Assembly: GCF_000244915.1 (NCBI RefSeq)
Contig: NZ_CM001442.1
Span: forward strand, 5,332,001-5,396,000
Source: Bradyrhizobium sp. WSM471
Lineage (GTDB): Bacteria; Pseudomonadota; Alphaproteobacteria; Rhizobiales; Xanthobacteraceae
Length of the DNA stretch: 64,000 bases
Direction of reading: 5' to 3'
Shown in pieces: positions 1 to 64,000 of this stretch. Both the position numbers and the translations under genes were made by a program. Within the stretch, counting starts at the first letter, position 1, and each line of letters starts with the position of its first letter. The notes below the pieces were generated by a model. The model saw only the letters and a list, made by a program, of their open reading frames with translations. It searched no databases and had not been told where the DNA came from.

Positions 1-351
1 GCCGATCAGGATGGTGCAGTCCTCGCGGGTGATGAAGCGTTCGGCGACGCGGCTGCCGGTGGCTGGCGTCGTCTCGGTGTCCGCGGTGATGAACGTGACC
101 TGGCGCCCGAGCACGCCACCTTTGGCGTTGATCTCGTCGATCGCCATCTTGATGCCGCGGAAATCATCCTGGCCGCTGTTGCCGTATTGACCGCTGGCAT
201 CGCAGGTCAGGCCAAACTTGATCGGTTTCGCGCCTTGCGCCCAGGCATGATTCTGCCGCCACGGCCCAAAGAAGCTGCCGGTGCCGCCGACGACACTCGC
301 CATCAAGCTGCCCTTCAGAACGCTTCGCCGTGAGATCTGACGCCCTCTCAT
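1..351 (-). CDS. ABC transporter substrate-binding protein, 5' part only (runs off left edge)
   Basis: The reading frame is open from ATG at 351 to the window edge, giving 117 codons with no stop. The N-terminus has an SRRSVLKGS twin-arginine-like signal, a hydrophobic stretch and an A-W-A-Q cleavage region near residue 35. The mature start, with motifs such as GLTCDASGQYG, DFRGIKMAIDEIN and GGVLGR, matches the type I periplasmic-binding fold of branched-chain amino acid/amide receptors (Peripla_BP_6). It would bind a solute in the periplasm for an ABC importer whose other genes would lie to the left. It diverges from the RpiR-family gene at 487, so that regulator may control it (inference). 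The ligand cannot be told. Confidence 0.85.
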   Translation of the reverse strand, partial: MRGRQISRRSVLKGSLMASVVGGTGSFFGPWRQNHAWAQGAKPIKFGLTCDASGQYGNSGQDDFRGIKMAIDEINAKGGVLGRQVTFITADTETTPATGSRVAERFITREDCTILIG

Positions 352-392
352 CGTGTCCTCCCGTCTCAGTAGCCTTTTGCTTTTTGTGCGAT

Positions 393-431
393 TAGAATAT
401 TCATTCCATCTGTTATGTAAAGTAGAATATT
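393..431. promoter_or_regulatory. Direct repeat in divergent promoter region, candidate RpiR operator
   Basis: TAGAATATT occurs twice, at 393-401 and 423-431, exactly 30 bp apart (about three helical turns). GAATATTC within the first copy is itself palindromic. The pair sits in an AT-rich island between the divergent substrate-binding protein gene (start 351) and the RpiR-type regulator (start 487), where an autoregulatory operator would be expected. Assigning it to this regulator is inference. Confidence 0.45.
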
Positions 432-486
432 TGATCCAAACGGGGAAATGCAGTTAAACAGGCGACCGATCCGGAGATCCGACTCG

Positions 487-1320
487 ATGAACAAGGCGGC
501 TGGCGCCATGAGTTATGACGAACTGCGCGGCGCGATTGCGCAGCGGCACCGGGCGCTGTCCGGCCGGCTGCAGCAGATCGCGGAGTTCGTGCTCGATCAC
601 CCGACTGATGTCGCACTCGGCACCGTGGCGGAGGTGGCGCAGCGCTCAAGAGTGCCGCCGTCGGCGATCGTTCGCTTCGCGCATGCGCTCGGGTTCGGCG
701 GCTTCACCGAGATGCAGCAGGTGTTCCGCTCACGCCTCGTCGCCGGCGTCGCGCCAAGCTACAAGTCGCGCCTCGCCCGCATGAAGAGCCAGGAGAAGTC
801 AGTGCTCGGCCGCCAGCCGGCCGCGGTATTGTCGCGCTTCGTCTCGGAAGCCCAATCGGCGCTGGTCACGCTGAGCCAATCCGTGCATGCGCGCGAACTC
901 GACGCCGCAACCGCGATCCTTGCCAAGGCGCGCGACATCTATCTGCTCGGCCTCGGCGGCTCGTTCCCGGTTGCGATTCATTTGGCCTACGTGCTGCGCA
1001 AGCTGGGACGGCGTGTCGTCCTGCTCGACGGCACCGGCGGCAGCATCCACGAGCAGTCGCATGCCGCGACCACGGAGGACGCACTGGTCGCGATCAGCTT
1101 CCGAAATTACTATCCGGATACGGCGCGGCTGTTTCCCGAACTCGTCGCGCGGGGCGTCCCCACGATTTCCATCACCGACAGCCTCCTGAGCCCGATCGTC
1201 GAGGGCGCGAGCGTCGTGTTCGAGATCCAGGACATGCCTGAGCCTGCGCTACGCACGCTTGTCGCACCGATGTGCCTCGCGCAGGCGTTGGCGATTGGCC
1301 TCGATCTCGCAGCCGACTGA
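487..1320 (+). CDS. MurR/RpiR family transcriptional regulator
   Basis: A 277-residue protein with an N-terminal helix-turn-helix of the RpiR type (about residues 10-85; ADYVL-like EFVLDHP, then SRVPPSAIVRFAHALGFGGF) and a C-terminal SIS sugar-isomerase domain (about 130-255; IYLLGLGGS, AISFRNYYPDT, ITDS). Such regulators sense phosphosugars or related ligands through SIS. I chose ATG 487 because GGAG at 473-476 is well spaced. An in-frame ATG at 448 has its purine run too close, and ATG 508 is also possible. It is divergent from an ABC receptor gene and 22 bp upstream of an SDR gene, so it probably regulates a small catabolic locus. Confidence 0.88.
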   Translation: MNKAAGAMSYDELRGAIAQRHRALSGRLQQIAEFVLDHPTDVALGTVAEVAQRSRVPPSAIVRFAHALGFGGFTEMQQVFRSRLVAGVAPSYKSRLARMKSQEKSVLGRQPAAVLSRFVSEAQSALVTLSQSVHARELDAATAILAKARDIYLLGLGGSFPVAIHLAYVLRKLGRRVVLLDGTGGSIHEQSHAATTEDALVAISFRNYYPDTARLFPELVARGVPTISITDSLLSPIVEGASVVFEIQDMPEPALRTLVAPMCLAQALAIGLDLAAD

Positions 1321-1342
1321 TAGTCACAACAGGAACAAGATC

Positions 1343-2167
1343 ATGACATCGCATGACACCAACAAGGTTCTGGCGGGCAAAGTTGCGCTGGTGACCGGCG
1401 CGGGGCGCGGGCTCGGCCGCGCGTTTGCAGAGAAGCTTGCCGCGCTCGGCGCTGACCTCGCCATTCACGGCATGCGCGAGAACGGGCCGGCCGAATATGG
1501 CGAGGGCACCACCCTCACCGCGGTCGCCGCCGAGATCGGACGGGAATTCGGCGTTCGCAGCCAGCGCGTGCTCGGCGATCTCACCAAGGGCGAGGACATC
1601 GCACGCGTCATCGCGGAGACCGAAGCGGCACTCGGCCCGATCGACATTCTCGTGCACAATGCCGGCGGCGATATCGCGGCCGGCGGCGGCAAGCCCGATC
1701 CGAACGATGCGGTGAACATCAAGGAGGCCGATGTGCGCGCGGTGCTGGAGCGCAATCTGCTCTCCACCATCCTGACATGCCAGGCGGTCGCGCGCGGCAT
1801 GATGGAGCGCCGACGCGGCCGCATCGTCACGCTTGGCTCGGTCGCCGCTTTCAAGGGGCGTACTCAGGGCTCGATCTATGCGGTGTCGAAGGCCGGCGTG
1901 ACCCACTACACGCGATGCCTGGCCGACCAGCTCCGCCCCTACGATATCTCCGTCAACTGCATCGCGCCCGGAGATACCCGCACCGGCCGCTTCCTCGGAA
2001 CGCGCGCAGTCGACCCCGACAGAATGGTCGAGACCGGCACGCTCGACCGGATCGCGACGGTCGACGAGGTCGCGCGCGTTGTCGAATTCTTCGCAGGCCC
2101 CATGGGCGCCTTCGTTTCCGGCCAGGTGCTGCGGATCGACGGCGGCGGGCAGTGCTGGCCGGGCTAA
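1343..2167 (+). CDS. SDR family NAD(P)-dependent oxidoreductase
   Basis: A 274-residue classical short-chain dehydrogenase. The nucleotide-binding motif TGAGRGLG is at residues 18-25, followed by HNAGG, the catalytic Ser near 166 (LGSVAA), and Tyr179 and Lys183 (YAVSK). The C-terminus GQVLRIDGGG is typical of FabG-like members. ATG 1343 follows AGGAAC with good spacing; the frame opens further upstream but inside the preceding gene. Only 22 bp separate it from the RpiR gene, so the two are likely co-transcribed. The substrate is unknown; with an RpiR regulator and a solute receptor nearby, a polyol, sugar acid or similar alcohol is a guess. A rho-independent terminator follows. Confidence 0.9.
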   Translation: MTSHDTNKVLAGKVALVTGAGRGLGRAFAEKLAALGADLAIHGMRENGPAEYGEGTTLTAVAAEIGREFGVRSQRVLGDLTKGEDIARVIAETEAALGPIDILVHNAGGDIAAGGGKPDPNDAVNIKEADVRAVLERNLLSTILTCQAVARGMMERRRGRIVTLGSVAAFKGRTQGSIYAVSKAGVTHYTRCLADQLRPYDISVNCIAPGDTRTGRFLGTRAVDPDRMVETGTLDRIATVDEVARVVEFFAGPMGAFVSGQVLRIDGGGQCWPG

Positions 2168-2185
2168 AACGCAGGCGCGAAGCGA

Positions 2186-2212
2186 AAAAGGGCCGCTGCA
2201 GGCGGCCCTTTT
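2186..2212. terminator. Bidirectional rho-independent terminator
   Basis: An 11-bp perfect stem, AAAAGGGCCGC (2186-2196) and GCGGCCCTTTT (2202-2212), encloses a 5-nt loop. Flanking A and T runs let it act on both strands, between the convergent SDR gene and the Tlde1-domain gene. Confidence 0.85.
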
Positions 2213-2235
2213 GCGTGATCTCGAATTGACTAAGC

Positions 2236-3396
2236 CTAGTCCACCCGCGCCAGCACCGCGAGCTTGCGGATGCCCTTGTTGCGGTAGGCGTCGAGGAACG
2301 CGTAATAATCCTTGAAGGACACGCAGCCGTTGGAATCGCCATTCGGCCCGAGCATGAAGGTGTGCGCGAGAAGGCCGTCGCGGCCGTAGATCGCGCTCTC
2401 ACCGCCAATCGGGGTCAGGCGCAGCGCAGGCACGCCGTGAAACAGCGCCTCGCGCGGCTTCAGCGTGTAGATGTGCGGCGGCGTCACGCCGCGCATGCGG
2501 ACGCGCGAGGAGCGCGGGTCGTCGAGGTTGGAGCCGAGGCCGGAATGCGCCTCGAGCTTGGTGCCGTCTGGCAAGTAAACCGCCTTGGCGGAGATGTCGT
2601 AGACCGCGGTGTCGCGCTCATAGGGCGCCGAACCGCCGAGCATGGGGTTCTGCTCCCTCGGCGCGATGGATGCGGTTACGCTGGCGTCGGCCGAGGCATA
2701 GGCGAGCAGCCCACCGGACGGCTCGCGCTTGCCCCAGAGCTTTTCCACCATCGACTGGCGCGGTCCGGTGATCGACATCACCGCAGCCTTGGCGCGATCG
2801 GCAATCGATCTTGGCTTCGCCTCAGGCGCCGGCACGATCTCGGCCGGATCCGCCGAGGCAAGCTGCACCGGCGCGTCGGCGCCGCGCTTGGACTTGGCGG
2901 CGTCAGCGATCTTGGCGGGACCTGGCTTCAGGACTTCCGCGACCCTCGCGATCACGCTCGGCTTCGGCGCGTCCTTGGCTTCGGCGACCTTGGTTGCGGG
3001 CGCGGCGCTGGCCGCATTCGATGTCACGCCTTGGGTCGCAGCCGCGGCAAAGCGATCGTTGAACATCTCGCGCGAGATCGGCGCTGCCACCTGCAACCGG
3101 TCGGGCAAGAGCGCAAAGGCTTCCTTGACGGCCTCACCGGCCTCACGCAGCGCGACCCGGGGCGCACGCTTGATCACAGGCTCGTCGTAGCCGCTGCTGC
3201 CGACCGTCGGATAGACGCTGGCGGCAAAGATGTTGCTGTAGACGGTCCAGCCGGCGCCAAGCACGATGCAGCCGATCACGGCGGCGCCAAGCACGTTGTG
3301 GGTCGTCATTTTCCGGGAAGGCTTCCGATAAGAAGTGCTCGAGAATCCTTTGGACTTTCGTGCCGCGATGCCTTGCGCAGCGATACTCGTACTCAT
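2236..3396 (-). CDS. DUF2778/Tlde1-domain protein, membrane-anchored
   Basis: About 386 residues from ATG 3396. One hydrophobic segment lies near residues 35-55 (VLGAAVIGCIVLGAG), then a long Ala/Pro/Lys-rich periplasmic linker. The C-terminal domain has HTFMLGPNGDSNGCVSF with His345 and Cys358. This matches the DUF2778 family, now called Tlde1 after a Salmonella type VI effector with L,D-transpeptidase-like fold; the His/Cys pair fits a YkuD-like peptidoglycan-acting site. The N-terminal anchor instead of a secretion adaptor suggests a resident cell-wall enzyme rather than a toxin (inference). No immunity gene or T6SS gene is adjacent. The start is uncertain: ATG 3309 just before the TM segment is an alternative. 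Confidence 0.78.
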   Translation of the reverse strand: MSTSIAAQGIAARKSKGFSSTSYRKPSRKMTTHNVLGAAVIGCIVLGAGWTVYSNIFAASVYPTVGSSGYDEPVIKRAPRVALREAGEAVKEAFALLPDRLQVAAPISREMFNDRFAAAATQGVTSNAASAAPATKVAEAKDAPKPSVIARVAEVLKPGPAKIADAAKSKRGADAPVQLASADPAEIVPAPEAKPRSIADRAKAAVMSITGPRQSMVEKLWGKREPSGGLLAYASADASVTASIAPREQNPMLGGSAPYERDTAVYDISAKAVYLPDGTKLEAHSGLGSNLDDPRSSRVRMRGVTPPHIYTLKPREALFHGVPALRLTPIGGESAIYGRDGLLAHTFMLGPNGDSNGCVSFKDYYAFLDAYRNKGIRKLAVLARVD

Positions 3397-3905
3397 TCGC
3401 CTTGCGTCCAGAACGGTGTCACTCAGTCCCCCTTCGAAGCGCCGCTGGTCACGATCCGGGAACAGCATTTCGCAGAGGGTCGGAGCGTCATTAAGGCCAC
3501 TTTTAGTTAAATGCGGATTAAGTTCGGGCGGATGTGGGGCAACCCGTTCGGGTCGTCCCATTTCGAGAAAAAAGCCCGCAGGACTACGGACTTAAGCGCG
3601 TCTGTTAACCATGATTCTCGGCGGGATTTGGCGTTGCCGGCGACCGTCTCCGGCCGCATCTCTAAGGCCATCCAACCAAGTCGTTTTCGTGGTCTTCAAT
3701 ACCCGGAAGATAGCGGGCAAACGTTGCGCGAGGCTGGTGCGCACAGCACCCTCTCCTCCGCAGCCGCAGCGCGGTTGGCAGCAGCCACATCACACACCGC
3801 GCACGCGAGCCGGTGCCCTGACCGAAAGTTGATCGCACCGCATTGGAAAAGGCCGCAGCGAGAAAATAGCTACGGCAACCGGCACTTTTCAGCAGCCTCT
3901 GCGTG
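3397..3905. other. Non-coding stretch of about 0.5 kb
   Basis: This lies between the divergent Tlde1-domain and FecR genes. The open frames that cross it have no recognisable domain and no convincing ribosome site. It must hold the promoters of both genes. Apart from the palindrome immediately to its right I see no strong structure. Confidence 0.5.
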
Positions 3906-3923
3906 TGATACGGTACCGTATCA
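3906..3923. promoter_or_regulatory. Perfect 18-bp palindrome upstream of fecR-like gene
   Basis: TGATACGGTACCGTATCA is identical to its reverse complement and lies 42 bp before the FecR-domain start codon, where a dimeric repressor could block transcription. The cognate regulator is not identifiable from the window. Confidence 0.55.
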
Positions 3924-3965
3924 ACATCGCCTTGAACTGTGCCTGGCACGCAAACGGAGGCTGGC

Positions 3966-4490
3966 ATGAGAGAGTTCGCGCGCGCAGGGCTTTTCGCTCT
4001 GGCGGGGTCGTTTCTGTTGATCGGACATGCGATTGCCCAGCCTGCCGCCAATGTGGGCTGCACGGCGGCGCCGTCTGCTGCCGGTACGCAGACCTGGCGC
4101 TGCGACAACGGCATCACGATCGTTGCCGAAAGCGGTGCCAGATTTGAACTTAAGGACGCTAACCGCGACGGACATATAGACTCGGTGGAGTTGAGCAGCA
4201 AAGCGCTGCTGGTCGAGGTGCCCAAGAAGCCTGGCGGCAAGCCATTCAAGGTCCTGACGCCGCAGGCGATCGCCGCGGTGCGCGGCACGAAATGGGCGGT
4301 CGATGTCGCGGAGGCCAAGACCTCCGTCTTCGTGGCTGACGGCCGTGTCGGCGTGAGCCGCAGGAGCGGCGGGCGCAGCGTGGTATTAGGCCGTGGCGAA
4401 GGCGTCGACGTGGAAGCGACAGGCGCGTTGACGGTCAAGACATGGGGCCAGCCGCGCGTCGACGCATTGATGGCAAGACTTGGTCAATAG
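3966..4490 (+). CDS. FecR domain-containing exported protein
   Basis: A 174-residue protein with a Sec signal peptide (hydrophobic residues 8-22, cleavage after AIA near 24). A FecR-like beta-helical segment follows: ARFELKDAN, PFKVLTPQAIAAVRGTKWAVDV and TSVFVADGRVGV are typical. FecR domains act in the periplasm, in iron-citrate signalling or as stand-alone modules. ATG 3966 is supported by GGAGG at 3956-3960. The next gene downstream, 104 bp away on the same strand, is a CHASE2 cyclase with a large periplasmic sensor, so this may be its periplasmic partner (inference). It lacks the anti-sigma cytoplasmic part and TM of true FecR. Confidence 0.85.
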   Translation: MREFARAGLFALAGSFLLIGHAIAQPAANVGCTAAPSAAGTQTWRCDNGITIVAESGARFELKDANRDGHIDSVELSSKALLVEVPKKPGGKPFKVLTPQAIAAVRGTKWAVDVAEAKTSVFVADGRVGVSRRSGGRSVVLGRGEGVDVEATGALTVKTWGQPRVDALMARLGQ

Positions 4491-4594
4491 GGCTAGGTCA
4501 CGAGACTAGGTCAATAAAACCAGGCCAATAAGTTCGGGTCACCTGGGCCCGGCGAACAGCATTTGGACGATAGAAAAAATTGAAACACGACCAC

Positions 4595-6484
4595 ATGAGT
4601 AGCCGACGCGTTCAGATCCTGGTGGCACTCGTCCTCACCGCGCTGTGGGGCGCGGGCATCTATGCCGGTCACGCCAACGGTCGTCTGCGCTTTCTCGATC
4701 GCCTCGAGGCGACGCTGACGGATTGGCGGACTCAGGTCCGCGGCGTGCGGGTTCCGCCCGATCTCGTCACCATCGTCGCGATCGACGACACCGTCGTGAA
4801 GCGCGGCGGCAGCTACCCGCTGCCGCGGGCCGATCTCGCCCGAATCGTCGACACCATCGTGCAGTTCAAGCCGAAGGTCGTCGCGATCGACCTGCTCCTG
4901 GTCGACCGCAGCGCTGCGATCGGCGACGCCACGCTGGCAAATACGCTGGCTACCGGTCCCATGGTTCTTGCCGCCGCGGCGATCTTCCCGTCCGCCAGTG
5001 AGACCGTGGAGACCAGCGGCCAAGGTCCCCTCGCCGCCCTGCCGCAGGCCGAGCGCTTCCTGCTGCCCTTGCCGGCGTTCGCCGATCATGCCGAGGTCGG
5101 CGTCGTCAACGTTGCGACCGGACAATCGGGCTCGCCGCTCTCGGTGCCGATGCTGTTCCGGACCAGCGACAAGGTCGAGCTGTCCTTCCCGTTGCGGGTC
5201 GCGGCGCGCGCGCTCGACAAGTCGCTGACGATCGCGCCGGACCATCTGATGCTCGGCGACCGCGCGGTGCCGACCGATACCGATTTCGCGCTGCCGATCA
5301 CCTATTACGGCCCGCGCCGGACCATCCGCACCGTCAGCGCACAGAGCATCTTCGACGGCACGCTCAATCGCGCGGCGATCGAGAACCGGATCGTCGTGAT
5401 CGGCGCCTCCGTCGCCGGCGGAGGCGATTTCTACCCGACGCCGTTCGAATCTCTGATGCCCGGCGTCGAAGTGGTCTCCACGGCGATCACCCATCTGGTT
5501 GCCGGCGACAGCATCGTGCGCGACCGCAAGGTCCACATCGCCGACGCGCTCATCGCGATCCTGTTGCCGATGCTGCTGGTGGGTCTGCTCGCCTGGCGGC
5601 GCAGCGCGCCCGGCATCATGGCGGCGGCCACGGTGATGATCGCCTGGGCCGGCTTCAATCTGTTCGCGTTCACGCACGGCGTCTGGCTGAACGCCGCGAC
5701 CACGCTCGCCGCAGCAGTGCCGCCGGTTGCGGTCTTTGCCGGCGTGCAATTATGGGCGGGAGGCCGCCGCACGCAATATTTCGCAGCCAAGAGCCGGTCG
5801 CTCGCGCAATTCCAGGCCCCGGCGGTGCAAGAGTGGCTGGCGCGCGATCCGAATTTCCTGTCGAAACCCGTCCGGCAGGACGCAGCAATGGTCTTCATCG
5901 ATCTCTCCGGCTTCACGGCGCTGAGCGAGCGGATCGATCCGGGCGAACTCCAGGACATTCTGAAGGCGTTTCACGCGCTGGTCGAGAAGACCGCGGTCGA
6001 TTGCGGTGGCATGATCAGCGGCTTTCTCGGCGACGGCGCCATGATCCTGTTCGGCCTGCCCGGCGCGATGCCCGACGACGCCGCGCGCGCGCTGAAATGC
6101 GCGATCGACCTGCACCGTGGCGTCGAACGCTGGATCGCATCGTTGCCGCCTGCGATGCGGGATCAGCTCGGCTTCAAGATCGGCGCGCATTTCGGCCCGA
6201 TCGTCGCCTCGCGCCTCGGCGAAAGCCATCAGCACATCACGGCGACGGGCGACACCGTCAACGTCGCGAGCCGGTTGATGGAGGTTGCCGTTCAGAACGG
6301 CGCGCGCCTCGCGCTCAGCGACACGCTGCTGGATGCGGCCGACTTTCAGGGCGGTCCCGACGGCGTTCTGTCGGGCCCCCTGCTCACGCAGGTCCGCGGC
6401 CGCTCCGGCGTCGTGACCGTCTGGTTCTGGCGCGACCAGGACAGGCCGAACCAGGCCGCGACCAAGGCCGAGACGATCAACTGA
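4595..6484 (+). CDS. CHASE2-domain adenylate/guanylate cyclase
   Basis: About 629 residues: an N-terminal TM (residues 8-25), a periplasmic CHASE2 sensor (about 30-300; VTIVAIDD, YPLPRADLARIV, VVAIDLLL), three closely spaced TM helices (about 312-385) and a class III cyclase domain (about 430-610). The metal-binding Asp residues sit in FIDLSGFT (near 435) and GFLGDGAM (near 478), and TGDTVNVASRL is the typical core. It would make cAMP or cGMP in response to a periplasmic cue. The start is either ATG 4595 or the in-frame TTG 4580; neither has a strong Shine-Dalgarno. It is paired with the upstream FecR gene. Confidence 0.92.
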   Translation: MSSRRVQILVALVLTALWGAGIYAGHANGRLRFLDRLEATLTDWRTQVRGVRVPPDLVTIVAIDDTVVKRGGSYPLPRADLARIVDTIVQFKPKVVAIDLLLVDRSAAIGDATLANTLATGPMVLAAAAIFPSASETVETSGQGPLAALPQAERFLLPLPAFADHAEVGVVNVATGQSGSPLSVPMLFRTSDKVELSFPLRVAARALDKSLTIAPDHLMLGDRAVPTDTDFALPITYYGPRRTIRTVSAQSIFDGTLNRAAIENRIVVIGASVAGGGDFYPTPFESLMPGVEVVSTAITHLVAGDSIVRDRKVHIADALIAILLPMLLVGLLAWRRSAPGIMAAATVMIAWAGFNLFAFTHGVWLNAATTLAAAVPPVAVFAGVQLWAGGRRTQYFAAKSRSLAQFQAPAVQEWLARDPNFLSKPVRQDAAMVFIDLSGFTALSERIDPGELQDILKAFHALVEKTAVDCGGMISGFLGDGAMILFGLPGAMPDDAARALKCAIDLHRGVERWIASLPPAMRDQLGFKIGAHFGPIVASRLGESHQHITATGDTVNVASRLMEVAVQNGARLALSDTLLDAADFQGGPDGVLSGPLLTQVRGRSGVVTVWFWRDQDRPNQAATKAETIN

Positions 6485-6510
6485 ACCTTCGCCGTCGTTC
6501 CGACGAAGAG

Positions 6511-8013
6511 CTACCGCGCTTCCGGCGGTGGCGAGCGGTCCAGCACGTCGCCCTTGGCGCCTTCGAGCAGATCGATGCTGTAAGTCTCAATGACGAGCGG
6601 GCCGCGCTTGCGCTGCAATTGCGCGACCTGCGTCACCTTCGCAAAGAGATCGTGGACGGCGGGATGGCCGTCAGGACGCAGCTCATCGACATAGATCAGC
6701 TTGCCCGCAAGCAGCTTTGGATCCGGCTCGGGCATGTTGGCCCAGCGGATGCGCTGGTTCTGCTGCGCCACGCAGCTGCCGCGCGGCAGATAGAAGGCAA
6801 GCCAGCCTGTCGTGCCGTAGTCCGGCGCAAGCACGCAGGTCGCGCCATTGCGGACGCGCACCGCTTCGATTTCGGCAGCGAGCTCGCGCCAGCCGACGCC
6901 GACGCTGCGCACGGTCGCATCGCGGCGATAGCCGGACAGCCAGCCGGTGTTGGCCTGCACGATCAGCGCGGCAAACATCACGATGCCGGTGGGTGCGGCC
7001 CAGCGCAGGCAGAAATCCACCAGGCGACGCTGCCGCGCCTTCCACTGCACGAGATTGGCGGCGGCGGCCGCCGCGATGACGAAGGGCGGATAGACGGGCG
7101 CGAACCAGTTGGCCTCGACGCGGGCATGCAGGGAATGCCAGACGAAATAGACGACGATGGTCCAGAACATCGTCTCGATCAGCACGCGCGAGGCCAGCGC
7201 GCCGGCCCGGCGCCAGGTCAGCGCGTGCAGCCCCATCGCGCCGAGGATGAACACCAGCGGGGTTGCGAACGCGATCTGGGTCGGGATCAGCTCGGCAATG
7301 AAGACCGGACGAAAATCCTCGATCCTGGCGCGCCCGAGCTGCTTTGCGAACGACACCCATTGATGATCGGCGTTCCAGAGGATCACCGGCGCGAACAGCG
7401 CCAGCGCAACGCAACCGCCCAGATACGGCCACGGCGAGAGAAACCAGTGCCGCAGTTTCGGCACGGCAGCGAGCCAGATCAGGATCGCCAGCCCGAAGAA
7501 CATCGCGGTGTATTTCGACAGGAGCGCCGCGCCGACGGCTGCGCCGACCGCGAGCCACCAGACGCCGCGGCCGCTCTCCAGCACCTTGGCGAGAAAGAAC
7601 AGCACGAAGCTGGAGGCAACCAGCAGCGGCGCATCGGGCGTGACGATCAGCGTGCCGACCGAGGCCAGCAGCGTCACGTTGAGCAGGATGGCGCTGGTCG
7701 CGGCCACCCGCGCGCCGCCGATCAGGATCGCGGCGGAGCGATAGATCGCATAGCTCATCGGCAGCGCGAGCAGGATCGAGACCAGCCGGACGCCGAGTTC
7801 GGTGTCACCCGCGATCAGGGTGCCGGCGCGGATGACGTAGGCAACCATCGGCGGGTGGTCGTAATATCCCCCGGCGAGGTTCTGCGACCACATCCAGTAA
7901 TAGGCTTCGTCGAAGGTGATCGGCGTGACGGCGGCTGCGACGAGCCGCAAGCCGACCAGCGCAAGGATCACCAGCGCCGTATTGCGGACGATCCGCGCAT
8001 CAGCCCCGCCCAT
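6511..8013 (-). CDS. Glycosyltransferase family 39 (ArnT/PMT-like) membrane protein
   Basis: A 500-residue polytopic protein with about ten hydrophobic segments. The first periplasmic loop has FDEAYYWMWSQ and YYDHPPMVAYV, the acidic and aromatic signature of PMT_2/ArnT glycosyltransferases that use polyprenyl-phosphate sugars. A C-terminal soluble part (from about residue 355) resembles the periplasmic domain of such enzymes. The gene starts 6 bp after the stop of the DPM1-GtrA gene, so the two form an operon: the first makes a lipid-linked sugar and this enzyme transfers it at the outer face of the inner membrane, probably to lipid A, glycan or lipid (inference). The acceptor is unknown. Confidence 0.88.
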   Translation of the reverse strand: MGGADARIVRNTALVILALVGLRLVAAAVTPITFDEAYYWMWSQNLAGGYYDHPPMVAYVIRAGTLIAGDTELGVRLVSILLALPMSYAIYRSAAILIGGARVAATSAILLNVTLLASVGTLIVTPDAPLLVASSFVLFFLAKVLESGRGVWWLAVGAAVGAALLSKYTAMFFGLAILIWLAAVPKLRHWFLSPWPYLGGCVALALFAPVILWNADHQWVSFAKQLGRARIEDFRPVFIAELIPTQIAFATPLVFILGAMGLHALTWRRAGALASRVLIETMFWTIVVYFVWHSLHARVEANWFAPVYPPFVIAAAAAANLVQWKARQRRLVDFCLRWAAPTGIVMFAALIVQANTGWLSGYRRDATVRSVGVGWRELAAEIEAVRVRNGATCVLAPDYGTTGWLAFYLPRGSCVAQQNQRIRWANMPEPDPKLLAGKLIYVDELRPDGHPAVHDLFAKVTQVAQLQRKRGPLVIETYSIDLLEGAKGDVLDRSPPPEAR

Positions 8014-8019
8014 CGTGAG

Positions 8020-9153
8020 CTATTTCTTGCGCCAGACGAACAGTCCGGACATTGCGTAGTTCCACACCACGCCCATCAGCGCCCCGGCCGCGCCCGCAAG
8101 CCACCAGATCGGCTCCTGGTCGTAGACCGAGAAGGCGACGCCGACATTGGCCAGCAGGCCGACGCTGCACACGATGTAGAACGCGATCAGGCCGCGCAGC
8201 AGCGCAAAGCCCTTCAGCCGCTGGTCGCGATAGGTGAGGAAGTTGTTGAGAACGAAATTGCTGGTCATCGCGACGATGGCGCCGGAGGCCTGCGCTTCCG
8301 CGAACGGTTCCTTGAACAGCTCGAGCGATATGAACAGGGTGGTGAGATGCACCACGAGGCCGATTCCGCCGACCATCGCGAACAGCAGGAAGCGCAACGA
8401 GACAGCATCGTTGGTGAACTTCGCCAGCACCAGGCCAAGAAAATCCAGCGCGACCATGGAATCGAGCTTGCTTTCGCCGTGCTGACGCTCACCGAAGGTG
8501 TAGGGAATTTCGATGGCGCGCAAGCTGCCATTGGCGCTCGCGACGAGGTCGAGCAGGATCTTGAAGCCGTGCACGGAAAGTTTCGGCGCGAGCTGCTCGA
8601 AGCGGTCGCGGCGAACCATGAAGAAGCCGCTCATGGGATCGGCGATCTCGACCCGCAGCGCTTTCCTGGCGAGTTCCGTTGCCAGCGCGCTGGCGCCGGC
8701 GCGCTGCTTGTTGAAGCCTTCGCTCTTGTAGCCCTCGATGTAGCGGCTGCCGACCACGAGTTCGGCCTGCCCGCTTGCGAGCAGTGACAGCATCTTCGGC
8801 AGTTGCGTCTCGTCGTGCTGGAGGTCGGCGTCGATCACGGCTGCATAGGGCGCGCTGGAGGCCAGGATGCCCTCGATGCAGGCCCCCGACAGGCCGCGGC
8901 GGCCGATGCGGCGGACACAGCGCACGCGGCTGTCGCGCTGGGCCAGCGCACGCACGACGTCCCAAGTGCCATCAGGCGAATTATCGTCGACGAACACGAC
9001 CTCCCAGGCGATGCCGGCCAGCACTGCCTCCAGCCGCCGGTACAGCACCGTGACATTGTCGCGCTCGTTGAAGGTCGGGACGACGACCGACAAGTCCGGC
9101 GCCGGCGAAGCCGCCTGTGGGGTATCGGAGCCCGGTCTGATCGCTTGATTCAT
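8020..9153 (-). CDS. DPM1-like glycosyltransferase 2 fused to GtrA flippase-like domain
   Basis: A 377-residue protein. Residues 20-250 are a family 2 glycosyltransferase: LSVVVPTFNERDN, EVVFVDDNSPDGTW, VIDADLQHDE and the GSRYIEG region are hallmarks of polyprenyl-phosphate mannose/glucose synthases. Residues 260-375 carry four TM helices of the GtrA type (FLLFAMVGGIGLVVH, TYRDQRLKG). It would load a sugar from a nucleotide donor onto a polyprenyl phosphate and help flip it. I use ATG 9153, just before the domain; the frame opens to 9300 but the extra residues look non-coding. It overlaps no gene and is followed after 6 bp by the GT39 gene. Confidence 0.9.
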   Translation of the reverse strand: MNQAIRPGSDTPQAASPAPDLSVVVPTFNERDNVTVLYRRLEAVLAGIAWEVVFVDDNSPDGTWDVVRALAQRDSRVRCVRRIGRRGLSGACIEGILASSAPYAAVIDADLQHDETQLPKMLSLLASGQAELVVGSRYIEGYKSEGFNKQRAGASALATELARKALRVEIADPMSGFFMVRRDRFEQLAPKLSVHGFKILLDLVASANGSLRAIEIPYTFGERQHGESKLDSMVALDFLGLVLAKFTNDAVSLRFLLFAMVGGIGLVVHLTTLFISLELFKEPFAEAQASGAIVAMTSNFVLNNFLTYRDQRLKGFALLRGLIAFYIVCSVGLLANVGVAFSVYDQEPIWWLAGAAGALMGVVWNYAMSGLFVWRKK

Positions 9154-9188
9154 GACGGCAGCGTATATCCGCCACGTCCTGTGCTGCC

Positions 9189-9220
9189 AAGAACTTGTGC
9201 TGGCAAGAACTTGTGCTGGC
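9189..9220. repeat. 16-bp tandem repeat in 5' region of the glycosyltransferase operon
   Basis: AAGAACTTGTGCTGGC is repeated exactly at 9189-9204 and 9205-9220, with a partial third copy just to the left (TGTGCTGCC at 9180-9188). It lies 36 bp upstream of the DPM1-GtrA start and could be a regulator site array or a slippage product. Confidence 0.7.
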
Positions 9221-9427
9221 AAGCCGGGGTTTCTCTGGGGAGCGGCCCAAAAGGGGCCCAAAAATGCCAACGACCCCGGAACGGCGGGCTGCGCGTACAT
9301 CCGGCGCGGCCTGTGCTATTCCAAGGTCGTTCCAGCGCCGGAGTTTTTCGCTCAACGTCGCCGTTAGAAGCTAAATGGGAACGGCAACGCCGCTTTACAA
9401 GGGTCGAAAGAGGCCTTTTTCACGCCC

Positions 9428-9631
9428 TTACTGGTTCGGGACTTCCTTGATTACCGGCCCTCGCGGCACGGGCGCGGCAGGGGCCGCCGGCGCCGCAACC
9501 CCGGCCGGCTCAGCCTTCGCAGGTTTGGGCGGCTTGCCGTACTGGCCGATCGGCCCAAAGACGACGGCGACCGCAAGCACGATCGCCGCGACGATCGCGC
9601 CCAAAATGCCCCCCACCGACTCAGACGACAT
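9428..9631 (-). CDS. Small single-pass membrane protein, hypothetical
   Basis: A 67-residue ORF. A hydrophobic segment at residues 9-27 (ILGAIVAAIVLAVAVVFGP) is followed by an Ala/Pro-rich tail ending VIKEVPNQ. The TM plus low-complexity tail and clean GC-rich codon usage suggest a real small protein. I recognise no family. It stands alone between the glycosyltransferase operon and the next minus-strand gene. Confidence 0.5.
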   Translation of the reverse strand: MSSESVGGILGAIVAAIVLAVAVVFGPIGQYGKPPKPAKAEPAGVAAPAAPAAPVPRGPVIKEVPNQ

Positions 9632-9720
9632 GGAAACCCATCCCTGTTCCAGATGCGCCCAGTGATACCATGGATGAGCGCGCTGCCGGAAGGGCTTGCC
9701 GGACGCACCGGTTCAATGGG

Positions 9721-10113
9721 CTATTTCTGCGGCGGCTTGTGCTTGACGAAGGCCATCACGATGTCCTTCTGCGCCGCCTCCACCGCCCTGTTCGCGGTCG
9801 CGAGATGGGCGCCGGCATCGATAGCCGGATATTGCGTGGTGAGATAATCGAGCAGTGCCACCCGGTAATATTGCCGCTCCGACGGACAGGCTCCGGCGAC
9901 GGAGCGGCCAAAATCCTGTTCCGACAGGCCCTGATTGCCGTCGCGCGAATATTCCCGCGCCAGGCAATGCCAATAATCATCGCGGCCCTGCATGGCGAGC
10001 TTCTGCGCACCCTTGGCATCGTCATCGTCGGCCATGACCGAAGACATCATGGCAGCAGATGTCATCATGACGAGCGCCGCTCCCACTATCAGCATCCGCA
10101 TCTTGTTCTCCAT
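9721..10113 (-). CDS. Exported protein of unknown function
   Basis: A 130-residue protein with a signal peptide (residues 5-28, cleavage after VMA) followed by an acidic DDDDAKG start of the mature part. Two cysteines (WHCLAREY and GACPSERQYY) could form a disulfide, and the C-terminus is helical (AVEAAQKDIVMAFVKH). ATG 10101 (MRML) is an alternative start. I recognise no family. It is preceded by the divergent DUF72 gene, so the 104 bp between them should carry promoters for both. Confidence 0.7.
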   Translation of the reverse strand: MENKMRMLIVGAALVMMTSAAMMSSVMADDDDAKGAQKLAMQGRDDYWHCLAREYSRDGNQGLSEQDFGRSVAGACPSERQYYRVALLDYLTTQYPAIDAGAHLATANRAVEAAQKDIVMAFVKHKPPQK

Positions 10114-10217
10114 TTTTTCGCAGATCCCGTCGCGAGCTTAGACGGGACGTCGAAACTGGCCAATCACAACTGGTTTGATTAGGATGGAGGTCCTCCTCCC
10201 GTCATCCGAGATCCTCC

Positions 10218-11039
10218 GTGGCCAAAGCAAAAACCGCGTCCAAAAAATCCGGCAACATCTTCATCGGCATCGGCGGCTGGACCTTCGAGCCCTGGCGCGG
10301 TGTGTTCTATCCGGAGAAGCTCACGCAAGCCAAGGAGCTGTCCTACGCCGCATCGAAGCTGACCTCGATCGAGATCAACGGCACGTATTACGGCTCGCAG
10401 AAACCGGAGAGCTTTCGCAAATGGGCGAGCGAGGTGCCCGATGGTTTCGTGTTCTCACTCAAGGGACCGCGCTTCGCCACCAATCGGCGCGTGCTGGCCG
10501 AGGCCGGAGATTCCATCAAGCGGTTCTATGATTCCGGCGTGCTGGAACTGGGCGATCATCTTGGGCCGGTGCTGTGGCAGTTCGCGCCGACCAAAAAATT
10601 CGACGGCGCCGATTTCGGCAAATTCCTCGAGCTGTTGCCGCGCAAGCTCGACGGACGCGCGCTGCGCCACGTCGTCGAGGTCCGTCACGACAGTTTCTGC
10701 ACGCCGGACTTCGTCGCGCTGATCCGCGAATTCGAGACGCCCGTCGTCTTCGCCGAGCACGGCAAATATCCGGCGATCGCCGACGTCGCCGGCGATTTCG
10801 TCTATGCCCGGCTGCAGAAGGGCAATGACGAGATCAAGACGTGCTATCCGCCGAAGCAGCTCGATGCCTGGGCCAAGCGCTTTCAGGACTGGGCCGAGGG
10901 AAGTGAACCCGACGACCTGCCGAAGGTCGACAAGGCCAAGCCGAAGAAGGAGCCCCGCGACGTGTTCGCCTATGTCATCCATGAGGGCAAGGTGCGTGCG
11001 CCGGCCGGCGCCATGGAACTGATCGCGCGGGTGAGTTGA
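10218..11039 (+). CDS. DUF72 (YecE-like) family protein
   Basis: A 273-residue TIM-barrel-like protein. IGIGGWTFEPWRGVFYP, TSIEINGTYYGSQ, FVFSLKGPRF and VEVRHDSF are diagnostic of DUF72/YecE. The biochemical role of the family is unknown. The start is GTG 10218. A DUF488 gene follows after 22 bp; the two are common neighbours and are probably co-transcribed. The C-terminal Lys-rich stretch (KPKKEP) before the last strand is usual in the family. Confidence 0.88.
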   Translation: MAKAKTASKKSGNIFIGIGGWTFEPWRGVFYPEKLTQAKELSYAASKLTSIEINGTYYGSQKPESFRKWASEVPDGFVFSLKGPRFATNRRVLAEAGDSIKRFYDSGVLELGDHLGPVLWQFAPTKKFDGADFGKFLELLPRKLDGRALRHVVEVRHDSFCTPDFVALIREFETPVVFAEHGKYPAIADVAGDFVYARLQKGNDEIKTCYPPKQLDAWAKRFQDWAEGSEPDDLPKVDKAKPKKEPRDVFAYVIHEGKVRAPAGAMELIARVS

Positions 11040-11061
11040 GGTGTTTCGCTAAAGGTGTCTC

Positions 11062-11523
11062 ATGGCAAAGGCCAAAAAGCTCTTCACCATCGGCTATGAG
11101 CAGACGCCGCCCAAGGCAGTGCTCGACGAGTTGGAGCAATCCGGCGTCAAACTCGTCGTCGACGTGCGCGCGGTGACGTCATCGCGCCGGCCCGGCTTTT
11201 CCAAAAAGCAGTTGTCCGCGGGCCTTGATGAACGCGGCATCGCCTATGTCCACCTCGCCGCGCTGGGAACGCCCAAGGAAGGCCGCCTCGCCGCCCGCAG
11301 CGGGCAATACGATGTGCTGGAGAAGATTTTCTCAAAGCACCTGAAAACGCCGGAGGCCCGGGAGCAGATGGACGAGCTCTCGGCACTGGTGAAGAAAGCC
11401 GGTCCCGTCTGCCTGCTCTGCTACGAGCGCGATCACACCCATTGCCACCGCCAGATGATCGCGGAGGTCATCGAGGATCGGGATGGCGTGACCGTGAAGA
11501 ATCTGGCGGGACGGCAGGTGTAG
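11062..11523 (+). CDS. DUF488 domain-containing protein
   Basis: A 153-residue protein. The start FTIGYEQTPPKAVLDELEQ, the DVRAVTSSRRPGFSK segment, the HLAALGTPKEGR region and CLLCYERDHTHCHRQMI near residue 125 are the conserved blocks of DUF488. The Cys-x2-Cys and His/Cys cluster could bind metal or form an active site (inference). It lies 22 bp behind the DUF72 gene. The function is not established. Confidence 0.88.
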   Translation: MAKAKKLFTIGYEQTPPKAVLDELEQSGVKLVVDVRAVTSSRRPGFSKKQLSAGLDERGIAYVHLAALGTPKEGRLAARSGQYDVLEKIFSKHLKTPEAREQMDELSALVKKAGPVCLLCYERDHTHCHRQMIAEVIEDRDGVTVKNLAGRQV

Positions 11524-11535
11524 CTGCCGCCGTAG

Positions 11536-11655
11536 CCGTCATCCTGAGGTGCCGTAGCGAAGCGAAGGCCTCGAAGGACGACGGCGTGACGCCAATGCAG
11601 CACCTCGGCCGTACATCCTTCGAGGCTCGCTAGAGCTCGCACCTCAGGATGACGG
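11536..11655. repeat. Palindromic intergenic repeat, about 120 bp
   Basis: The outer arms CCGTCATCCTGAGGTGC (11536-11552) and GCACCTCAGGATGACGG (11639-11655) are perfect inverted copies. Inside them AGGCCTCGAAGGA is mirrored by TCCTTCGAGGCT. The whole element can fold into a long cruciform or RNA hairpin. It lies between the convergent DUF488 and PhzF genes and could terminate both transcripts. Elements of this type are widespread in Bradyrhizobium relatives (from general knowledge). Confidence 0.85.
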
Positions 11656-11666
11656 GGAGAGAGCGG

Positions 11667-12581
11667 CTACCCCTCCCCAGCGAGCCTGAACGTCCCTTCC
11701 ATCATCTGCACGCAGCTGCCGCCGACATGGGCCGAGACGATCTTGCCGTCCTGCTTGCGCACGCGCGTCTGCAGGATGCTGGGCCGGCCCATGTCAAAGC
11801 CCTGGCCGACCGTGAGCTTCAACTCGCCATCGCGCGTGGCATCGAGCTCGGCGAACAGCGCGGCCGCTGCGACCGTGGCGCTGCCGGTGGCGGGGTCCTC
11901 GGCGAGGCCGCTGGCGCCGCGCATGAACATGCGCGCCTGGCGCTCGCATGGCGCCTCCGCCGCGGGCACATCGCGCGTATAGAACCACGCCGCGAACGCG
12001 CCGTCGCACGGAAATACCTTGCCGAAGGCCGCCGCGTCGGATCTCGCCCGTTTGAGCGCATCGCGCGAGTGCACCTCAATCACCAGAAACGGCGTTCCAA
12101 CGCTGACGACCTGAGGCGCGTGATGGTCGACCTTGATGTCGTCTGCACCGAGCGAGATGCAGCTCGCGGCATCAGCGGCCGACAATTGCGACAAACGCGC
12201 CAAAGGCTGCGGCGCGGTGAGCTCGGTGCTGATCACGCGGCCCTGCTCTCGCACGATATCGACCGGCACCAGACCCGCTTTCTCCTCGAACCGCAGGCGC
12301 GGCTTCGGCTCCTTCGCGATCGTCGCCAGCACGAAGGCGGTACCGACATTGGGATGGCCAGCGAAAGGAAGCTCCCTGACAGGCGTGAAGATGCGCACCT
12401 CGGCATCATTCGCCTTGTCGCGCGGCGGCAGCACGAAGGTCGTCTCGGAATAGTTGAACTCGGTCGCGATCGCCTGCATTTGCGTGGTCGACAACCCGCC
12501 GGCATCGAGTACCACGGCGAGCTGGTTGCCGCCGAAGGCGCGGTCGGTGAACACGTCGACGGTGATGTAGCGGCGCTGCAT
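11667..12581 (-). CDS. PhzF family isomerase/epimerase
   Basis: A 304-residue protein with the two-fold PhzF/DapF fold. The start YITVDVFTDRAFGGNQLAVV, the EFNYSETTFVLPP block carrying the family Glu, PFAGHPNVGTAFVL and the C-terminal EDPATGSATVA are diagnostic. PhzF proteins isomerise small substrates such as dihydrohydroxyanthranilate; most bacterial members outside phenazine clusters have unknown substrates. No phenazine genes are present, so I do not assign phenazine synthesis. It is monocistronic on the minus strand. Confidence 0.92.
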   Translation of the reverse strand: MQRRYITVDVFTDRAFGGNQLAVVLDAGGLSTTQMQAIATEFNYSETTFVLPPRDKANDAEVRIFTPVRELPFAGHPNVGTAFVLATIAKEPKPRLRFEEKAGLVPVDIVREQGRVISTELTAPQPLARLSQLSAADAASCISLGADDIKVDHHAPQVVSVGTPFLVIEVHSRDALKRARSDAAAFGKVFPCDGAFAAWFYTRDVPAAEAPCERQARMFMRGASGLAEDPATGSATVAAAALFAELDATRDGELKLTVGQGFDMGRPSILQTRVRKQDGKIVSAHVGGSCVQMMEGTFRLAGEG

Positions 12582-12802
12582 CTTTCATTCCCTCATGCAA
12601 GGCGCGGCCGCAACCGGCCGCATCGCGCGCCAGTGTACAAGCCGGCGGCACCGCTCGTCATGCCCCACAATTCGGTGCAATCGGAGCAATCGCGATGACG
12701 CGTTGAAGCCGAGAGCCGGCTTCCACAATGCAAGACCCGAAAGCTAGCGGAGATAGTCCATCACGCGCCTTCACCGAAGTGCAGCTCGCGCTTGAAGACC
12801 GG

Positions 12803-14110
12803 TTACCCCAATTGAAACACCGCCACCTTTTGCTCATAGCCGCGCACCTCGACCTCGCCGAGCGCGACGGCATCGCTGCCGTCCTCGCCCAGCGCCTCGC
12901 GCACGGCCGCGGAGATCAGGAGCTGCGAACCGAACTCCTTGTTCAGCGCCTCCAGCCGGGAAGCGAAGTTCACGGTGTCTCCGATGACGGTGTATTCCTT
13001 GCGCCGGGGCGAGCCGATATTGCCGGCGACGACCTCGCCGAAATGGATGCCGATTCCGATTCTGAGCGGCCAGCTCGTCTGCGCGTTGATGCGCTCCATC
13101 GCGGTCAGCATCTCGCGGCCCGCGGCGACCGCGCGGTGCGCGGCGTCGGAGGCCTCGAGCGGCGCACCGAACAGCGCGAGAAAGCCGTCGCCCAGAAACT
13201 TGTTCACGATGCCACCCTCGCGGTCGAGAATGTCGACCAGCACGGCGAAGGCGCCGTCGAGCCGGTCGACCACCTCCTGCGGAGTGCGCGACTGCGCGCC
13301 GGCGGTGAAGCCGCGGAAATCGACGAACATCACGGCGACGCGGCGTAGGTCGCCGGCGGCGCTCGTCCCCGCCGCCATCAGCCGCTCGACGACCTGCGGC
13401 GAAACATGCTGGCCGAAAAGGTTGGTCACCCGGTCGCGCGCGGTCGCTGCCGCAATGCTCGCCGCGAACTGGCGGCGGAGCTGCGCACCGACCGCGCCTG
13501 CAAGCACGCCGCAGATCAGGATGATGGTGCTTCGTACCGCGTGAAAATAGATCTGCGGCTCGCCGCTCCCGCTGGCAGGATCGAAGATCAGCGCCACGGC
13601 GAACAGCTCGGCCGCGGCGACAAAACCGGTGAAGGTGGAGAGCCAGAAGTCCAGCCGCAGGGTCGAGAGGATGACGAAGATGAAATAGATCAGTGGCACC
13701 GCGAAGCCCAGCGCCTGATTCGCGCCCATGGTCCGGATCTGGAGGATCAGGATCACCGTGGGTACCGAGGTTTCGATCAGCGCGCCGATATAGCGCCTGA
13801 CAACCGGCAGATCGCGATCTAGCTTGAGGTTCTTCCTGATCTGGGTGTGGACCCAGACCTCGAACAGGATGAAGCCGACGAGCAGGCCGTAGACCTCGGC
13901 CAGCCCTTCGGTGCCGCGCCACACCCGGCCGACGACGGCGGGATCGACCAGGTTGATCGCAGTGAGGAACAGCATCATGACGCAGCCCGTCATGATCAGC
14001 GCCCTCACCCGCAACAGCTCGGTCCGCAGCACCTCCCGCGTCAGCTCGCGCTCGAAGTCCTCGGACATCACGGCGTGTTGCCGGGCCTTCCTGCTCGCAA
14101 AACTGACCAT
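12803..14110 (-). CDS. Membrane-bound class III adenylate/guanylate cyclase
   Basis: A 435-residue protein: an N-terminal cytoplasmic stretch, six predicted TM helices (about residues 36-220) and a C-terminal class III cyclase (about 250-430). Metal-binding Asp residues are in MFVDFRGFT and NKFLGDGFLALFG. IGIHFGEVVAGNIG and the IGDTVNFASRLE core are intact, so catalysis is expected. ATG 14110 follows a GGGGGCGGA ribosome site; MSEDFERE at 14068 is a later alternative. This is the second cyclase in the window, with an integral membrane sensor of six helices instead of CHASE2. It ends far from its neighbours and is probably transcribed alone. Confidence 0.9.
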   Translation of the reverse strand: MVSFASRKARQHAVMSEDFERELTREVLRTELLRVRALIMTGCVMMLFLTAINLVDPAVVGRVWRGTEGLAEVYGLLVGFILFEVWVHTQIRKNLKLDRDLPVVRRYIGALIETSVPTVILILQIRTMGANQALGFAVPLIYFIFVILSTLRLDFWLSTFTGFVAAAELFAVALIFDPASGSGEPQIYFHAVRSTIILICGVLAGAVGAQLRRQFAASIAAATARDRVTNLFGQHVSPQVVERLMAAGTSAAGDLRRVAVMFVDFRGFTAGAQSRTPQEVVDRLDGAFAVLVDILDREGGIVNKFLGDGFLALFGAPLEASDAAHRAVAAGREMLTAMERINAQTSWPLRIGIGIHFGEVVAGNIGSPRRKEYTVIGDTVNFASRLEALNKEFGSQLLISAAVREALGEDGSDAVALGEVEVRGYEQKVAVFQLG

Positions 14111-14141
14111 TCCGCCCCCTTGATTCCAGGGGCATCTTGCC

Positions 14142-15305
14142 TCAATCCAGCGTGCGGCGGAAGCGCGTCACGGCGATGGTCATGGCGAGCAGCATCAGGA
14201 CAGCCAGGGCCAACGCATCGAAACGCAAATTTTGCATGCTCGCGCCCTTCAGCATGATGGCGCGGACGATGCGCAGATAATGCGTCAGTGGCAGGCACTC
14301 ACCGACATATTGCGCCCAGGCCGGCATCCCGGCAAACGGGAACATGAAGCCGGACAGCAAGATGCTCGGCAGGAAGAACATCATCGACATCTGCATCGCC
14401 TGGAGCTGGTTCTGCACCAGCGTCGAGATCGTATACCCGATCGCCAGGTTGGTCGTGATGAACAGCGTCGAGAGCAGGGCCAACAGGAACAGATTGCCGA
14501 GCACCGGCACGCCGAACAGGCCGACCCCGATGCCGATGATGAGGAACGCCTGAACGAAACCGACCAGCACGTAGGGAATGATCTTGCCGAACATCACCTC
14601 GACCGGCTTGATCGGCATCGACAGCAGGGCCTCCATCGTGCCGCGCTCGACCTCGCGCGTGACCGAGAGCGCGGTGAAGATCAGCATGGTCATGGTCAGG
14701 ATGGTGCCGACGAGGCCCGGCACGATGTTGAGGCTCGACGCGGCGGCGGGGTTGTAGCGGGCGTGCGCGCGGATCTCGAACGGCATCTCAGGAGGATCTC
14801 CGATGTAGAGATCGTGCTTGAGCGCGGTCTGCACGACCATGCCGAGCGAGCCGATCGCCGCGCTCGCCGCCACTGGATCGGTGGCGTCGGCCGCGACCAG
14901 CAGCGCCGGCTTATCGCCGCGCCGCACTGCCCGCTCGAAGCCACGCGGGATCTCGACGCCGAACAGCACCTTGCCGGATTTCAGGAGATTGTCGAAATCC
15001 TCAACGTCGTGGACTTCGTAGAGAAAGCGGAAATAGGCGGTGTTCTCCAGCGCCTTCAGGATCGAGCGTGCGAGATCGGAGTCCTCCTGGAGCAGCACCG
15101 CGCTCGGCAGATTGTGCGGCGTGGTGTTGATGGCGTAGCCGAACAAGAGCAGCTGCATCACCGGCAGCATCACGATCATCGCAAACGACACCCGGTCCCG
15201 CCTGAGCTGGATGAACTCCTTGATCAGCATCGCATAGGAGCGCCTCCAGAAGCCGAAGCGCTCCCGGATCGCGTGCCGTGGTTCGGGACGATCGACGGCG
15301 GTCAT
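14142..15305 (-). CDS. ABC-2 type transporter permease (YbhS/YbhR-like)
   Basis: A 387-residue permease: a TM near residues 30-48 (IVMLPVMQLLLFGYAI), a large periplasmic domain, then five TM helices (about 185-380), the ABC-2 arrangement. The segment EVERGTMEALLSMP is a conserved cytoplasmic loop that contacts the ATPase. ATG 15305 overlaps the ATPase stop by 4 bp (ATGA), showing translational coupling. With the ATPase and the HlyD-like lipoprotein upstream it forms an efflux pump of the YbhGFSR type, but with one permease instead of two, presumably a homodimer. A longer frame through the ATPase gene is a shadow. Confidence 0.92.
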   Translation of the reverse strand: MTAVDRPEPRHAIRERFGFWRRSYAMLIKEFIQLRRDRVSFAMIVMLPVMQLLLFGYAINTTPHNLPSAVLLQEDSDLARSILKALENTAYFRFLYEVHDVEDFDNLLKSGKVLFGVEIPRGFERAVRRGDKPALLVAADATDPVAASAAIGSLGMVVQTALKHDLYIGDPPEMPFEIRAHARYNPAAASSLNIVPGLVGTILTMTMLIFTALSVTREVERGTMEALLSMPIKPVEVMFGKIIPYVLVGFVQAFLIIGIGVGLFGVPVLGNLFLLALLSTLFITTNLAIGYTISTLVQNQLQAMQMSMMFFLPSILLSGFMFPFAGMPAWAQYVGECLPLTHYLRIVRAIMLKGASMQNLRFDALALAVLMLLAMTIAVTRFRRTLD

Positions 15306-16234
15306 TGGAAATTGTCCTTGGAACGGCCCATCAACTCGATGAACACATCTTCCAGTGACGGCGACGATTTGTGCCAGTGCAGCCCGCTTTTCTCGCACCA
15401 TGGTGCGATGCTGGCTTCGAGCGCGGCGACGTCGCGGCCGGAGACGTGCAGCGACGTGCCGAACGGCGCCACCATGTCGATTCCCGGCTTGCCGGTGAGC
15501 GCAGCCGCGAGCTCGTTCAGGTCCTCGCCCGTCACGGTGTAGGTCGTCAGCGCGGATTTCGCGATCACCTCCTCCACGGTGCCGTGCACGAGCAGATGGC
15601 CATAGGCGATATAAGCGATCTCGTGACAGCGCTCGGCCTCGTCCATGTAGTGGGTCGAGACCAGCACGGTGAGACCGTCGGCCGCCAGTGCATGAATCTC
15701 GTTCCAGAAATCGCGCCGCGCCTTCGGGTCGACGCCGGCGGTCGGTTCGTCCAACAGCAGCAGTTTCGGACTCGGCAATGTGCAGGCACCCAGCGCCAAC
15801 CGCTGCTTCCAGCCGCCGGAGAGCTCGCCCGCGAGCTGTTCCTCGCGCCCCGAGAGCCCGATCCGCTTGATCATGTCGCGCGCGGCGCCGCGTGCATCGC
15901 GAAGGCCGTACAGCCGCGCGACGAATTCGAGGTTTTCGCGGACTGAGAGATCCTGATAGAGGCTGAACCGCTGGGTCATGTAGCCGACCTGGCGCTTGAT
16001 CTTTTCGGCATCGCGCCTGATGTCGTAGCCGAGGCAGGTGCCCTCGCCGCTGTCGGGCGTGAGCAGGCCGCAGAGGATGCGGATGGTCGTCGTCTTGCCG
16101 GAGCCGTTTGGGCCGAGGAAGCCGTAGATCGAACCCCGCTTCACCTGCATCGACAGATCGTGCACGACCTCGCGGCCGCCGAACGACTTGGTCAGGCCCT
16201 TGACGTCGATCGCAATGCCATTGGCGCCGCTCAT
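15302..16234 (-). CDS. ABC transporter ATP-binding protein (YbhF-like)
   Basis: A 310-residue ATPase with Walker A GPNGSGKTT (residues 41-49), signature LSGGWKQR (near 138), Walker B LLLLDEPTAGVDP (near 160) and the switch His in VSTHYMDEAERC. The C-terminal domain ending DVFIELMGRSKDN is usual for drug and lipid exporters of the ABC-2 class. It overlaps the MFP gene by 4 bp and the permease gene by 4 bp. It energises efflux of an unknown compound across the inner membrane under control of the TetR gene that heads the operon. Confidence 0.94.
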   Translation of the reverse strand: MSGANGIAIDVKGLTKSFGGREVVHDLSMQVKRGSIYGFLGPNGSGKTTTIRILCGLLTPDSGEGTCLGYDIRRDAEKIKRQVGYMTQRFSLYQDLSVRENLEFVARLYGLRDARGAARDMIKRIGLSGREEQLAGELSGGWKQRLALGACTLPSPKLLLLDEPTAGVDPKARRDFWNEIHALAADGLTVLVSTHYMDEAERCHEIAYIAYGHLLVHGTVEEVIAKSALTTYTVTGEDLNELAAALTGKPGIDMVAPFGTSLHVSGRDVAALEASIAPWCEKSGLHWHKSSPSLEDVFIELMGRSKDNFQ

Positions 16235-17019
16235 CGCTTGTCCGCCACCGGAGTCTTTGGATTGAGATGGACGTCGATGGGTTGTCCGACACGCAAGGCA
16301 TCGGGACGCGAGGGCCGAGCCTGGATCAGGTAGACGAGCTTGTTGCGCTCCTCAAGGCTGTAAATGACAGGCGGAGTGTATTCGGCCGAAGTCGCGATGA
16401 AATAGATCTTTGCGGTGAGATCGGCGGCGCAATTGTCGCACGCGATCCGCACCGTATCGCCGATCGCGAGCTTCGGCAGCTCGGTCTCCGGCACGAAGAA
16501 GCGCAGCTTCATATTGCCGGGCGGCATGATCGAGAGCACCGGCCGTTGCGCCGCCACCATCTCGCCCTCGCGAAAATAGATCTGCTGGATGGTGCCGGCG
16601 ACTGGCGCAAACCCTTTGCGCCGCGCCATCCGCGTCTCCGAGGTCACCACCCGCGCCTCGGCGACGCGCAAGGCGGAGACGGCCGAGTCGAGATTGGCCT
16701 GCGTGCCCGAGCCGGTCTTGCTCAGCGAGGCCGCGCGGTCATAGGTCTGCTGCGCGTTGGCAAGCGTCGCCTTGTTCTGGTTGAGATCGGCAAGCTGGAG
16801 ATCGTCGTCAACGGAATAGAGGTGATCGCCGACCTTGACTTCGTCGCCCTCGCGGATGTTCAGCTTCGTCACGCGGCCGGCCTCGTCCGGGCTGACGAAG
16901 ATCATGTCGGCCTCGACCCAGCCCTGGAAGCCGGGATCACGTTTCTCCTTGCACCCAGCAAGCCCAGTTGCGAGCGCGATGATCAGTGCAGCTCCGAAAA
17001 TTACCTGCGACGACCTCAT
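16231..17019 (-). CDS. HlyD family membrane fusion lipoprotein (YbhG-like)
   Basis: A 262-residue periplasmic adaptor. The signal ends in a lipobox LAGC (Cys near residue 23), so it is probably acylated in the inner membrane. The barrel-sandwich halves (GRVTKLNIREGDEVKVGDHLY and FAPVAGTIQQIYFREGEMV) flank a coiled-coil hairpin (ADLNQNKATLANAQQTYDRA, SAVSALRVAEARV). It links the ABC pump to an outer-membrane channel not encoded here. It starts inside the last codons of tetR (4-bp overlap) and overlaps the ATPase gene by 4 bp. Confidence 0.92.
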   Translation of the reverse strand: MRSSQVIFGAALIIALATGLAGCKEKRDPGFQGWVEADMIFVSPDEAGRVTKLNIREGDEVKVGDHLYSVDDDLQLADLNQNKATLANAQQTYDRAASLSKTGSGTQANLDSAVSALRVAEARVVTSETRMARRKGFAPVAGTIQQIYFREGEMVAAQRPVLSIMPPGNMKLRFFVPETELPKLAIGDTVRIACDNCAADLTAKIYFIATSAEYTPPVIYSLEERNKLVYLIQARPSRPDALRVGQPIDVHLNPKTPVADKR

Positions 17020-17711
17020 GTCGTGCTCCGTTCGCCAAAAATCAAATCGAGATGAACGCGCAGCATGTCCTGCGCGTCGAGCGGCGCGTGCCGCGCAAAC
17101 AGGCTCTGCCAGATCACCGCGATCATCGCGGGTGCGACCAGGATCTGCGGATAATGCGCCAGGTTCTTCTGGCGGATCTCGCCGCGGGCAATGCCGAGCT
17201 CGATCAGCGCGCGCATGGCGGCGATGCCGCGCGAGACAACCTCGCGGTAGTAGAAATCGGCCACGGAGGGAAACCGTGGCCCCTCGGCCACTATCAGGCG
17301 CACGAGATCGCCGCGCCTGGTGCCGATGACCTCCTTCAGGAAGTTGCTGGCAAACGCCTCGACGAGATCGCGCACCGAGCCCGCCGGTGGCGGCAATGCC
17401 GTCAACCGGGTCACGACAGGCACGATCACCGTCCGCACCAGCTCCTCGAACATCGATTCCTTGTCCTTGAAGTGCAGGTAGATGGTGCCCTTGGCGACAC
17501 CCGCGCGCTTCGCGATGTCGTCGAGCCGCGTGGCGGCAAAGCCGCGCGCGATGAATTCCTCCATCGCGGCCTCCACGATCGCCGCACGTCGTTCCGCCGC
17601 ACGCGTGGCGCGGCTCGACGCGGGCATGGCGTCGTTGCCAGCGCGTGAATTGGCCTTCGCGTCGGAGCGAGCTGCGGGTGGCGTGGCGGCTTTGGTGGGC
17701 TTTCTGGTCAT
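17016..17711 (-). CDS. TetR/AcrR family repressor heading the efflux operon
   Basis: A 231-residue protein from ATG 17711. An unusual basic, Ala-rich tail (residues 1-35) precedes the TetR HTH (about 38-85): IVEAAMEEFIARGFAATRLDDIAKRAGVAKGTIY is spread across it, ending YLHFKDKESMFEEL. The C-terminal ligand domain is TetR_C-like. It is the first gene of a four-gene operon in which every junction overlaps by 4 bp. A perfect 18-bp palindrome at 17722-17739, 10 bp upstream of its start, is the likely autoregulatory operator. A ligand of the pump probably relieves repression. Confidence 0.93.
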   Translation of the reverse strand: MTRKPTKAATPPAARSDAKANSRAGNDAMPASSRATRAAERRAAIVEAAMEEFIARGFAATRLDDIAKRAGVAKGTIYLHFKDKESMFEELVRTVIVPVVTRLTALPPPAGSVRDLVEAFASNFLKEVIGTRRGDLVRLIVAEGPRFPSVADFYYREVVSRGIAAMRALIELGIARGEIRQKNLAHYPQILVAPAMIAVIWQSLFARHAPLDAQDMLRVHLDLIFGERSTT

Positions 17712-17721
17712 CCGCAATATT

Positions 17722-17739
17722 TGACTGACTAGTCAGTCA
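17722..17739. promoter_or_regulatory. Perfect 18-bp palindrome, candidate TetR operator
   Basis: TGACTGACTAGTCAGTCA is a perfect palindrome with an internal TGAC/GTCA repeat, immediately upstream of the tetR start (17711) and about 80 bp from the divergent arsR start (17821). TetR-family operators are typically such palindromes over the promoter. The binding partner is inferred from position. Confidence 0.7.
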
Positions 17740-17788
17740 TAGTCAAGACAGCACGGCGGACCCAATCTGACAAACAAATTAGCCTTGA

Positions 17789-17811
17789 CTAATTCATTAG
17801 CATATACTAAT
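17789..17811. promoter_or_regulatory. Three alternating ATTAG half-sites, candidate ArsR operator
   Basis: CTAAT (17789-17793), ATTAG (17796-17800) and CTAAT (17807-17811) form two overlapping inverted repeats sharing the middle half-site. They lie just before the arsR-like start at 17821, and TATACT (17803-17808) within them could be a -10 box. ArsR proteins commonly bind such AT-rich imperfect palindromes over their own promoter. Confidence 0.5.
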
Positions 17812-17820
17812 CTGAATCCT

Positions 17821-18156
17821 ATGATCGAAGCCGCTCCAAATCCCGTGACCACCGTGATGCGCGCCCTCGCCGATCCGACACGGCGCGCCGTGTTCGAGCG
17901 CGTCTTCGAGAGCAAGGAGATCAGCGTCGCCGAGCTCACGCGCGGAAGTGGCGTGACGCAAGGTGCGATCTCGCAACATTTGAAGTCCCTCAAGCAGGCC
18001 GGCCTCGTCGCCGAGCGTGCCGAGGGCCGCAACGTCTATTACCGTGCCGCGCCGCAAGGCCTCGAACCGCTGGTCTCCTGGATGGACCATTACGGCGTGT
18101 TCTGGCGCGAGCGCTTCCAGAACCTGCGTGACCTCTTGAAGGAGATCGATCCGTGA
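17821..18156 (+). CDS. ArsR family (metalloregulator-like) transcriptional regulator
   Basis: A 111-residue winged-helix protein: VMRALADPTRRAVFERV, the recognition helix GVTQGAISQHLKSLKQAGLV and the wing EGRNVYYRA are typical of the ArsR subfamily that controls SRPBCC genes (SdpR-like). No Cys metal site is visible, so it is probably not a metal sensor. I use ATG 17821; a TTG at 17785 would extend it through the operator-like repeats. Its stop overlaps the next GTG by 4 bp. The pairing of an ArsR with an AHSA1/SRPBCC protein is a very common bacterial operon. Confidence 0.9.
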   Translation: MIEAAPNPVTTVMRALADPTRRAVFERVFESKEISVAELTRGSGVTQGAISQHLKSLKQAGLVAERAEGRNVYYRAAPQGLEPLVSWMDHYGVFWRERFQNLRDLLKEIDP

Positions 18157-18617
18157 GTGCTGTTGAATTGAAAGCCGAGACAAAAGACATCGTCCTCGAC
18201 GAGGTGCTCCCTCACGCACCGGAGACGATCTGGAAGGCGCTGACCAGCGCCCAGCTGATCGCGCGCTGGCTGATGCCGCCGACCGGTTTCGAGGCCGTCG
18301 AAGGCAACACTTTCACCTACCAGACCACGCCGGGCGGCGCCTGGGATGGCGTCATCCATTGCCGCGTCTTGGAGGTCATGCCGAACCGCCGCCTCGTCTA
18401 CGCTTGGAAGGGCGGGGATGAGCGCAACACCGGTTACGGCGCGCCGCTCGACACTGTCGTGACGTGGTCCCTCACCCCGGTCGAGGCCGGCACGCGGATC
18501 CGTCTGGTTCATGCGGGCTTCGTCATACCCAGGAACGAGTCGGCCTACACGGGCATGAGCGGCGGCTGGAAGAAGGTCGTCCGCCAGCTCGATGAGATCA
18601 GCGGCGAAGACAAGTAA
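18153..18617 (+). CDS. SRPBCC (AHSA1-like) family protein
   Basis: A 154-residue START-like fold: the opening IVLDEVLPHAPETIWKALT, the middle VLEVMPNRRLVYAWKGGD and the C-terminal helix GGWKKVVRQLDEIS are conserved in bacterial AHSA1 domains, which bind hydrophobic ligands in a cavity. The role is unknown. It starts with GTG inside the stop region of arsR (GTGA overlap) and is followed after 12 bp by a GFA gene, so the three genes form an operon under the ArsR protein. Confidence 0.88.
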   Translation: MSAVELKAETKDIVLDEVLPHAPETIWKALTSAQLIARWLMPPTGFEAVEGNTFTYQTTPGGAWDGVIHCRVLEVMPNRRLVYAWKGGDERNTGYGAPLDTVVTWSLTPVEAGTRIRLVHAGFVIPRNESAYTGMSGGWKKVVRQLDEISGEDK

Positions 18618-18629
18618 GGAGTTATCGCA

Positions 18630-19043
18630 ATGACCAAGCCGTTTACCGGCGGCTGCGCCTGCGGCGCGATCCGCTATTCGATTCTGGGTGAGCCCCTGTT
18701 CAGCAATCACTGCCAGTGCCGGGACTGCCAGCGCGAAAGCGGTAGCGGCCACGGCTCGTACATGACCTTCGCGCGCGCCGGCGTCACCGTGACGGGCGAA
18801 GCGAAGCACTGGGAGATGGTCGGCGACAGCGGCAACGTGAAAACACGCGGTTTCTGCGCCCAGTGCGGCTTGCCTGTTTATCTGACCTTCGCGGCCATGC
18901 CCGACATCTTCACCATCCGCGCCGCAAGCCTCGACGAACCCGCCCGCTACGAGCCGCAAGTGGTGACTTACGCCGCGCGCGGACATGCCTGGGATCGCCT
19001 CGACCCGGACCTTCCGAAGTTCGCGGGCATGCCGCCGGGGTGA
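18630..19043 (+). CDS. GFA family (CENP-V/GFA zinc-binding) protein
   Basis: A 137-residue protein. GGCACGAIRY near residue 8, HCQCRDCQRESG near 28 and FCAQCGLPVY near 75 supply the Cys sets for the structural and catalytic zincs of glutathione-dependent formaldehyde-activating enzyme-like proteins. Most members outside methylotrophs have no proven substrate, so formaldehyde activation is not claimed. AAGGAGTTATCGCA gives an excellent ribosome site. It is the last gene of the arsR operon; a palindromic repeat follows. Confidence 0.9.
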   Translation: MTKPFTGGCACGAIRYSILGEPLFSNHCQCRDCQRESGSGHGSYMTFARAGVTVTGEAKHWEMVGDSGNVKTRGFCAQCGLPVYLTFAAMPDIFTIRAASLDEPARYEPQVVTYAARGHAWDRLDPDLPKFAGMPPG

Positions 19044-19065
19044 TAGCTGCCGCGCAAACGGTGCG

Positions 19066-19184
19066 CTCCCTCCCCCGCTTGCCGAGGGTTGGGGAGAGGG
19101 TGTCGCCGCAACGGGACAATCGCCAAGCGGAGAGAGCCCTCACCCGCGCCTTCGGCGCGACCTCTCCCGCAAGCGGGAGAGGTG
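19066..19184. repeat. Palindromic intergenic repeat of CCTCTCCCGC type
   Basis: Right end CCTCTCCCGC-AA-GCGGGAGAGG (19161-19182) is a 10-bp-arm hairpin. CGCGCCTTCGGCGCG just before it is a second palindrome, and the left end CTCCCTCCCCCGCTTG with GGGGAGAG mirrors the theme. This family is frequent between genes in Bradyrhizobium-type genomes (general knowledge). It lies between the convergent GFA and DUF2000 genes. Confidence 0.75.
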
Positions 19185-19202
19185 AAACACCAAGCACCTG
19201 CC

Positions 19203-19613
19203 TCAACTATGAAACTTCAACCCGTCGACGATCTTATCGATCACCTTGCGCTCGGCGCGCACAGCGAGACCGACGAGGTTGAGATCGGCCCGCGCCACCG
19301 CCCTCACCGCTTCGCGATTGGCGGCATCATGTGTGGTCTTGAACATGTCCTCGGTATAGACCGCCGGCTTGACGTTGCGCGTCAGAGCCCGCTCGAGCGC
19401 GCGCGTCAATGCGGAACCGTCGGCACCATAGATCAGAATCGGCTGGCCGATCAGCGCGTGATAGTTCGTGCCCGACGCGTCTTCATAGGGTTCGCCAATG
19501 CAATCGGGAAACGCAGCCGCGATGCCGCTGGTGAGGAAGGCCGCGACGTTGAGCTTCTGCCAGGCTTGAAGATCGGTGCGGATCACGATGGCGATCTTGG
19601 TATCGAACTGCAT
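19203..19613 (-). CDS. DUF2000 domain-containing protein
   Basis: A 136-residue protein. IAIVIRTDLQAWQKLNVAAF, GEPYEDASGTNYHALIGQP and KPAVYTEDMFKTTHDAANR are characteristic of DUF2000 (peptidyl-tRNA-hydrolase-II-like fold). No catalytic role is established. It is transcribed alone, with its 3' end close to the palindromic repeat. Confidence 0.85.
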   Translation of the reverse strand: MQFDTKIAIVIRTDLQAWQKLNVAAFLTSGIAAAFPDCIGEPYEDASGTNYHALIGQPILIYGADGSALTRALERALTRNVKPAVYTEDMFKTTHDAANREAVRAVARADLNLVGLAVRAERKVIDKIVDGLKFHS

Positions 19614-19676
19614 GCAACTCCTCGACTGTCATTCCGGATTCGATGCTACGCACCATCCGAATGACTGCAACAGGAA

Positions 19677-20066
19677 TCAACCCTTCGCGTCGCAGGCCCA
19701 GGCGCGGATCACGCATTCCTTGCCGCCGTATTTGTAGCATTCGCGCGTGGCGGCATTGAGCGTGGCCGAGATCTTCGGCTTGACGGCATAGCCGTAGGCG
19801 CCGCAGGGATTGGAAAGATCGACCGACATCGCGGCGCAGGCGCGCTTCATCGTCACGGTCGTGCAGTCGCCTTTGCACTGCTTCTGCGCCGCCGCGCGAG
19901 CTTCGTGCTCGGCGCCATAATCGAAGGCCTGACCATAGGCACCGCACTTGCCGACTGCAAATGCACCGGCGGCATGTGCGTCCGTGATGTGGCGAGCGCC
20001 CGCGACGCAGACGGACAGCGCAAAGAAAAACATCGCGCAACGGCGCGCGACGACGTTCGAAGCCAT
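19677..20066 (-). CDS. DUF4189-like exported Cys-rich protein
   Basis: A 129-residue secreted protein from ATG 20066, which follows a strong GGGGAGGGG ribosome site. The signal peptide ends near residue 30 (THAA-like DAHAAG). The mature part has eight cysteines and two related segments: KCGAYGQAFDYGAEHEARAAAQKQC and NPCGAYGYAVKPKISATLNAATREC, each split by variable loops. This resembles the DUF4189 family, where the repeats are held by disulfides. The function is unknown. A longer frame to 20162 lacks a signal-like start. Confidence 0.8.
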   Translation of the reverse strand: MASNVVARRCAMFFFALSVCVAGARHITDAHAAGAFAVGKCGAYGQAFDYGAEHEARAAAQKQCKGDCTTVTMKRACAAMSVDLSNPCGAYGYAVKPKISATLNAATRECYKYGGKECVIRAWACDAKG

Positions 20067-20184
20067 GGAAAAACCCCTCCCCCCAAGGCAGGCGAAGTGG
20101 ACTGTAAGCGCCGGTTGTTTCCAGATGGTGAACGGGGCGTTGAAATTGAGGCGTGCCACCAATTTCGGATCGCAGTCTGGGGAA

Positions 20185-20220
20185 TGGTGGGCATGGCGCT
20201 ACGCGCCTTAGTCCACCCTA
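20185..20220. repeat. Short palindromic repeat (TGGTGGGCA...TCCACCCTA)
   Basis: TGGTGGGCATGGCGC and GCGCCTTAGTCCACCCTA form an imperfect hairpin around a three-base TAC loop just downstream of the molybdopterin-domain fusion gene. It may act as its terminator. It resembles another common Bradyrhizobium intergenic repeat family. Confidence 0.6.
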
Positions 20221-20228
20221 GGTCAGCG

Positions 20229-21833
20229 TCAGCCCCGCCGTGCCGCTTCCAACGCCTGCGGCGTGTCGATGTCGAGAAAGGCGCTCTCGCCGTCGACCGG
20301 CACTTCGGCGACCGCCTCGGTGTGCTTGGCGATCAGATGGCGCGCGCCGACATCGCCATCGAGCGTCATCAACTCCTTGAAGAAGCGGCGCGACCACAGC
20401 ACGGGGTTGCCGCGGCGGCCTTCGCTGACGGGCACGACGATGAGATTGCCGCGGTCCGGTGCGAACGCGTCGATGAGACGGTCGATCAGACCGGCATCGA
20501 TCAGCGGCATGTCGCCGAGGCACACCACAGCGCCGTCGGACGTCTCGGGCACGGCCGCAATGCCGGCCTTGACCGAGCTTGCGATGCCGCCGGCGAAATC
20601 CGGATTCCGAGCGAAACGCACCTTCAGGCCTTGCAAGGCTTGCTCGATCAGCTCGGTCTGGTGGCCGGTGACGACGATGACCTCCGATGCTTTCGAGGCC
20701 AGCGCCTGCTCGGTCGCAATCCGCACCAGCTTCTTGCCGTCGAGCTCGGCGAGTAGCTTGTTCGGCCCACCCATCCGGGTCGAACGGCCCGCCGCGAGTA
20801 CGATGACCGCGACGTGGTTGTTGCCCTCGATCTCCGGTTTTGCGCGCGGCTGCGGGCGCGTGACGATCTCCATGAGGAGGCCACCGACGCCCATACCCAT
20901 AAGCTCGGAACGGGTCACCTTGATGCCGGCCAGCAGCCGCATCAGCACCCAGTCGAAGCCGTTCTCGACCGGCGACCGCGCGCAGCCGGGCGCGCCCAGC
21001 ACCGGCACGGTGCCGGCCCGGGCAATCAGCAGCAGATTGCCGGGATCGACTGGCATGCCGAAATGCTCGATCTCGCCGCCGATGCCGGTCACGGCCGCAG
21101 GGATCACGTCGCGACGGTCGGCGATAGCGGATGCCCCGAACACGATCACGAGCTCGGCGCCAAGTCCCAGCAGTTCCTTGACCGCAGCCGACAGCGCCTG
21201 CTCCTCATGCGCAACCCGCCGCTCGGCGATGATGCCGGCGCCGGCTGGCGCCAGCCGCTCGGCGGTGACGCGCAACGTCTTGTCGATCACCTTGGAGGAC
21301 AGGCCGGGCAACAGCGTCGAGACCACGCCGACACGCTTGATGACGTAAGGCGCGATCTTCAGAACGTCGCGACCCGCGGCCTTCACCGCGGCATCACGCA
21401 AGTTTCCTTCGACCCCGAACGGGATGATCTTGACGGTGCCGACCATCTCGCCCTCGACCACCGGCTTGAAGGCGGAGAGCGTGGCAAAGGTAATGGCCTC
21501 GTCGATATTGTTGATGCGGTCCACCGCGGCGCGATCGATCACCAGCACGCCGGGGCGCGCGGCGAACAGATTGGCGCGACCGGTGAAGGCCCGCTCGACA
21601 TGAATGCCATCGCCACCGACCGCGAGCGCGATGCTGGCGGCAGCGATGTCCTCGGAGACATCGCCCTCCTCCATCCGCACCACCACAATGTCCTTGATGG
21701 CGGCACGCTCCAGCGCCTCGACCTCGGTGGGCCCGATCGTCGTGCCCTTTTTCAACACCAGCGGCCCCTGTCGCAGGGTGTGGACGGTCACCCCGCCGAT
21801 CGCATCCCTGGGGCTCGCCGGGCCGAACTTCAT
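20229..21833 (-). CDS. Molybdopterin-binding domain fused to MocA/MobA-like nucleotidyltransferase
   Basis: A 534-residue two-domain protein. Residues about 150-330 look like the MoeA/MogA molybdopterin fold (ELVIVFGASAIADRRDVIPAA, VLGAPGCARSPVENGFDW). Residues 345-534 are an NTP transferase: VIVLAAGRSTRMGGPNKLL, VVTGHQ, VCLGDMPLID and GNPVLW match MocA. MocA adds CMP to molybdopterin, the cofactor form needed by CO dehydrogenase and xanthine-dehydrogenase relatives. It is the last gene of the cox operon, overlapping the XdhC gene by 4 bp. The fusion would couple cofactor handling with cytidylylation (inference). Confidence 0.85.
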   Translation of the reverse strand: MKFGPASPRDAIGGVTVHTLRQGPLVLKKGTTIGPTEVEALERAAIKDIVVVRMEEGDVSEDIAAASIALAVGGDGIHVERAFTGRANLFAARPGVLVIDRAAVDRINNIDEAITFATLSAFKPVVEGEMVGTVKIIPFGVEGNLRDAAVKAAGRDVLKIAPYVIKRVGVVSTLLPGLSSKVIDKTLRVTAERLAPAGAGIIAERRVAHEEQALSAAVKELLGLGAELVIVFGASAIADRRDVIPAAVTGIGGEIEHFGMPVDPGNLLLIARAGTVPVLGAPGCARSPVENGFDWVLMRLLAGIKVTRSELMGMGVGGLLMEIVTRPQPRAKPEIEGNNHVAVIVLAAGRSTRMGGPNKLLAELDGKKLVRIATEQALASKASEVIVVTGHQTELIEQALQGLKVRFARNPDFAGGIASSVKAGIAAVPETSDGAVVCLGDMPLIDAGLIDRLIDAFAPDRGNLIVVPVSEGRRGNPVLWSRRFFKELMTLDGDVGARHLIAKHTEAVAEVPVDGESAFLDIDTPQALEAARRG

Positions 21834-22531
21834 GCGGCTTCTTCTTTTTCTTTGGGCGGCAGGCGAAGCACTGCCGTGATCTCGGCCATGATCGACACCG
21901 CGATCTCGGACGGCGAGACCGCGCCGATCGCAAGCCCGATCGGCGCGTGGATGCGCGCGATGTCAGCCTCCTTGGCGCCCTGCGCCCGCAGCCGGTCGCC
22001 GCGCTTGGCGTGCGTCTTCCGCGAGCCGAGCGCGCCGATATAGAAGCAGTTGCGCTCGAAGGCGTGCAGCAGCGCGGGGTCGTCGATCTTGGGATCGTGC
22101 GTCACCGCGACGAAGGCCGTGTAGGAATCGACATTGAGCGGCGGTAGCGCCGTGTCTGGCCATTCCGCGACCAGCGGAACGTCGGGGAAGCGCTCGGGGC
22201 TCGCAAAGGCCGTGCGCGGATCGACCACGGTGACGTCGTAGCCGAGCGAGCGCGCCAGCGGCGCCAGGGCCTGGCTGATATGGACGGCGCCGACGATGAC
22301 GAGCTTTGCGGTCGGCGCATAGACGTTGAGGAATAGCTTCTTGCCGCCGGCTTCGACGCTGGCGCTTTTGCCCATGCGGAGCTGCTTGTTCAGCTCGGCG
22401 CGCAAGGGATCGCTAGCGAAGTCCCTGGCCTTCACCAGGCGCTGCTCACCGCTCTCGGTGTCGGTGACCAAAATCACCGGGCGGCGCGCGGCGCGCTCGG
22501 TATTGAGTTCGTGCAGGATCTCGAGCTTCAC
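21830..22531 (-). CDS. XdhC/CoxF family protein, C-terminal Rossmann type
   Basis: A 233-residue protein with a Rossmann fold: LVIVGAVHISQALAPLARSLG, the VTVVDPRTAFASPERFP block, FVAVTHDPKIDDPALL and YIGALGSRKTHAKR are hallmarks of the XdhC C-terminal domain. XdhC/CoxF proteins bind the finished molybdenum cofactor, help its sulfuration and deliver it to the large subunit. It starts with GTG, 2 bp after the CoxI-like gene, and overlaps the fusion gene by 4 bp. Here the two XdhC halves are separate genes, as in many cox clusters. Confidence 0.9.
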   Translation of the reverse strand: MKLEILHELNTERAARRPVILVTDTESGEQRLVKARDFASDPLRAELNKQLRMGKSASVEAGGKKLFLNVYAPTAKLVIVGAVHISQALAPLARSLGYDVTVVDPRTAFASPERFPDVPLVAEWPDTALPPLNVDSYTAFVAVTHDPKIDDPALLHAFERNCFYIGALGSRKTHAKRGDRLRAQGAKEADIARIHAPIGLAIGAVSPSEIAVSIMAEITAVLRLPPKEKEEAA

Positions 22532-22533
22532 GG

Positions 22534-22857
22534 CTAACCGACCTTCTCGACGAAGACGCGGATGGTGCCGCCGCAGGACAGCCCGACATTCCAGGCAGTC
22601 TCGTCGGCAACGCCAAACTCCAGCATCCTGGGCTTGCCGCTCTGGATCACATCCATGGCCTCCGTGACCACGGCGCCCTCGACGCAGCCGCCGGAGACGG
22701 ACCCCAGGAACGTGCCCTCGTCGTTGATGACGAGGCTCGAGCCCGCCGGACGCGGTGCCGAGCCCCAGGTCTCCACCACGGTGGCGAGCGCGACGCCACG
22801 GCCGGCCTTCTGCCAGTCCTCCGCCGCCTTCAGAATATCCTCGTCGCGATCGAGCAT
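22534..22857 (-). CDS. XdhC/CoxI N-terminal domain protein
   Basis: A 107-residue stand-alone XdhC_CoxI domain: ATVVETWGSAPRPAGSSLVI, FLGSVSGGCVEGAVV and LSCGGTIRVFVE are the conserved blocks. The Cys residues in SGGC and LSCGG are family-invariant and are thought to take part in cofactor handling. It sits 2 bp before the CoxF-like gene and 9 bp after coxE, clearly within one operon. It probably pairs with the CoxF-like protein as a split XdhC. Confidence 0.9.
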   Translation of the reverse strand: MLDRDEDILKAAEDWQKAGRGVALATVVETWGSAPRPAGSSLVINDEGTFLGSVSGGCVEGAVVTEAMDVIQSGKPRMLEFGVADETAWNVGLSCGGTIRVFVEKVG

Positions 22858-22866
22858 GGCTACCTC

Positions 22867-24069
22867 TCAGGCTGCGGAGCGGATCAGGCTGCGGTGATGC
22901 GGCGGCAGCGGCCGGGAGAGCGTGGCGATCAGCTCCTGGATCGAGCTCAAATTATGTACCGGACGGAATTCGTCAACGTGCGGCAGCATCATTTTGATGC
23001 CTTGGGCCTTGGCCTCGAAGCCGCCGAACCGCAGCAGCGGGTTGAGCCAGATCAGCCGCCGGCAGGAGCGGTGCAGCCGGTCCATCTCGAAGGCGAGCTT
23101 GGAATCGGCCTCCCGCTCGAGTCCGTCGGAGATCAGCAGCACGATGGCGCCCTGGCTCAGCACGCGCCGCGCCCATAATTTGTTGAAATTGTGCAGGGAA
23201 GCCGAGATCCGCGTGCCGCCGGCCCAGTCCTCGACCGAGGCCGAGCAGCTCGCCAGCGCCTCGTCGGGGTCGCGCTGGCGCAGCGCCCGGGTCACGTTGG
23301 TGAGGCGCGTGCCAAACAGGAACACCGAGACACGTTTTCGCGCGTCCCCTATGGCATGCAGGAAATGCAGGAACAGGCGGGTGTACTCGCTCATCGAACC
23401 CGAGATGTCGAGCAGCGCGACGATCGGCGCCGGTTTCTCGATCCGCCCGAGGCGATGGATGTCGATGATGTCGCCGCCGGTGCGCAAGGACGCGCGTAAG
23501 GTGCGGCGCAAATCGAGGCGAAGCCCGCGCGAGTCGGGCCGGTGCCGACGCGTCAGAAGCTCGGCCTGCGGCAATCGCATCCGCTCGACGGCGCGGAGCG
23601 CCTCAGTGATCTCAGCCGCGCTCATCTGCGCAAAATCCTTTTTCTGAAGGATTTCCTTGTCCGAGACCGACAGGCGCAAATCCTGCTCCTGGTGCTGCGG
23701 CGTCTCCGTCATGCGCGGCTGCGACATCGCCTCCTGGACGCGGCGGGAGCCGGCCTGGGGCTTCTTCTTGGCCTGTTCCGGCAACGGCACCGAATCCAGC
23801 ATGTGCTTCCACTCTTCCGATGCACGGAAGAACAGGTTGAAGGCCTGCTTGAAGATCAGCGCATGCTCGTGGCGCTTGACGAAGATCGCCTCCAGGGTGG
23901 TGAAGACGTCGGCGCGTTTGCCGATGTCGATCACCTCAAGCGCGCTCATGGCATCGATGACCGCACCCGGCCCGACCGGCATGCCCGTCGAACGCAGCGC
24001 ACGGGCGAAGCCGACGATGTTGTCGGCGAATTGCTCGGTTTGCTCAGGCGCAAGGTGGTTGATGGCCAT
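22867..24069 (-). CDS. coxE: CoxE-like von Willebrand factor A domain protein
   Basis: A 400-residue protein. The C-terminal half is a VWA domain with MIDAS motif DISGSMSEYTR (Asp near residue 219) and later residues in RISASLHNFNKLW and LISDGLERE. The N-terminal helical part (VGPGAVIDAMSALEVI, FVKRHEHALIFKQAF) is typical of CoxE. CoxE works with the AAA+ protein CoxD to mature the Mo-Cu site of CO dehydrogenase in Afipia (Oligotropha). coxD lies upstream in the same operon, separated by a palindromic repeat. Confidence 0.9.
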   Translation of the reverse strand: MAINHLAPEQTEQFADNIVGFARALRSTGMPVGPGAVIDAMSALEVIDIGKRADVFTTLEAIFVKRHEHALIFKQAFNLFFRASEEWKHMLDSVPLPEQAKKKPQAGSRRVQEAMSQPRMTETPQHQEQDLRLSVSDKEILQKKDFAQMSAAEITEALRAVERMRLPQAELLTRRHRPDSRGLRLDLRRTLRASLRTGGDIIDIHRLGRIEKPAPIVALLDISGSMSEYTRLFLHFLHAIGDARKRVSVFLFGTRLTNVTRALRQRDPDEALASCSASVEDWAGGTRISASLHNFNKLWARRVLSQGAIVLLISDGLEREADSKLAFEMDRLHRSCRRLIWLNPLLRFGGFEAKAQGIKMMLPHVDEFRPVHNLSSIQELIATLSRPLPPHHRSLIRSAA

Positions 24070-24087
24070 GCTTCATCACTCTCAGCC

Positions 24088-24193
24088 GTCATTTCGGGGC
24101 GCGCCTCTTGGCGCGAGCCCGGAATCCATTCATCTACTCACTCTGCGCACCAATGGATTCCGGGGTTCGCGCTACGCGCGCCCCGGAATGACG
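24088..24193. repeat. Palindromic repeat (TCATTCCGGGGCG family) between coxD and coxE
   Basis: The left end CGTCATTTCGGGGCGCG and right end CGCGCCCCGGAATGACG are inverted copies with one mismatch, and GGAATCCATT/AATGGATTCC form inner arms. The same family recurs at 29525-29624. Within the cox operon it would form an RNA hairpin that could lower or stabilise distal transcript segments. Confidence 0.85.
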
Positions 24194-24216
24194 AGCTCAG
24201 TTATGACGCGCCCGCG

Positions 24217-25155
<939 letters not shown>

Positions 25156-25217
25156 GAAAAAGCCAGTCTCGCTACGCCCTCACCGGGGACAAGTTTGGGC
25201 CGAGGCGTGAGGATCAC

Positions 25218-26024
25218 TCACTCCTTGGCGTTGGCGGCGTCGAGGGCGCGCCGCGTCAGCACGCCGATGAGGTGCGCGCGGTATTCGGCGCTGCCATGGA
25301 TGTCGCTGTTGAGGCCGTCCGCCGGCACCTCGATGCCGTCAAGCGCCTTCGCGGCGAAGCGCTTCTTCAAGGCTTCCTCGAACGCGGTGACACGAAACAC
25401 GCCTTCGGAGCCGGCGCCGGTGACCGCGACCCGCACGTCGGAGGGACGCCGCGCCACGAACACGCCGACCAGCGCGTAACGCGAGGCCTGGTTGCGGAAC
25501 TTGATATAGGCCGCCTTCTTCGGCAGCGGGAACATCACCTTGGTGATGATCTCGTCGGCCTCGAGTGCCGTCGTGAACAGGCCCTGGAAATACTCCTCTG
25601 CCTTGAGGCGGCGCTTGTTGGTGACGATGGTCGCGCCGAGCGCAAGCACGGCAGCCGGATAGTCCGCGGTCGGATCGTTGTTGGCGAGCGAGCCGCCGAT
25701 CGTGCCCTTGTGGCGCACGGCGGGATCGCCGATTCCGCCGGCCAGGTTCGCGAGCGCCGGGATCGCCTCGCCGACGATGGCGGAGCTTGCGACCTCGGCA
25801 TGCCTGGCGGTGGCACCGATCACGAGCGCGCGGCCCTTCATCTCAATCGTGTTGAGACCATCGATGTGAGAGAGGTCAACCAGATGCGGCGGGCTGGCCA
25901 GGCGCTGTTTCATGACAGGAATCAGCGTGTGGCCGCCGGCGATCACCTTGGCGTCTTCGTTCTTCACCAGGAGGTTGGCGGCCTGCCGAACGGTCCCGGG
26001 GCGATGGTATTTGAAATCGTACAT
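25218..26024 (-). CDS. coxM: CO dehydrogenase/xanthine dehydrogenase FAD-binding (medium) subunit
   Basis: A 268-residue FAD subunit. YHRPGTVRQAANLL opens the PCMH FAD domain, VIAGGHTLIPVMKQRLA and IGGSLANNDPTADYPAAVLALGA contact FAD, and the C-terminal CO_deh_flav_C domain follows (IKFRNQASRYALVGVFVA, AEYRAHLIGVLTRRAL). It passes electrons from the iron-sulfur subunit to acceptors. It begins 33 bp after coxS. In complete clusters the large catalytic subunit gene coxL would sit next to these two; it is absent here. Confidence 0.92.
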   Translation of the reverse strand: MYDFKYHRPGTVRQAANLLVKNEDAKVIAGGHTLIPVMKQRLASPPHLVDLSHIDGLNTIEMKGRALVIGATARHAEVASSAIVGEAIPALANLAGGIGDPAVRHKGTIGGSLANNDPTADYPAAVLALGATIVTNKRRLKAEEYFQGLFTTALEADEIITKVMFPLPKKAAYIKFRNQASRYALVGVFVARRPSDVRVAVTGAGSEGVFRVTAFEEALKKRFAAKALDGIEVPADGLNSDIHGSAEYRAHLIGVLTRRALDAANAKE

Positions 26025-26057
26025 CTGAATGTCCTGATCGCAGAGTGCGCGCGCGGT

Positions 26058-26543
<486 letters not shown>

Positions 26544-26707
26544 AAGCACTCTCTATCAGCGCCCCGACGGGTCCCGTCGAAGCGGTTCTTATAATTATTC
26601 CAACCCATCATATGGGCCATTATGCCCCGGGGCAACATCACCGGGAATGCAAGGTGCCATGACAAAACGCGATATGCCGAAAGTCGCAATGCTTGAGGTA
26701 TTGGCCT

Positions 26708-27154
26708 TCAGCCCTGTACCGCCTTGGCGAAGTTCGCGAAAAATTCGTCGGCCAGTTTCTTGGCGGCGCCATTGATCAGGCGCTGGCCGAGCTGCGCCAA
26801 CTTGCCGCCGATCTGCGCCTCGACCTCGTAGGACAAAAGCGTGCCGCCGTCCTTCTCCGCAAGCTTGACCACGGCGCCACCCTTGGCGAAGCCGACCACC
26901 CCGCCCTCGCCTTCGCCGGAGATCTTGTAGCCGTTCGGCGGGTCGAGATCGGACAGCGTGACCTTGCCTTTGAAGCGCGCCGACACCGGACCGACCTTCA
27001 TTTTCGCCGTTGCGCGAAAGCCGCCATCGTCGGTCTTCTCCAGCTCCTCGCAGCCGGGGATGCAGGCCTTCAGCACCTCGGCATCGTTGAGCTTGGCCCA
27101 CACGGCCTCGCGCGGCGCCGCAAGCTGGACTTCGCCGTTCATCGTCATGGCCAT
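26708..27154 (-). CDS. coxG: CoxG-like SRPBCC protein (CO dehydrogenase subunit G family)
   Basis: A 148-residue START-like protein. GEVQLAAPREAVWAKLNDAEVLKACIPG is split by conserved turns, and ARFKGKVTLSDLDPP, YEVEAQIGGKLAQLGQRL and AAKKLADEFFANF are the CoxG blocks. CoxG is an accessory of cox clusters and has been proposed as a membrane anchor for the enzyme. I use ATG 27154 (MAMTMNG); the frame opens to 27208. It heads the minus-strand cluster, 164 bp before coxS, and may have its own promoter. Confidence 0.88.
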   Translation of the reverse strand: MAMTMNGEVQLAAPREAVWAKLNDAEVLKACIPGCEELEKTDDGGFRATAKMKVGPVSARFKGKVTLSDLDPPNGYKISGEGEGGVVGFAKGGAVVKLAEKDGGTLLSYEVEAQIGGKLAQLGQRLINGAAKKLADEFFANFAKAVQG

Positions 27155-27339
27155 TGGGTGCCTCCCGGGATATCGAACTTGGATCGCGCAACAAATAAGG
27201 CTGCTCAAGTACCGCAGAGAGGCGGCAAAAGAAAGGGTGGCCCTCGGTCACGTGCAATGCATATTCGCAACTGCAAAAAGCTTGCGCCGCCGGTTTGGGA
27301 TTGGCACAGGCGGGCCATGGTGGTTAGGTCCCGCACAAT

Positions 27340-28695
27340 ATGAGCACATCCCTCTCCCCCCTGCTCGCACCGATGCTGTCGAGCGTGGCCATGCGCGCGG
27401 TCTGCGACGACCGGTCGACCCTCCAGAATATGCTCGATTTCGAGGCAGCCCTGGCCCGAGCCGAGGCGGCAACGGGTGTGATTCCCGCGTCAGCGGTGGG
27501 CCCGATCGAAGCCGCGTGCAAGGCCGATACCTTCGACACGGCTGCGCTGGCGGAGGCCGCGACACGATCCGGCAATCTCGCGATCCCCCTGGTCAAGACG
27601 CTGACCGCCAATGTCGGCAAGGCCGACGCCGAGGCCGCCCGCTACGTGCATTGGGGCGCGACCAGCCAGGACGTCATCGACACCGCGACCATGCTCACGC
27701 TTCGCGCCGGCATCGATGCGTTGGACGCCGATCTCAGCCGCGCCATCAAGGGCTTTGCCGCGCTGGCACGAGCCCACCGCAACACGGCAATGGTGGCGCG
27801 AACCTGGCTCCAGCACGCGCTGCCGATGCCGTTCGGGCTGAAGGCCGCCGAATACGCCGCAAGCCTTGCCCGCGCCCGCTGCCGCCTCAGGCGGCTGCGC
27901 CGCGAAGGCCTCGCGCTGCAATTCGGCGGTGCGGCCGGCACGCTCGCCGCGCTCGGCGACAAGGGGCTCGCGGTCGCCGAGCGATTGGCGCAGGAGCTCA
28001 ACCTGCCGCTGCCAGAAGCCCCCTGGCACACCCACCGCGACCGCATCGCGGAAGCCGCGTCGAGCTTTGCGATTCTCGCCGGAAGCTGCGGCAAGATCGC
28101 GCGCGACGTCTCGCTGCTGATGCAGACCGACGTGGCCGAGGCGTTCGAGCCTGCCGGCGAAGGCCGCGGCGGCTCCTCGACCATGCCGCACAAGCGCAAC
28201 CCTGTGGCCGCAGCAAGCGCCCTGGGCTGCGCAACCATGGCACCCCAGCTCGCCGCGACGATTTTTGCCGCACAGGTGCAGGACCATGAGCGCAGCGCCG
28301 GCCCGTGGCACGCGGAATGGCCGACGCTGCCGCAATTGATGCTGGTCACCTCCGGTGCCCTCGCGGCGATCGTCGATATCGCCGAAGGCCTCGATGTCGA
28401 TGCGGCGCGCATGCGCAGCAATCTCGATGCGACGCACGGCCTGATCATGGCGGAAGCGGTCACCTTTGCGCTAGCCGAGACGATCGGCAAGAGCGATGCG
28501 CATCATCTCGTTGAAGCCGCGAGCAAGCGCGCGGTCGCCGAGAAGAAGCATCTGCGGGAAGTGTTGTTGGTTGATTCGCGGGTCACCGCGCATCTTACGG
28601 CACAGAAAATTGCGGCGTTGTTCGAGCCGATGGCCTATCAAGGCGCTTCCCAAGCCCTGATCGACCGCCTGCTCGACAGCCTCGAACGCGAATGA
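27340..28695 (+). CDS. pcaB: 3-carboxy-cis,cis-muconate cycloisomerase
   Basis: A 451-residue member of the fumarase/aspartase superfamily. The signature GSSTMPHKRNP is near residue 278, VHWGATSQDVIDTA near 105 and HRNTAMVARTWLQHALP near 147. The last of these is typical of the cycloisomerase of the protocatechuate branch of the beta-ketoadipate pathway. Adenylosuccinate lyase is the other superfamily option, but purB is separate at 54491 and this gene precedes pcaD and pcaC. ATG 27340 has only a weak upstream AGGT. No pcaGH is present in the window. Confidence 0.92.
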   Translation: MSTSLSPLLAPMLSSVAMRAVCDDRSTLQNMLDFEAALARAEAATGVIPASAVGPIEAACKADTFDTAALAEAATRSGNLAIPLVKTLTANVGKADAEAARYVHWGATSQDVIDTATMLTLRAGIDALDADLSRAIKGFAALARAHRNTAMVARTWLQHALPMPFGLKAAEYAASLARARCRLRRLRREGLALQFGGAAGTLAALGDKGLAVAERLAQELNLPLPEAPWHTHRDRIAEAASSFAILAGSCGKIARDVSLLMQTDVAEAFEPAGEGRGGSSTMPHKRNPVAAASALGCATMAPQLAATIFAAQVQDHERSAGPWHAEWPTLPQLMLVTSGALAAIVDIAEGLDVDAARMRSNLDATHGLIMAEAVTFALAETIGKSDAHHLVEAASKRAVAEKKHLREVLLVDSRVTAHLTAQKIAALFEPMAYQGASQALIDRLLDSLERE

Positions 28696-28731
28696 AGCAG
28701 TCCTGAGCGCAAATAAAACGGAGACGCCCGC

Positions 28732-29514
28732 ATGCCCATGATCGATGCCGACGGTTGCCTGATCAACGTCTCCGTCGAGGGCCGCGACGGCGGGCCGACG
28801 CTGATGCTCTCGAACTCGCTCGGCTGCACGCTGCAGATGTGGGAGCCGCAGATGAAGGCACTGACGCAGATATTCCGCGTCATCCGCTACGACCGCCGCG
28901 GACACGGCAAGTCCAATGTTCCGCCCGGCCCCTATACGATGGAGCGCTTCGGCCGCGACGTGCTGGCGATCCTCGACGACCTCAATATCGAGAAAGTGCA
29001 CTGGTGCGGCCTGTCGATGGGCGGCATGGTCGGACAATGGCTGGGCGCGAACGCGCCGGAGCGCTTCGGCAAGCTCATCCTCGCCAACACCTCCTGCTAC
29101 TATGCCGAGCCGACCAAATGGCTGGAACGCATCGATGCCGTGAAGAAGGGCGGCATCGCCGCCGTCGCCGATGCCGTTATTGCCGGCTGGCTCACCCAGG
29201 ATTTCCGCGAGCGCGCGCCCGACATCACCGCCAGGATGAAGGCGATGCTGCTGGCCTCGCCGGTCGAAGGCTATCTCGCCTGCTGCGAGGCGCTGTCGAC
29301 GCTCGACCAGCGCGCGCTGCTGCCGAAGATCAAGAGCCCGACGCTGGTGATCGCCGGTCGCCACGACATGGCGACGCCGATTTCGGCGGCTGAATTGATC
29401 CGCTCAAGCATTCCCGGCGCGAGCATGACCATCATCGACGCCGCCCACATTTCCAATGTCGAGCAGCCGCACGCGTTCACCGACGCGGTGGTGGGCTTTT
29501 TGACGCAACGCTGA
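28732..29514 (+). CDS. pcaD: 3-oxoadipate enol-lactonase
   Basis: A 260-residue alpha/beta hydrolase. The nucleophile elbow GLSMGGMVGQ carries Ser near residue 95, the acid is in VIAGRHDMATP and the His in DAAHISNVEQP. NSLGCTLQMWEPQ and YDRRGHGKSNVPPGPYTM are typical of PcaD. It opens the beta-ketoadipate enol-lactone ring. It lies 36 bp downstream of pcaB; a palindromic repeat then separates it from pcaC. Confidence 0.93.
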   Translation: MPMIDADGCLINVSVEGRDGGPTLMLSNSLGCTLQMWEPQMKALTQIFRVIRYDRRGHGKSNVPPGPYTMERFGRDVLAILDDLNIEKVHWCGLSMGGMVGQWLGANAPERFGKLILANTSCYYAEPTKWLERIDAVKKGGIAAVADAVIAGWLTQDFRERAPDITARMKAMLLASPVEGYLACCEALSTLDQRALLPKIKSPTLVIAGRHDMATPISAAELIRSSIPGASMTIIDAAHISNVEQPHAFTDAVVGFLTQR

Positions 29515-29524
29515 TTGCGCCATC

Positions 29525-29624
29525 GTCATTCCGGGGCGATGCGAAGCATCGCACCGGGAATCTCGATCCGCATTCACCCACTTCGAGATTCCGGGTTCGC
29601 CTCTCCGAGGCGCCCCGGAATGAC
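29525..29624. repeat. Palindromic repeat (TCATTCCGGGGCG family) between pcaD and pcaC
   Basis: GTCATTCCGGGGCG (29525-29538) and CGCCCCGGAATGAC (29611-29624) are perfect inverted copies, with inner arms GGAATCTCG/CGAGATTCC. It belongs to the same family as the element at 24088 and again lies inside an operon. Confidence 0.88.
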
Positions 29625-29643
29625 TGATCCGGAGGAGAACAGC

Positions 29644-30036
29644 ATGGACGACCAGAAACGCCGCGATGCCGGCATGAACGTGCGCCGAAAAGTGCTGGGT
29701 AATGCCTGGGTCGACAAGTCGATCGCGGGTCGCAATGCATTCAACACCGATTTCCAGGACATGATCACGCGCTACGCCTGGGGCGAGATCTGGACGCGGC
29801 CGCATTTCGACGAGCGCACGCGGCGGGTGCTGGTGATCGGCACCATGGTTGCGCTTGGCCAATGGGACGAATTCCGCCTGCATGTGCGTGCGGCCCTCGC
29901 CGAGGGCGGCTTCACGCCCGACGACATCAAGGAAATCCTGCTGCAGCAGGCGATCTATTGCGGCGTGCCGGCGGCGAACCACGCCGTCAAGGAAGCCTCA
30001 GCGATTGTGCAGGAGCTCGGCCTGCTCAAGACCTAG
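29644..30036 (+). CDS. pcaC: 4-carboxymuconolactone decarboxylase
   Basis: A 130-residue AhpD-like helical protein. RRKVLGNAWVD, YAWGEIWTRPHFDERTRR, EFRLHVRAAL and QQAIYCGVPAANHAVKEA are characteristic of PcaC, which decarboxylates gamma-carboxymuconolactone to the enol-lactone used by PcaD. ATG 29644 follows GGAGGAG. Its last 39 bp overlap the convergent membrane-protein gene that ends at 29998. Confidence 0.93.
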   Translation: MDDQKRRDAGMNVRRKVLGNAWVDKSIAGRNAFNTDFQDMITRYAWGEIWTRPHFDERTRRVLVIGTMVALGQWDEFRLHVRAALAEGGFTPDDIKEILLQQAIYCGVPAANHAVKEASAIVQELGLLKT

Positions 30037-30534
30037 CGGCGGGGTGGCCTCGACGGGCTTCTGAACGATCTTGGGCGCCGCCGCGGGCCCTTCGATCACC
30101 ACCACGATCGCGGCACCGAGCAGGAGCAGGAGCTCGGTGGCGTGCAGCCGCAGCGCGGCCATCTCGCCGACCTTCGAAGCCATGATCATGCTCGCAAACG
30201 AGATCAGGCTGCCGATCGCGAGCGCGATGCCGAGCGCTTCGTCGCTGCCGCCGTTGTTGCGGACGCGGGGGATGCAGAGCAGCGCAAGGTAGATCGCAAA
30301 GAACGCCACCACCGTCAGTCGCCCCAGTGCCAGCAGCCAGGCGGCGCGCACGGTGTCCATCCCCGCCATGTGGAGATGGTCGCTGAGGAAAAGAGCCACC
30401 GCGACGCTCGGCCGCTCATAAAGGCCGTGAACCGGCGCCACCATAATGTTGAAGGCAACGAGGGTCCAGGCCGGGATGAAATAGGTCGCCAGAAGTGCGC
30501 CGTTGACCGAACCGATCCGCCAGTTTCCGAACAT
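29998..30534 (-). CDS. Hypothetical membrane protein with four TM segments
   Basis: A 178-residue protein. Hydrophobic segments lie at about residues 10-35, 60-88 (WLLALGRLTVVAFFAIYLALL), 100-120 and 130-150 (ATELLLLLGAAIVVVIEG), with a short Pro-rich C-terminal tail. I recognise no family. Its 3' end overlaps pcaC by 39 bp in convergent orientation, so transcription of the two could interfere. Its 5' side faces the divergent liv operon across about 340 bp. Confidence 0.75.
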   Translation of the reverse strand: MFGNWRIGSVNGALLATYFIPAWTLVAFNIMVAPVHGLYERPSVAVALFLSDHLHMAGMDTVRAAWLLALGRLTVVAFFAIYLALLCIPRVRNNGGSDEALGIALAIGSLISFASMIMASKVGEMAALRLHATELLLLLGAAIVVVIEGPAAAPKIVQKPVEATPPLGLEQAELLHNR

Positions 30535-30668
30535 GCCGCTTCCCGCTTCGCTTAGCCCGCGCCTTCGATGGAAGGCCTTGCCGGGAGCTAACTCGCATCA
30601 GACTGTGGCGGCAATTTAAACCCTTCGTTTACCTTACCTGCTCCCGACAGGCATCCAATCGGGCGCCA

Positions 30669-30702
30669 GCGGAACCGGTTCCGCCCCTTGTGGGGGAACC
30701 GG
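30669..30702 (+). promoter_or_regulatory. Overlapping alternative hairpins upstream of the liv operon
   Basis: GCGGAACCGGTTCCGC (30669-30684) is a perfect 16-bp palindrome. Its right half can instead pair with a downstream copy: CCGGTTCC (30675-30682) with GGAACCGG (30695-30702) and CCC with GGG, closing a TTGT loop. The two structures exclude each other. They lie in the 341-bp gap between divergent genes, 174 bp before livH, and could be a protein operator or an RNA switch. No U-tract follows, so simple attenuation is not evident. Confidence 0.5.
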
Positions 30703-30875
30703 AGCCCCAAATGATCTCTGTAAAAGCCTTGATGCGGAGGCGGGGCCGGTTGCAGCCGCCAGTTCCCTCCTGTTACAAAACGAGAATGCTTAAGGGCTGC
30801 CGGGGCCCCGAAGAAACCAGCACACTCTCTCGAAGAGCTCCCTTTGAGCCGCGTCAGATTTGGGTACGGCAGCCT

Positions 30876-31793
30876 ATGGATTATTTCGCCCAGCAGCTCA
30901 TCAACGGCCTCGTGCTCGGCTCGATCTACGGGCTGATCGCGATCGGCTACACGATGGTCTACGGCATCGTCGGGATGATCAACTTCGCCCATGGCGATGT
31001 CTTCATGATCGGCGGCTTCATCGCCCTGATCACCTTCCTTCTCCTGGTCTCGACCGGCCTGACTGCGGTCCCGGTGATCCTTTTGATCGTAATCCTGGTC
31101 TCGATGGCGATCACCGCCCTGTATGGCTGGACCATCGAGCGCATTGCCTACCGTCCGCTGCGCCACTCGTTCCGCCTCGCGCCGATGCTGTCGGCGATCG
31201 GCATGTCGTTCGTGCTGACCAACTATTCGCAGGTGGCGCAAGGCGCGCGGGTGAAGCCAGTGCCGCCAGTGATCACCGGCGGCTACACGCTGCACGAGAG
31301 CGCCGATGGCTTCGTCATCCAGCTCTCCAACATCCAGATCGTGGTGGTCATCACCACCATCGTGCTGCTGGCGATCTTCACCTGGCTGGTGTCGCGCACC
31401 CGGCTCGGGCGCGATATGCGCGCTTGCGAGCAGGACCAGACCATGGCGGCGCTGCTCGGCGTCAACGTCGACCGCACCATCTCCATGACCTTCGTGATCG
31501 GCGCTGCGCTCGCCGCGGTGGCCGGCCTGATGTACCTGCTCTATTACGGGCTGGTCGATTTCTTCATGGGCTTCGTCGCCGGCATCAAGGCGTTCACCGC
31601 GGCCGTACTCGGCGGCATCGGCTCGCTGCCCGGCGCCATGCTCGGGGGGCTCGCGATCGGGCTGATCGAGACGTTCTGGTCGGCCTATTTCTCGGTCGAG
31701 TACAAGGACGTCGCCGCGTTCTCGATCCTGATCGTCGTGCTGATCTTCATGCCGACCGGCCTGCTCGGCCGCCCCGAAGTCGAAAAAGTCTGA
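30876..31793 (+). CDS. livH: Branched-chain amino acid ABC transporter permease LivH
   Basis: A 305-residue integral membrane protein with about eight TM segments. The N-terminal NGLVLGSIYGLIAIGYTMVYG and INFAHGDVFMIGGF are LivH signatures, and VDFFMGFVAGIKAFTAAVLGGIGS with PGAMLGGLAIGLIE is the conserved C-terminal coupling region. I use ATG 30876; it has no strong ribosome site and the frame is open upstream to 30690. It forms an operon with livM, livG, livF and the receptor gene. Confidence 0.93.
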   Translation: MDYFAQQLINGLVLGSIYGLIAIGYTMVYGIVGMINFAHGDVFMIGGFIALITFLLLVSTGLTAVPVILLIVILVSMAITALYGWTIERIAYRPLRHSFRLAPMLSAIGMSFVLTNYSQVAQGARVKPVPPVITGGYTLHESADGFVIQLSNIQIVVVITTIVLLAIFTWLVSRTRLGRDMRACEQDQTMAALLGVNVDRTISMTFVIGAALAAVAGLMYLLYYGLVDFFMGFVAGIKAFTAAVLGGIGSLPGAMLGGLAIGLIETFWSAYFSVEYKDVAAFSILIVVLIFMPTGLLGRPEVEKV

Positions 31794-31804
31794 CGGTCGC
31801 GCGC

Positions 31805-33120
<1,316 letters not shown>

Positions 33121-33124
<4 letters not shown>

Positions 33125-33954
33125 GCCGCGACCAGATTCTCGAGGTTGACCGGCTCACCATGCGCTTCGGCGGCATCGTCGCGGTGCAGGACCTGTCGTT
33201 TGCTGCCGAGCGGAAGAAGATCACCGCGCTGATCGGACCCAACGGTGCCGGTAAGACGACGGTCTTCAACTGCATCACCGGGTTCTACAAGCCGAGCGGC
33301 GGTGTCATCCGCCTCAGCCATGACGACGGCAAGGTGATCGCGCTGGAGCGGCTGAACGATTTCCGCATCGCCAAGCAGGCCAAGGTCGCCCGCACCTTCC
33401 AGAACATCCGCCTGTTTCCCGGCATGACCGCACTGGAAAACCTGATGGTGGCGCAGCACAACACGCTGATGCGCGCCTCCGGCTTCACCTTGCTCGGGCT
33501 CATTGGCGCGCCCGTCTATCGCGACGCCGAGAAGCGCGCGATCGATCTCGCCACAGACTGGCTCAAGCGGGTCAATTTGCTCGATCGCGCCGACGATGCC
33601 GCCGGTAACTTTGCCTATGGCGACCAGCGACGACTCGAGATCGCACGCGCGATGTGCACCGAGCCCGCGCTCTTGTGCCTGGACGAACCCGCCGCCGGCC
33701 TCAATGCGCGCGAGAGTGCCGCCCTGAGCGAGCTGCTGCTGTCGATCCGCAACGAACTCGGCACCTCGATCCTGCTGATCGAGCACGACATGTCTGTGGT
33801 GATGGAGATCTCCGACCACATCGTGGTGATGGACCACGGTGTGAAGATCTCTGAAGGCTCCCCGCGCGAGGTTCGCGACGATCCGAAGGTGATCGCCGCT
33901 TATCTCGGCACCGATGAGGAAGAGGCGGCGGCCGTGATGGAGAGCGGGTCGTGA
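33121..33954 (+). CDS. livG: Branched-chain amino acid ABC transporter ATPase LivG
   Basis: A 277-residue ATPase with Walker A GPNGAGKTT (residues 39-47), signature FAYGDQRRLEIARAM in place of LSGGQ as usual for LivG, Walker B LLCLDEPAAGL and switch His in LIEHDMSVVM. TFQNIRLFPGMTALENLMVAQH is a LivG-specific stretch. Overlaps of 4 bp with livM and livF show tight coupling. Confidence 0.95.
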
Positions 33955-34691
33955 CGGCGCCCACTGCCCTGCTCGCGATCCGCAGCCTTCGCGCCGCCTA
34001 CGGCAAGATCGAGGCGCTGAAGGGCGTCGACCTCGAGATCAATGCCGGCGAGATCGTGGCGCTGATCGGCGCCAACGGTGCCGGCAAGTCGACGCTGATG
34101 ATGACGATCTTCGGCAAGCCCCGCGCTCGCGCCGGCCAGATCCTGTACGAAGGCCGCGACATCACCGAAGTGCCCACCCACGAGATCGCGCATTTGCGCA
34201 TCGCGCAATCGCCGGAAGGCCGCCGCATCTTCCCGCGCATGAGCGTGGCGGAAAATCTCCAGATGGGGGCGGACGCCACGGAATGCACTGACGCCGAACG
34301 CGAGGCGACGCTACAACGCGTGTTCACGCTGTTTCCGCGGCTGAAGGAACGCTACGCCCAGCGTGGCGGAACCCTGTCCGGCGGCGAGCAGCAGATGCTG
34401 GCCATCGGTCGCGCCTTGATGAGCCGTCCTCGCCTGCTCCTGCTCGACGAGCCCTCGCTCGGTCTGGCGCCGCTGATCGCGCGCCAGATTTTCGATGCGA
34501 TCCGCACTCTGAACCGGCAGGACGGCCTGACCGTGCTGATCGTCGAGCAGAACGCCAACCACGCGCTCAAGCTCGCCCATCGCGGCTATGTCATGGTCAA
34601 TGGCCTGATCACGCTGGCCGGGACCGGTGCCGAGTTGTTGCAGCGCCCCGAGATTCGCGCCGCCTACCTGGAAGGCGGCCGGCACGGCTGA
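33951..34691 (+). CDS. livF: Branched-chain amino acid ABC transporter ATPase LivF
   Basis: A 246-residue ATPase: Walker A GANGAGKST (residues 40-48), the family motif IAQSPEGRRIFPRMSVAENL, signature LSGGEQQMLAIGRALM, Walker B LLLLDEPSLGLAPL and the LivF-type VEQNANHAL in place of the switch His. It completes the LivHMGF complex. The receptor gene follows after 157 bp. Confidence 0.95.
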   Translation: MTAPTALLAIRSLRAAYGKIEALKGVDLEINAGEIVALIGANGAGKSTLMMTIFGKPRARAGQILYEGRDITEVPTHEIAHLRIAQSPEGRRIFPRMSVAENLQMGADATECTDAEREATLQRVFTLFPRLKERYAQRGGTLSGGEQQMLAIGRALMSRPRLLLLDEPSLGLAPLIARQIFDAIRTLNRQDGLTVLIVEQNANHALKLAHRGYVMVNGLITLAGTGAELLQRPEIRAAYLEGGRHG

Positions 34692-34848
34692 GGCGGCCCA
34701 AGACGAGCCCGTGCGGCCGAATTTGGCGATATCTCTGCCAATGCCCGTATTTTGCCGGTGACTTCTCCTCGAATTCATTCAAGAATGGCGCCGGTTTGAA
34801 CCGGGCATGCCCGGTAACTTCCACAGGCGACCACCCTCGAGGTATCTC

Positions 34849-35967
34849 ATGAAATCACTGAAGCTCATCGGTCTGGCATTCGGCGCATCGATCGCGCTGT
34901 CGAGCGCGGCATTCGCGCAGGATCTCACCGTCGCAGTCGCAGGTCCGATGACCGGCGGCGAGTCCGCCTTTGGCCGCCAGATGAAGAACGGCGCCGAGAT
35001 GGCCGTAACCGACATCAACGCCGCCGGCGGCGTCAACGGCAAGAAGCTCGCGCTGTCCATCGAGGACGACGCCTGCGATCCGAAGCAGGCACGCTCGGTC
35101 GCCGAGAAGATCGCCGGCGCGAAAATCCCGTTCGTGGCCGGGCATTATTGCTCGTCGTCGTCGATCCCCGCGTCGGAAGCCTATGCCGACGGCAACGTGC
35201 TCCAGATTACTCCCGCCTCCACCAATCCGAAGTTCACCGATAGCGGGCTGTGGAACGTGGCGCGCGTCTGCGGCCGCGACGATCAGCAGGGCCTGGTCGC
35301 CGCCCAGTACATCGCCAAGAACTACAAGGGCAAGAATATCGCCATCCTCAACGACAAGACCACCTACGGCAAGGGTCTTGCGGACGAGACCAAGAAGGCG
35401 CTCAACAAGGCCGGCGTCACCGAGAAGATGTACGAGTCCTACAACAAGGGCGACAAGGACTTCAACGCGATCGTCTCGCGGCTGAAGCGCGACAACATCG
35501 ATCTCGTCTATGTCGGGGGCTACCATCAGGAGAGCGGCCTGATCCTGCGCCAGATGCGCGACCAGGGCCTCAAGACCGTGCTGATGGCCGGCGACGCGCT
35601 CGCCGACAAGGAATACGCCTCCATCACCGGCCCCGCCGGCGAAGGCACGCTGTTCACCTTCGGCCCCGATCCGCGCAACAAGCCGACCGCGAAGAAGATC
35701 GTCGAGGCCTTCAAGGCCAAGAACATCGACCCCGAGGGCTACACGCTCTACACCTACGCGGCGATGCAGGTCTGGTCGCAGGCGGCCAAGAAGGCCGGCA
35801 CCACCGATGCCAAGAAGGTCATGGCGGCCATCAAGGCCGGCAAGTGGGATACCGTGATCGGCCCGATCGAGTATGACTCCAAGGGCGATATCAAGCAGCT
35901 CGACTACGTCGTCTACAAATGGGACGCCAAGGGCGGCTACGCCGCGATCAGCGGCAACGGCACCTAA
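34849..35967 (+). CDS. Branched-chain amino acid/amide ABC receptor (LivK-like)
   Basis: A 372-residue periplasmic receptor. Its signal peptide is residues 1-23 (cleavage AFA-QD). The mature part has VAVAGPMTGGESAFGRQMKNG, INAAGGVNGKKLAL, EDDACDPKQARSVAEK and the ligand-pocket region GHYCSSSSIPASEAYAD, all typical of Leu/Ile/Val receptors. ATG 34849 matches the signal start; an upstream ATG at 34807 in the same frame would spoil it. It belongs to the liv operon and probably supplies LivHMGF. Specificity may be Leu/Ile/Val or a related amide. Confidence 0.92.
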   Translation: MKSLKLIGLAFGASIALSSAAFAQDLTVAVAGPMTGGESAFGRQMKNGAEMAVTDINAAGGVNGKKLALSIEDDACDPKQARSVAEKIAGAKIPFVAGHYCSSSSIPASEAYADGNVLQITPASTNPKFTDSGLWNVARVCGRDDQQGLVAAQYIAKNYKGKNIAILNDKTTYGKGLADETKKALNKAGVTEKMYESYNKGDKDFNAIVSRLKRDNIDLVYVGGYHQESGLILRQMRDQGLKTVLMAGDALADKEYASITGPAGEGTLFTFGPDPRNKPTAKKIVEAFKAKNIDPEGYTLYTYAAMQVWSQAAKKAGTTDAKKVMAAIKAGKWDTVIGPIEYDSKGDIKQLDYVVYKWDAKGGYAAISGNGT

Positions 35968-36009
35968 GCACGCTTGCCGAGGCCTGAAGGCCTCCTCCAA
36001 TCATCATCG

Positions 36010-36036
36010 CGCCCCGGCTTGCCCGGGGCGTTTCTT
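36010..36036 (+). terminator. Rho-independent terminator of the liv operon
   Basis: CGCCCCGG (36010-36017) and CCGGGGCG (36023-36030) form an 8-bp GC stem with a 5-nt loop, followed by TTTCTT. It lies 42 bp after the receptor stop codon. Confidence 0.8.
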
Positions 36037-36048
36037 CCTGCGTCAGGG

Positions 36049-36435
36049 TCAGACGGCTGCGGGGAGCGCGCCGTCCACCGCGGCTTTGGCCTTCCGCAGC
36101 GCCTGAAGGAGATCGTTCGGCCGAAACGGCTTTTGCAGGCAGACCACGTTGGCGAGGTGGGGCGATTGTTCCATGAAGTCCAGCGCTGTCATTCCCGATA
36201 CGGCAACGACCGGCAGGCCGGGTGCAAGCTCGCGCAGGGTCGAGATGACCTCGACGCCGCTGGTGTCGCCGAGGAAAATGTCCACGATTGCCGCGTCGAA
36301 GCAGGCTTCGGTGAAGGCTTTCACCCCGGCTGCGCCGCTATCGGCCTCGACGACGTCGTAACGGTTGACGCGCAGCACGATCGCGACCATCGCCCGGACG
36401 TCCTTCTGGTCGTCGATGATGAGAACGCGGGACAT
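36049..36435 (-). CDS. Single-domain response regulator
   Basis: A 128-residue receiver. VLIIDDQKDVRAMV holds the acidic pair, AAIVDIFLGDTSG the phospho-acceptor Asp near residue 51, VVAVSGMTA the conserved Thr/Ser, and CLQKPFRPNDLLQAL the Lys-Pro. No output domain follows. I use ATG 36435; ATG 36444 is also in frame. It is divergent from a large hybrid kinase at 36637, which makes a phosphorelay plausible. Confidence 0.92.
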   Translation of the reverse strand: MSRVLIIDDQKDVRAMVAIVLRVNRYDVVEADSGAAGVKAFTEACFDAAIVDIFLGDTSGVEVISTLRELAPGLPVVAVSGMTALDFMEQSPHLANVVCLQKPFRPNDLLQALRKAKAAVDGALPAAV

Positions 36436-36636
36436 AGGGAACAACTCCCGGATCCTGAATTCAAAATGCTTGATTCAAACCTGGAACCCGTAGCGGCGGG
36501 AGAGCATTATGGCACCGTCCAGTAAAGCGCATCTTACCCGATCCCCCGTGCGCGCTCCCTATTAAATTAAGTAAGCTGTAACCTTCGGTTGAGTCGCGAC
36601 CGGTTTTGTCATGATGCGTGCCCAGAACCCGCTACC

Positions 36637-39486
36637 ATGGACGGAAATTCGTTGGGCCAAATGAGATTGGCAAAAATGCTCAAGACGGATCTGCGAGAGC
36701 TGCACGTGTCCGCGCCGACCGATCGGAACACATTCCTTTCGACGCTGCCGGCTACCCCGAAAGACCGCACCGCAGCATTGGCGATCGTGGGCGTCTCCTC
36801 GATCCTGTTCGCAATGGCCGTACCCTTCGCAGGTATCCCGCTGCTGCCTGTGCCAGCCTTTGTCGCGAGCTATCAATCCGCCCTCGTGGTCGCGGACATC
36901 GTCACCGCGGTCCTGCTGTTGTCGCAGTTTGCGGTGCTCAGGACCCGCGCGCTGCTCGTGCTCGCGACCGGCTATCTGTTCACCGCCGCCGCGGCCGTGG
37001 TCCATGCCCTCACCTTCCCCGGACTCTTTTCGCCGGCCGGGTTGCTGGGGGCCAACCAGCAGACCACGGTCTGGCTCTACATGATCTGGCACGGCGGCTT
37101 CCCACTCTGTGTGCTGGCCTACGCCTGGCTGAAGGAGGCCGACGGCGGCGCCCAGATCGCGGGCTCGGCAAGCAAGGCGATCTACGCCAGCGTGGTCGGC
37201 GTCGTCGCGATCATGATCGTTTTGACCTCGATCGTCACTGCCCAGCACGACCTGCTTCCGGTCCTGCTGCGCGATGGCCGTTACACGCAGATCATGATCG
37301 GCGTGGTGTCCTTTGTCTGGTCCTTGAGCTTCGCCGCGCTGGTCTCGCTGTGGTTCCGCCGTCCGCATTCGGTCATCGACGTCTGGCTCATGGTTGTGAT
37401 GTGCGCGTGGCTGTTCGACATCGCGCTGTCGGCGATCGTCAACGTCGCGCGTTTCGATCTCGGCTTCTACGGCGGTCGTGTCTACGGCCTCTGCGCGGCG
37501 ACCTTCGTGCTTGCGGTGCTCCTGATCGAAAATGTCCGCCTCCAGGCGCATACGCTGGGTCTCGTCGGCAGGCTGCGCCAGCAGTCGGCGTTGGATCGCG
37601 ACTACTACGGCAAGCGCCTTGCCCTGTACGGCGCCGTCGTCGAATCCGCCAATGATGCCATCATCACGAAGACGCTCGACGGTGTCATCACGGGCTGGAA
37701 CAAGGCCGCCGAACATCTGTTCGGCTATGCCGCCGCGGAGGCCGTCGGCCAGCCGATCGACATCATCGTGCCGGAGGACCGCAAGGCTGAGGTCAGGGGT
37801 ATCCTGAACCGGGTCGGCGGCAACGAAACGATCGCCCAGCACGAGACGGTCCGCATCCGCAAGGACGGCCGGCGCGTCGACGTTGTCCTCAATGTTTCTC
37901 CGCTCAAATCAGCTAGCGGAGAGATCATCGGCGCCTCCAAGATCGCCCACGACATCACGGAAGAGAAGCAGGCACGAGAAAAACTGCGCCGTGAGGTCGA
38001 GGAGCGGCAGCGGATATTCGAGACCTCACAGGACCTGATCCTGGTCACCGACGGTTTTGGCAATTTCATCCAGGTCAGCCCGAGCGTGAAGACCATTCTC
38101 GGCCTGAGTCCGGAGGACATGATCGGGCACAGCGCCACCGAGTTCATTCATCCCGATGACCTCCAGAAGACGCGCGACGAGATGCGCGCGGCGCGGCGTG
38201 GCGCGGTCAAGCGCAGCTTCGAGGCGCGCTACTACCACTACGACGGTCACGAGGTCACCCTGAACTGGATGGGCACATGGTCCGAGCCGGTCAAGCGCCA
38301 TTTCTTCATCGGCCGCGATCTCACCGAGAAGCAGGCCGCCGAGGCGCAGTTCAGGCACGTCCAGAAGATGGATTCCATCGGTCAATTGACCGGCGGTGTC
38401 GCGCACGACTTCAACAATGTGCTGACCGTCATCACCGGCACGATCGGTATTCTGGCGGACGCGGTCGCTGACCGTCCCGAGCTCGCCGCCATCACCAAGC
38501 TGATCGACGACGCCGCCGAGCGCGGCGCGCAGCTGACCAAGCATCTGCTCGCCTTCGCCCGCAAGCAGCCGCTCCAGCCGCGCGAAATCGACGTCAACGC
38601 ATTGACGCTCGAGGCCGCAAAGCTCCTGCATCCCACGCTCGGCGAGCAGATCACCATCATGCCGCAACTCACCGAGGATGCGTGGCCGGCACTGATCGAC
38701 CCGGGTCAGCTTTCCACCGCGATCCTCAATCTCGCGCTGAATGCGCGCGATGCGATGCCCGACGGCGGCACGCTGGTGCTGGAGACGCGCAACATCTTCC
38801 TCGACGACGGTTATGCCAGCATGAATCTCGACGTGGTGGCTGGCAATTACGTCATGATCGCCGTCAGCGACACCGGCTCCGGAATCCCGCCGGAGTTGAT
38901 CGACCGGGTGTTCGATCCCTTCTTCACCACCAAGGAGGTCGGCAAGGGCACCGGCCTCGGGCTCAGCATGGTGTTCGGCTTCGTCAAGCAGTCCGGCGGA
39001 CACATCAAGATCTACAGCGAGGAAGGCCACGGCACGAGCGTGAAGATCTACCTGCCGCGCTCGAGCGGCGTGCAGGAGACCGAATTCGAGGCGCTCCAGA
39101 ACGCGCCCGTCACCGGCGGTCACGAAAAAATCCTGATCGTCGAGGACGACGCGCTGGTGCGCCAATATGTCGTGACCCAGATCAAGAGCCTCGGCTATAC
39201 CGCCCTCGAAGCCGCCAACGCGGCCGAGGCCCTCGTCATCATCGACGCCGACAAGGACATCGACCTGCTGTTCACGGACGTCATCATGCCCGGCAACATG
39301 AACGGCCGCCAGCTCGCCGATGAGGCGGCTCGCCGCCGCCCCGACCTGAAGACGCTGTTCACCTCGGGCTACACCGAGAACGCCATCGTCCATCACGGGC
39401 GGCTCGATTCCGGCGTGCTGCTGTTAGCAAAGCCCTACCGCAAGTCCGAGCTCGCCAAGATGCTGAGGACCGCGCTCGCGGGTTGA
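36637..39486 (+). CDS. Hybrid sensor histidine kinase: MASE4-like membrane sensor, two PAS, HisKA, HATPase, receiver
   Basis: About 949 residues from ATG 36637 (ATG 36661 and 36676 are alternatives). Seven or so TM helices at residues 40-300 resemble the MASE4 sensor (IWHGGFPLCVLAYAWLK). Two PAS domains start near 330 (ESANDAIITKTLDGVITGWN) and 459 (TSQDLILVTDGFGNF). The phospho-His is near 590 in GGVAHDFNNVL, the ATP-binding N box in LALNARDAM near 699, the G boxes in DTGSGIP and KGTGLGLSMV, and a receiver with Asp near 880 in LLFTDVIMPG closes the protein. The HDFNN box assigns it to the HWE-unrelated hybrid class common in rhizobia. The divergent single receiver is a likely partner. Confidence 0.92.
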   Translation: MDGNSLGQMRLAKMLKTDLRELHVSAPTDRNTFLSTLPATPKDRTAALAIVGVSSILFAMAVPFAGIPLLPVPAFVASYQSALVVADIVTAVLLLSQFAVLRTRALLVLATGYLFTAAAAVVHALTFPGLFSPAGLLGANQQTTVWLYMIWHGGFPLCVLAYAWLKEADGGAQIAGSASKAIYASVVGVVAIMIVLTSIVTAQHDLLPVLLRDGRYTQIMIGVVSFVWSLSFAALVSLWFRRPHSVIDVWLMVVMCAWLFDIALSAIVNVARFDLGFYGGRVYGLCAATFVLAVLLIENVRLQAHTLGLVGRLRQQSALDRDYYGKRLALYGAVVESANDAIITKTLDGVITGWNKAAEHLFGYAAAEAVGQPIDIIVPEDRKAEVRGILNRVGGNETIAQHETVRIRKDGRRVDVVLNVSPLKSASGEIIGASKIAHDITEEKQAREKLRREVEERQRIFETSQDLILVTDGFGNFIQVSPSVKTILGLSPEDMIGHSATEFIHPDDLQKTRDEMRAARRGAVKRSFEARYYHYDGHEVTLNWMGTWSEPVKRHFFIGRDLTEKQAAEAQFRHVQKMDSIGQLTGGVAHDFNNVLTVITGTIGILADAVADRPELAAITKLIDDAAERGAQLTKHLLAFARKQPLQPREIDVNALTLEAAKLLHPTLGEQITIMPQLTEDAWPALIDPGQLSTAILNLALNARDAMPDGGTLVLETRNIFLDDGYASMNLDVVAGNYVMIAVSDTGSGIPPELIDRVFDPFFTTKEVGKGTGLGLSMVFGFVKQSGGHIKIYSEEGHGTSVKIYLPRSSGVQETEFEALQNAPVTGGHEKILIVEDDALVRQYVVTQIKSLGYTALEAANAAEALVIIDADKDIDLLFTDVIMPGNMNGRQLADEAARRRPDLKTLFTSGYTENAIVHHGRLDSGVLLLAKPYRKSELAKMLRTALAG

Positions 39487-39544
39487 GCCTGCGGCATCCC
39501 TGCGATATCGCTGAAGCGGACGCCTTTCAGCCTGCGGAGCCGCC

Positions 39545-40540
39545 TTGAAAAACCTTCTCACCGATATCGCCGGCGTCCGCGTCGGCCATGCCGAGGACGC
39601 GAAAATCGCCACTGGCACGACCGCGATCATCTTCGACGCCCCCGCGGTTGCGGCCATCGATGTTCGCGGCGGCGGACCCGGCACGCGCGAAGACGCGTTG
39701 CTCGACCTCGCCAGCACCGTCGATCGCGTTGACGCCATTGCGCTGTCCGGCGGCTCAGCCTTTGGAATCGACGCCGGCGGCGGCATCCAGGCCTGGCTCG
39801 CCGAACAAGGCCGTGGCTTGCGGATTCGCGAGGCAGTGATTCCGATCGTCCCGGGCGCAATCGTTTTCGACCTGCTCAACGGTGGCGACAAGGCCTGGGG
39901 ACGCTTCGCGCCCTATCGCGATCTCGGCTACGCCGCAGCGTTGGCCGCCAGCGACGATTTCGCACTCGGCAGCGTCGGCGCCGGCCTCGGTGCCACCACC
40001 GCGACCTTCAAGGGTGGACTGGGGTCGGCCTCTGCGGTCCTGGCCAATGGCATCAAGGTCGCCGCGATCATGGTCGTCAACGCGGTCGGCAGCACAACTG
40101 TTGGCGAAGGGCCCTGGTTCTGGGCTGCGCCGTTCGAGGAGAACGGCGAGTTCGGCGGGCGCGGGCTGCCGTCCGTGTTCACGCCGGACATGCTGGCGAT
40201 GCGCATCAAGGGCGGACCGGCCGCGAGCGCACGTGAGAACACCACGATCGGCCTCGTCGTTACCGATGCCATGCTGACCAAGGCCCAGGCCAAGCGGCTT
40301 GCGATGATCGCGCATACCGGGTTCGCCCGCGCGATCTATCCGGTGCATGCCCCGACCGACGGCGACGTGCTGTTCGCCGCCGCAACGGGCGAGAAGCCGA
40401 TCGAGCCGCTGGTCGGCCTTACCGAGCTCGGAACGATCGCCGCCAACGTGGTCGCACGCGCGATCGCGCGTGGTGTCTACAATGCGACGGCCCTGCCGTT
40501 TGCCGGCGCAACGCCGGCGTGGAAGGATCGGTTCGGCTAG
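39545..40540 (+). CDS. P1 family (DmpA/S58-type) aminopeptidase or amidase
   Basis: A 331-residue Ntn-hydrolase-like protein. ITDIAGVRVGHAEDA-like start (LLTDIAGVRVGH), ALSGGSAFGIDAGGG and RENTTIGLVVTDA are family blocks. By analogy with NylC, self-cleavage would fall between Asn232 and Thr233 in ENTTIG, making the Thr the nucleophile (inference). The only start in frame before the conserved N-terminus is TTG 39545, preceded by GGAG with good spacing. Substrates of the family include beta-peptides, D-amino acid amides and nylon oligomers; none can be assigned here. Confidence 0.85.
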   Translation: MKNLLTDIAGVRVGHAEDAKIATGTTAIIFDAPAVAAIDVRGGGPGTREDALLDLASTVDRVDAIALSGGSAFGIDAGGGIQAWLAEQGRGLRIREAVIPIVPGAIVFDLLNGGDKAWGRFAPYRDLGYAAALAASDDFALGSVGAGLGATTATFKGGLGSASAVLANGIKVAAIMVVNAVGSTTVGEGPWFWAAPFEENGEFGGRGLPSVFTPDMLAMRIKGGPAASARENTTIGLVVTDAMLTKAQAKRLAMIAHTGFARAIYPVHAPTDGDVLFAAATGEKPIEPLVGLTELGTIAANVVARAIARGVYNATALPFAGATPAWKDRFG

Positions 40541-40637
40541 AGCATGATCGGAAAAGTGCGAAGCTGTTTTCCGGAAAGATCATGCTCAAACAAGAACCTA
40601 AAGCGTGATCACGATTCAGAATCTCATCGCGCTTTAG
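40541..40637. repeat. Palindromic repeat (AGCATGATC family)
   Basis: AGCATGATCGGAAAA (40541 on) pairs with TTTTCCGGAAAGATCATGCT, and a second arm CTAAAGCGTGATCAC faces TCATCGCGCTTTAG. This two-hairpin element, just downstream of the P1 peptidase stop, belongs to a repeat family common in rhizobial genomes (general knowledge) and may serve as a terminator. Confidence 0.8.
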
Positions 40638-40687
40638 AAACGAAACGGCGGACAGCGCGTTACCCTGGCGGGCCAAGGTGCAACGCC

Positions 40688-40900
40688 ATGCCGTCTTCCG
40701 TGATCCGCTTTTTCCGCTATGCGCCCGAGACGCGCGAAATGAAGGTGACTTTCGTCAGCGGACGGCTCTATGTCTACGAGGACGTCCCGCCCGAGGTCGC
40801 CGCGGCGTTCAGGAACGCGCGCTCAAAGGGTACGTTCTTCAACCATGAGATCCGTGACCGGTATGCCTGTCGTGACATCACGCACGAATATGCCGGCTAA
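40688..40900 (+). CDS. KTSC domain protein
   Basis: A 70-residue protein. VIRFFRYAPETREMKVTFVSG, the YVYEDVPPEVAAAF block and SKGTFFNHEIRDRY match the KTSC domain, a small fold found alone or fused to lysyl-tRNA synthetase. Its role is unknown. ATG 40688 follows AAGGTGCAACGCC. It is single-gene and convergent with the EF-hand gene. Confidence 0.85.
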   Translation: MPSSVIRFFRYAPETREMKVTFVSGRLYVYEDVPPEVAAAFRNARSKGTFFNHEIRDRYACRDITHEYAG

Positions 40901-40912
40901 CCGTGAGCACGG

Positions 40913-41716
40913 CTACACTGTCATCGACGTCGATGACCCCGATGATCCCGCCGAAGCCTGCGCCTGGCGCTGCATCATCTGCCCGAACCAATCATAGGGC
41001 GAATTGCGCCCGCCTGCCCCGTTCGAAGAGCTGGAGGCGCCCGGGACCGTCGTCGACATCTTGAAGCCGTCGGCGTAGGTGACGGTGGTGGTGGTCGAAC
41101 CGTCGGCGCCGGTCGTCGAAGTCGAGGTCGAGCCGCCGCTGGACGGCGAGGAGGAATCCGAGCCGCTGCCGGAGGCATCGCCGGCACCCTGCGCGTGATG
41201 GTGGCCGTGGTGGCCGCTCTTCAGCGCCTTCGACATCTCATCGAGGTTGACGCTGCCGTCGGTATTCGAATCCAGCTTCGAGAAAACGTCGTCGGCCTGC
41301 GCGAGGTTGGTGCCACCAGCGCCGAGCGCATTCTCGAATTCCGACTTGGTGATCTTGCCGTCGCCATCGCCATCGATCTGCGAGAACAGATCCTTCAGGG
41401 CGGCATCGCGGCGCGTCGAGGACGAGGATGTCGAGCTCGACGAGGTCGAGTTGGCGGCGCTGCCAGTGCTGTCCGTCGACTGGCTCTGCGCTGCGAACAG
41501 CGCGTTCATCGTCTCCGGCGAGATCTGCGGTGTTTTGCCCGCATTGACCGACGAGGTCGCGCCGGTCGTGCTGTTGCTGCCGCTGTCGATCGCGAACGGA
41601 TTGGTCGGAGGCTTTTGCGAGGACCCCGTCTTCTGCGTCGACGAGGACGATTTCGAATTTGTCAGCGACTGGATCGCGTCGAGCGCGCTCGATACGGCCC
41701 CAAGAGCGAACAACAT
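40913..41716 (-). CDS. EF-hand calcium-binding protein with Ser/Thr-rich linkers
   Basis: About 267 residues from ATG 41716. Two EF-hand loops, DGDGDGKITKSE (near 115) and DSNTDGSVNLDE (near 148), carry the canonical acidic positions and pair. They are flanked by low-complexity Ser/Thr/Gly regions and a His-rich patch (GHHGHHHAQG near 172). The first residues (MLFALGAVSSALDAI) are weakly hydrophobic but not a clear signal peptide. Similar proteins are frequent in Bradyrhizobium; I know no defined function. The low complexity makes exact boundaries uncertain. Confidence 0.85.
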   Translation of the reverse strand: MLFALGAVSSALDAIQSLTNSKSSSSTQKTGSSQKPPTNPFAIDSGSNSTTGATSSVNAGKTPQISPETMNALFAAQSQSTDSTGSAANSTSSSSTSSSSTRRDAALKDLFSQIDGDGDGKITKSEFENALGAGGTNLAQADDVFSKLDSNTDGSVNLDEMSKALKSGHHGHHHAQGAGDASGSGSDSSSPSSGGSTSTSTTGADGSTTTTVTYADGFKMSTTVPGASSSSNGAGGRNSPYDWFGQMMQRQAQASAGSSGSSTSMTV

Positions 41717-41967
41717 TGCACAACTCCAACCGATGCGGCATGCCGCGGCCAATGTTCTGTTCAGGTCAAGTCAGCAAACGCCGTGCCAGCGCAAAAAGCT
41801 CAATGAAATCCGCTTTCACCACACTTTGCACGGCCCGGGAACACCGGCAATTCATGCCGGTCGCGGCAGAAATTTCCGCCCACAGGAAGCACGCCGCCCC
41901 TGCATTGCCCGGCTGAGAGGCCCATGTTAGGCGAGTCCATCTTTCACGGCCGCCACGGGAAACCGCC

Positions 41968-42669
41968 ATGACCCAAGCCTTCGTCCCCCGCCCCCTGGCA
42001 ATCGCGCCCTCGATACTGGCCTCGGATTTCTCCAGGCTCGGCGAGGAGGTGCGCGCCGTGGACGCCGCCGGAGCCGACTGGATCCATCTCGACGTCATGG
42101 ACGGGCACTTCGTTCCCAACATCTCGTATGGCCCCGACGTCATCAAGGCGATGCGCCCGCACACCAAGAAGATCTTCGACGCGCATCTGATGATCTCGCC
42201 CTGTGACCCCTATCTGGAGGCCTTCGCGAAAGCCGGCTGCGACCACATCACCGTGCATGCCGAGGCCGGTCCCCATCTGCACCGCTCGCTTCAGGCGATC
42301 CGCGCACTCGGCAAGAAGGCCGGCGTTTCGCTCAATCCGGGCACGCCGATCAGTGCGCTCGAATACGTCCTGGACCTGATCGACCTCGTGCTGGTGATGT
42401 CGGTCAATCCCGGCTTCGGCGGCCAGGCCTTCATCCCCTCCGCAATCGGCAAGATCCGCGACATCCGCGCCATGACAGCGGGCCGTCCGATCGACATCGA
42501 GGTCGATGGCGGCGTCGGGGCCGACGTCGCAGGTCCCCTGGCTGCAGCCGGGGCCAACGCCTTCGTCGCCGGCACGTCCGTGTTCAGGGGCGGCACGCAG
42601 GACGCCTACAAGACCAACATCGCCGCAATCCGCAACGCCGCCGCGGGTGCACGCGGCGAGGCGATCTGA
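41968..42669 (+). CDS. rpe: Ribulose-phosphate 3-epimerase
   Basis: A 233-residue TIM barrel. [35 protein letters not shown] with metal His and Asp, [19 protein letters not shown] and EVDGGVGAD are the diagnostic blocks. It interconverts ribulose- and xylulose-5-phosphate in the pentose phosphate and Calvin cycles. ATG 41968 is close to the conserved start. No Calvin-cycle genes are in the window, so it is probably the housekeeping copy. Confidence 0.96.
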
Positions 42670-42818
42670 GGGCCCGCTCGGCTCCGCCGACGTGCGGCTT
42701 CTACGGGTGTTGCGGCGCGCAATGCCTAAATTTGCAACCTTGATCCGTACTCCTCCGGGCTTCCCTGATTCGCGCAAATCACCGCTAGTGATTCTTGCCT
42801 GTTTCGCGGGAGCACATC

Positions 42819-42959
42819 ATGACGACGACCCTGGTTTGGACTGGCGTGGCGTTGTGGCTTGGTTTTTGTGCGTTTGTTGTGTTTGGTCCATCGGCCGGAC
42901 CGGTGAAGGTCTCGCTACGCTCGGCCCGCATCGCTCGTCGCGACTGGTATCGGGCCTGA
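42819..42959 (+). CDS. Tiny membrane protein, 46 residues, hypothetical
   Basis: ATG 42819 follows GCGGGAG with good spacing. The protein has one strong TM helix (LVWTGVALWLGFCAFVVFG) and then a basic cytoplasmic tail (KVSLRSARIARRDWYRA). A TM plus positively charged tail is typical of small regulatory or stress membrane proteins. I know no homologue. Confidence 0.5.
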   Translation: MTTTLVWTGVALWLGFCAFVVFGPSAGPVKVSLRSARIARRDWYRA

Positions 42960-42963
42960 CCCC

Positions 42964-43140
42964 ATGCAGATCGCGCTTGTGAAACGTCAACCGAAGCGCC
43001 GGTGCCGCATCCCGCGGCGCCCGCATCCTGATCTCGATTTTTTCTTCGGTCGACTCGAACGCACCGAAGGCGAGATGCGCGACGACACCGGGCCCGAGAT
43101 GGACCTGGATCACCCGCTCCGGTCACCGCGCCGGCATTGA
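42964..43140 (+). CDS. Small charged ORF, 58 residues, hypothetical
   Basis: ATG 42964 lies 4 bp after the stop of the 46-residue membrane ORF, suggesting coupling. The product is rich in Arg, Asp and Glu (KRQPKRRCRIPRRPHP, then FFFGRLERTEGEMRDD). It has no recognised domain and the frame could be accidental. Confidence 0.3.
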   Translation: MQIALVKRQPKRRCRIPRRPHPDLDFFFGRLERTEGEMRDDTGPEMDLDHPLRSPRRH

Positions 43141-43161
43141 ATTCTTTTCTGGACCAAACTC

Positions 43162-43353
43162 ATGAAGCCGCATTGCCCGAACTGCCTGAAGGAAATGACC
43201 AAGGCATCCGCGTCGCGTAACCTGTTCAACTGCGAGCCCTGCCGCGAGATCATCCAGTTCTTCGGCGGCAGCGCGGATCACGGCGAGCCCGGCCCGCAAT
43301 TCTCCTGGCCGATCCGTCGCAAGCGCTCCGTCCACACCGCTCACGCGGCCTGA
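43162..43353 (+). CDS. Small zinc-ribbon-like protein, hypothetical
   Basis: A 63-residue ORF with two Cys-x2-Cys pairs (HCPNCLKE near residue 4 and FNCEPCREI near 23), the layout of a compact zinc ribbon, then a basic tail. ATG 43162 has only a weak ribosome site. No family is assigned. Confidence 0.5.
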   Translation: MKPHCPNCLKEMTKASASRNLFNCEPCREIIQFFGGSADHGEPGPQFSWPIRRKRSVHTAHAA

Positions 43354-43377
43354 ACCTCCAGTATCCAGAGCGCGGCC

Positions 43378-44802
43378 CTATCCGGCCTCCTCGCCCGCAT
43401 CCGCAGCCATTCGCGGCGGCCGGACCACGGTGACGGTGCAGGCCGCTTCCGAGGCCACCTTGGCCGAGACGCTGCCGAGCAGCGTGCGCCTGAACGAGCC
43501 CTGCCGCGCACCGATGATGATGTGGTCGACGTGGTTGACCTCACAAAACTCCAGGATCGCCGCGGCGGGGTCGACGGCTTCCAGCACGTGAGCCGACAGC
43601 CGGCTTTCATCCAGCTTGAGCGGCGTGGCCCAGTGTCTGAGCGCCACCAAGCGGTCGATATGCTTATTGGAGCCCTGCTCATCCAGCGTCCTGTCGATCG
43701 CGATGCGGTTAAGCTTCAGAACGTTGAGACAGGCGAGCCGCGCCGACGGCAGCGTGGCGAGAATACGCTCGGTCGTGACGCGCAACGCTTCGTTCAGCTC
43801 GGGGGCGCCTTCCACCGTGTCGAGCGCGACCGCGAGGATCGGGCTTGATGCGATCTGGGCTGCGACATCCGATTTCGCGCGCGGCTGCATGACGCCCTGG
43901 TTGAAGCGGCGCCGCCAAGCGACGCTTAACGGATCGCGCTTCATCCGCTCCGAGCGTGTGGTGAGTCTGACCTGGTCCGGATGGGTGAGATCGAAGGCGA
44001 GCTGGGACGCGGTCGGATAGCGCCGCACCGGCTCGATCTCGAGGCATCGCAGCACCACCTCCTGGATCCAGGGCGGATAGTCGGCGCGAAGCGAGCGCGG
44101 CGGGTGCGGATCGCGCCACAGCCGGCGCCGCATCGCGCGCAGCGTCTCGCCCTCGCCGAACGGCCGCTCGCCGGTCGTGAAGAAATAGAGCAGCACGCCA
44201 AGCGAGAACAGATCGCTGCGCGGATCGTCGCGCACCCCTGACAACCGTTCCGGCGCCATATAGGGCGCAGTGCCGTAAGGCAGGCGGAATTCCTCCTGCA
44301 ACAGGTCCGGCAGATGGTTGTGATGCGACAGGCCATAGTCGATCAGCACCGCCTCGCCGCTCTCGCGGAACATGATGCTGCTCGGCTTGATGTCGTGATG
44401 GATCACGTTCTGCCGGTGCAGATCCGCGAGCCCCGTCGCGATCCTGGCGACGAGCTGCCGCGCCTCGGCATATGGCAGCGGCAGGTCGGGCAGCCGCTTG
44501 TAGAGTGTGGTCCCGGAGATGCGCTCGATCACGACATAGGCTTGGTGGGCGAAGTCGCCGGTGCCGAAACATGAGGGCACGTGCGGCCCGGCCAGCCGCG
44601 GCAGGATCATCATCTCCATCTCGAAGGAGACGATCGCCGCGGGGTCTTCGCCCTCCGACACCCGCGGAATCTTCATCAGCAGCGGCACGTCGAGGCCGGG
44701 ACGGGTGACCGTCCACAGCGTCGCCATGCCGCCGGCATGGACGCATTCGCCGATCGTGTAGCCGTCGATCTCTGCGCCTGATTTGACGAGGGGTTTCGGC
44801 AT
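43378..44802 (-). CDS. Ser/Thr protein kinase fused to universal stress protein domain
   Basis: A 474-residue fusion. Residues 12-275 are a eukaryotic-type kinase: ATP Lys44 (LLMKIPRV), catalytic loop VIHHDIKPSSIMF near 137 with HHD for HRD, metal Asp in LIDYGLSHH (DYG for DFG), PYMAPERL, and SDLFSLGVLLYFF. Residues 320-465 are a universal stress domain with ATP motif GARQGSFRRTLLGSVS near 440. No TM or PASTA region is present, so it is cytoplasmic. It lies 6 bp after a PPP-like phosphoesterase gene, forming a kinase/phosphatase pair downstream of the MotA/ExbB-like operon. The USP part may sense ATP (inference). Confidence 0.92.
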   Translation of the reverse strand: MPKPLVKSGAEIDGYTIGECVHAGGMATLWTVTRPGLDVPLLMKIPRVSEGEDPAAIVSFEMEMMILPRLAGPHVPSCFGTGDFAHQAYVVIERISGTTLYKRLPDLPLPYAEARQLVARIATGLADLHRQNVIHHDIKPSSIMFRESGEAVLIDYGLSHHNHLPDLLQEEFRLPYGTAPYMAPERLSGVRDDPRSDLFSLGVLLYFFTTGERPFGEGETLRAMRRRLWRDPHPPRSLRADYPPWIQEVVLRCLEIEPVRRYPTASQLAFDLTHPDQVRLTTRSERMKRDPLSVAWRRRFNQGVMQPRAKSDVAAQIASSPILAVALDTVEGAPELNEALRVTTERILATLPSARLACLNVLKLNRIAIDRTLDEQGSNKHIDRLVALRHWATPLKLDESRLSAHVLEAVDPAAAILEFCEVNHVDHIIIGARQGSFRRTLLGSVSAKVASEAACTVTVVRPPRMAADAGEEAG

Positions 44803-44808
44803 CGGCCT

Positions 44809-45549
44809 CTAGCGCCCCTGCGACAGCCGGTCGGCGAGCCAATGCGGCAGGCCGTTCTCGCGGATCCGGTTCGCGGCCGTCTCGACATCGTAGGGCGCGC
44901 GGCAATAGGTGATCTGGCACGAGACGGTGTCGAACAGCACGAAAGCCGCGGATGGATCGCTATCGCGGGGTTGGCCGACCGAGCCAAGCACCGCAAGCCA
45001 TTGCCGCCCGCGCAGCAGCGGTACGGAGACGTCGGTCTTGGGCACGAGCCCCGACATCTTCGCCGTCACCGACATCGAATAGATCGCCGGGCGGTGGATG
45101 TGGCCGCAGAACGTGACATGAGCTGGCGTCGCGATCAGGCTTTTGGCGGCGTCGGCGGTCGATCGGACATAGTGCCAGCTTCGGGGGCTGGAGGCTTCCG
45201 AATGCACGAACAGGCGATCGCCGTCCTCCACCAGCATCGGCAATTCCGCCAGGAACCGCCGCTGCGCGGTGTCGAGCCGGCCGCGGGTCCATTCGATCGC
45301 GATTTGCGCCTCGGCATTCATGGTCTCGGCCGAGGAATTCACCGCCTGGTCATGATTGCCGCGCACGGCGACGGCGCCTTGGGCAACGAGCTCCATCGCG
45401 GTATCCACCACCCATTCCGGATCGGCGCCATAGCCGACGAAGTCGCCAAGCAGGATGAAGCGCTCGGCGCCACGCGCCCGCGCGACTTTCAGGCACGCCT
45501 CGAACGCCTGCCGGTTGCCGTGGATATCCGAGAAGACAGCGAGAAGCAC
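44809..45549 (-). CDS. Calcineurin-like metallophosphoesterase
   Basis: A 246-residue enzyme with all metal motifs: FSDIHGNRQAF (Asp8, His10), LLGDFVGYGADPEWV, VRGNHDQAV, FVHSEASS and CGHIHRP. It is close to the PPP/MPE bacterial group that includes protein phosphatases and diadenosine tetraphosphatases. Directly adjacent to a Ser/Thr kinase gene (6 bp), it is a good candidate for the opposing phosphatase, but a nucleotide substrate is equally possible. It lies 117 bp downstream of the membrane-protein operon. Confidence 0.92.
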   Translation of the reverse strand: MLLAVFSDIHGNRQAFEACLKVARARGAERFILLGDFVGYGADPEWVVDTAMELVAQGAVAVRGNHDQAVNSSAETMNAEAQIAIEWTRGRLDTAQRRFLAELPMLVEDGDRLFVHSEASSPRSWHYVRSTADAAKSLIATPAHVTFCGHIHRPAIYSMSVTAKMSGLVPKTDVSVPLLRGRQWLAVLGSVGQPRDSDPSAAFVLFDTVSCQITYCRAPYDVETAANRIRENGLPHWLADRLSQGR

Positions 45550-45666
45550 GCACCCTCCACCCCTCGAACCTTATTGGGAGCCGATAAGGCCAAATTGAGG
45601 GAGGTCAAGAACATGCGCCAGCGGAGCGCGGTTTGCCAGCACTGCCCTGTCACGATGGTGAAAAGC

Positions 45667-46272
45667 CTATTGCTCGTCCTTCGGCGGCATCCGGGGCGGC
45701 GGCAACGGCGTGAACACGGCGCCCTGCGCGCCGGCCGGTGGTGCCAGGAATTCGCCGGTCGAGGAATCGCCTCCGCTCGTCTCCAAAATGGTCTTGGGCG
45801 TCACATATTCCCTGACCATGTCGATGAGGCTGCCATCGCCGCCGCCGAAATCGGCGGCCCGGCCGCCTTGCGGATGTCCCAGCGCGATCTCGTTCTCCGC
45901 CGCATGGGTCTTGTCGGCCAGCCTGTCATTGTAGGGCACACGAAAGGCGCGCGGGATGCCGCTCGGCCGATTGTCCTCGTCGAGCTGCTCGACCCAGAGA
46001 TAGATCGAGCCGGGATCGCCCTCCAGCGAATGCGGCTCGACGATGCGGGTCTTCAGCAGCTTGAAGGAGGCCGGCAGCCGGTCGGCGCTGGCCCAGCCGA
46101 GCAGCCCGCGCATTTCCGTGAAGCTGACGACATAGAAGGCGCTGGTCACGACCACCGCGACGGCCTTGATTGACCAGTGCAGCCGCGCATAGACGAGCAC
46201 GACCAGCAGCAGCGCGCCGATGACGGCGTAGGCTATCGATAGTGTGAGGATGACCGTCTGCAGGCTAGTCAC
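45667..46272 (-). CDS. Membrane protein of unknown function, third gene of MotA/ExbB-like operon
   Basis: A 201-residue protein starting with GTG 46272, inside the end of the upstream gene (8-bp overlap). Two TM helices (about residues 6-29 and 34-52: IKAVAVVVTSAFYVVSF) are followed by a soluble part with SIYLWVEQLDEDNRPSGIPRAFRVPYNDRL spread over a beta-rich stretch, then a Gly/Pro-rich tail ending PLPPPRMPPKDEQ. No family is recognised. Tight coupling to the channel-like genes suggests it is a structural partner of that complex. Confidence 0.75.
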   Translation of the reverse strand: MTSLQTVILTLSIAYAVIGALLLVVLVYARLHWSIKAVAVVVTSAFYVVSFTEMRGLLGWASADRLPASFKLLKTRIVEPHSLEGDPGSIYLWVEQLDEDNRPSGIPRAFRVPYNDRLADKTHAAENEIALGHPQGGRAADFGGGDGSLIDMVREYVTPKTILETSGGDSSTGEFLAPPAGAQGAVFTPLPPPRMPPKDEQ

Positions 46273-46951
46273 GGCGCACCCTCACAGCGTTCCTGCTCAC
46301 CCCGGTGTTCGGGTCGAGATCGGCGCCGTTGCGCCAGCCGCTGCGGAAGGTCTCCAGCAGCGATTTCGGCCGCTGGTCCACATTGACGACCTTGCCTTCG
46401 GCGTCGAGCCGGAACCGCACCGCGGTCTTCTCGTCGCCGGTGTGATCGACCGTGAACTTGTTATCGAAGATCACCTGCGCCGTCGGATTGAGTTTTTGCA
46501 CCTTCACATTGGCCGTCACGGGCTCGCCGGTCGTGGCGACGAAATGCGAGACGTTGACGGTGTATTCGCCGGGAACGATGCCGCGCACCGTGACGATCTC
46601 CTCGCGGATCGGCGAGGCAATCTTCTTGCCGTTGACCACGATGAAGTCGTTGGCTCCGCCGCGGTCGTCGCGATCGAGCGTGAGGAAGCCGGCCTCGCGG
46701 TGGCGATACCAGGCGATGTTGCCCACGGGATCCTGCACGAACAGGTCGAGATCGTCGGGATGGCTGTCCGGCCAATCCAGCGTGATCATAAACTCGGCCT
46801 TGGAGTCGATCTTGCCGTCCTTGGCGTCCGGCGAGACCGCGAGCAGCGCCAGGAAGAACAGGAAAGCGATCACCTGGAGCGCCTTGAACAGCATCACGCC
46901 CAGCGGGTCGAACGGCTCCTCGCGCGGATAGAGACCGAAATCATCCATCAT
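46265..46951 (-). CDS. Single-pass protein with MotB/ExbD-like topology and a beta-rich periplasmic domain
   Basis: About 228 residues. A short cytoplasmic N-terminus holds Asp in EPFDPLGVML immediately before one TM helix (residues 18-40, VIAFLFFLALLAVS). The rest is periplasmic. It contains LDWPDSHPDDLDLFVQDPVGN, and GIVPGEYTVNVSHF, resembling DUF2135-like beta-sandwich modules with an acidic DDLDLFV turn. MotB and ExbD have the same layout (Asp at a single TM helix, large periplasmic domain), but here no OmpA or ExbD fold is visible. ATG 46951 overlaps the MotA/ExbB-like stop by 4 bp. The role as stator partner is inference. Confidence 0.75.
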   Translation of the reverse strand: MMDDFGLYPREEPFDPLGVMLFKALQVIAFLFFLALLAVSPDAKDGKIDSKAEFMITLDWPDSHPDDLDLFVQDPVGNIAWYRHREAGFLTLDRDDRGGANDFIVVNGKKIASPIREEIVTVRGIVPGEYTVNVSHFVATTGEPVTANVKVQKLNPTAQVIFDNKFTVDHTGDEKTAVRFRLDAEGKVVNVDQRPKSLLETFRSGWRNGADLDPNTGVSRNAVRVRRD

Positions 46952-47733
46952 GTCGCGATTCCAGCGCCCTTGATTCCAGAACCCTTGCGCTCCAGCACCG
47001 GCGTCACATAGGTCTCGGTCAGCACCACCGCATCCGAGAACACCTTCTGGGTCGCGGCATCCAGCATGTAATACTGGATGCGGACCAGGATCGAACCGAC
47101 CAGGCCCGCCAGCGTCGTGTACATCGCGACCGCCATACCGTCGCTCATCAGTCCCATCGAGGATCGCATCGCGACCTTGTCGGCAGCATCCAGCCCCGCG
47201 ATCGGCGCCAGCATGATGATGAAGCCGACGATGGTGCCGAGCAGGCCGAGCTTCATCAGCGTGTCCGAGACGAAGGCGCCGAAGCCGTTGGAACCGCGCA
47301 GGCGGTCGGCGAGCGTTCGCAGCAACAGCGTCTGGTCGACAAGGCGGTAGTCCTGCGCCGCGGCCTTGGTCACGAGGCTCTCGATGTGGTCCCGCACCAG
47401 CCCGCGTGGCAGCTCGGCTGCGCCGGCGTCGAGCGCCCTGCCGCCCTCGGGCGCCGCAAGCACCGCGCGGCAGCGCCGGGCCGCCGCGCCCTCGCGGGCA
47501 ATGGCCCGCGTGCGCAGGAAGCAATGACCGCAGGTGAGGACATAGAGCAGCGCGATCAAGCTGGAAATGTAGGTCCGGTCCGAGGTCAGCATCAGACGGA
47601 TCAGGCCGAACCGCCACAGCAGCACGACCGCGAAGATCGAAAGCCCGGTGAAGATCATCCAGAACAGGAGCGCGCTACGCTCGGATGGGTCGGCAGCAGG
47701 CCCCGCGATCGGCCCAATCGTCATCGAACTCAT
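46948..47733 (-). CDS. MotA/TolQ/ExbB proton channel family protein
   Basis: A 261-residue protein from ATG 47733, preceded by AGGAGCGG. Two TM helices near residues 22-45 and 55-73 lead into a cytoplasmic loop. The paired conserved helices of the family follow: LMKLGLLGTIVGFIIMLAPI near 165 and SDGMAVAMYTTLAGLVGSILV near 200. Members form the ring that uses ion flow to drive MotB, ExbD or TolR. It is the first gene of a coupled operon with two unrecognised membrane proteins and is divergent from a two-component system at 47913. There is no tonB, tolR or flagellar gene nearby. Confidence 0.88.
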   Translation of the reverse strand: MSSMTIGPIAGPAADPSERSALLFWMIFTGLSIFAVVLLWRFGLIRLMLTSDRTYISSLIALLYVLTCGHCFLRTRAIAREGAAARRCRAVLAAPEGGRALDAGAAELPRGLVRDHIESLVTKAAAQDYRLVDQTLLLRTLADRLRGSNGFGAFVSDTLMKLGLLGTIVGFIIMLAPIAGLDAADKVAMRSSMGLMSDGMAVAMYTTLAGLVGSILVRIQYYMLDAATQKVFSDAVVLTETYVTPVLERKGSGIKGAGIAT

Positions 47734-47912
47734 GCTGCACCGCTCCTGGCCGTGAATTCCGCCCATTAGATCAAAGCCGCCGCGCCCGGTCCAAAGAGCC
47801 ATGCCCAATTCGGCTTGGGAAATTTGCCCGAGCTGCCATCCTGCCGATCCCCGCAATTGGCAAGGCGCGGCGGCGTTGTTAGGCTGACCTTACCAAACTT
47901 TGGGGTGATCGC

Positions 47913-49283
47913 ATGCGCCTTGTGCTTCAGCTTGTCGCCCGTCTGTTTCTCATCGTCGCCCTCTGCCTTGGCGCGGCGACCATCTGGGCCACGTTCGACG
48001 CCTATCGCAGCGTCGACCGGGCGACTGCGGCCTCGGCGCAGCGGGTCGCCCAAGCGCTTCAGGCTCTGTACTGGCACGAATTCTTGTTGCGTAGCAGCAG
48101 AACACGCGAGCAACTTCTGCCGGTTCCGGAGTGGCGCACGCTGGAGACGATGAAGCTGATCTCACCCGGCGTCTGCGTCGAATTCCAACCGGCCATCGCC
48201 TTCGAAAAGCCGCTCTGCGGCCAGAGTGAGGGGCTGGGCAAGACGCCGCCGCGCTGGTTCGCGTCGATCGTGCCGACCTTCCTCGGCAGCCATGCCGAAG
48301 TGATACGGCCGGTCAGTCCCCGCGCGGCGACCGCCGGAGCGGTGGTTGCGACGCCGGATGAAGCGGCCGCCATCTCGCTCGCCTGGGAATACATCCTCAA
48401 CGTGATCGACGTCGCGCTTTTGATGGCGACAGCGATCGCGCTCCTGGCTTCGCTCGCGATTGCGCATGCGCTGGCGCCGGCACGCACGATCGTGACCGCC
48501 CTGCAGCGCATGGCGCGCGGTCAGTATCGCACGAAACTACCGCGCTTCCGCTCGATGGAGCTGGCGATGATCGGCAGCGCCGTCGGCGAGCTCGGCGGGC
48601 GGCTGGAGGAGGCGACCGAACAGCGCGCGGCGCTGACGCGGCGCCTGATCGAGATCCGCGACGACGAACGCCGCGCGCTCGCCCGCGAGCTGCACGACGA
48701 GTTCGGACAAAATCTCTCGGCCATCCTCGCCTTCGCCAACACCATCGAGACGGCGAGCACGAAGGCAGACAAGCACAGCGACATCGTGCAGGACGCGCGG
48801 ATGATCTCGCAGGCCACGCATCATCTGATGGCCTCGCTGCGCGACGCGCTGAAGCGCCTGCGCAATCCCCTGCCCGCCGAGCTTGGGCTGGAGGCGAGCC
48901 TCGTGAATTTGGTGGATAGCTGGCGCTCGCAGAGCGCGGCGCGGCCGACGATCCAGCTCGATCTCAAGGGCGACCTCACCGACATCAGCGGCCCGGCCGC
49001 GACCACCGCCTATCGCGTCGCGCAGGAATGCCTGACCAACGCGTTGCGCCACGGCACGGCACGCGAGATTTCTCTGCACGTCGAGCGGCGCGCGGGCGAC
49101 GACGATGCGTTGCTGATCCGCGTCGAGGACGATGGCGGCGGCAACGCGGCACGCGTTGCGCAGTCGACCGGCTTCGGCCTCACGGGGATCCGCGAGCGCG
49201 TCGCAGCGGCCGGCGGATCATTCTCGATCCTGCCCGCCCGCGGCGGACTCAGCGTCGCCGCCACCATCCCGCTCGCCGCGTGA
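47913..49283 (+). CDS. Sensor histidine kinase, NarL-partner type (HisKA_3)
   Basis: A 456-residue kinase: TM1 (residues 8-27), a periplasmic domain of about 120 residues resembling the LapD/MoxY N-terminal sensor (VCVEFQPAIAFEKPLCG), TM2 (about 165-192), HAMP-like linker (ALAPARTIVTALQRMARGQY), HisKA_3 with ELARELHDEFGQNLSAI-type box (His near 260), and HATPase with ECLTNALRHG and GFGLTGIRERV. It autophosphorylates and passes phosphate to the LuxR-type regulator 7 bp downstream. Its promoter region is shared with the divergent MotA/ExbB-like operon. Confidence 0.93.
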   Translation: MRLVLQLVARLFLIVALCLGAATIWATFDAYRSVDRATAASAQRVAQALQALYWHEFLLRSSRTREQLLPVPEWRTLETMKLISPGVCVEFQPAIAFEKPLCGQSEGLGKTPPRWFASIVPTFLGSHAEVIRPVSPRAATAGAVVATPDEAAAISLAWEYILNVIDVALLMATAIALLASLAIAHALAPARTIVTALQRMARGQYRTKLPRFRSMELAMIGSAVGELGGRLEEATEQRAALTRRLIEIRDDERRALARELHDEFGQNLSAILAFANTIETASTKADKHSDIVQDARMISQATHHLMASLRDALKRLRNPLPAELGLEASLVNLVDSWRSQSAARPTIQLDLKGDLTDISGPAATTAYRVAQECLTNALRHGTAREISLHVERRAGDDDALLIRVEDDGGGNAARVAQSTGFGLTGIRERVAAAGGSFSILPARGGLSVAATIPLAA

Positions 49284-49290
49284 GGCCGGG

Positions 49291-49941
49291 ATGAACGAGA
49301 TTACCGCAACAGGCATCTCCGTGCTGCTGGTCGACGACCATCCGATCGTGCGGCAAGGCTATCGGCGCGTGCTGGAAAGCCAGGGCGATCTGCATGTCGT
49401 GGCGGAAGCCGACAACGCCGCGGATGCCTACGGCGCCTTCAAGGCGCGCGATCCCGACGTGGTCTTGCTGGATATCTCGATGCCCGGCGCGAGCGGGCTG
49501 GAAGCCATCCGCAACATCCGCGCGCGCAGCCCGCGGGCGCGGATCCTCGTGTTCACCATGCACAACGAAGCCGTGCTGGTGAAGGCAGCCTTCAATGCCG
49601 GCGCCAGCGGCTTCGTCACCAAGAGCAGCGAGCCGTCCGCGGTCGTCGCCGCGATCCGCAGCGTTGCCCGCGGCGAGCGCGCCATGAGCGACGACATCGC
49701 GCACATCCTGGCGGAGGACAGCCTGTCGGCGGGCTCGGCGCTGGATCAACTGGGCGAGCGCGAGATCGAGATCCTGCGCCAGTTCGCCGGCGGTGCCACG
49801 ACCGAACAGATCGCAGCGCATCTCAATCTCAGCGTCAAGACGGTGCAGAACTATCACTATCTGATCAAGACCAAGACCGGCGCACGCACGGATGCGCAGC
49901 TGGTGCGGCTGGCAGCCAATTGTGGGCTGACAAAGATCTAG
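49291..49941 (+). CDS. LuxR/NarL family response regulator
   Basis: A 216-residue regulator. The receiver has VLLVDDHPIVRQGY, phospho-Asp in VVLLDISMPGASG near residue 61, and FVTKSSEP with the conserved Lys. The LuxR HTH at the C-terminus has GEREIEILRQFAGGATTEQIAAHL and NLSVKTVQNYHYLI. It starts 7 bp after the kinase stop, so the two are co-transcribed. Targets are unknown; the divergent channel operon is a natural candidate. Confidence 0.95.
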   Translation: MNEITATGISVLLVDDHPIVRQGYRRVLESQGDLHVVAEADNAADAYGAFKARDPDVVLLDISMPGASGLEAIRNIRARSPRARILVFTMHNEAVLVKAAFNAGASGFVTKSSEPSAVVAAIRSVARGERAMSDDIAHILAEDSLSAGSALDQLGEREIEILRQFAGGATTEQIAAHLNLSVKTVQNYHYLIKTKTGARTDAQLVRLAANCGLTKI

Positions 49942-50180
49942 AGGGTGGCGGCGTGCCGTTTGCTGCGACCGGAATATCTGGTTCCCGACTGGCCACCCCC
50001 AACGAAGGTCTCCAAGTCTCTGTCAGATTGTGCTAGGCTCCACCACAGGCACAGCGTCCAGCATCAAGCGGCCAGTGGATGTGTGTCCGGCTCGATCTTT
50101 CGACGAGCGCCAATTTGGACGGCTCTCGGAGCCGCCCTCGTTCCCGTTGTATGTCTTGCACGACAACAGGAGACGATTCC

Positions 50181-51218
50181 ATGAACATCAGGGACAGCCT
50201 TCTTGCCGCACTGATCGCCTCCAGCGTTTTCGCGACCGGGCTTACGGGAAGCGCGGCAGCTGAGGCGAAAGACCAGATCACCATTCTCTATGACGCCTTC
50301 GGCACAGATGAGGCGATGACAAAGGACTGGGGTTTCTCCGCCCTTGTCGAAATCGCGGGAAAACGCATCCTGTTCGATACGGGTAACGATCCCGAAATCT
50401 TCGCGGCGAACGTGAAGGCCAAGGGAGTTGATCTCTCGGACCTCGACTTTGTCGTTCTGTCGCACCGCCACTCCGATCACATGGCGGGCTTGTCCTACCT
50501 CCTGAGCATCAATCCGACCGTCAAGATCTACGCGCCAAAGGAAGGATTTGGCATCTACGGCTCGTCTCTGCCGTCCGGCTTCTACCGCAAGGACGAGGCC
50601 TTGCCGCCGGAGATGCGGTACTATGCAGGCAAGCCGCCCGCGGTGATGAAGTTCGGCACGGCATGGGCCCATGCGAACTTCGAACTGATCGATCAGACCA
50701 CCGAGATCGCTCCCGGTATCACACTTATCTCGCTGATTTCCGACGCACCGGGCACGAGAGAACTCAAAGAGCTGTCCTTGGCTGTCAACACGGCCGACGG
50801 CATGGTCCTTCTGGTCGGTTGCTCGCACCCCGGGATCGAGCGCATCGTCGAAGCGGCGACGGGTATCAATCCCAGGATTCATCTCGTCGCGGGAGGATTT
50901 CATCTGGTCGTCGCACCTGACGAAGCTATCGCGAAAGTCGTTACCGCCCTCAAGGACAGGTTCAAGGTGGACAGCGTAGCCCCGGGACATTGCACCGGTG
51001 AGCCGACTTTTGCCGCGCTCAAGAAGGCTTTCGGCGACAACTATCTCTACGCAGGCCTCGGCACGTCGATTCCGGTTGCAACGGTTGCGGGCGTGAATGT
51101 CAGACGCGGGGAAGGTCCGACGCTTGACGACCTTGCGACCTATCGCAAACTCGCGGGGCGCGAAGACCCGTTCGGCATATTGCGCTTGCGCAGCTCGCAT
51201 TTGGCACCCGCGCTTTAG
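50181..51218 (+). CDS. Exported MBL-fold metallo-hydrolase
   Basis: A 345-residue protein with a signal peptide (residues 1-27, cleavage AAA-EAK). The metal site His95-x-His97-x-Asp99-His100 is in SHRHSDHMAG, preceded by LFDTGNDPEIF, with later ligands in VGCSHPG and PGHCTGE. This layout (GFSALVEIAGKRILFDTG) matches the methanopterin-synthase-like/7,8-dihydropterin-6-methyl transferase subgroup of MBL proteins. AGGAGA at 50168-50173 supports ATG 50181. It marks the left end of a stretch that looks less GC-rich than its surroundings. Confidence 0.88.
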   Translation: MNIRDSLLAALIASSVFATGLTGSAAAEAKDQITILYDAFGTDEAMTKDWGFSALVEIAGKRILFDTGNDPEIFAANVKAKGVDLSDLDFVVLSHRHSDHMAGLSYLLSINPTVKIYAPKEGFGIYGSSLPSGFYRKDEALPPEMRYYAGKPPAVMKFGTAWAHANFELIDQTTEIAPGITLISLISDAPGTRELKELSLAVNTADGMVLLVGCSHPGIERIVEAATGINPRIHLVAGGFHLVVAPDEAIAKVVTALKDRFKVDSVAPGHCTGEPTFAALKKAFGDNYLYAGLGTSIPVATVAGVNVRRGEGPTLDDLATYRKLAGREDPFGILRLRSSHLAPAL

Positions 51219-51323
51219 GGCGCTGGCGCGCGGCTCGCATCTTTAGATCATCATGTGTGGCCGGGTAGGATTGGAACTGACGCCGTCGCGCCGTGGTTAG
51301 TAGCGGAGTGAGGGAGTTGCGCC

Positions 51324-51623
51324 ATGAGTAAGGCTATCCGCGAAGCCATCCATCATCCCCCGATCATCACTGTCGGCGAGCTCATCGATGAACTCTGCCG
51401 TCTGCCAGACACAGCGACGATCCAATTCCACTGCCCCATTCTCGAACAGGAACTTGCGTTCTACCGCCTTCGAAAGCGGTCAAAGGACGTGGTCGAAATC
51501 GAAGTCAATACCTATCCGGAAAGCCCGTCGGTCGTGCCATCGGCCAACGCCGCCTTACGTGCGCGAAAAAAGACCCATCATCCGCGCTCGCTCGGCAATG
51601 GCAGCGTTGCCCATAAGGTCTGA
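51324..51623 (+). CDS. Hypothetical protein, 99 residues
   Basis: ATG 51324 follows GGAGTGAGGGAG, a strong ribosome site. The product has IITVGELIDELCRLPDTATI, a stretch often seen at the start of small regulatory or toxin-antitoxin-like proteins, then a beta-rich middle and a basic tail. I recognise no family. Confidence 0.5.
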   Translation: MSKAIREAIHHPPIITVGELIDELCRLPDTATIQFHCPILEQELAFYRLRKRSKDVVEIEVNTYPESPSVVPSANAALRARKKTHHPRSLGNGSVAHKV

Positions 51624-51686
51624 GATAGAACCGCGACAGGTCACGTCAGGTGTCACGGCTTCGGAACGCGTGAAGGAAGTTGGCTT

Positions 51687-51822
51687 ACGCCTTCAGCCCG
51701 CGTAGCGCGGGCGTCGCATCGACACGCGCCGAGAGATCGGCGTCCTTCTCGTCGGCGTGGGCCGGATGGTGGAAGCGGACGGTCGCATCAAAGATGGCGC
51801 GCGCGGTAGACTTGACCTCGGT
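51687..51822 (-). pseudogene. Degenerate copy of the 3' end of a tetR gene
   Basis: About 136 bp reads, on the minus strand, as VKSTARAIFDATVRFHHPAHADE then KDADLSARVDAT and ALRGLKA in pieces. It is nearly identical to the C-terminus of the intact TetR gene at 53331-53918. It lacks one codon (Trp) and two further codons and has no 5' part. Because the small deletions keep frame, it may descend from a tetR paralogue rather than a simple recent duplication. It sits on the other side of the RTX-like gene, as a direct repeat. Confidence 0.8.
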
Positions 51823-51994
51823 CGAGCTCCGTACCCCGCGCCGAAGTTCCTCCGGCCGCAATGAAATCCAACCCAAAGCAAATCTCCGCCATCAACTCCG
51901 AGCAGATTCAACGTCAAGCGCGGCCACAGCGCGTCTCGCAAAGACTCCGCTGCTTTCAGGCCCCGCGACTGAAATGAAATCGGAGTGAAGCGAC

Positions 51995-53191
51995 ATGCAC
52001 CACCTGCCAAACGACACTATCGCAGTCACCCTGCCGGACTTCGGTCAATCCATGACCGTGCTCGGAGATCCCGGGTTGGCAACCGATGACTGGGGCGGAA
52101 ACGATGCGCTGACGGCAGCCATATCGAGTCTCAACTCGAACGTGACGCTCGTTGGGGAAGACCTGGCGGCCATGCATGGCAATTCTCACGGAGGAAACGA
52201 CAGTCTCGTGGTGAGCGTGGATGGCGGCTGGGATAATGCCGTTGCCGTTGGCGATGCCCAATCCATGGCGGACAACACTCGGGGCGGTAACGACACCCTC
52301 AATGTCGATGCCCACAACTCGCTCTACACCAATGTTTATCTCTATGGCGATGTCCAAGGTGACATGTCGGGCAACGCGGGAGGCGGAAATGACACACTGA
52401 CGGCGTCGACCGGATGGAGATCGTTCGGATCGCTCAGCGGGGACGCTGGTGGCGCCATGAGCGGCAATGCGCACGGCGGGAATGATACGCTGAGCGCGAC
52501 GGACTATGGGATAAATGGCGGCGGCGACGCACTCAGCGGCGATGCCACTGGCGCCATGACCGACAACGCGGTCGGCGGAAACGACATCCTGACCTTTGCG
52601 GCGAGCAGCGACGCCCAGCTCGGAGGAGGAAGCCTGTCGGGCGATTCCGGAACGTCCATGTCCGACAATGCCCAGGGCGGGAACGATATCCTCACCGCCG
52701 TCGTCGATGGCGAGCGAGCTGCTTTCAGCACGACGTTGTACGGCGACGCTCCCACAATGTCGGGCAATGCTCACGGCGGGAACGACAGCCTCACCGGGGG
52801 ATCGAGCCCCGATCGCCTGGCGGGCGATGCGATGAGCTACGCTCCTTCATCACCCGGCTCGATCACCGGAGGCACGGATACCCTAAACGGTGGCGGCGGC
52901 AATGATCTCCTGTGGGGCGGCCCGAACAACGACACGTTCGTCTTCAACACGGGCTCCGGCCAGGACATCATCAACGACTTCAATCAAGGCAACCAGGCTG
53001 TCGGCAGCACCACCACCGAACACGACGTGATCAACCTGCATGACTACGGCTTCGCAGACTGGGCAGCCGTCTCCAGCCTCATCGGCGACAATAGCGCCGG
53101 CGATGCCGTGATCCACCTCACCGCCAACGATACGATCACGTTGGACGGCGTGCACACGGCGGCGCTTCACCCAACGGACTTCGTCATCTGA
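51995..53191 (+). CDS. RTX-like repeat protein with eight GGND units and serralysin-type C-terminus
   Basis: A 398-residue acidic, Gly/Asn/Asp-rich protein. Eight GGND boxes recur every 31-34 residues, each followed by a hydrophobic strand and a Gly-Asp...Met-x-x-Asn turn (for example MSGNAHGGNDTL). Near residue 290 it turns into canonical RTX (GGTDTLNGGGGNDLLWGG) and then a peptidase M10 C-type end, FVFNTGSGQDIINDF to HPTDFVI, typical of type I secretion substrates. No signal peptide and no ABC exporter is nearby. ATG 51995 follows GGAG. It is flanked by homologous tetR 3' sequences, which suggests an acquired segment. Confidence 0.85.
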   Translation: MHHLPNDTIAVTLPDFGQSMTVLGDPGLATDDWGGNDALTAAISSLNSNVTLVGEDLAAMHGNSHGGNDSLVVSVDGGWDNAVAVGDAQSMADNTRGGNDTLNVDAHNSLYTNVYLYGDVQGDMSGNAGGGNDTLTASTGWRSFGSLSGDAGGAMSGNAHGGNDTLSATDYGINGGGDALSGDATGAMTDNAVGGNDILTFAASSDAQLGGGSLSGDSGTSMSDNAQGGNDILTAVVDGERAAFSTTLYGDAPTMSGNAHGGNDSLTGGSSPDRLAGDAMSYAPSSPGSITGGTDTLNGGGGNDLLWGGPNNDTFVFNTGSGQDIINDFNQGNQAVGSTTTEHDVINLHDYGFADWAAVSSLIGDNSAGDAVIHLTANDTITLDGVHTAALHPTDFVI

Positions 53192-53330
53192 CGGCTCACA
53201 GCCACGCAGGATGATGGGATGGTGGTCACGAGAGAATCGTCGAGGCCAGGCCCCTCATCCTGCCGATCGCCAAAGGCATGAGCAGGAGCGGATCAAGCCC
53301 CAAGCCGCGATGTAAGCAGGCTCCGCAACC

Positions 53331-53918
53331 TCACGCCGCCTTCAGCCCGCGCAACACCAGCGCGAGCGTCGCATCGACGCGCGCCGAGAGATCGGCATCC
53401 TTCCATTCGTCGGCGTGGGCCGGATGGTGGAAGCGGACGGTGGCATCGAAAATGGCGCGCGCGGTGGCCTTGACGTCGTCCACCTCGAACACGCCCTGCT
53501 TCACGCCGTCGGTCAGGATCGCCGCGATCTGGTCGATCATGGTGTCCTTGTGACACTTGACGGCTGCACAGGCCTCGCGCGCCAGGGTCAGATAGGTCTC
53601 GAACATCTCGGGATCGTCGAGCACGCGCGAACGCTTGGCGGCGAACAGGGTGCGCAGCCAGCGGTCGAGTCGCGCCGGGGCCGGGCCCTGCTCTTCGGCA
53701 AGCTGGCGTAATGGCGCGTCGATGCGGTCCAGCCAGCGTTTGGCGACGGCCTCGCGCAGCGAGGCCTTGCTCGGGAAATGGCGGTAGACGCTGCCGTGGC
53801 TCACATCGAGCGCACGGGCCACGTCGACCACTGTGGCCTTGGCGAGTCCGTAACGCCGCAGCACGTCCTCGGTGACTTCGAGGATCCGCTCCGGCGTCAA
53901 GATAACGGCTTCGTTCAT
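53331..53918 (-). CDS. TetR family transcriptional regulator
   Basis: A 195-residue regulator. The HTH (residues about 10-55) includes ILEVTEDVLRRYGLAKATVVDVARALDVSHGSVYRHF spread over helix 1-3, then SKASLREAVAKRWL. The C-terminal domain (TetR_C_11-like, AEEQGPAPARLDRWLRTL) binds a ligand. Its 3' end is duplicated, in degenerate form, at 51687-51822. A 24-bp inverted repeat about 330 bp upstream is a possible operator. Confidence 0.92.
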   Translation of the reverse strand: MNEAVILTPERILEVTEDVLRRYGLAKATVVDVARALDVSHGSVYRHFPSKASLREAVAKRWLDRIDAPLRQLAEEQGPAPARLDRWLRTLFAAKRSRVLDDPEMFETYLTLAREACAAVKCHKDTMIDQIAAILTDGVKQGVFEVDDVKATARAIFDATVRFHHPAHADEWKDADLSARVDATLALVLRGLKAA

Positions 53919-54009
53919 GCCAGCACCATGTTCCCGTTGAGGGCTCAGTTACCCGGCGACGGAGCTGCTTCCGAAGCGCCCGTACCGGTCGTTTCGGAAA
54001 GCTCTCGCC

Positions 54010-54111
54010 TTAATGAGGCAGTTTTGCAGCCTGCGCCGCGATCTGGCGCGCCACCAGTAAATTGAGCCAGTGCCCAATCGTCCCGGTCAAATTGATGATT
54101 TCGGTCGTCAT
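54010..54111 (-). CDS. Very small ORF (33 residues), possible small protein upstream of tetR
   Basis: ATG 54111 has GGAG nine bases upstream. The product (TEIINLTGTIGHWLNLLVARQ, then IAAQAAKLPH) is amphipathic and helical-looking, with no low-complexity bias. It is on the same strand as, and 91 bp before, tetR. No homologue is known to me; it may be spurious. Confidence 0.35.
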   Translation of the reverse strand: MTTEIINLTGTIGHWLNLLVARQIAAQAAKLPH

Positions 54112-54249
54112 TGTCGTAAGTCTCCAATCAATTGGCGGTCCCGATTGTTCAATTGCGACCCTCAATCCCCCATTTGTTTGGGACGTCGGGCTCCCGGGAT
54201 GCCGCCAGACGCCCAATCGGAGCGTCCGAGTACGGATATACACGTCTCG

Positions 54250-54273
54250 CTGACAGATTTCAATATCTGTCAG
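54250..54273. promoter_or_regulatory. 24-bp inverted repeat in the tetR-purB intergenic region
   Basis: CTGACAGAT (54250-54258) and ATCTGTCAG (54265-54273) are perfect 9-bp arms around TTCAAT. A partial further copy, TTGACAGTTAATATCTG, follows at about 54288-54304. Symmetric sites like this are typical of TetR-family binding. It lies in the otherwise non-coding 54112-54490 stretch before purB. Confidence 0.6.
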
Positions 54274-54490
54274 TCAATGATCCGTGATTGACAGTTAATA
54301 TCTGCGGGCCTCCCCCTTGAGGCGGGCGTCCATCGCCCCGCCGCGGATGGTCCTGTCCAGCCCAATCATCCCCCGCTACGTTGCCGGCGCCGTTTGTTTC
54401 GCCCTCCCCGCTCTGCTAGATCACGGCGTAAAAAGCATTTTGGCAGGTCGCCCCCTTCTGGGTCGCCCGCCCACCTTCCTGGAGAGTCCA

Positions 54491-55798
54491 ATGATCCCCC
54501 GCTATACCCGCCCGGAAATGGCCTCGATCTGGGAGCCGCAGACCCGGTTCAAGATCTGGTTCGAGATCGAGGCGCATGCGGCGGACGCCCTTGCCGAGCT
54601 CGGCACGATTCCCAAGGAGGCCGCCAGGACGGTCTGGGCCAAGGCCAAGGACGCCACTTTCGACGTCGCCCGCATCGACGAGATCGAGCGCGAGACCAAG
54701 CACGACGTCATCGCCTTCCTCACCCATCTTGCCGAGATCGTCGGCCCCGAGGCGCGCTTCGTCCATCAGGGCATGACGTCCTCCGACGTGCTCGACACCT
54801 GCCTCAACGTCCAGCTCACCCGCGCCGCCGACCTGCTGCTCGCCGACCTCGACAAGGTGCTGGCGGCGCTGAAGAAGCGCGCCCTCGAGCACAAGATGAC
54901 GCCGACCATCGGCCGCAGTCACGGCATCCACGCAGAACCCGTGACCTTCGGCCTCAAGCTCGCTTATGCCTATGCGGAATTCTCTCGCGCCAAGGAGCGC
55001 CTGATCGCGGCGCGGAAGGAAGTCGCGACCTGCGCCATCTCCGGTGCGGTCGGCACTTTTGCCCAGATCGATCCGCGCGTCGAACAGCATGTTGCCAAGG
55101 CGATGGGTCTCGTGCCCGAGCCGATCTCGACGCAGGTCATTCCCCGCGACCGCCACGCGATGTATTTCTCGACGCTCGGCGTGATCGCGTCCTCGGTCGA
55201 GCGTTTTGCGGTGGAGATCCGCCACATGCAGCGCACCGAAGTGCTGGAAGCCGAGGAGTTCTTCTCCGAAGGGCAGAAGGGTTCGTCCGCGATGCCGCAC
55301 AAGCGCAATCCGGTGCTCTCGGAAAACCTCTCCGGCTTGTCACGCATGGTGCGCGCCTATGTGACGCCGGCGCTGGAGAACGTCGTGCTCTGGCACGAGC
55401 GCGACATCTCGCACTCCTCTGCCGAGCGCATGATGGGCCCCGACGCGACGGTGACGCTGGACTTCGCGCTGGTCCGCCTCGCCGGCCTGATCGACAAGCT
55501 GTTGGTGTACCCCGCCAACATGCAGAAGAACCTCGACCGCCTCGGCGGCCTGGTGCATTCGCAGCGCGTTCTGCTGGCGCTGACGCAGAAGGGCGCAAGC
55601 CGCGAGGACGCCTACAAGCTCGTGCAGCGCAACGCCATGCCGGTCTGGCGCGGCGAAGGCGACTTCCTCCAGCTCCTGAAGAAAGACGCTGAGGTGAAGA
55701 AGTATCTCACCGACGCCGAGATCGAGGAGCAGTTCGACCTCGGCTATCACTTCAAGCACGTCGACACGATCTTCAAGCGCGTGTTCGGCGAAAGCTGA
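54491..55798 (+). CDS. purB: Adenylosuccinate lyase
   Basis: A 435-residue protein from ATG 54491, with ribosome site [24 protein letters not shown] opens it; [30 protein letters not shown] and the signature [17 protein letters not shown] near residue 263 are those of PurB of the short alphaproteobacterial type. It acts twice in purine synthesis (SAICAR to AICAR, and adenylosuccinate to AMP). The frame is open to 54317 but the extra residues have no family match. Confidence 0.96.
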
Positions 55799-55810
55799 AC
55801 GTCATTCGCA

Positions 55811-55881
55811 GCCCGGGTGAGCGCAGCGACACCCGGGACTTCTCTCACAAAGATCCCGGATGTCGCTTCGCTCATCCGGGC
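55811..55881. repeat. Palindromic repeat (GCCCGGGTGAGC family)
   Basis: GCCCGGGTGAGCGCAGCGAC and its near-inverse GTCGCTTCGCTCATCCGGGC bracket a second pair, CCCGGGA/TCCCGGA. It lies between purB and the M20 gene and recalls the widespread AGCCCGGATG repeat of Bradyrhizobium genomes (general knowledge). Confidence 0.8.
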
Positions 55882-55905
55882 TACAAATCAAGGCGGACCT
55901 TCCCC

Positions 55906-57078
55906 ATGCCCATCGTCAACCGCGTTGCCGCCCTCTCCGACGAAATGGCCGCCTGGCGCCATGACTTCCACGAGAACCCGGAGCTGCAATACGACGTCCA
56001 CCGCACCGCCGGCATCGTCGCCGACCGCTTGCGCGAGTTCGGCTGCGACGAGGTGGTGACGGGCATCGGCCGCACCGGCGTCGTCGGTGTGATCCGCGGC
56101 CGCAAATCCGCCTCGGGCAAGACCATTGGCCTGCGCGCCGACATGGACGCGCTGCCGATCATGGAGACGTCGGGCGTCGCCTACGCCTCCAAGGTCCCCG
56201 GCAAGATGCACGCCTGCGGCCATGACGGCCACACCGCCATGCTGCTCGGCGCCGCCAAATATCTCGCCGAGACGCGCAATTTCGACGGCACGGCCGTGGT
56301 GATCTTCCAGCCGGCGGAAGAAGGCGGCGGCGGCGGCAAGGCGATGGTCGAGGACGGGCTGATGACGCGCTGGAACATCCAGGAGGTCTATGGCATGCAC
56401 AACATGCCGGGCCTACCAGAAGGACATTTCGCGACCACGCCCGGCGCGATGCTCGCCTCCTCCGACAACATCCAGATCACGGTCCACGGCAAGGGCGGCC
56501 ACGCCGGCGCGGGTCCGCACAAGTCCATCGACAGCGTGCTGATCGGCGCACAGATCGTCAACGCGCTGCAATCGATCGTCGCGCGCAACGTCGATCCGCT
56601 GAAATCCGCCGTCATCTCGATCACGCAATTCCACTCCGGCACGGCCTTCAACATCATCCCGGAGATCGCCGAACTCGGCGGCACCGTGCGCACACTCGAT
56701 CCTGAAGTGCGCGATCTCGTCGAGCGCCGCATCGGCGAAGTCGCCGACAGCGTAGCACGCGCCTATGGCGGCTCGGCCGAGACGAAATACACGCGGATGT
56801 ATCCGGTGACCATGAACCATGCGCGCGAGGCCGGCCTTGCCGCCGACGTCGCCCGCGACATCGTCGGTGCCGAGCGCGTCAACGACAAGTTCATTCCGAT
56901 GATGGGCGCCGAAGACTTCTCCTTCATGCTGGAAGCGCGCCCCGGCGCGATGATCCTGGTCGGCATGGGCGACGGCAACGAGTGCCACCATCCGGCCTAT
57001 GTCTTCAACGACAACATCCTGGGCCATGGCGCGTCCTATTGGGCGCGACTCGTCGAAACGCGGATGCCGGCGGGGTAG
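55906..57078 (+). CDS. M20 family aminoacylase/amidohydrolase
   Basis: A 390-residue enzyme. WRHDFHENPELQYDVHRTA, GLRADMDALPIMETSG, HACGHDGHTAMLLGAA and FQPAEEGGGGGKAM are the M20D motifs with the Zn/Mn His, Asp, Glu and Cys ligands; GAEDFSFML supplies the last ligand region near residue 330. The dimerisation domain (VHGKGGHAGAGPHKSIDS) is intact. Members hydrolyse N-acyl amino acids such as hippurate or N-acetyl compounds; the substrate is not assigned. A palindromic repeat separates it from purB. Confidence 0.93.
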   Translation: MPIVNRVAALSDEMAAWRHDFHENPELQYDVHRTAGIVADRLREFGCDEVVTGIGRTGVVGVIRGRKSASGKTIGLRADMDALPIMETSGVAYASKVPGKMHACGHDGHTAMLLGAAKYLAETRNFDGTAVVIFQPAEEGGGGGKAMVEDGLMTRWNIQEVYGMHNMPGLPEGHFATTPGAMLASSDNIQITVHGKGGHAGAGPHKSIDSVLIGAQIVNALQSIVARNVDPLKSAVISITQFHSGTAFNIIPEIAELGGTVRTLDPEVRDLVERRIGEVADSVARAYGGSAETKYTRMYPVTMNHAREAGLAADVARDIVGAERVNDKFIPMMGAEDFSFMLEARPGAMILVGMGDGNECHHPAYVFNDNILGHGASYWARLVETRMPAG

Positions 57079-57111
57079 GTCAGGCAGCGGCGGTGGGAAG
57101 GCCCGGTTTTG

Positions 57112-58953
57112 TCAGTTGCAGATCTCGCCGGTAATCTTCGTGACTCCGTTGCCTGGACCGGGCACAAGACCAAGGCGGCAACCCTTTGCGACTGGTCTGC
57201 AGCCTGCTTGGCCGCAGACGATCTGACCGGATGCTTGCGACTTCGGTGTCGCAGATTCCGCCTGTTTCCGGTCCTGATCGCTCCTCTTTGCGTCCTCGCG
57301 CGTCGCGACCGGCTTCTTCTCCAGCACCTTCTCGCATTCGTTGTCGTCACCGACGCGATAACCGGCCCGGCAGGTGATCTTCACGCATTGATCGCCGTCG
57401 GCCTTGGAGCCGAAATTGCAAATGAGCGGGCAGACCCGTCCGGGCTTCGCTTTCAGGGCGTCGAGTGCGTCGACGCTTGCAAGCTTGGCGTCGAACTGGG
57501 TGCCGGCATATTTGTTGAACAGTGTCAGCGAGCGCTGCGAGGCTGAATTCCAGTCGCCGTCCGCAGCCGAGGCAAAGCAGCCGACGCGGCGCAATTCGCT
57601 CTGCACGGATTTTGTCAGATCAGCCGCCGACAATGTGGATGCCGGCGCCGGCGCAAGAGCTGCAACTTTTTGCTCGACCTCAGGCATCTGCCGATCGGCC
57701 GTCGGCTTTGCCGCCTGCTCCGCCTTCTCGGCGGCCTGCTTGGCGGCAAGTTCGGCCTTGGCCTTCTCCGCCGCCTGCTTCTCGGCCTGTGCTTTTGCCG
57801 CGGCAGCTTCGGCCAGCTTGCGCTGGTGCTCCGCCGCGTCCGCTCTTGCTTGCTCGATCTGCTTCTGCTTCTCCGCCGCGATCCGCGCCTCTTCGGCCGC
57901 TTTGGCCGCCGCGGCCGCCTTGTCCTGCTCGGCCTTCTGAGCGCGTTCGGCAATAAGCCTTGCCTTCTGCTGCTCGGCCGCATTCGCTTTCTGCTCGGCT
58001 GACGCGCGCGTCTCTTCAGCGGCGATCTTGTTCATCTGGCCCTTAGCCAGGTTGGCATAGAAACCGTCGTGATATTGCGCCAGGAAGGCTTCCCAACCGT
58101 CGCGCGTGGCAAGCTGCAGCGCGAGCTCGTAATCCCTGCGAATAGAATCCTGCGGACTGGCCTGCGGCCCGGTCGCGGCCGGTTTGATTGCCACCAGCGG
58201 TACATCGTCGCCGCCGAGCGAGCCGTAGACATAGGGCTCCTGCTTGTAGCCGGTGCTCTTGAGCACGTCGTCGCGCACGAATCCGAACGCCTTGCGCAGG
58301 TCGAGGCCCGGCTTCGGAAGGTGCTCGACCAAAGCGACGGCGAACGGGCTGTTTCTGGAATCGCCGTCGGACGCGGTCGAACCGGCCTTCGCGGCGAACG
58401 CAATCATGGTGTTGGGGCTGGTCGGCTCGACCTTGGCAAGCCCCCTTCCGATCGCGCGCGAGGCCAGCGTCCGCTTCATGGTCTTGGAAAACGGATTGTC
58501 GCGGCAGGCATCCAGGATGATCAGGCGCAGCTGCTTGGCCGGCTCCACCGCGAACAGCGCGCGCTCCACCGGGATGGTCTCGTCGAGCACGTCGCCATCC
58601 GTCTCCAGCGTCGCGTCAACCGGAATAAGATAGTTGGTGCCTTCCAGCTCGATGCCATGGCCGGCGTAGTAAATGACCGCCATGTCGGCATCGCGCGTCC
58701 TGCCGGCAAACTCACGCAACATGCGCCGCATCTCGCTGGCACTGAGATCCAGCCTGACATCAACGGAATCAAAGCCCGCCTTCTTGAACATGCCGCCGAC
58801 CAGAGTGGCATCGTTGACGGGATTGCCGAGCTTGGGCGCGCTCTTGTAGGTGGAATTGCCAATGACAAGCGCGACCCGCCGGTCCGCATGGGCCGGTCCG
58901 CAGGCGAGGCCAATGGCCAAAATCAACAAAGCAAATATCCGAAACGGAATCAC
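57112..58953 (-). CDS. Exported caspase-like (C14) protein with coiled coil and Cys-rich C-terminus
   Basis: A 613-residue protein starting at GTG 58953 (GGGGGGA ribosome site). Signal peptide residues 1-23 (AHA-D). The caspase domain spans about 24-250, with VALVIGNSTYKSAPKL, catalytic His near 97 in YYAGHGIE and Cys near 148 in ILDACRDNPF. A long Ala/Glu/Lys coiled coil follows (about 305-420), then a peptidoglycan-binding-like stretch (GDWNSASQRSLTLFNKY) and a Cys-rich tail. Such periplasmic caspase homologues are common in Bradyrhizobium; their substrates are unknown. The catalytic dyad is complete, so it may be an active protease. Confidence 0.9.
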   Translation of the reverse strand: MIPFRIFALLILAIGLACGPAHADRRVALVIGNSTYKSAPKLGNPVNDATLVGGMFKKAGFDSVDVRLDLSASEMRRMLREFAGRTRDADMAVIYYAGHGIELEGTNYLIPVDATLETDGDVLDETIPVERALFAVEPAKQLRLIILDACRDNPFSKTMKRTLASRAIGRGLAKVEPTSPNTMIAFAAKAGSTASDGDSRNSPFAVALVEHLPKPGLDLRKAFGFVRDDVLKSTGYKQEPYVYGSLGGDDVPLVAIKPAATGPQASPQDSIRRDYELALQLATRDGWEAFLAQYHDGFYANLAKGQMNKIAAEETRASAEQKANAAEQQKARLIAERAQKAEQDKAAAAAKAAEEARIAAEKQKQIEQARADAAEHQRKLAEAAAAKAQAEKQAAEKAKAELAAKQAAEKAEQAAKPTADRQMPEVEQKVAALAPAPASTLSAADLTKSVQSELRRVGCFASAADGDWNSASQRSLTLFNKYAGTQFDAKLASVDALDALKAKPGRVCPLICNFGSKADGDQCVKITCRAGYRVGDDNECEKVLEKKPVATREDAKRSDQDRKQAESATPKSQASGQIVCGQAGCRPVAKGCRLGLVPGPGNGVTKITGEICN

Positions 58954-59120
58954 TTGCGTCCCCCCGGATGCAATTGCACGAGACTATTCGGACCATGTCT
59001 CAATTGCCAACGCTTCCTATGTGATATTCGTCACATAGGGGCTCTATCGGGCGTATGGATAATGCGGCGAAGCGTCGCCCTGCTTTCGCAGCTGACGGCC
59101 GAAGCCGTCTGTTGAGCCCG

Positions 59121-61028
59121 TTACATTTGCACCACCTCGTGGCGCATCACGAACGGTGCAAGCAGTGCGTGCACCTCGCTCGCAACCGCCTCGCGCCGAT
59201 CCGCCGGCAGGCCCGCCAGCGTCACGGTGGCGATCGAACCGTGGCTGCCGTGAGCGCCGACCCTGACCTTGCAGTCGATGCCGCGCTCGGTGAGCGGTGT
59301 CAGCACCTTGGTGAACACGCGCTGGGCTGCGTCCCAGCGCAGCTGCGGCTTGAACACCTTGCCGACGCCCGTCACCGGCATTGGATCGATCGGGATGACC
59401 TGCACCGGGACAGCCGCGCGCTCCGGCGTGCGCTCGCGCACCCACGTCTCCAGCTCGCCCGGCTCGACGGTCGCGCCCGGCTTCAGCTGCACATAGCCCA
59501 CCGGCAGCTCGCCGGCATAGGCGTCGGGCTGGCCGACCACCGCGGCAAAGCCGACGGCAGGATGCCGGAACATGATCTCCTCGATCGGCGCCGGATCGAT
59601 GTTGTGGCCGCCGCGGATCACGAGATCCTTGGCGCGGCCGGTGATCCAGAGATAGCCGTCGGCATCGAGCCGGCCAAGATCGCCGGAATTGACCCAGACT
59701 TCATCGACGAAGGCACCCTTGTTGTGCTCGTCGTTGAGATAGCCGCCGAACACGCCTGGGCCGGCCATGATGACGACGCCAATCTCGTCCGGCGCGCAGT
59801 CGCGGATCAGCTTGCCCTCGCCATCGAGCTGGACGATGCGGACGCGCGCGTAGGGCATGGGAAGGCCGACCGAACCGAGCCGGATCGGCCGCGACCGATA
59901 GGCCAGCGTGTGAACGCTCGATGTCTCGGTCATGCCGTAGACCTCGACGACCGGCAGCTTGAGCTTGTCCTGGATTGCAGACCCGACCGCGACCGGGATC
60001 GCGGAGCCGCCGCCGGCTGCATATTTCAGGCTGGAGATGTCCGCATTGCCAGGCGGCACAGCGAGCGTCGCGGCGAGTACCGTCGGGACGCTCGACAGCG
60101 CCTCCGGCTTGAAGCGCTCGACCAGCCCCCAGATGTTCTTCACGGAATTCGGATTGCGCCATCCGCTAGGCGACAGCACGACCAGCGAACCGCCGGCCGA
60201 CAGCGTCGTCAGCACCTGCGTCAGCGAGCCCCCGACGTGAAACAGCGGCATGCCGAACAGCATGTTGGCGCCCGGCTTCGACTTCAGCAGCAGATTGAGC
60301 GCCCAGGCCTGATAGACTTGGTTGGTATGGGTGTGCCGCACCAGCTTTGGCGTGCCGGTGGTGCCGCCGGTGTGGAAATAGGCGGCGACGTCGCTGCCCA
60401 AAATCTTTCGTCCGCTGATCAGGCGGTCCGAAGGCTGCTGCTTGATCAGGTCGCTGAAAGCAAAGACTCCCTTCCCCGGGTCACCGCCACCGAACACCTG
60501 TACGATCGCCTTGAGATGCTTGAGTTGCGGCCTGATCTGCTCGACTTTCTGCCAGATGTCGGTGCCCGGCATCGGCCCGAGCGCCACCAGGACTTTTGTG
60601 TTCGCCGCTTCCAGAATCTCCGCAATTTGGTGCGGCTCCAGCAGCGGGTTGACTGGATTGGCGATGCCGGCGGCCTCCGCGCCGAACAGCGTTACGAAGG
60701 CGTCGGGCACCAGCGGCAGCATGAAGCTGACGACGTCGCCCTTCTCGACGCCCAGCGCGTGAAACATGTTGGCGGCCTGCGTGACGCGCGCGATGAGGTC
60801 GCGGTATGCGACCACGACCGGCGTGTCGGCCGGATCGGCATTTTGCAGGAACTGGATTGCCGGCCCGTCGGGGTTACGGCCCGCACCCAGTCTGATGGCG
60901 TCGTAAGTGCTCTCGGCCGCGACGCGATCGACGTAGGGGACCTGCTCGAAGGCTCGAACCTCGGCGTCCGTCGCCAGGTCCGGATAGTCGCTGCCGATGA
61001 GCCGATCGAGCGCGTGGATGCCCGCCAT
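59121..61028 (-). CDS. AMP-forming acyl-CoA synthetase
   Basis: A 635-residue member of the ANL superfamily from ATG 61028 (GGGAGGA site). YFHTGGTTGTPKLVRHTH is the P-loop, VYGMTETSSVHTLAY the A5 motif, NSGDLGRLDADGYLWITGRAKDLVIRGG the A7-A8 hinge, spread over the C-terminal subdomain boundary, and VGKVFKPQLRW the A10 Lys. It activates a carboxylic acid with ATP and CoA. It resembles long-chain/benzoate-type synthetases of Bradyrhizobium annotated as acyl-CoA synthetase; the chain preference is unknown. Monocistronic. Confidence 0.93.
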   Translation of the reverse strand: MAGIHALDRLIGSDYPDLATDAEVRAFEQVPYVDRVAAESTYDAIRLGAGRNPDGPAIQFLQNADPADTPVVVAYRDLIARVTQAANMFHALGVEKGDVVSFMLPLVPDAFVTLFGAEAAGIANPVNPLLEPHQIAEILEAANTKVLVALGPMPGTDIWQKVEQIRPQLKHLKAIVQVFGGGDPGKGVFAFSDLIKQQPSDRLISGRKILGSDVAAYFHTGGTTGTPKLVRHTHTNQVYQAWALNLLLKSKPGANMLFGMPLFHVGGSLTQVLTTLSAGGSLVVLSPSGWRNPNSVKNIWGLVERFKPEALSSVPTVLAATLAVPPGNADISSLKYAAGGGSAIPVAVGSAIQDKLKLPVVEVYGMTETSSVHTLAYRSRPIRLGSVGLPMPYARVRIVQLDGEGKLIRDCAPDEIGVVIMAGPGVFGGYLNDEHNKGAFVDEVWVNSGDLGRLDADGYLWITGRAKDLVIRGGHNIDPAPIEEIMFRHPAVGFAAVVGQPDAYAGELPVGYVQLKPGATVEPGELETWVRERTPERAAVPVQVIPIDPMPVTGVGKVFKPQLRWDAAQRVFTKVLTPLTERGIDCKVRVGAHGSHGSIATVTLAGLPADRREAVASEVHALLAPFVMRHEVVQM

Positions 61029-61297
61029 GAAATTCCGTCCTCCCTCAGATGCATGTCCCCGCGCCCTGTCTTTTGACTTTGGGGTTGGCGGGGCCTCGAC
61101 CGATGGCCGGCCGAGCAGGGCCAGAATGATGGATGATTTGGCGTTCGTCCATGACCTACCGTCGGCGACAATGGGCTCTGGCAAAGGCCTTTGAACCTGC
61201 GCGCCCGATCCGGGGACCAAGAACTGGCATCGGACTCACATGCCGGCTTCCTTGCCAGCGCCGTTGCCAGCGCCCTGCCGCAAGACTTGAGGTGATC

Positions 61298-62407
61298 ATG
61301 ACTACGCCCCCGCGGGATTGCGCCACCCGGCTGTTCATCACGTTCGCCGTCACCACGGGGATCTTGACATCGGTGATCATGACATCGGTGATCGCCCTGC
61401 CCCGCGCGGCGCTCGCGGAGGATGGCCAGCTCGACAAGATGCGCGCCAAGATCTCGGCCTTCATCAGCGACCAGATGGAGAAGCTCGGCGGGTCACGCAT
61501 CGTCTACAAGGTGGACACCGATGGCCTGCGCGAGAGCGTCGTCACGGATTTGCGCGACGACGTCTACAAGAACCTGCGGGAGGGCAAGATCGCCTTCTCC
61601 GGTCTTGCGATCCGCGACGGCGGCGTCGAGTTGAAGATTGCCGACGTCAAGGGCCGCGAGCAACTCGCGCGCAAGCTCGCCTCAGCGGCGGAAGGATTGC
61701 CGTCGCATGCACTCGCCGTGACCGACGGCAGCGACGGACTCGTCAGGCTCGCGCCGACGAATGCGGCATCCGCCGCGCGGTTGCACGAACTCGTCGAAGA
61801 TGCCATCGCCATGATCGAGCAGCGTCTGAAGGAGGCCGGCGTCCAGCTCGCCAGCGTCCAGCCCGATGGCACCGACCGCATCCGAATCTTCCTGCCCGGC
61901 GTGATGGAGCCCGAGCGCGTCACCGCAGTCTTCGCCCGAAGGGTCAAGGTCGGCTTCCGCCTGATCGACCTCTCGATGCCGCCGGAGCAGGCGCAATCCG
62001 GCACGCCGCCGACAGGCACGGAAGTCCTGCCCGGCTTCAAGGACAAGAGCCTTTATCTGGTCGCCAAGGACAGCGTGCTCGACGGCGACGACATCAGCTA
62101 TGCGGGCCCGGGATTTGCGAGCGCCACGAAAGAGCCGATCGCCTCGTTCCGCTTCAACGGCCGCGGCACGCGGCGCTTTGCCCACATCACCGAGGAGAAT
62201 ATCGCAAAGCCGTTCGCCATCGTGCTCGACGGCAAGGTGATCTCCGCCCCCATAATCCGCGAGCCCATCACCGGCGGCTCTGGCCAGATCTCCGGCAATT
62301 TCACCCTGGAGGAAGCAAACAGCGTCGCCATGCTGCTGCGCGCCGGTTCGCTGCCGGGGCACCTCGGCCTGGTCGAGCAGCAGGTCGTGCCGCCCGCCAA
62401 GCCCTGA
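61298..62407 (+). CDS. SecD P1-domain-like exported protein lacking the translocon TM region
   Basis: A 369-residue protein from ATG 61298 (GAGGTG site). One N-terminal hydrophobic signal or anchor (residues 12-40). The rest is like the SecD periplasmic P1 region: IVYKVDTDGLRESVVTDLRDDV, IEQRLKEAGVQLASVQPDG, RIRIFLPGV, FAIVLDGKVISAPII and ISGNFTLEEANSVAMLLRAGSLP, where full SecD would enter TM2. Here the protein ends after LGLVEQQVVPP. It therefore cannot form the SecDF proton channel. No secF is adjacent. A 15-bp tandem duplication lies in the signal segment. Confidence 0.85.
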   Translation: MTTPPRDCATRLFITFAVTTGILTSVIMTSVIALPRAALAEDGQLDKMRAKISAFISDQMEKLGGSRIVYKVDTDGLRESVVTDLRDDVYKNLREGKIAFSGLAIRDGGVELKIADVKGREQLARKLASAAEGLPSHALAVTDGSDGLVRLAPTNAASAARLHELVEDAIAMIEQRLKEAGVQLASVQPDGTDRIRIFLPGVMEPERVTAVFARRVKVGFRLIDLSMPPEQAQSGTPPTGTEVLPGFKDKSLYLVAKDSVLDGDDISYAGPGFASATKEPIASFRFNGRGTRRFAHITEENIAKPFAIVLDGKVISAPIIREPITGGSGQISGNFTLEEANSVAMLLRAGSLPGHLGLVEQQVVPPAKP

Positions 62408-62685
62408 GGCGGGGGATCGCCCCCCGCCCACGCCTGGTCCCGCCCCGCCCCGTCGACCGCCGAGGTCCACCACGCCGAGGCTCGTAGCCGGTGGCCCCCG
62501 AATCGCGGGCGCGCCACGGTCATACGCACCGCCAAACAGGCAATTGCCGAAACGCCCGATCAGGCTAAAATTTGCCTCTTGCGGCACGGCGGCCGAAAGC
62601 TTCATTCAAGAGGTCGTCGTTCGATTTCGGCTATAGGTGTCGAGAAGACCGACCGGGACTGAAGGCCTTACGCGGGGATAGTACC

Positions 62686-63492
62686 ATGCCGTCCGGCAGC
62701 GCAGACATTTCGTCGATCCTCGACCGCATTCTCGAGGCGGCGACGGATAACCTCAGGATCGCGAAGATCCTGGTCCAGATGGGCCTCGATCCAAACAACG
62801 TCACCTATGACTCGATCTTCAATCGGATGCTGGAGATCTTCGTCCAGAACATCACGCTGGCTAATATGTTCGCCGCGGTCGGGGCCGGCTTCTTCGTCGC
62901 CACGCTCCTGATGCGGACCATGGTGCCGCTGCGCGTCGCCAACATGGTCGGCTGCGCGTTCTTTGCCGTCTTCGGCGCGCTCTCCGCCAACGTCTCGACC
63001 TTCCTGCTCTATCTCCTGCTGCTACCGATCAACGCCTTGCGCCTGCGGCAGATGCTCAAGCTCGTCAAGAAGGCGCGCCATGCGGCCGAAGGCGACATGT
63101 CGATCGAATGGCTCAAGCCGTTCATGACCGAACGCAAATATCGCCGCGGCGACACGCTGTTCAAACTCGGCGATCCAGCCAAGGAGATGCTCCTCACGGT
63201 CACCGGCAAGTTCCTGGTCAAGGAGATCAATATCGAGATCATGCCGGGCGCGCTGATGGGCGAGCTCGGCTTCCTCACGCCGGGCAACCGGCGCACCGGA
63301 ACGATTGAATGCATCGAAGACGGGCAGGTGCTGACGATTACCTATGACCGGTTGCTCGAGATCTACTTCCAGGATCCGCAGTTCGGCTACTACTTCCTGG
63401 TGCTGACCAGCCAGCGGCTACTGCAGAACATCGATCGCTTGCAGAAGCAGCTGGCGTCGGAGCGGACGGCGACCACGAACAGGATCGCTTGA
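62686..63492 (+). CDS. Membrane protein with cyclic nucleotide-binding domain
   Basis: A 268-residue protein from ATG 62686. Two TM helices (about residues 60-78 and 85-115) precede a cNMP-binding domain (about 140-250): KYRRGDTLFKLGDPAKEMLL, the phosphate-binding cassette region GALMGELGFLTPGNRRTGT and ECIEDGQVLTITYDRL. GEL and the following Arg are the expected ligand contacts. It probably reads cAMP or cGMP made by cyclases such as the two in this window (inference). The C-terminal helix (SQRLLQNIDRLQKQL) may mediate dimerisation. Confidence 0.88.
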   Translation: MPSGSADISSILDRILEAATDNLRIAKILVQMGLDPNNVTYDSIFNRMLEIFVQNITLANMFAAVGAGFFVATLLMRTMVPLRVANMVGCAFFAVFGALSANVSTFLLYLLLLPINALRLRQMLKLVKKARHAAEGDMSIEWLKPFMTERKYRRGDTLFKLGDPAKEMLLTVTGKFLVKEINIEIMPGALMGELGFLTPGNRRTGTIECIEDGQVLTITYDRLLEIYFQDPQFGYYFLVLTSQRLLQNIDRLQKQLASERTATTNRIA

Positions 63493-63510
63493 TAGCCTGC
63501 ACGCCGCCGT

Positions 63511-64000
63511 TCAGTCCAAGAGCAACGCCATGCCCGGATCGCCCTTCTCTATCGCACGCCGGTAGCCCGCCCGCGCGCTGATGCGGCCGAGATATTTGAC
63601 CACGTCCGGACAGCGCTGGAGGTCATAGGGCTGGAAGTAGCGCATCGTGGTGAGCGAGAACACCGTCATGATGTCGGCAGTCGTGAAGGCGCTGCCCGCA
63701 AGATATTCGGCCTCGCGAAGCCTTGCGTCGAGAAGATCGTAGGCCCGATCGAGACGCCCCTTCATCGCGAGCAGGGTCGGATTGTCCTTGGCGAGATCGA
63801 GCCGGCTCAGGATCATCATCCTCCCCATGCCGGGTTGCAGGGTGCCATTGGCGAAATGAAGCCAATACAGAAACTGCGCGAAGGCGGGATCAGTGGGACC
63901 GAGCACGAGTCGGCCGTCGCCATATTTTGCAACGATGTAGTCGACGACGGCGCCGGATTCCGCGAGCACCAGCTCACCGTCGGTGATCACAGGCGCCGCC
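63511..64000 (-). CDS. Glutathione S-transferase family protein, 5' end cut by the window
   Basis: The frame is open through the right edge; the visible part is 163 codons. APVITDGELVLAESGAVVDYIVAKYG is the end of the N-terminal thioredoxin-like domain, with the glutathione-binding Glu-Ser pair in ESGAV. The helical C-terminal domain follows (YLAGSAFTTADIMTVFSL, the conserved N-capping region). An internal GTG at 63990 is not the start. Its 3' end is 18 bp from the convergent cNMP-binding gene. Confidence 0.88.
   Translation of the reverse strand, partial: AAPVITDGELVLAESGAVVDYIVAKYGDGRLVLGPTDPAFAQFLYWLHFANGTLQPGMGRMMILSRLDLAKDNPTLLAMKGRLDRAYDLLDARLREAEYLAGSAFTTADIMTVFSLTTMRYFQPYDLQRCPDVVKYLGRISARAGYRRAIEKGDPGMALLLD

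Follow-up and report, generated by a model that had tools for sequence, protein, structure and literature searches.

Motors of the ExbB/MotA family are known to serve flagellar torque, TonB import, the Tol system, gliding and Zorya. The ExbB-ExbD and TolQ-TolR energisers, the MotA-MotB and PomA-PomB flagellar stators and the Zorya pair ZorA-ZorB are the described systems closest to the locus presented here. A 2025 survey of MotAB proteins further groups non-flagellar homologues as generic ion transporters (GIT); its passages on these report varied domains of unknown function and name DUF3450 and DUF2341 on A subunits (PMC12505986). The window, a stretch of 64,000 nucleotides from Bradyrhizobium sp. 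WSM471, harbors a gene trio, A-B-C, with the look of a membrane motor driven by ions and not yet described; its relatives are associated with bacterial alcohol-oxidising enzymes.

The cluster examined reads RR-HK-A-B-C-D-E, with A to E all on the minus strand and HK and RR divergent on the plus strand. Its features are, in window positions:

46948..47733, minus strand: A, MotA/TolQ/ExbB-family channel subunit, 261 aa (PF01618, E 2.1e-8; alignment of 12)
46265..46951, minus strand: B, one TM helix and a DUF2135-like periplasmic beta domain, 228 aa (AlphaFold2, hhalign)
46907..46909, minus strand: codon 15 of B, Asp, four residues before codon 19, kept throughout the window's clade
46895..46897, minus strand: codon 19 of B, Val, at the ExbD/TolR Asp position (alignment with relatives)
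46883..46885, minus strand: codon 23 of B, Lys inside the TM helix, clade-specific (alignment with relatives)
45667..46272, minus strand: C, two predicted TM helices and a periplasmic domain with a Pro-rich end, 201 aa, no known family
44809..45549, minus strand: D, metallophosphoesterase (PF12850, 8e-20)
43378..44802, minus strand: E, Ser/Thr kinase-Usp fusion (PF00069, 1e-28; PF00582, 2e-13)
47913..49283, plus strand: HK, sensor histidine kinase (HisKA_3/HATPase), divergent from A (profile search, neighbourhood comparison)
49291..49941, plus strand: RR, LuxR-type response regulator, partner of HK (profile search, neighbourhood comparison)

The layout of A to E is as a sequence-only reading of the same DNA had described it: the stop of a MotA/TolQ/ExbB gene overlaps the ATG of the next gene (by 4 nt), an 8-nt overlap leads on to a protein of no recognised family with two modelled TM helices, and the metallophosphoesterase and the kinase fusion follow on the same strand after a spacer of 117 nt (45550-45666). 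A to E are five real genes. Their arrangement goes beyond chance, since median dN/dS values are as low as 0.09-0.12 for HK, RR and A to E (75-80 loci, window as reference) and 72 of 80 Bradyrhizobium-type loci have RR-HK-A-B-C-D-E intact. Being the best matches among 400 relatives, these 80 loci (79 titled Bradyrhizobium and one titled 'Frankia sp. RB7') are close kin; of the eight exceptions, five lie at contig ends, while L061, L078 and L084 lack genes for no such reason. The remark that tonB, tolR, ompA and flagellar parts are missing holds for the eight proteins scanned between 41968 and 49938, but ExbD/TolR-type proteins, judged by motif and PF01618 neighbour, are encoded elsewhere in the genome. 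Promoter- and terminator-like sites (0 and 3) are no more numerous than in shuffles, and the scan is therefore uninformative on transcript borders.

Protein A belongs to the MotA/TolQ/ExbB family, scoring 34.4 bits with PF01618 against a curated cut-off of 22.9 bits, and shares with its relatives the motifs GLxGTxxGF and GMxxAxYTTxxG. The sole PDB match of its profile at E<=0.01 is a 696-residue chain with a MotA/TolQ/ExbB domain, 8vvn, which we take to be ZorA. That match, together with hits of A to the PADLOC ZorA1 model (E 1.6e-6) and NCBIfam ZorA_2 (E 0.0027), raises the question of a Zorya-type anti-phage system in which A would be related to ZorA and B would represent a degenerate ZorB; E, moreover, scanned along with D for ZorC and ZorD, matches the PADLOC PD-T4-6 (4e-52) and MAD6 (1e-44) kinase models, among the best 25 of 34 matches, although these may reflect the kinase domain alone. 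Yet A reaches 16.8 bits where the NCBIfam cut-off is 100, its 261 residues fall short of the 383-780 positions that ZorA profiles span, neither B nor C has a PADLOC match at E<=1, and the relatives occur in a quinoprotein context. With a ZorA score far under the cut-off, no long tail and no match for a ZorB partner, membership in Zorya was rejected, and this origin for the trio is barely credible.

Protein B is predicted to possess a single N-terminal TM helix (residues 16-39 of an AlphaFold2 model, with a block pLDDT of 76-92 there; mean pLDDT 62, from a shallow alignment of 76 Bradyrhizobium-like proteins). The likeness of its periplasmic domain to DUF2135, proposed earlier, is found at the profile level, where hhalign gives a probability of 93.7 and an E-value of 2e-7 over 81 columns with PF09906; Pfam DUF2135 matches four of 13 relatives, at best with 0.0018, and leaves the B of the window unmatched. 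Five acidic residues of the B domain, D67, D69, D95, D96 and E118, are invariant and are candidates for binding a metal such as Ca2+ or Ln3+. The profile comparison used nine of ten DUF2135 and 16 of 20 TerD loci, picked by motif, the TerD family, a beta sandwich, being counted among the closest known systems and compared with the B domain. A Foldseek search with the B model returned no match at E<=0.001. Neither B nor C reaches a Pfam or NCBIfam cut-off. An ExbD/TolR domain is matched in B by neither collection at E<=1, nor by Pfam in the 13 relatives, and the OmpA-like peptidoglycan-binding domain of MotB has no Pfam match at E<=1 in B or these relatives. An ordinary ExbD or MotB was rejected on these Pfam results, the product of 46265-46951 matching no known ExbD/TolR there. 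As to C, its model (pLDDT 60, again a shallow alignment of 76 Bradyrhizobium-like proteins) places TM helices at residues 4-28 and 33-57, followed by a putative periplasmic domain; fold comparison of the model gave nothing informative beyond the TM hairpin.

A, B and C form a conserved unit, co-conserved beyond the order. Of 50 loci with a B gene, drawn from Alphaproteobacteria and a second class, 43 keep the order A-B-C, and in a set of 150 genomes of the order B occurs in 14, C in 14 and both in 13. With a B devoid of ExbD/TolR or OmpA domains, this bears out the suggestion that the locus encodes an undescribed stator-type unit. Phage or plasmid origin of the trio received no support from searches of viral contigs and plasmids: B has no relatives in viral contigs, a search made with a single protein as query and therefore covering close relatives only, A has no match among plasmids, and B has seven distant matches on Azospirillum replicons (31-34% identity).

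The larger unit first proposed, a stator A-B-C-D-E under phospho-control, draws on the fact that A to E follow one another on one strand in 76 of the 80 Bradyrhizobium-type loci (72+3+1), with D and E next after the trio in 77. Outside the genus the picture differs: tblastn finds D and E beside the trio in no fetched stretch, and the 117-nt gap before D also speaks against a five-gene unit. Even in the genus, D and E were not found by tblastn in stretch L200, and in L279 D lies ~7 kb away and E was not found. D and E were accordingly rejected as members and are probably Bradyrhizobium-specific neighbours, not part of the conserved unit. Phospho-control is left unsupported because none of the loci fetched from outside the genus has the kinase and phosphatase after the trio, and a five-gene stator is highly improbable.

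The trio of the window belongs to a subfamily, type 1, and most genomes in which this subfamily resides also encode PQQ-dependent (quinoprotein) alcohol dehydrogenases (PQQ-ADH). In counts of genomes that are not phylogenetically independent, PQQ-ADH at E<=1e-100 is present in 13 of 14 B-bearing genomes vs 40 of 136 others of the order set, and in 18 of 21 type-1 genomes vs 53 of 268 others of the class set; among the 35 class genomes typed, 28 were assigned from fetched stretches or the window, and seven (G157, G167, G172, G198, G400, G183 and G407) from score and family label only. At the cut-off, the PQQ-ADH genome lists agree with the tallies (52 and 64). A quinoprotein SoxYZ-like carrier at E<=1e-60 is found in 13/13 type-1 vs 29/137 other genomes of the order set, G120 being left out of this count because its match is split; at the curated cut-off, the carrier occurs in 36/137 non-type-1 genomes (p 1e-7). 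The three type-1 genomes without PQQ-ADH at E<=1e-100 are G278, G303 and G329, two of which are 79% and 88% complete.

Proximity tells the same story for the group. Quinoprotein genes lie near 16 of 46 type-1 loci (13/32 and 3/14 stretches, counted with slightly different BLAST limits) and near none of 13 type-2 loci, being absent from the other 30 type-1 stretches. The neighbours include PQQ-ADH, the SoxYZ-like carrier, a SoxH-like hydrolase, a pentapeptide-repeat protein, a PQQ-linked ABC transporter and a beta-propeller; some are presumably the families named DUF692 and DUF2063. Stretches with quinoprotein genes include L200, L269, L270 and L272, all from the clade of the window, which in the tree joins L174-L179, L181 and L182 (support 0.93), six of these eight having quinoprotein genes. 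The association is a feature of type 1 as a group, not of the window itself, where no quinoprotein gene is near the trio and the nearest above the cut-off is ~480-490 kb away. The trio is accessory at most, because it is absent from many quinoprotein genomes (40 by PQQ-ADH and 29 by carrier in the order set) and, within the family to which the window belongs, from 101 of 119 genomes. It is found even in genomes of ~1.4 Mb.

A peculiarity of the window's branch concerns the TM helix of B. The Asp at the ExbD/TolR position, for which the NVTPFIDV and NVTPMVDV motifs of ExbD/TolR-type proteins of the same genome served as comparison, is present in 45/45 relatives outside the window's clade; the same position is Val in 6/6 clade members and 80/80 Bradyrhizobium-type loci. 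The B of the window thus lacks the acidic residue (PFxD) expected where the TM helix starts, and has V19 there. The earlier description, a single TM helix with an Asp before it, is literally true of D15, a residue retained across the whole clade, but D15 does not occupy the ExbD/TolR position. Residue 23, Lys in the clade, is Asn in 28 of 32 sequences belonging neither to the clade nor to type 2 (27 type 1 and five outliers). Loss of the canonical Asp speaks against ordinary proton coupling in the window's branch.

It could then be asked whether A-B-C of the Bradyrhizobium clade is a motor at all, or whether, conducting nothing, it serves the divergent HK as a scaffold or sensor. V19 and K23 occur together in 80/80 Bradyrhizobium-type loci, where B is under strong purifying selection, and in 13/13 readable further family loci. 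HK faces A in 76/80 Bradyrhizobium-type loci, as it does in several further genera of the order, and HK and RR adjoin the trio in 75/80 such loci, in L030 and L201 (not in L200) and in seven of 14 family loci, with RR alone in L278; the name FlhSR is not claimed here for the pair. Against a sensor or scaffold, the channel motifs of A are unaltered in the clade, both Thr of TTxxG included, the retained D15 could substitute for the lost Asp, and L269, L270 and L272, which belong to the clade, have quinoprotein genes close by just as Asp-bearing loci do. We regard it as unlikely. The sequence-only reading had overlooked the quinoprotein alcohol oxidation link, the divergent HK/RR pair and the fact that this branch has lost the canonical Asp.

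The explanation that we favor, at about even odds (roughly 0.5), is that A-B-C is a three-subunit ExbBD/MotAB-like inner-membrane motor in the service of alcohol oxidation in the periplasm, and that the window's branch couples ions in an altered way. The motor function, partners and cargo that we infer would be as follows. A pentamer of A would enclose a dimer of B, which ion flow would move; B, with C, would act on partners in the periplasm or outer membrane by handing on force or a conformational signal. Candidate partners, from other lineages, are the Sel1-repeat protein encoded upstream of A or the lipoprotein-like protein encoded downstream of C. Its task during quinoprotein alcohol oxidation may be, e.g., cofactor or metal supply, or keeping the envelope intact. 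In the window's branch, the divergent HK/RR probably sets expression of the trio and, as Val replaces the usual acidic residue of B, coupling would have to proceed via D15 one turn lower, or else the complex would no longer conduct protons. A more specific version is tentative: a quinoprotein-dedicated ExbB/MotA rotary motor in which the axle head is of DUF2135 type and a third subunit is obligatory. Its Bradyrhizobium branch, lacking the otherwise invariant proton-carrying Asp, would use D15 beside an in-membrane Lys, another ion, or no ion flux.

A TonB-type energiser, in which A-B would be a specialised ExbBD and C would replace TonB, pulling outer-membrane receptors that import PQQ or lanthanide, would also account for the ExbD-like motif of B relatives and the quinoprotein linkage of type 1. 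C begins with TM helices and its periplasmic end is rich in Pro; in Methylorubrum, a TonB-dependent receptor is reported to contribute to lanthanide uptake, although cells were able to bypass it with time (PMC7391723). However, C has no convincing match among Pfam, NCBIfam or PDB entries and two TM helices in its model, no TonB-dependent receptor is among those recurrent neighbours that were identified, and ExbB/ExbD-type genes exist elsewhere in the same genome, which makes this proposal doubtful. If the favored motor is real, a widespread machine linked to alcohol and methanol oxidation would add a new job to the ExbB/MotA family, and methylotrophy would gain an energised component of the envelope that is so far unexplored. 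Because the Asp-to-Val change arose naturally in a branch that is conserved and under selection, it offers a ready way to ask whether 5:2 motors can do without the axle carboxylate.

Among open-licence literature, no paper joining ExbB/MotA-like proteins to a DUF2135 partner or a quinoprotein cluster was found by title or abstract in the matches listed, nor one holding ExbD and DUF2135 together, which does not imply absence from print. The main text of a quinoprotein review contains neither 'ExbB' nor 'MotA' (PMC12997753). The GIT survey, in its passages on these transporters, leaves a DUF2135-like B, a third subunit and a quinoprotein link unmentioned (PMC12505986). With Zorya ZorA-ZorB, the trio shares a weak similarity in the channel part of A, but A lacks the long tail, B matches no ZorB model and the scores are far under the cut-offs. 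With MotA-MotB and PomA-PomB, it shares the channel family and the two-gene plan, but B has no detected OmpA-like domain and no flagellar gene occurs among the eight scanned neighbours. The ExbB-ExbD and TolQ-TolR energisers, which are 5:2 motors, have the same channel-subunit family, a partner with a short N-terminus and one TM helix, and the Asp at the helix start that most B relatives retain; they differ in that B has a DUF2135-like rather than an ExbD/TolR-type periplasmic domain, that a third membrane subunit, C, is present with no TonB/TolA recognised, and that Val replaces Asp in the window's branch. Finally, the ped/exa and xoxF quinoprotein clusters, as passages of the review present them, have in common with the type-1 loci the neighbouring genes named above (PMC12997753).

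All five genes that the sequence-only reading had placed in the window are real and correctly delimited, in coordinates and strand; the host genome is one contig of 7.78 Mb, of which the window spans 5,332,001-5,396,000. A is a MotA/TolQ/ExbB protein (PF01618 match of 34.4 bits, cut-off 22.9). B, with one transmembrane (TM) helix and a DUF2135-like periplasmic domain, and C, with two TM helices and a periplasmic tail, have no convincing family match in Pfam, NCBIfam, PADLOC or PHROGs; B is 94% identical to a Bradyrhizobium protein and 98-99% identical to the best named Bradyrhizobium contigs. Family searches identify D as a metallophosphoesterase and E as a fusion of a Ser/Thr kinase and a universal-stress domain. 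A HisKA_3 histidine kinase (HK) and a LuxR-type response regulator (RR) are encoded divergently from A, across a gap of 179 nt. Elsewhere in the window, an ORF rich in GGND-type repeats (51995-53191) perhaps encodes a repetitive exported protein, and a Ser/Thr-rich ORF (40913-41752) carries EF-hand-like DxDxDG motifs.

The conserved unit is A-B-C. Gene order was counted in 50 of the 54 fetched stretches of relatives' DNA, several of which come from close relatives, so that independent events are fewer than 50: the three genes follow each other in this order on one strand in 43 (C being weak in L199); one stretch reads A-C-B, four lack C after A-B and two hold only B, with one stretch of each of these last two groups lying at a contig end. 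Left out were L041, with only a broken C, and L194, L204 and L205, with only long proteins harboring a B-like domain. The latter proteins are 655-1118 amino acids long, and their similarity to the B profile lies mostly in its periplasmic part; to judge from them, other architectures may also contain a B-like domain. Among the 150 genomes of the order set, B is found in 14, C in 14 and both in 13, from seven families, always with the two genes close together. Two genomes depart from this pattern: G022 has B but C was not found there, and in G090 C is broken and B was not found. To note, the G090 stretch (L041) has its broken C at 9601-10119 and HK/RR at 3443-5481, and the genome carries several PQQ-dependent alcohol dehydrogenase (PQQ-ADH) genes; this is perhaps a trio remnant. 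The B profile matches 41 of 289 genomes in the class set, 35 of these at E<=2e-40, and 14 of 299 in the phylum set, where three matches lie outside the class, all in a single family (f220), and A and C adjoin B there too.

The sequence-only reading had proposed a five-gene unit, of which A-B-C is kept widely, whereas in the stretches covered D-E was found beside the trio in Bradyrhizobium only. Among 80 Bradyrhizobium-type loci (the best 80 of 400 relatives, all close kin), D and E lie downstream of the trio in 77 and RR-HK-A-B-C-D-E is complete in 72. Neither gene was found in any fetched stretch outside Bradyrhizobium and, within the genus, L200 lacks both and L279 has D ~7 kb off. Being absent beside the trio outside the genus and inconstant within it, the D-E pair is probably a local neighbour, outside the conserved unit. 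At a Bradyrhizobium acaciae contig end (L084), D and E are missing although ~2.1 kb of sequence continues past B; this locus does have HK, RR and the A-B-C trio.

The B tree separates type 1 (n=33 including the window, support 0.77) from type 2 (n=13, support 0.96), and the C proteins likewise split into two clusters. In Azospirillum brasilense Sp 7, A-B-C sits on a replicon of 1.75 Mb and B groups inside type 2; this type-2 trio lies on ABSP7_p1 (L250) where the PLSDB table lists no genes. Type-1 trios keep company with quinoprotein (PQQ-dependent) alcohol oxidation, through the neighbours listed here.

Neighbours of type-1 trios and their NCBIfam matches
PQQ-dependent methanol/ethanol dehydrogenase, TIGR03075: E 1.8e-235, above cut-off
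SoxYZ-like carrier, TIGR04557: E 8.7e-81 and 8.1e-84, above cut-off
PQQ-linked ABC binding protein, TIGR03863: E 8e-128, above cut-off
Permease, TIGR03861: E 1e-121, above cut-off
Beta-propeller, TIGR03866: E 3e-141, above cut-off
SoxH-like hydrolase: closest model TIGR04558, below its cut-off

Of 32 type-1 stretches, 13 contain at least one such gene or a BLAST homologue, versus 0 of 13 type-2 stretches. Three of 14 further type-1 stretches from the window's family (L269, L270, L272) have quinoprotein genes, and pooled proximity is 16/46 versus 0/13 (p 0.009, kinship ignored), for stretches mostly of 20 kb and some cut by contig ends. At the genome level, PQQ-ADH at E<=1e-100 is present in 13 of 14 B-bearing versus 40 of 136 other genomes of the order set (p 5e-6). 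The class set has it in 18 of 21 type-1 versus 53 of 268 other genomes (p 1e-9), and each of the 11 type-1 families there has at least one such genome; for type-2 genomes the count is 4/14 (p 0.46), kinship being ignored throughout. The fused SoxYZ-like carrier at E<=1e-60 is found in 13/13 type-1 versus 29/137 other genomes (p 1e-8), the latter rising to 36/137 at the curated cut-off (p 1e-7), again with kinship ignored. Against the link, 30 of 46 type-1 stretches are without quinoprotein genes and the trio is absent from many quinoprotein genomes; within the window's family, 101 of 119 genomes do without it. No quinoprotein gene lies near the window's trio, the genome's own PQQ-ADH genes above cut-off starting at 5.867 Mb and the carrier lying at 5.859 Mb, ~480-490 kb off. 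In favour of the link in the window's clade, its own branch of type 1, such genes do lie near the trio of relatives L200, L269, L270 and L272, and the clade joins L174-L179, L181 and L182 in the tree (support 0.93), six of these eight being linked to quinoprotein genes. Also in favour, L197 has a PQQ-ADH gene no more than ~3 kb from a related regulator pair (identities of 36% and 43%).

The same clade is distinguished by a change in B. Where the TM helix starts, the genome's own ExbD/TolR-type proteins have the sequences NVTPFIDV and NVTPMVDV, and B relatives read (D)PF(S/T)DLLFN, FRDV and similar. The Asp aligned to window residue 19 is found in 45/45 sequences outside the clade, including type 2 and outliers; Val in the clade is therefore a derived change. 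It occupies this position in 6/6 clade members, 80/80 Bradyrhizobium-type loci (best 80 of 400) and all 13 readable further family loci (L278 is without the region). D15, one turn before residue 19, is retained in the clade, K23, one turn past it, is specific to the clade, and the Thr-bearing motifs of A show no change. Measured against the window, B has a median dN/dS of 0.105 and the six other genes have medians of 0.09-0.12, so the change does not reflect decay. Coupling in Bradyrhizobium must depart from the textbook scheme, and would employ D15, another ion, or none.

By homology, the A ring would enclose the B helices and ion flow would set B moving, upon which B and C would act on a periplasmic or outer-membrane target. 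Candidate targets differ between lineages: in some, a TM protein with Sel1 repeats is encoded upstream of A, and in others C is followed by an unclassified lipoprotein-like protein. The putative task, as pointed to by the type-1 gene company, would relate to periplasmic alcohol oxidation. The small Sel1-repeat protein is encoded upstream of A in L031 and L034-L037 (Pfam match of 5e-14 in L034) and near A in L032. In ten loci, L167-L173 and L196-L198, the gene after C encodes the lipoprotein-like protein, which is 230-377 amino acids long and carries 'FPL...W.Y' close to its N-terminus; the L196 representative has no NCBIfam match at E<=1e-5. In L032-L035 (family f34), the trio adjoins an NHL-repeat protein and a two-gene pair resembling DUF692 and DUF2063.

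No description of the B domain, the third subunit C, the quinoprotein link or the Val branch was found in the open-licence literature among the matches listed and, as far as that literature shows, these are new here, added to a channel subunit and a two-gene plan that are already known.
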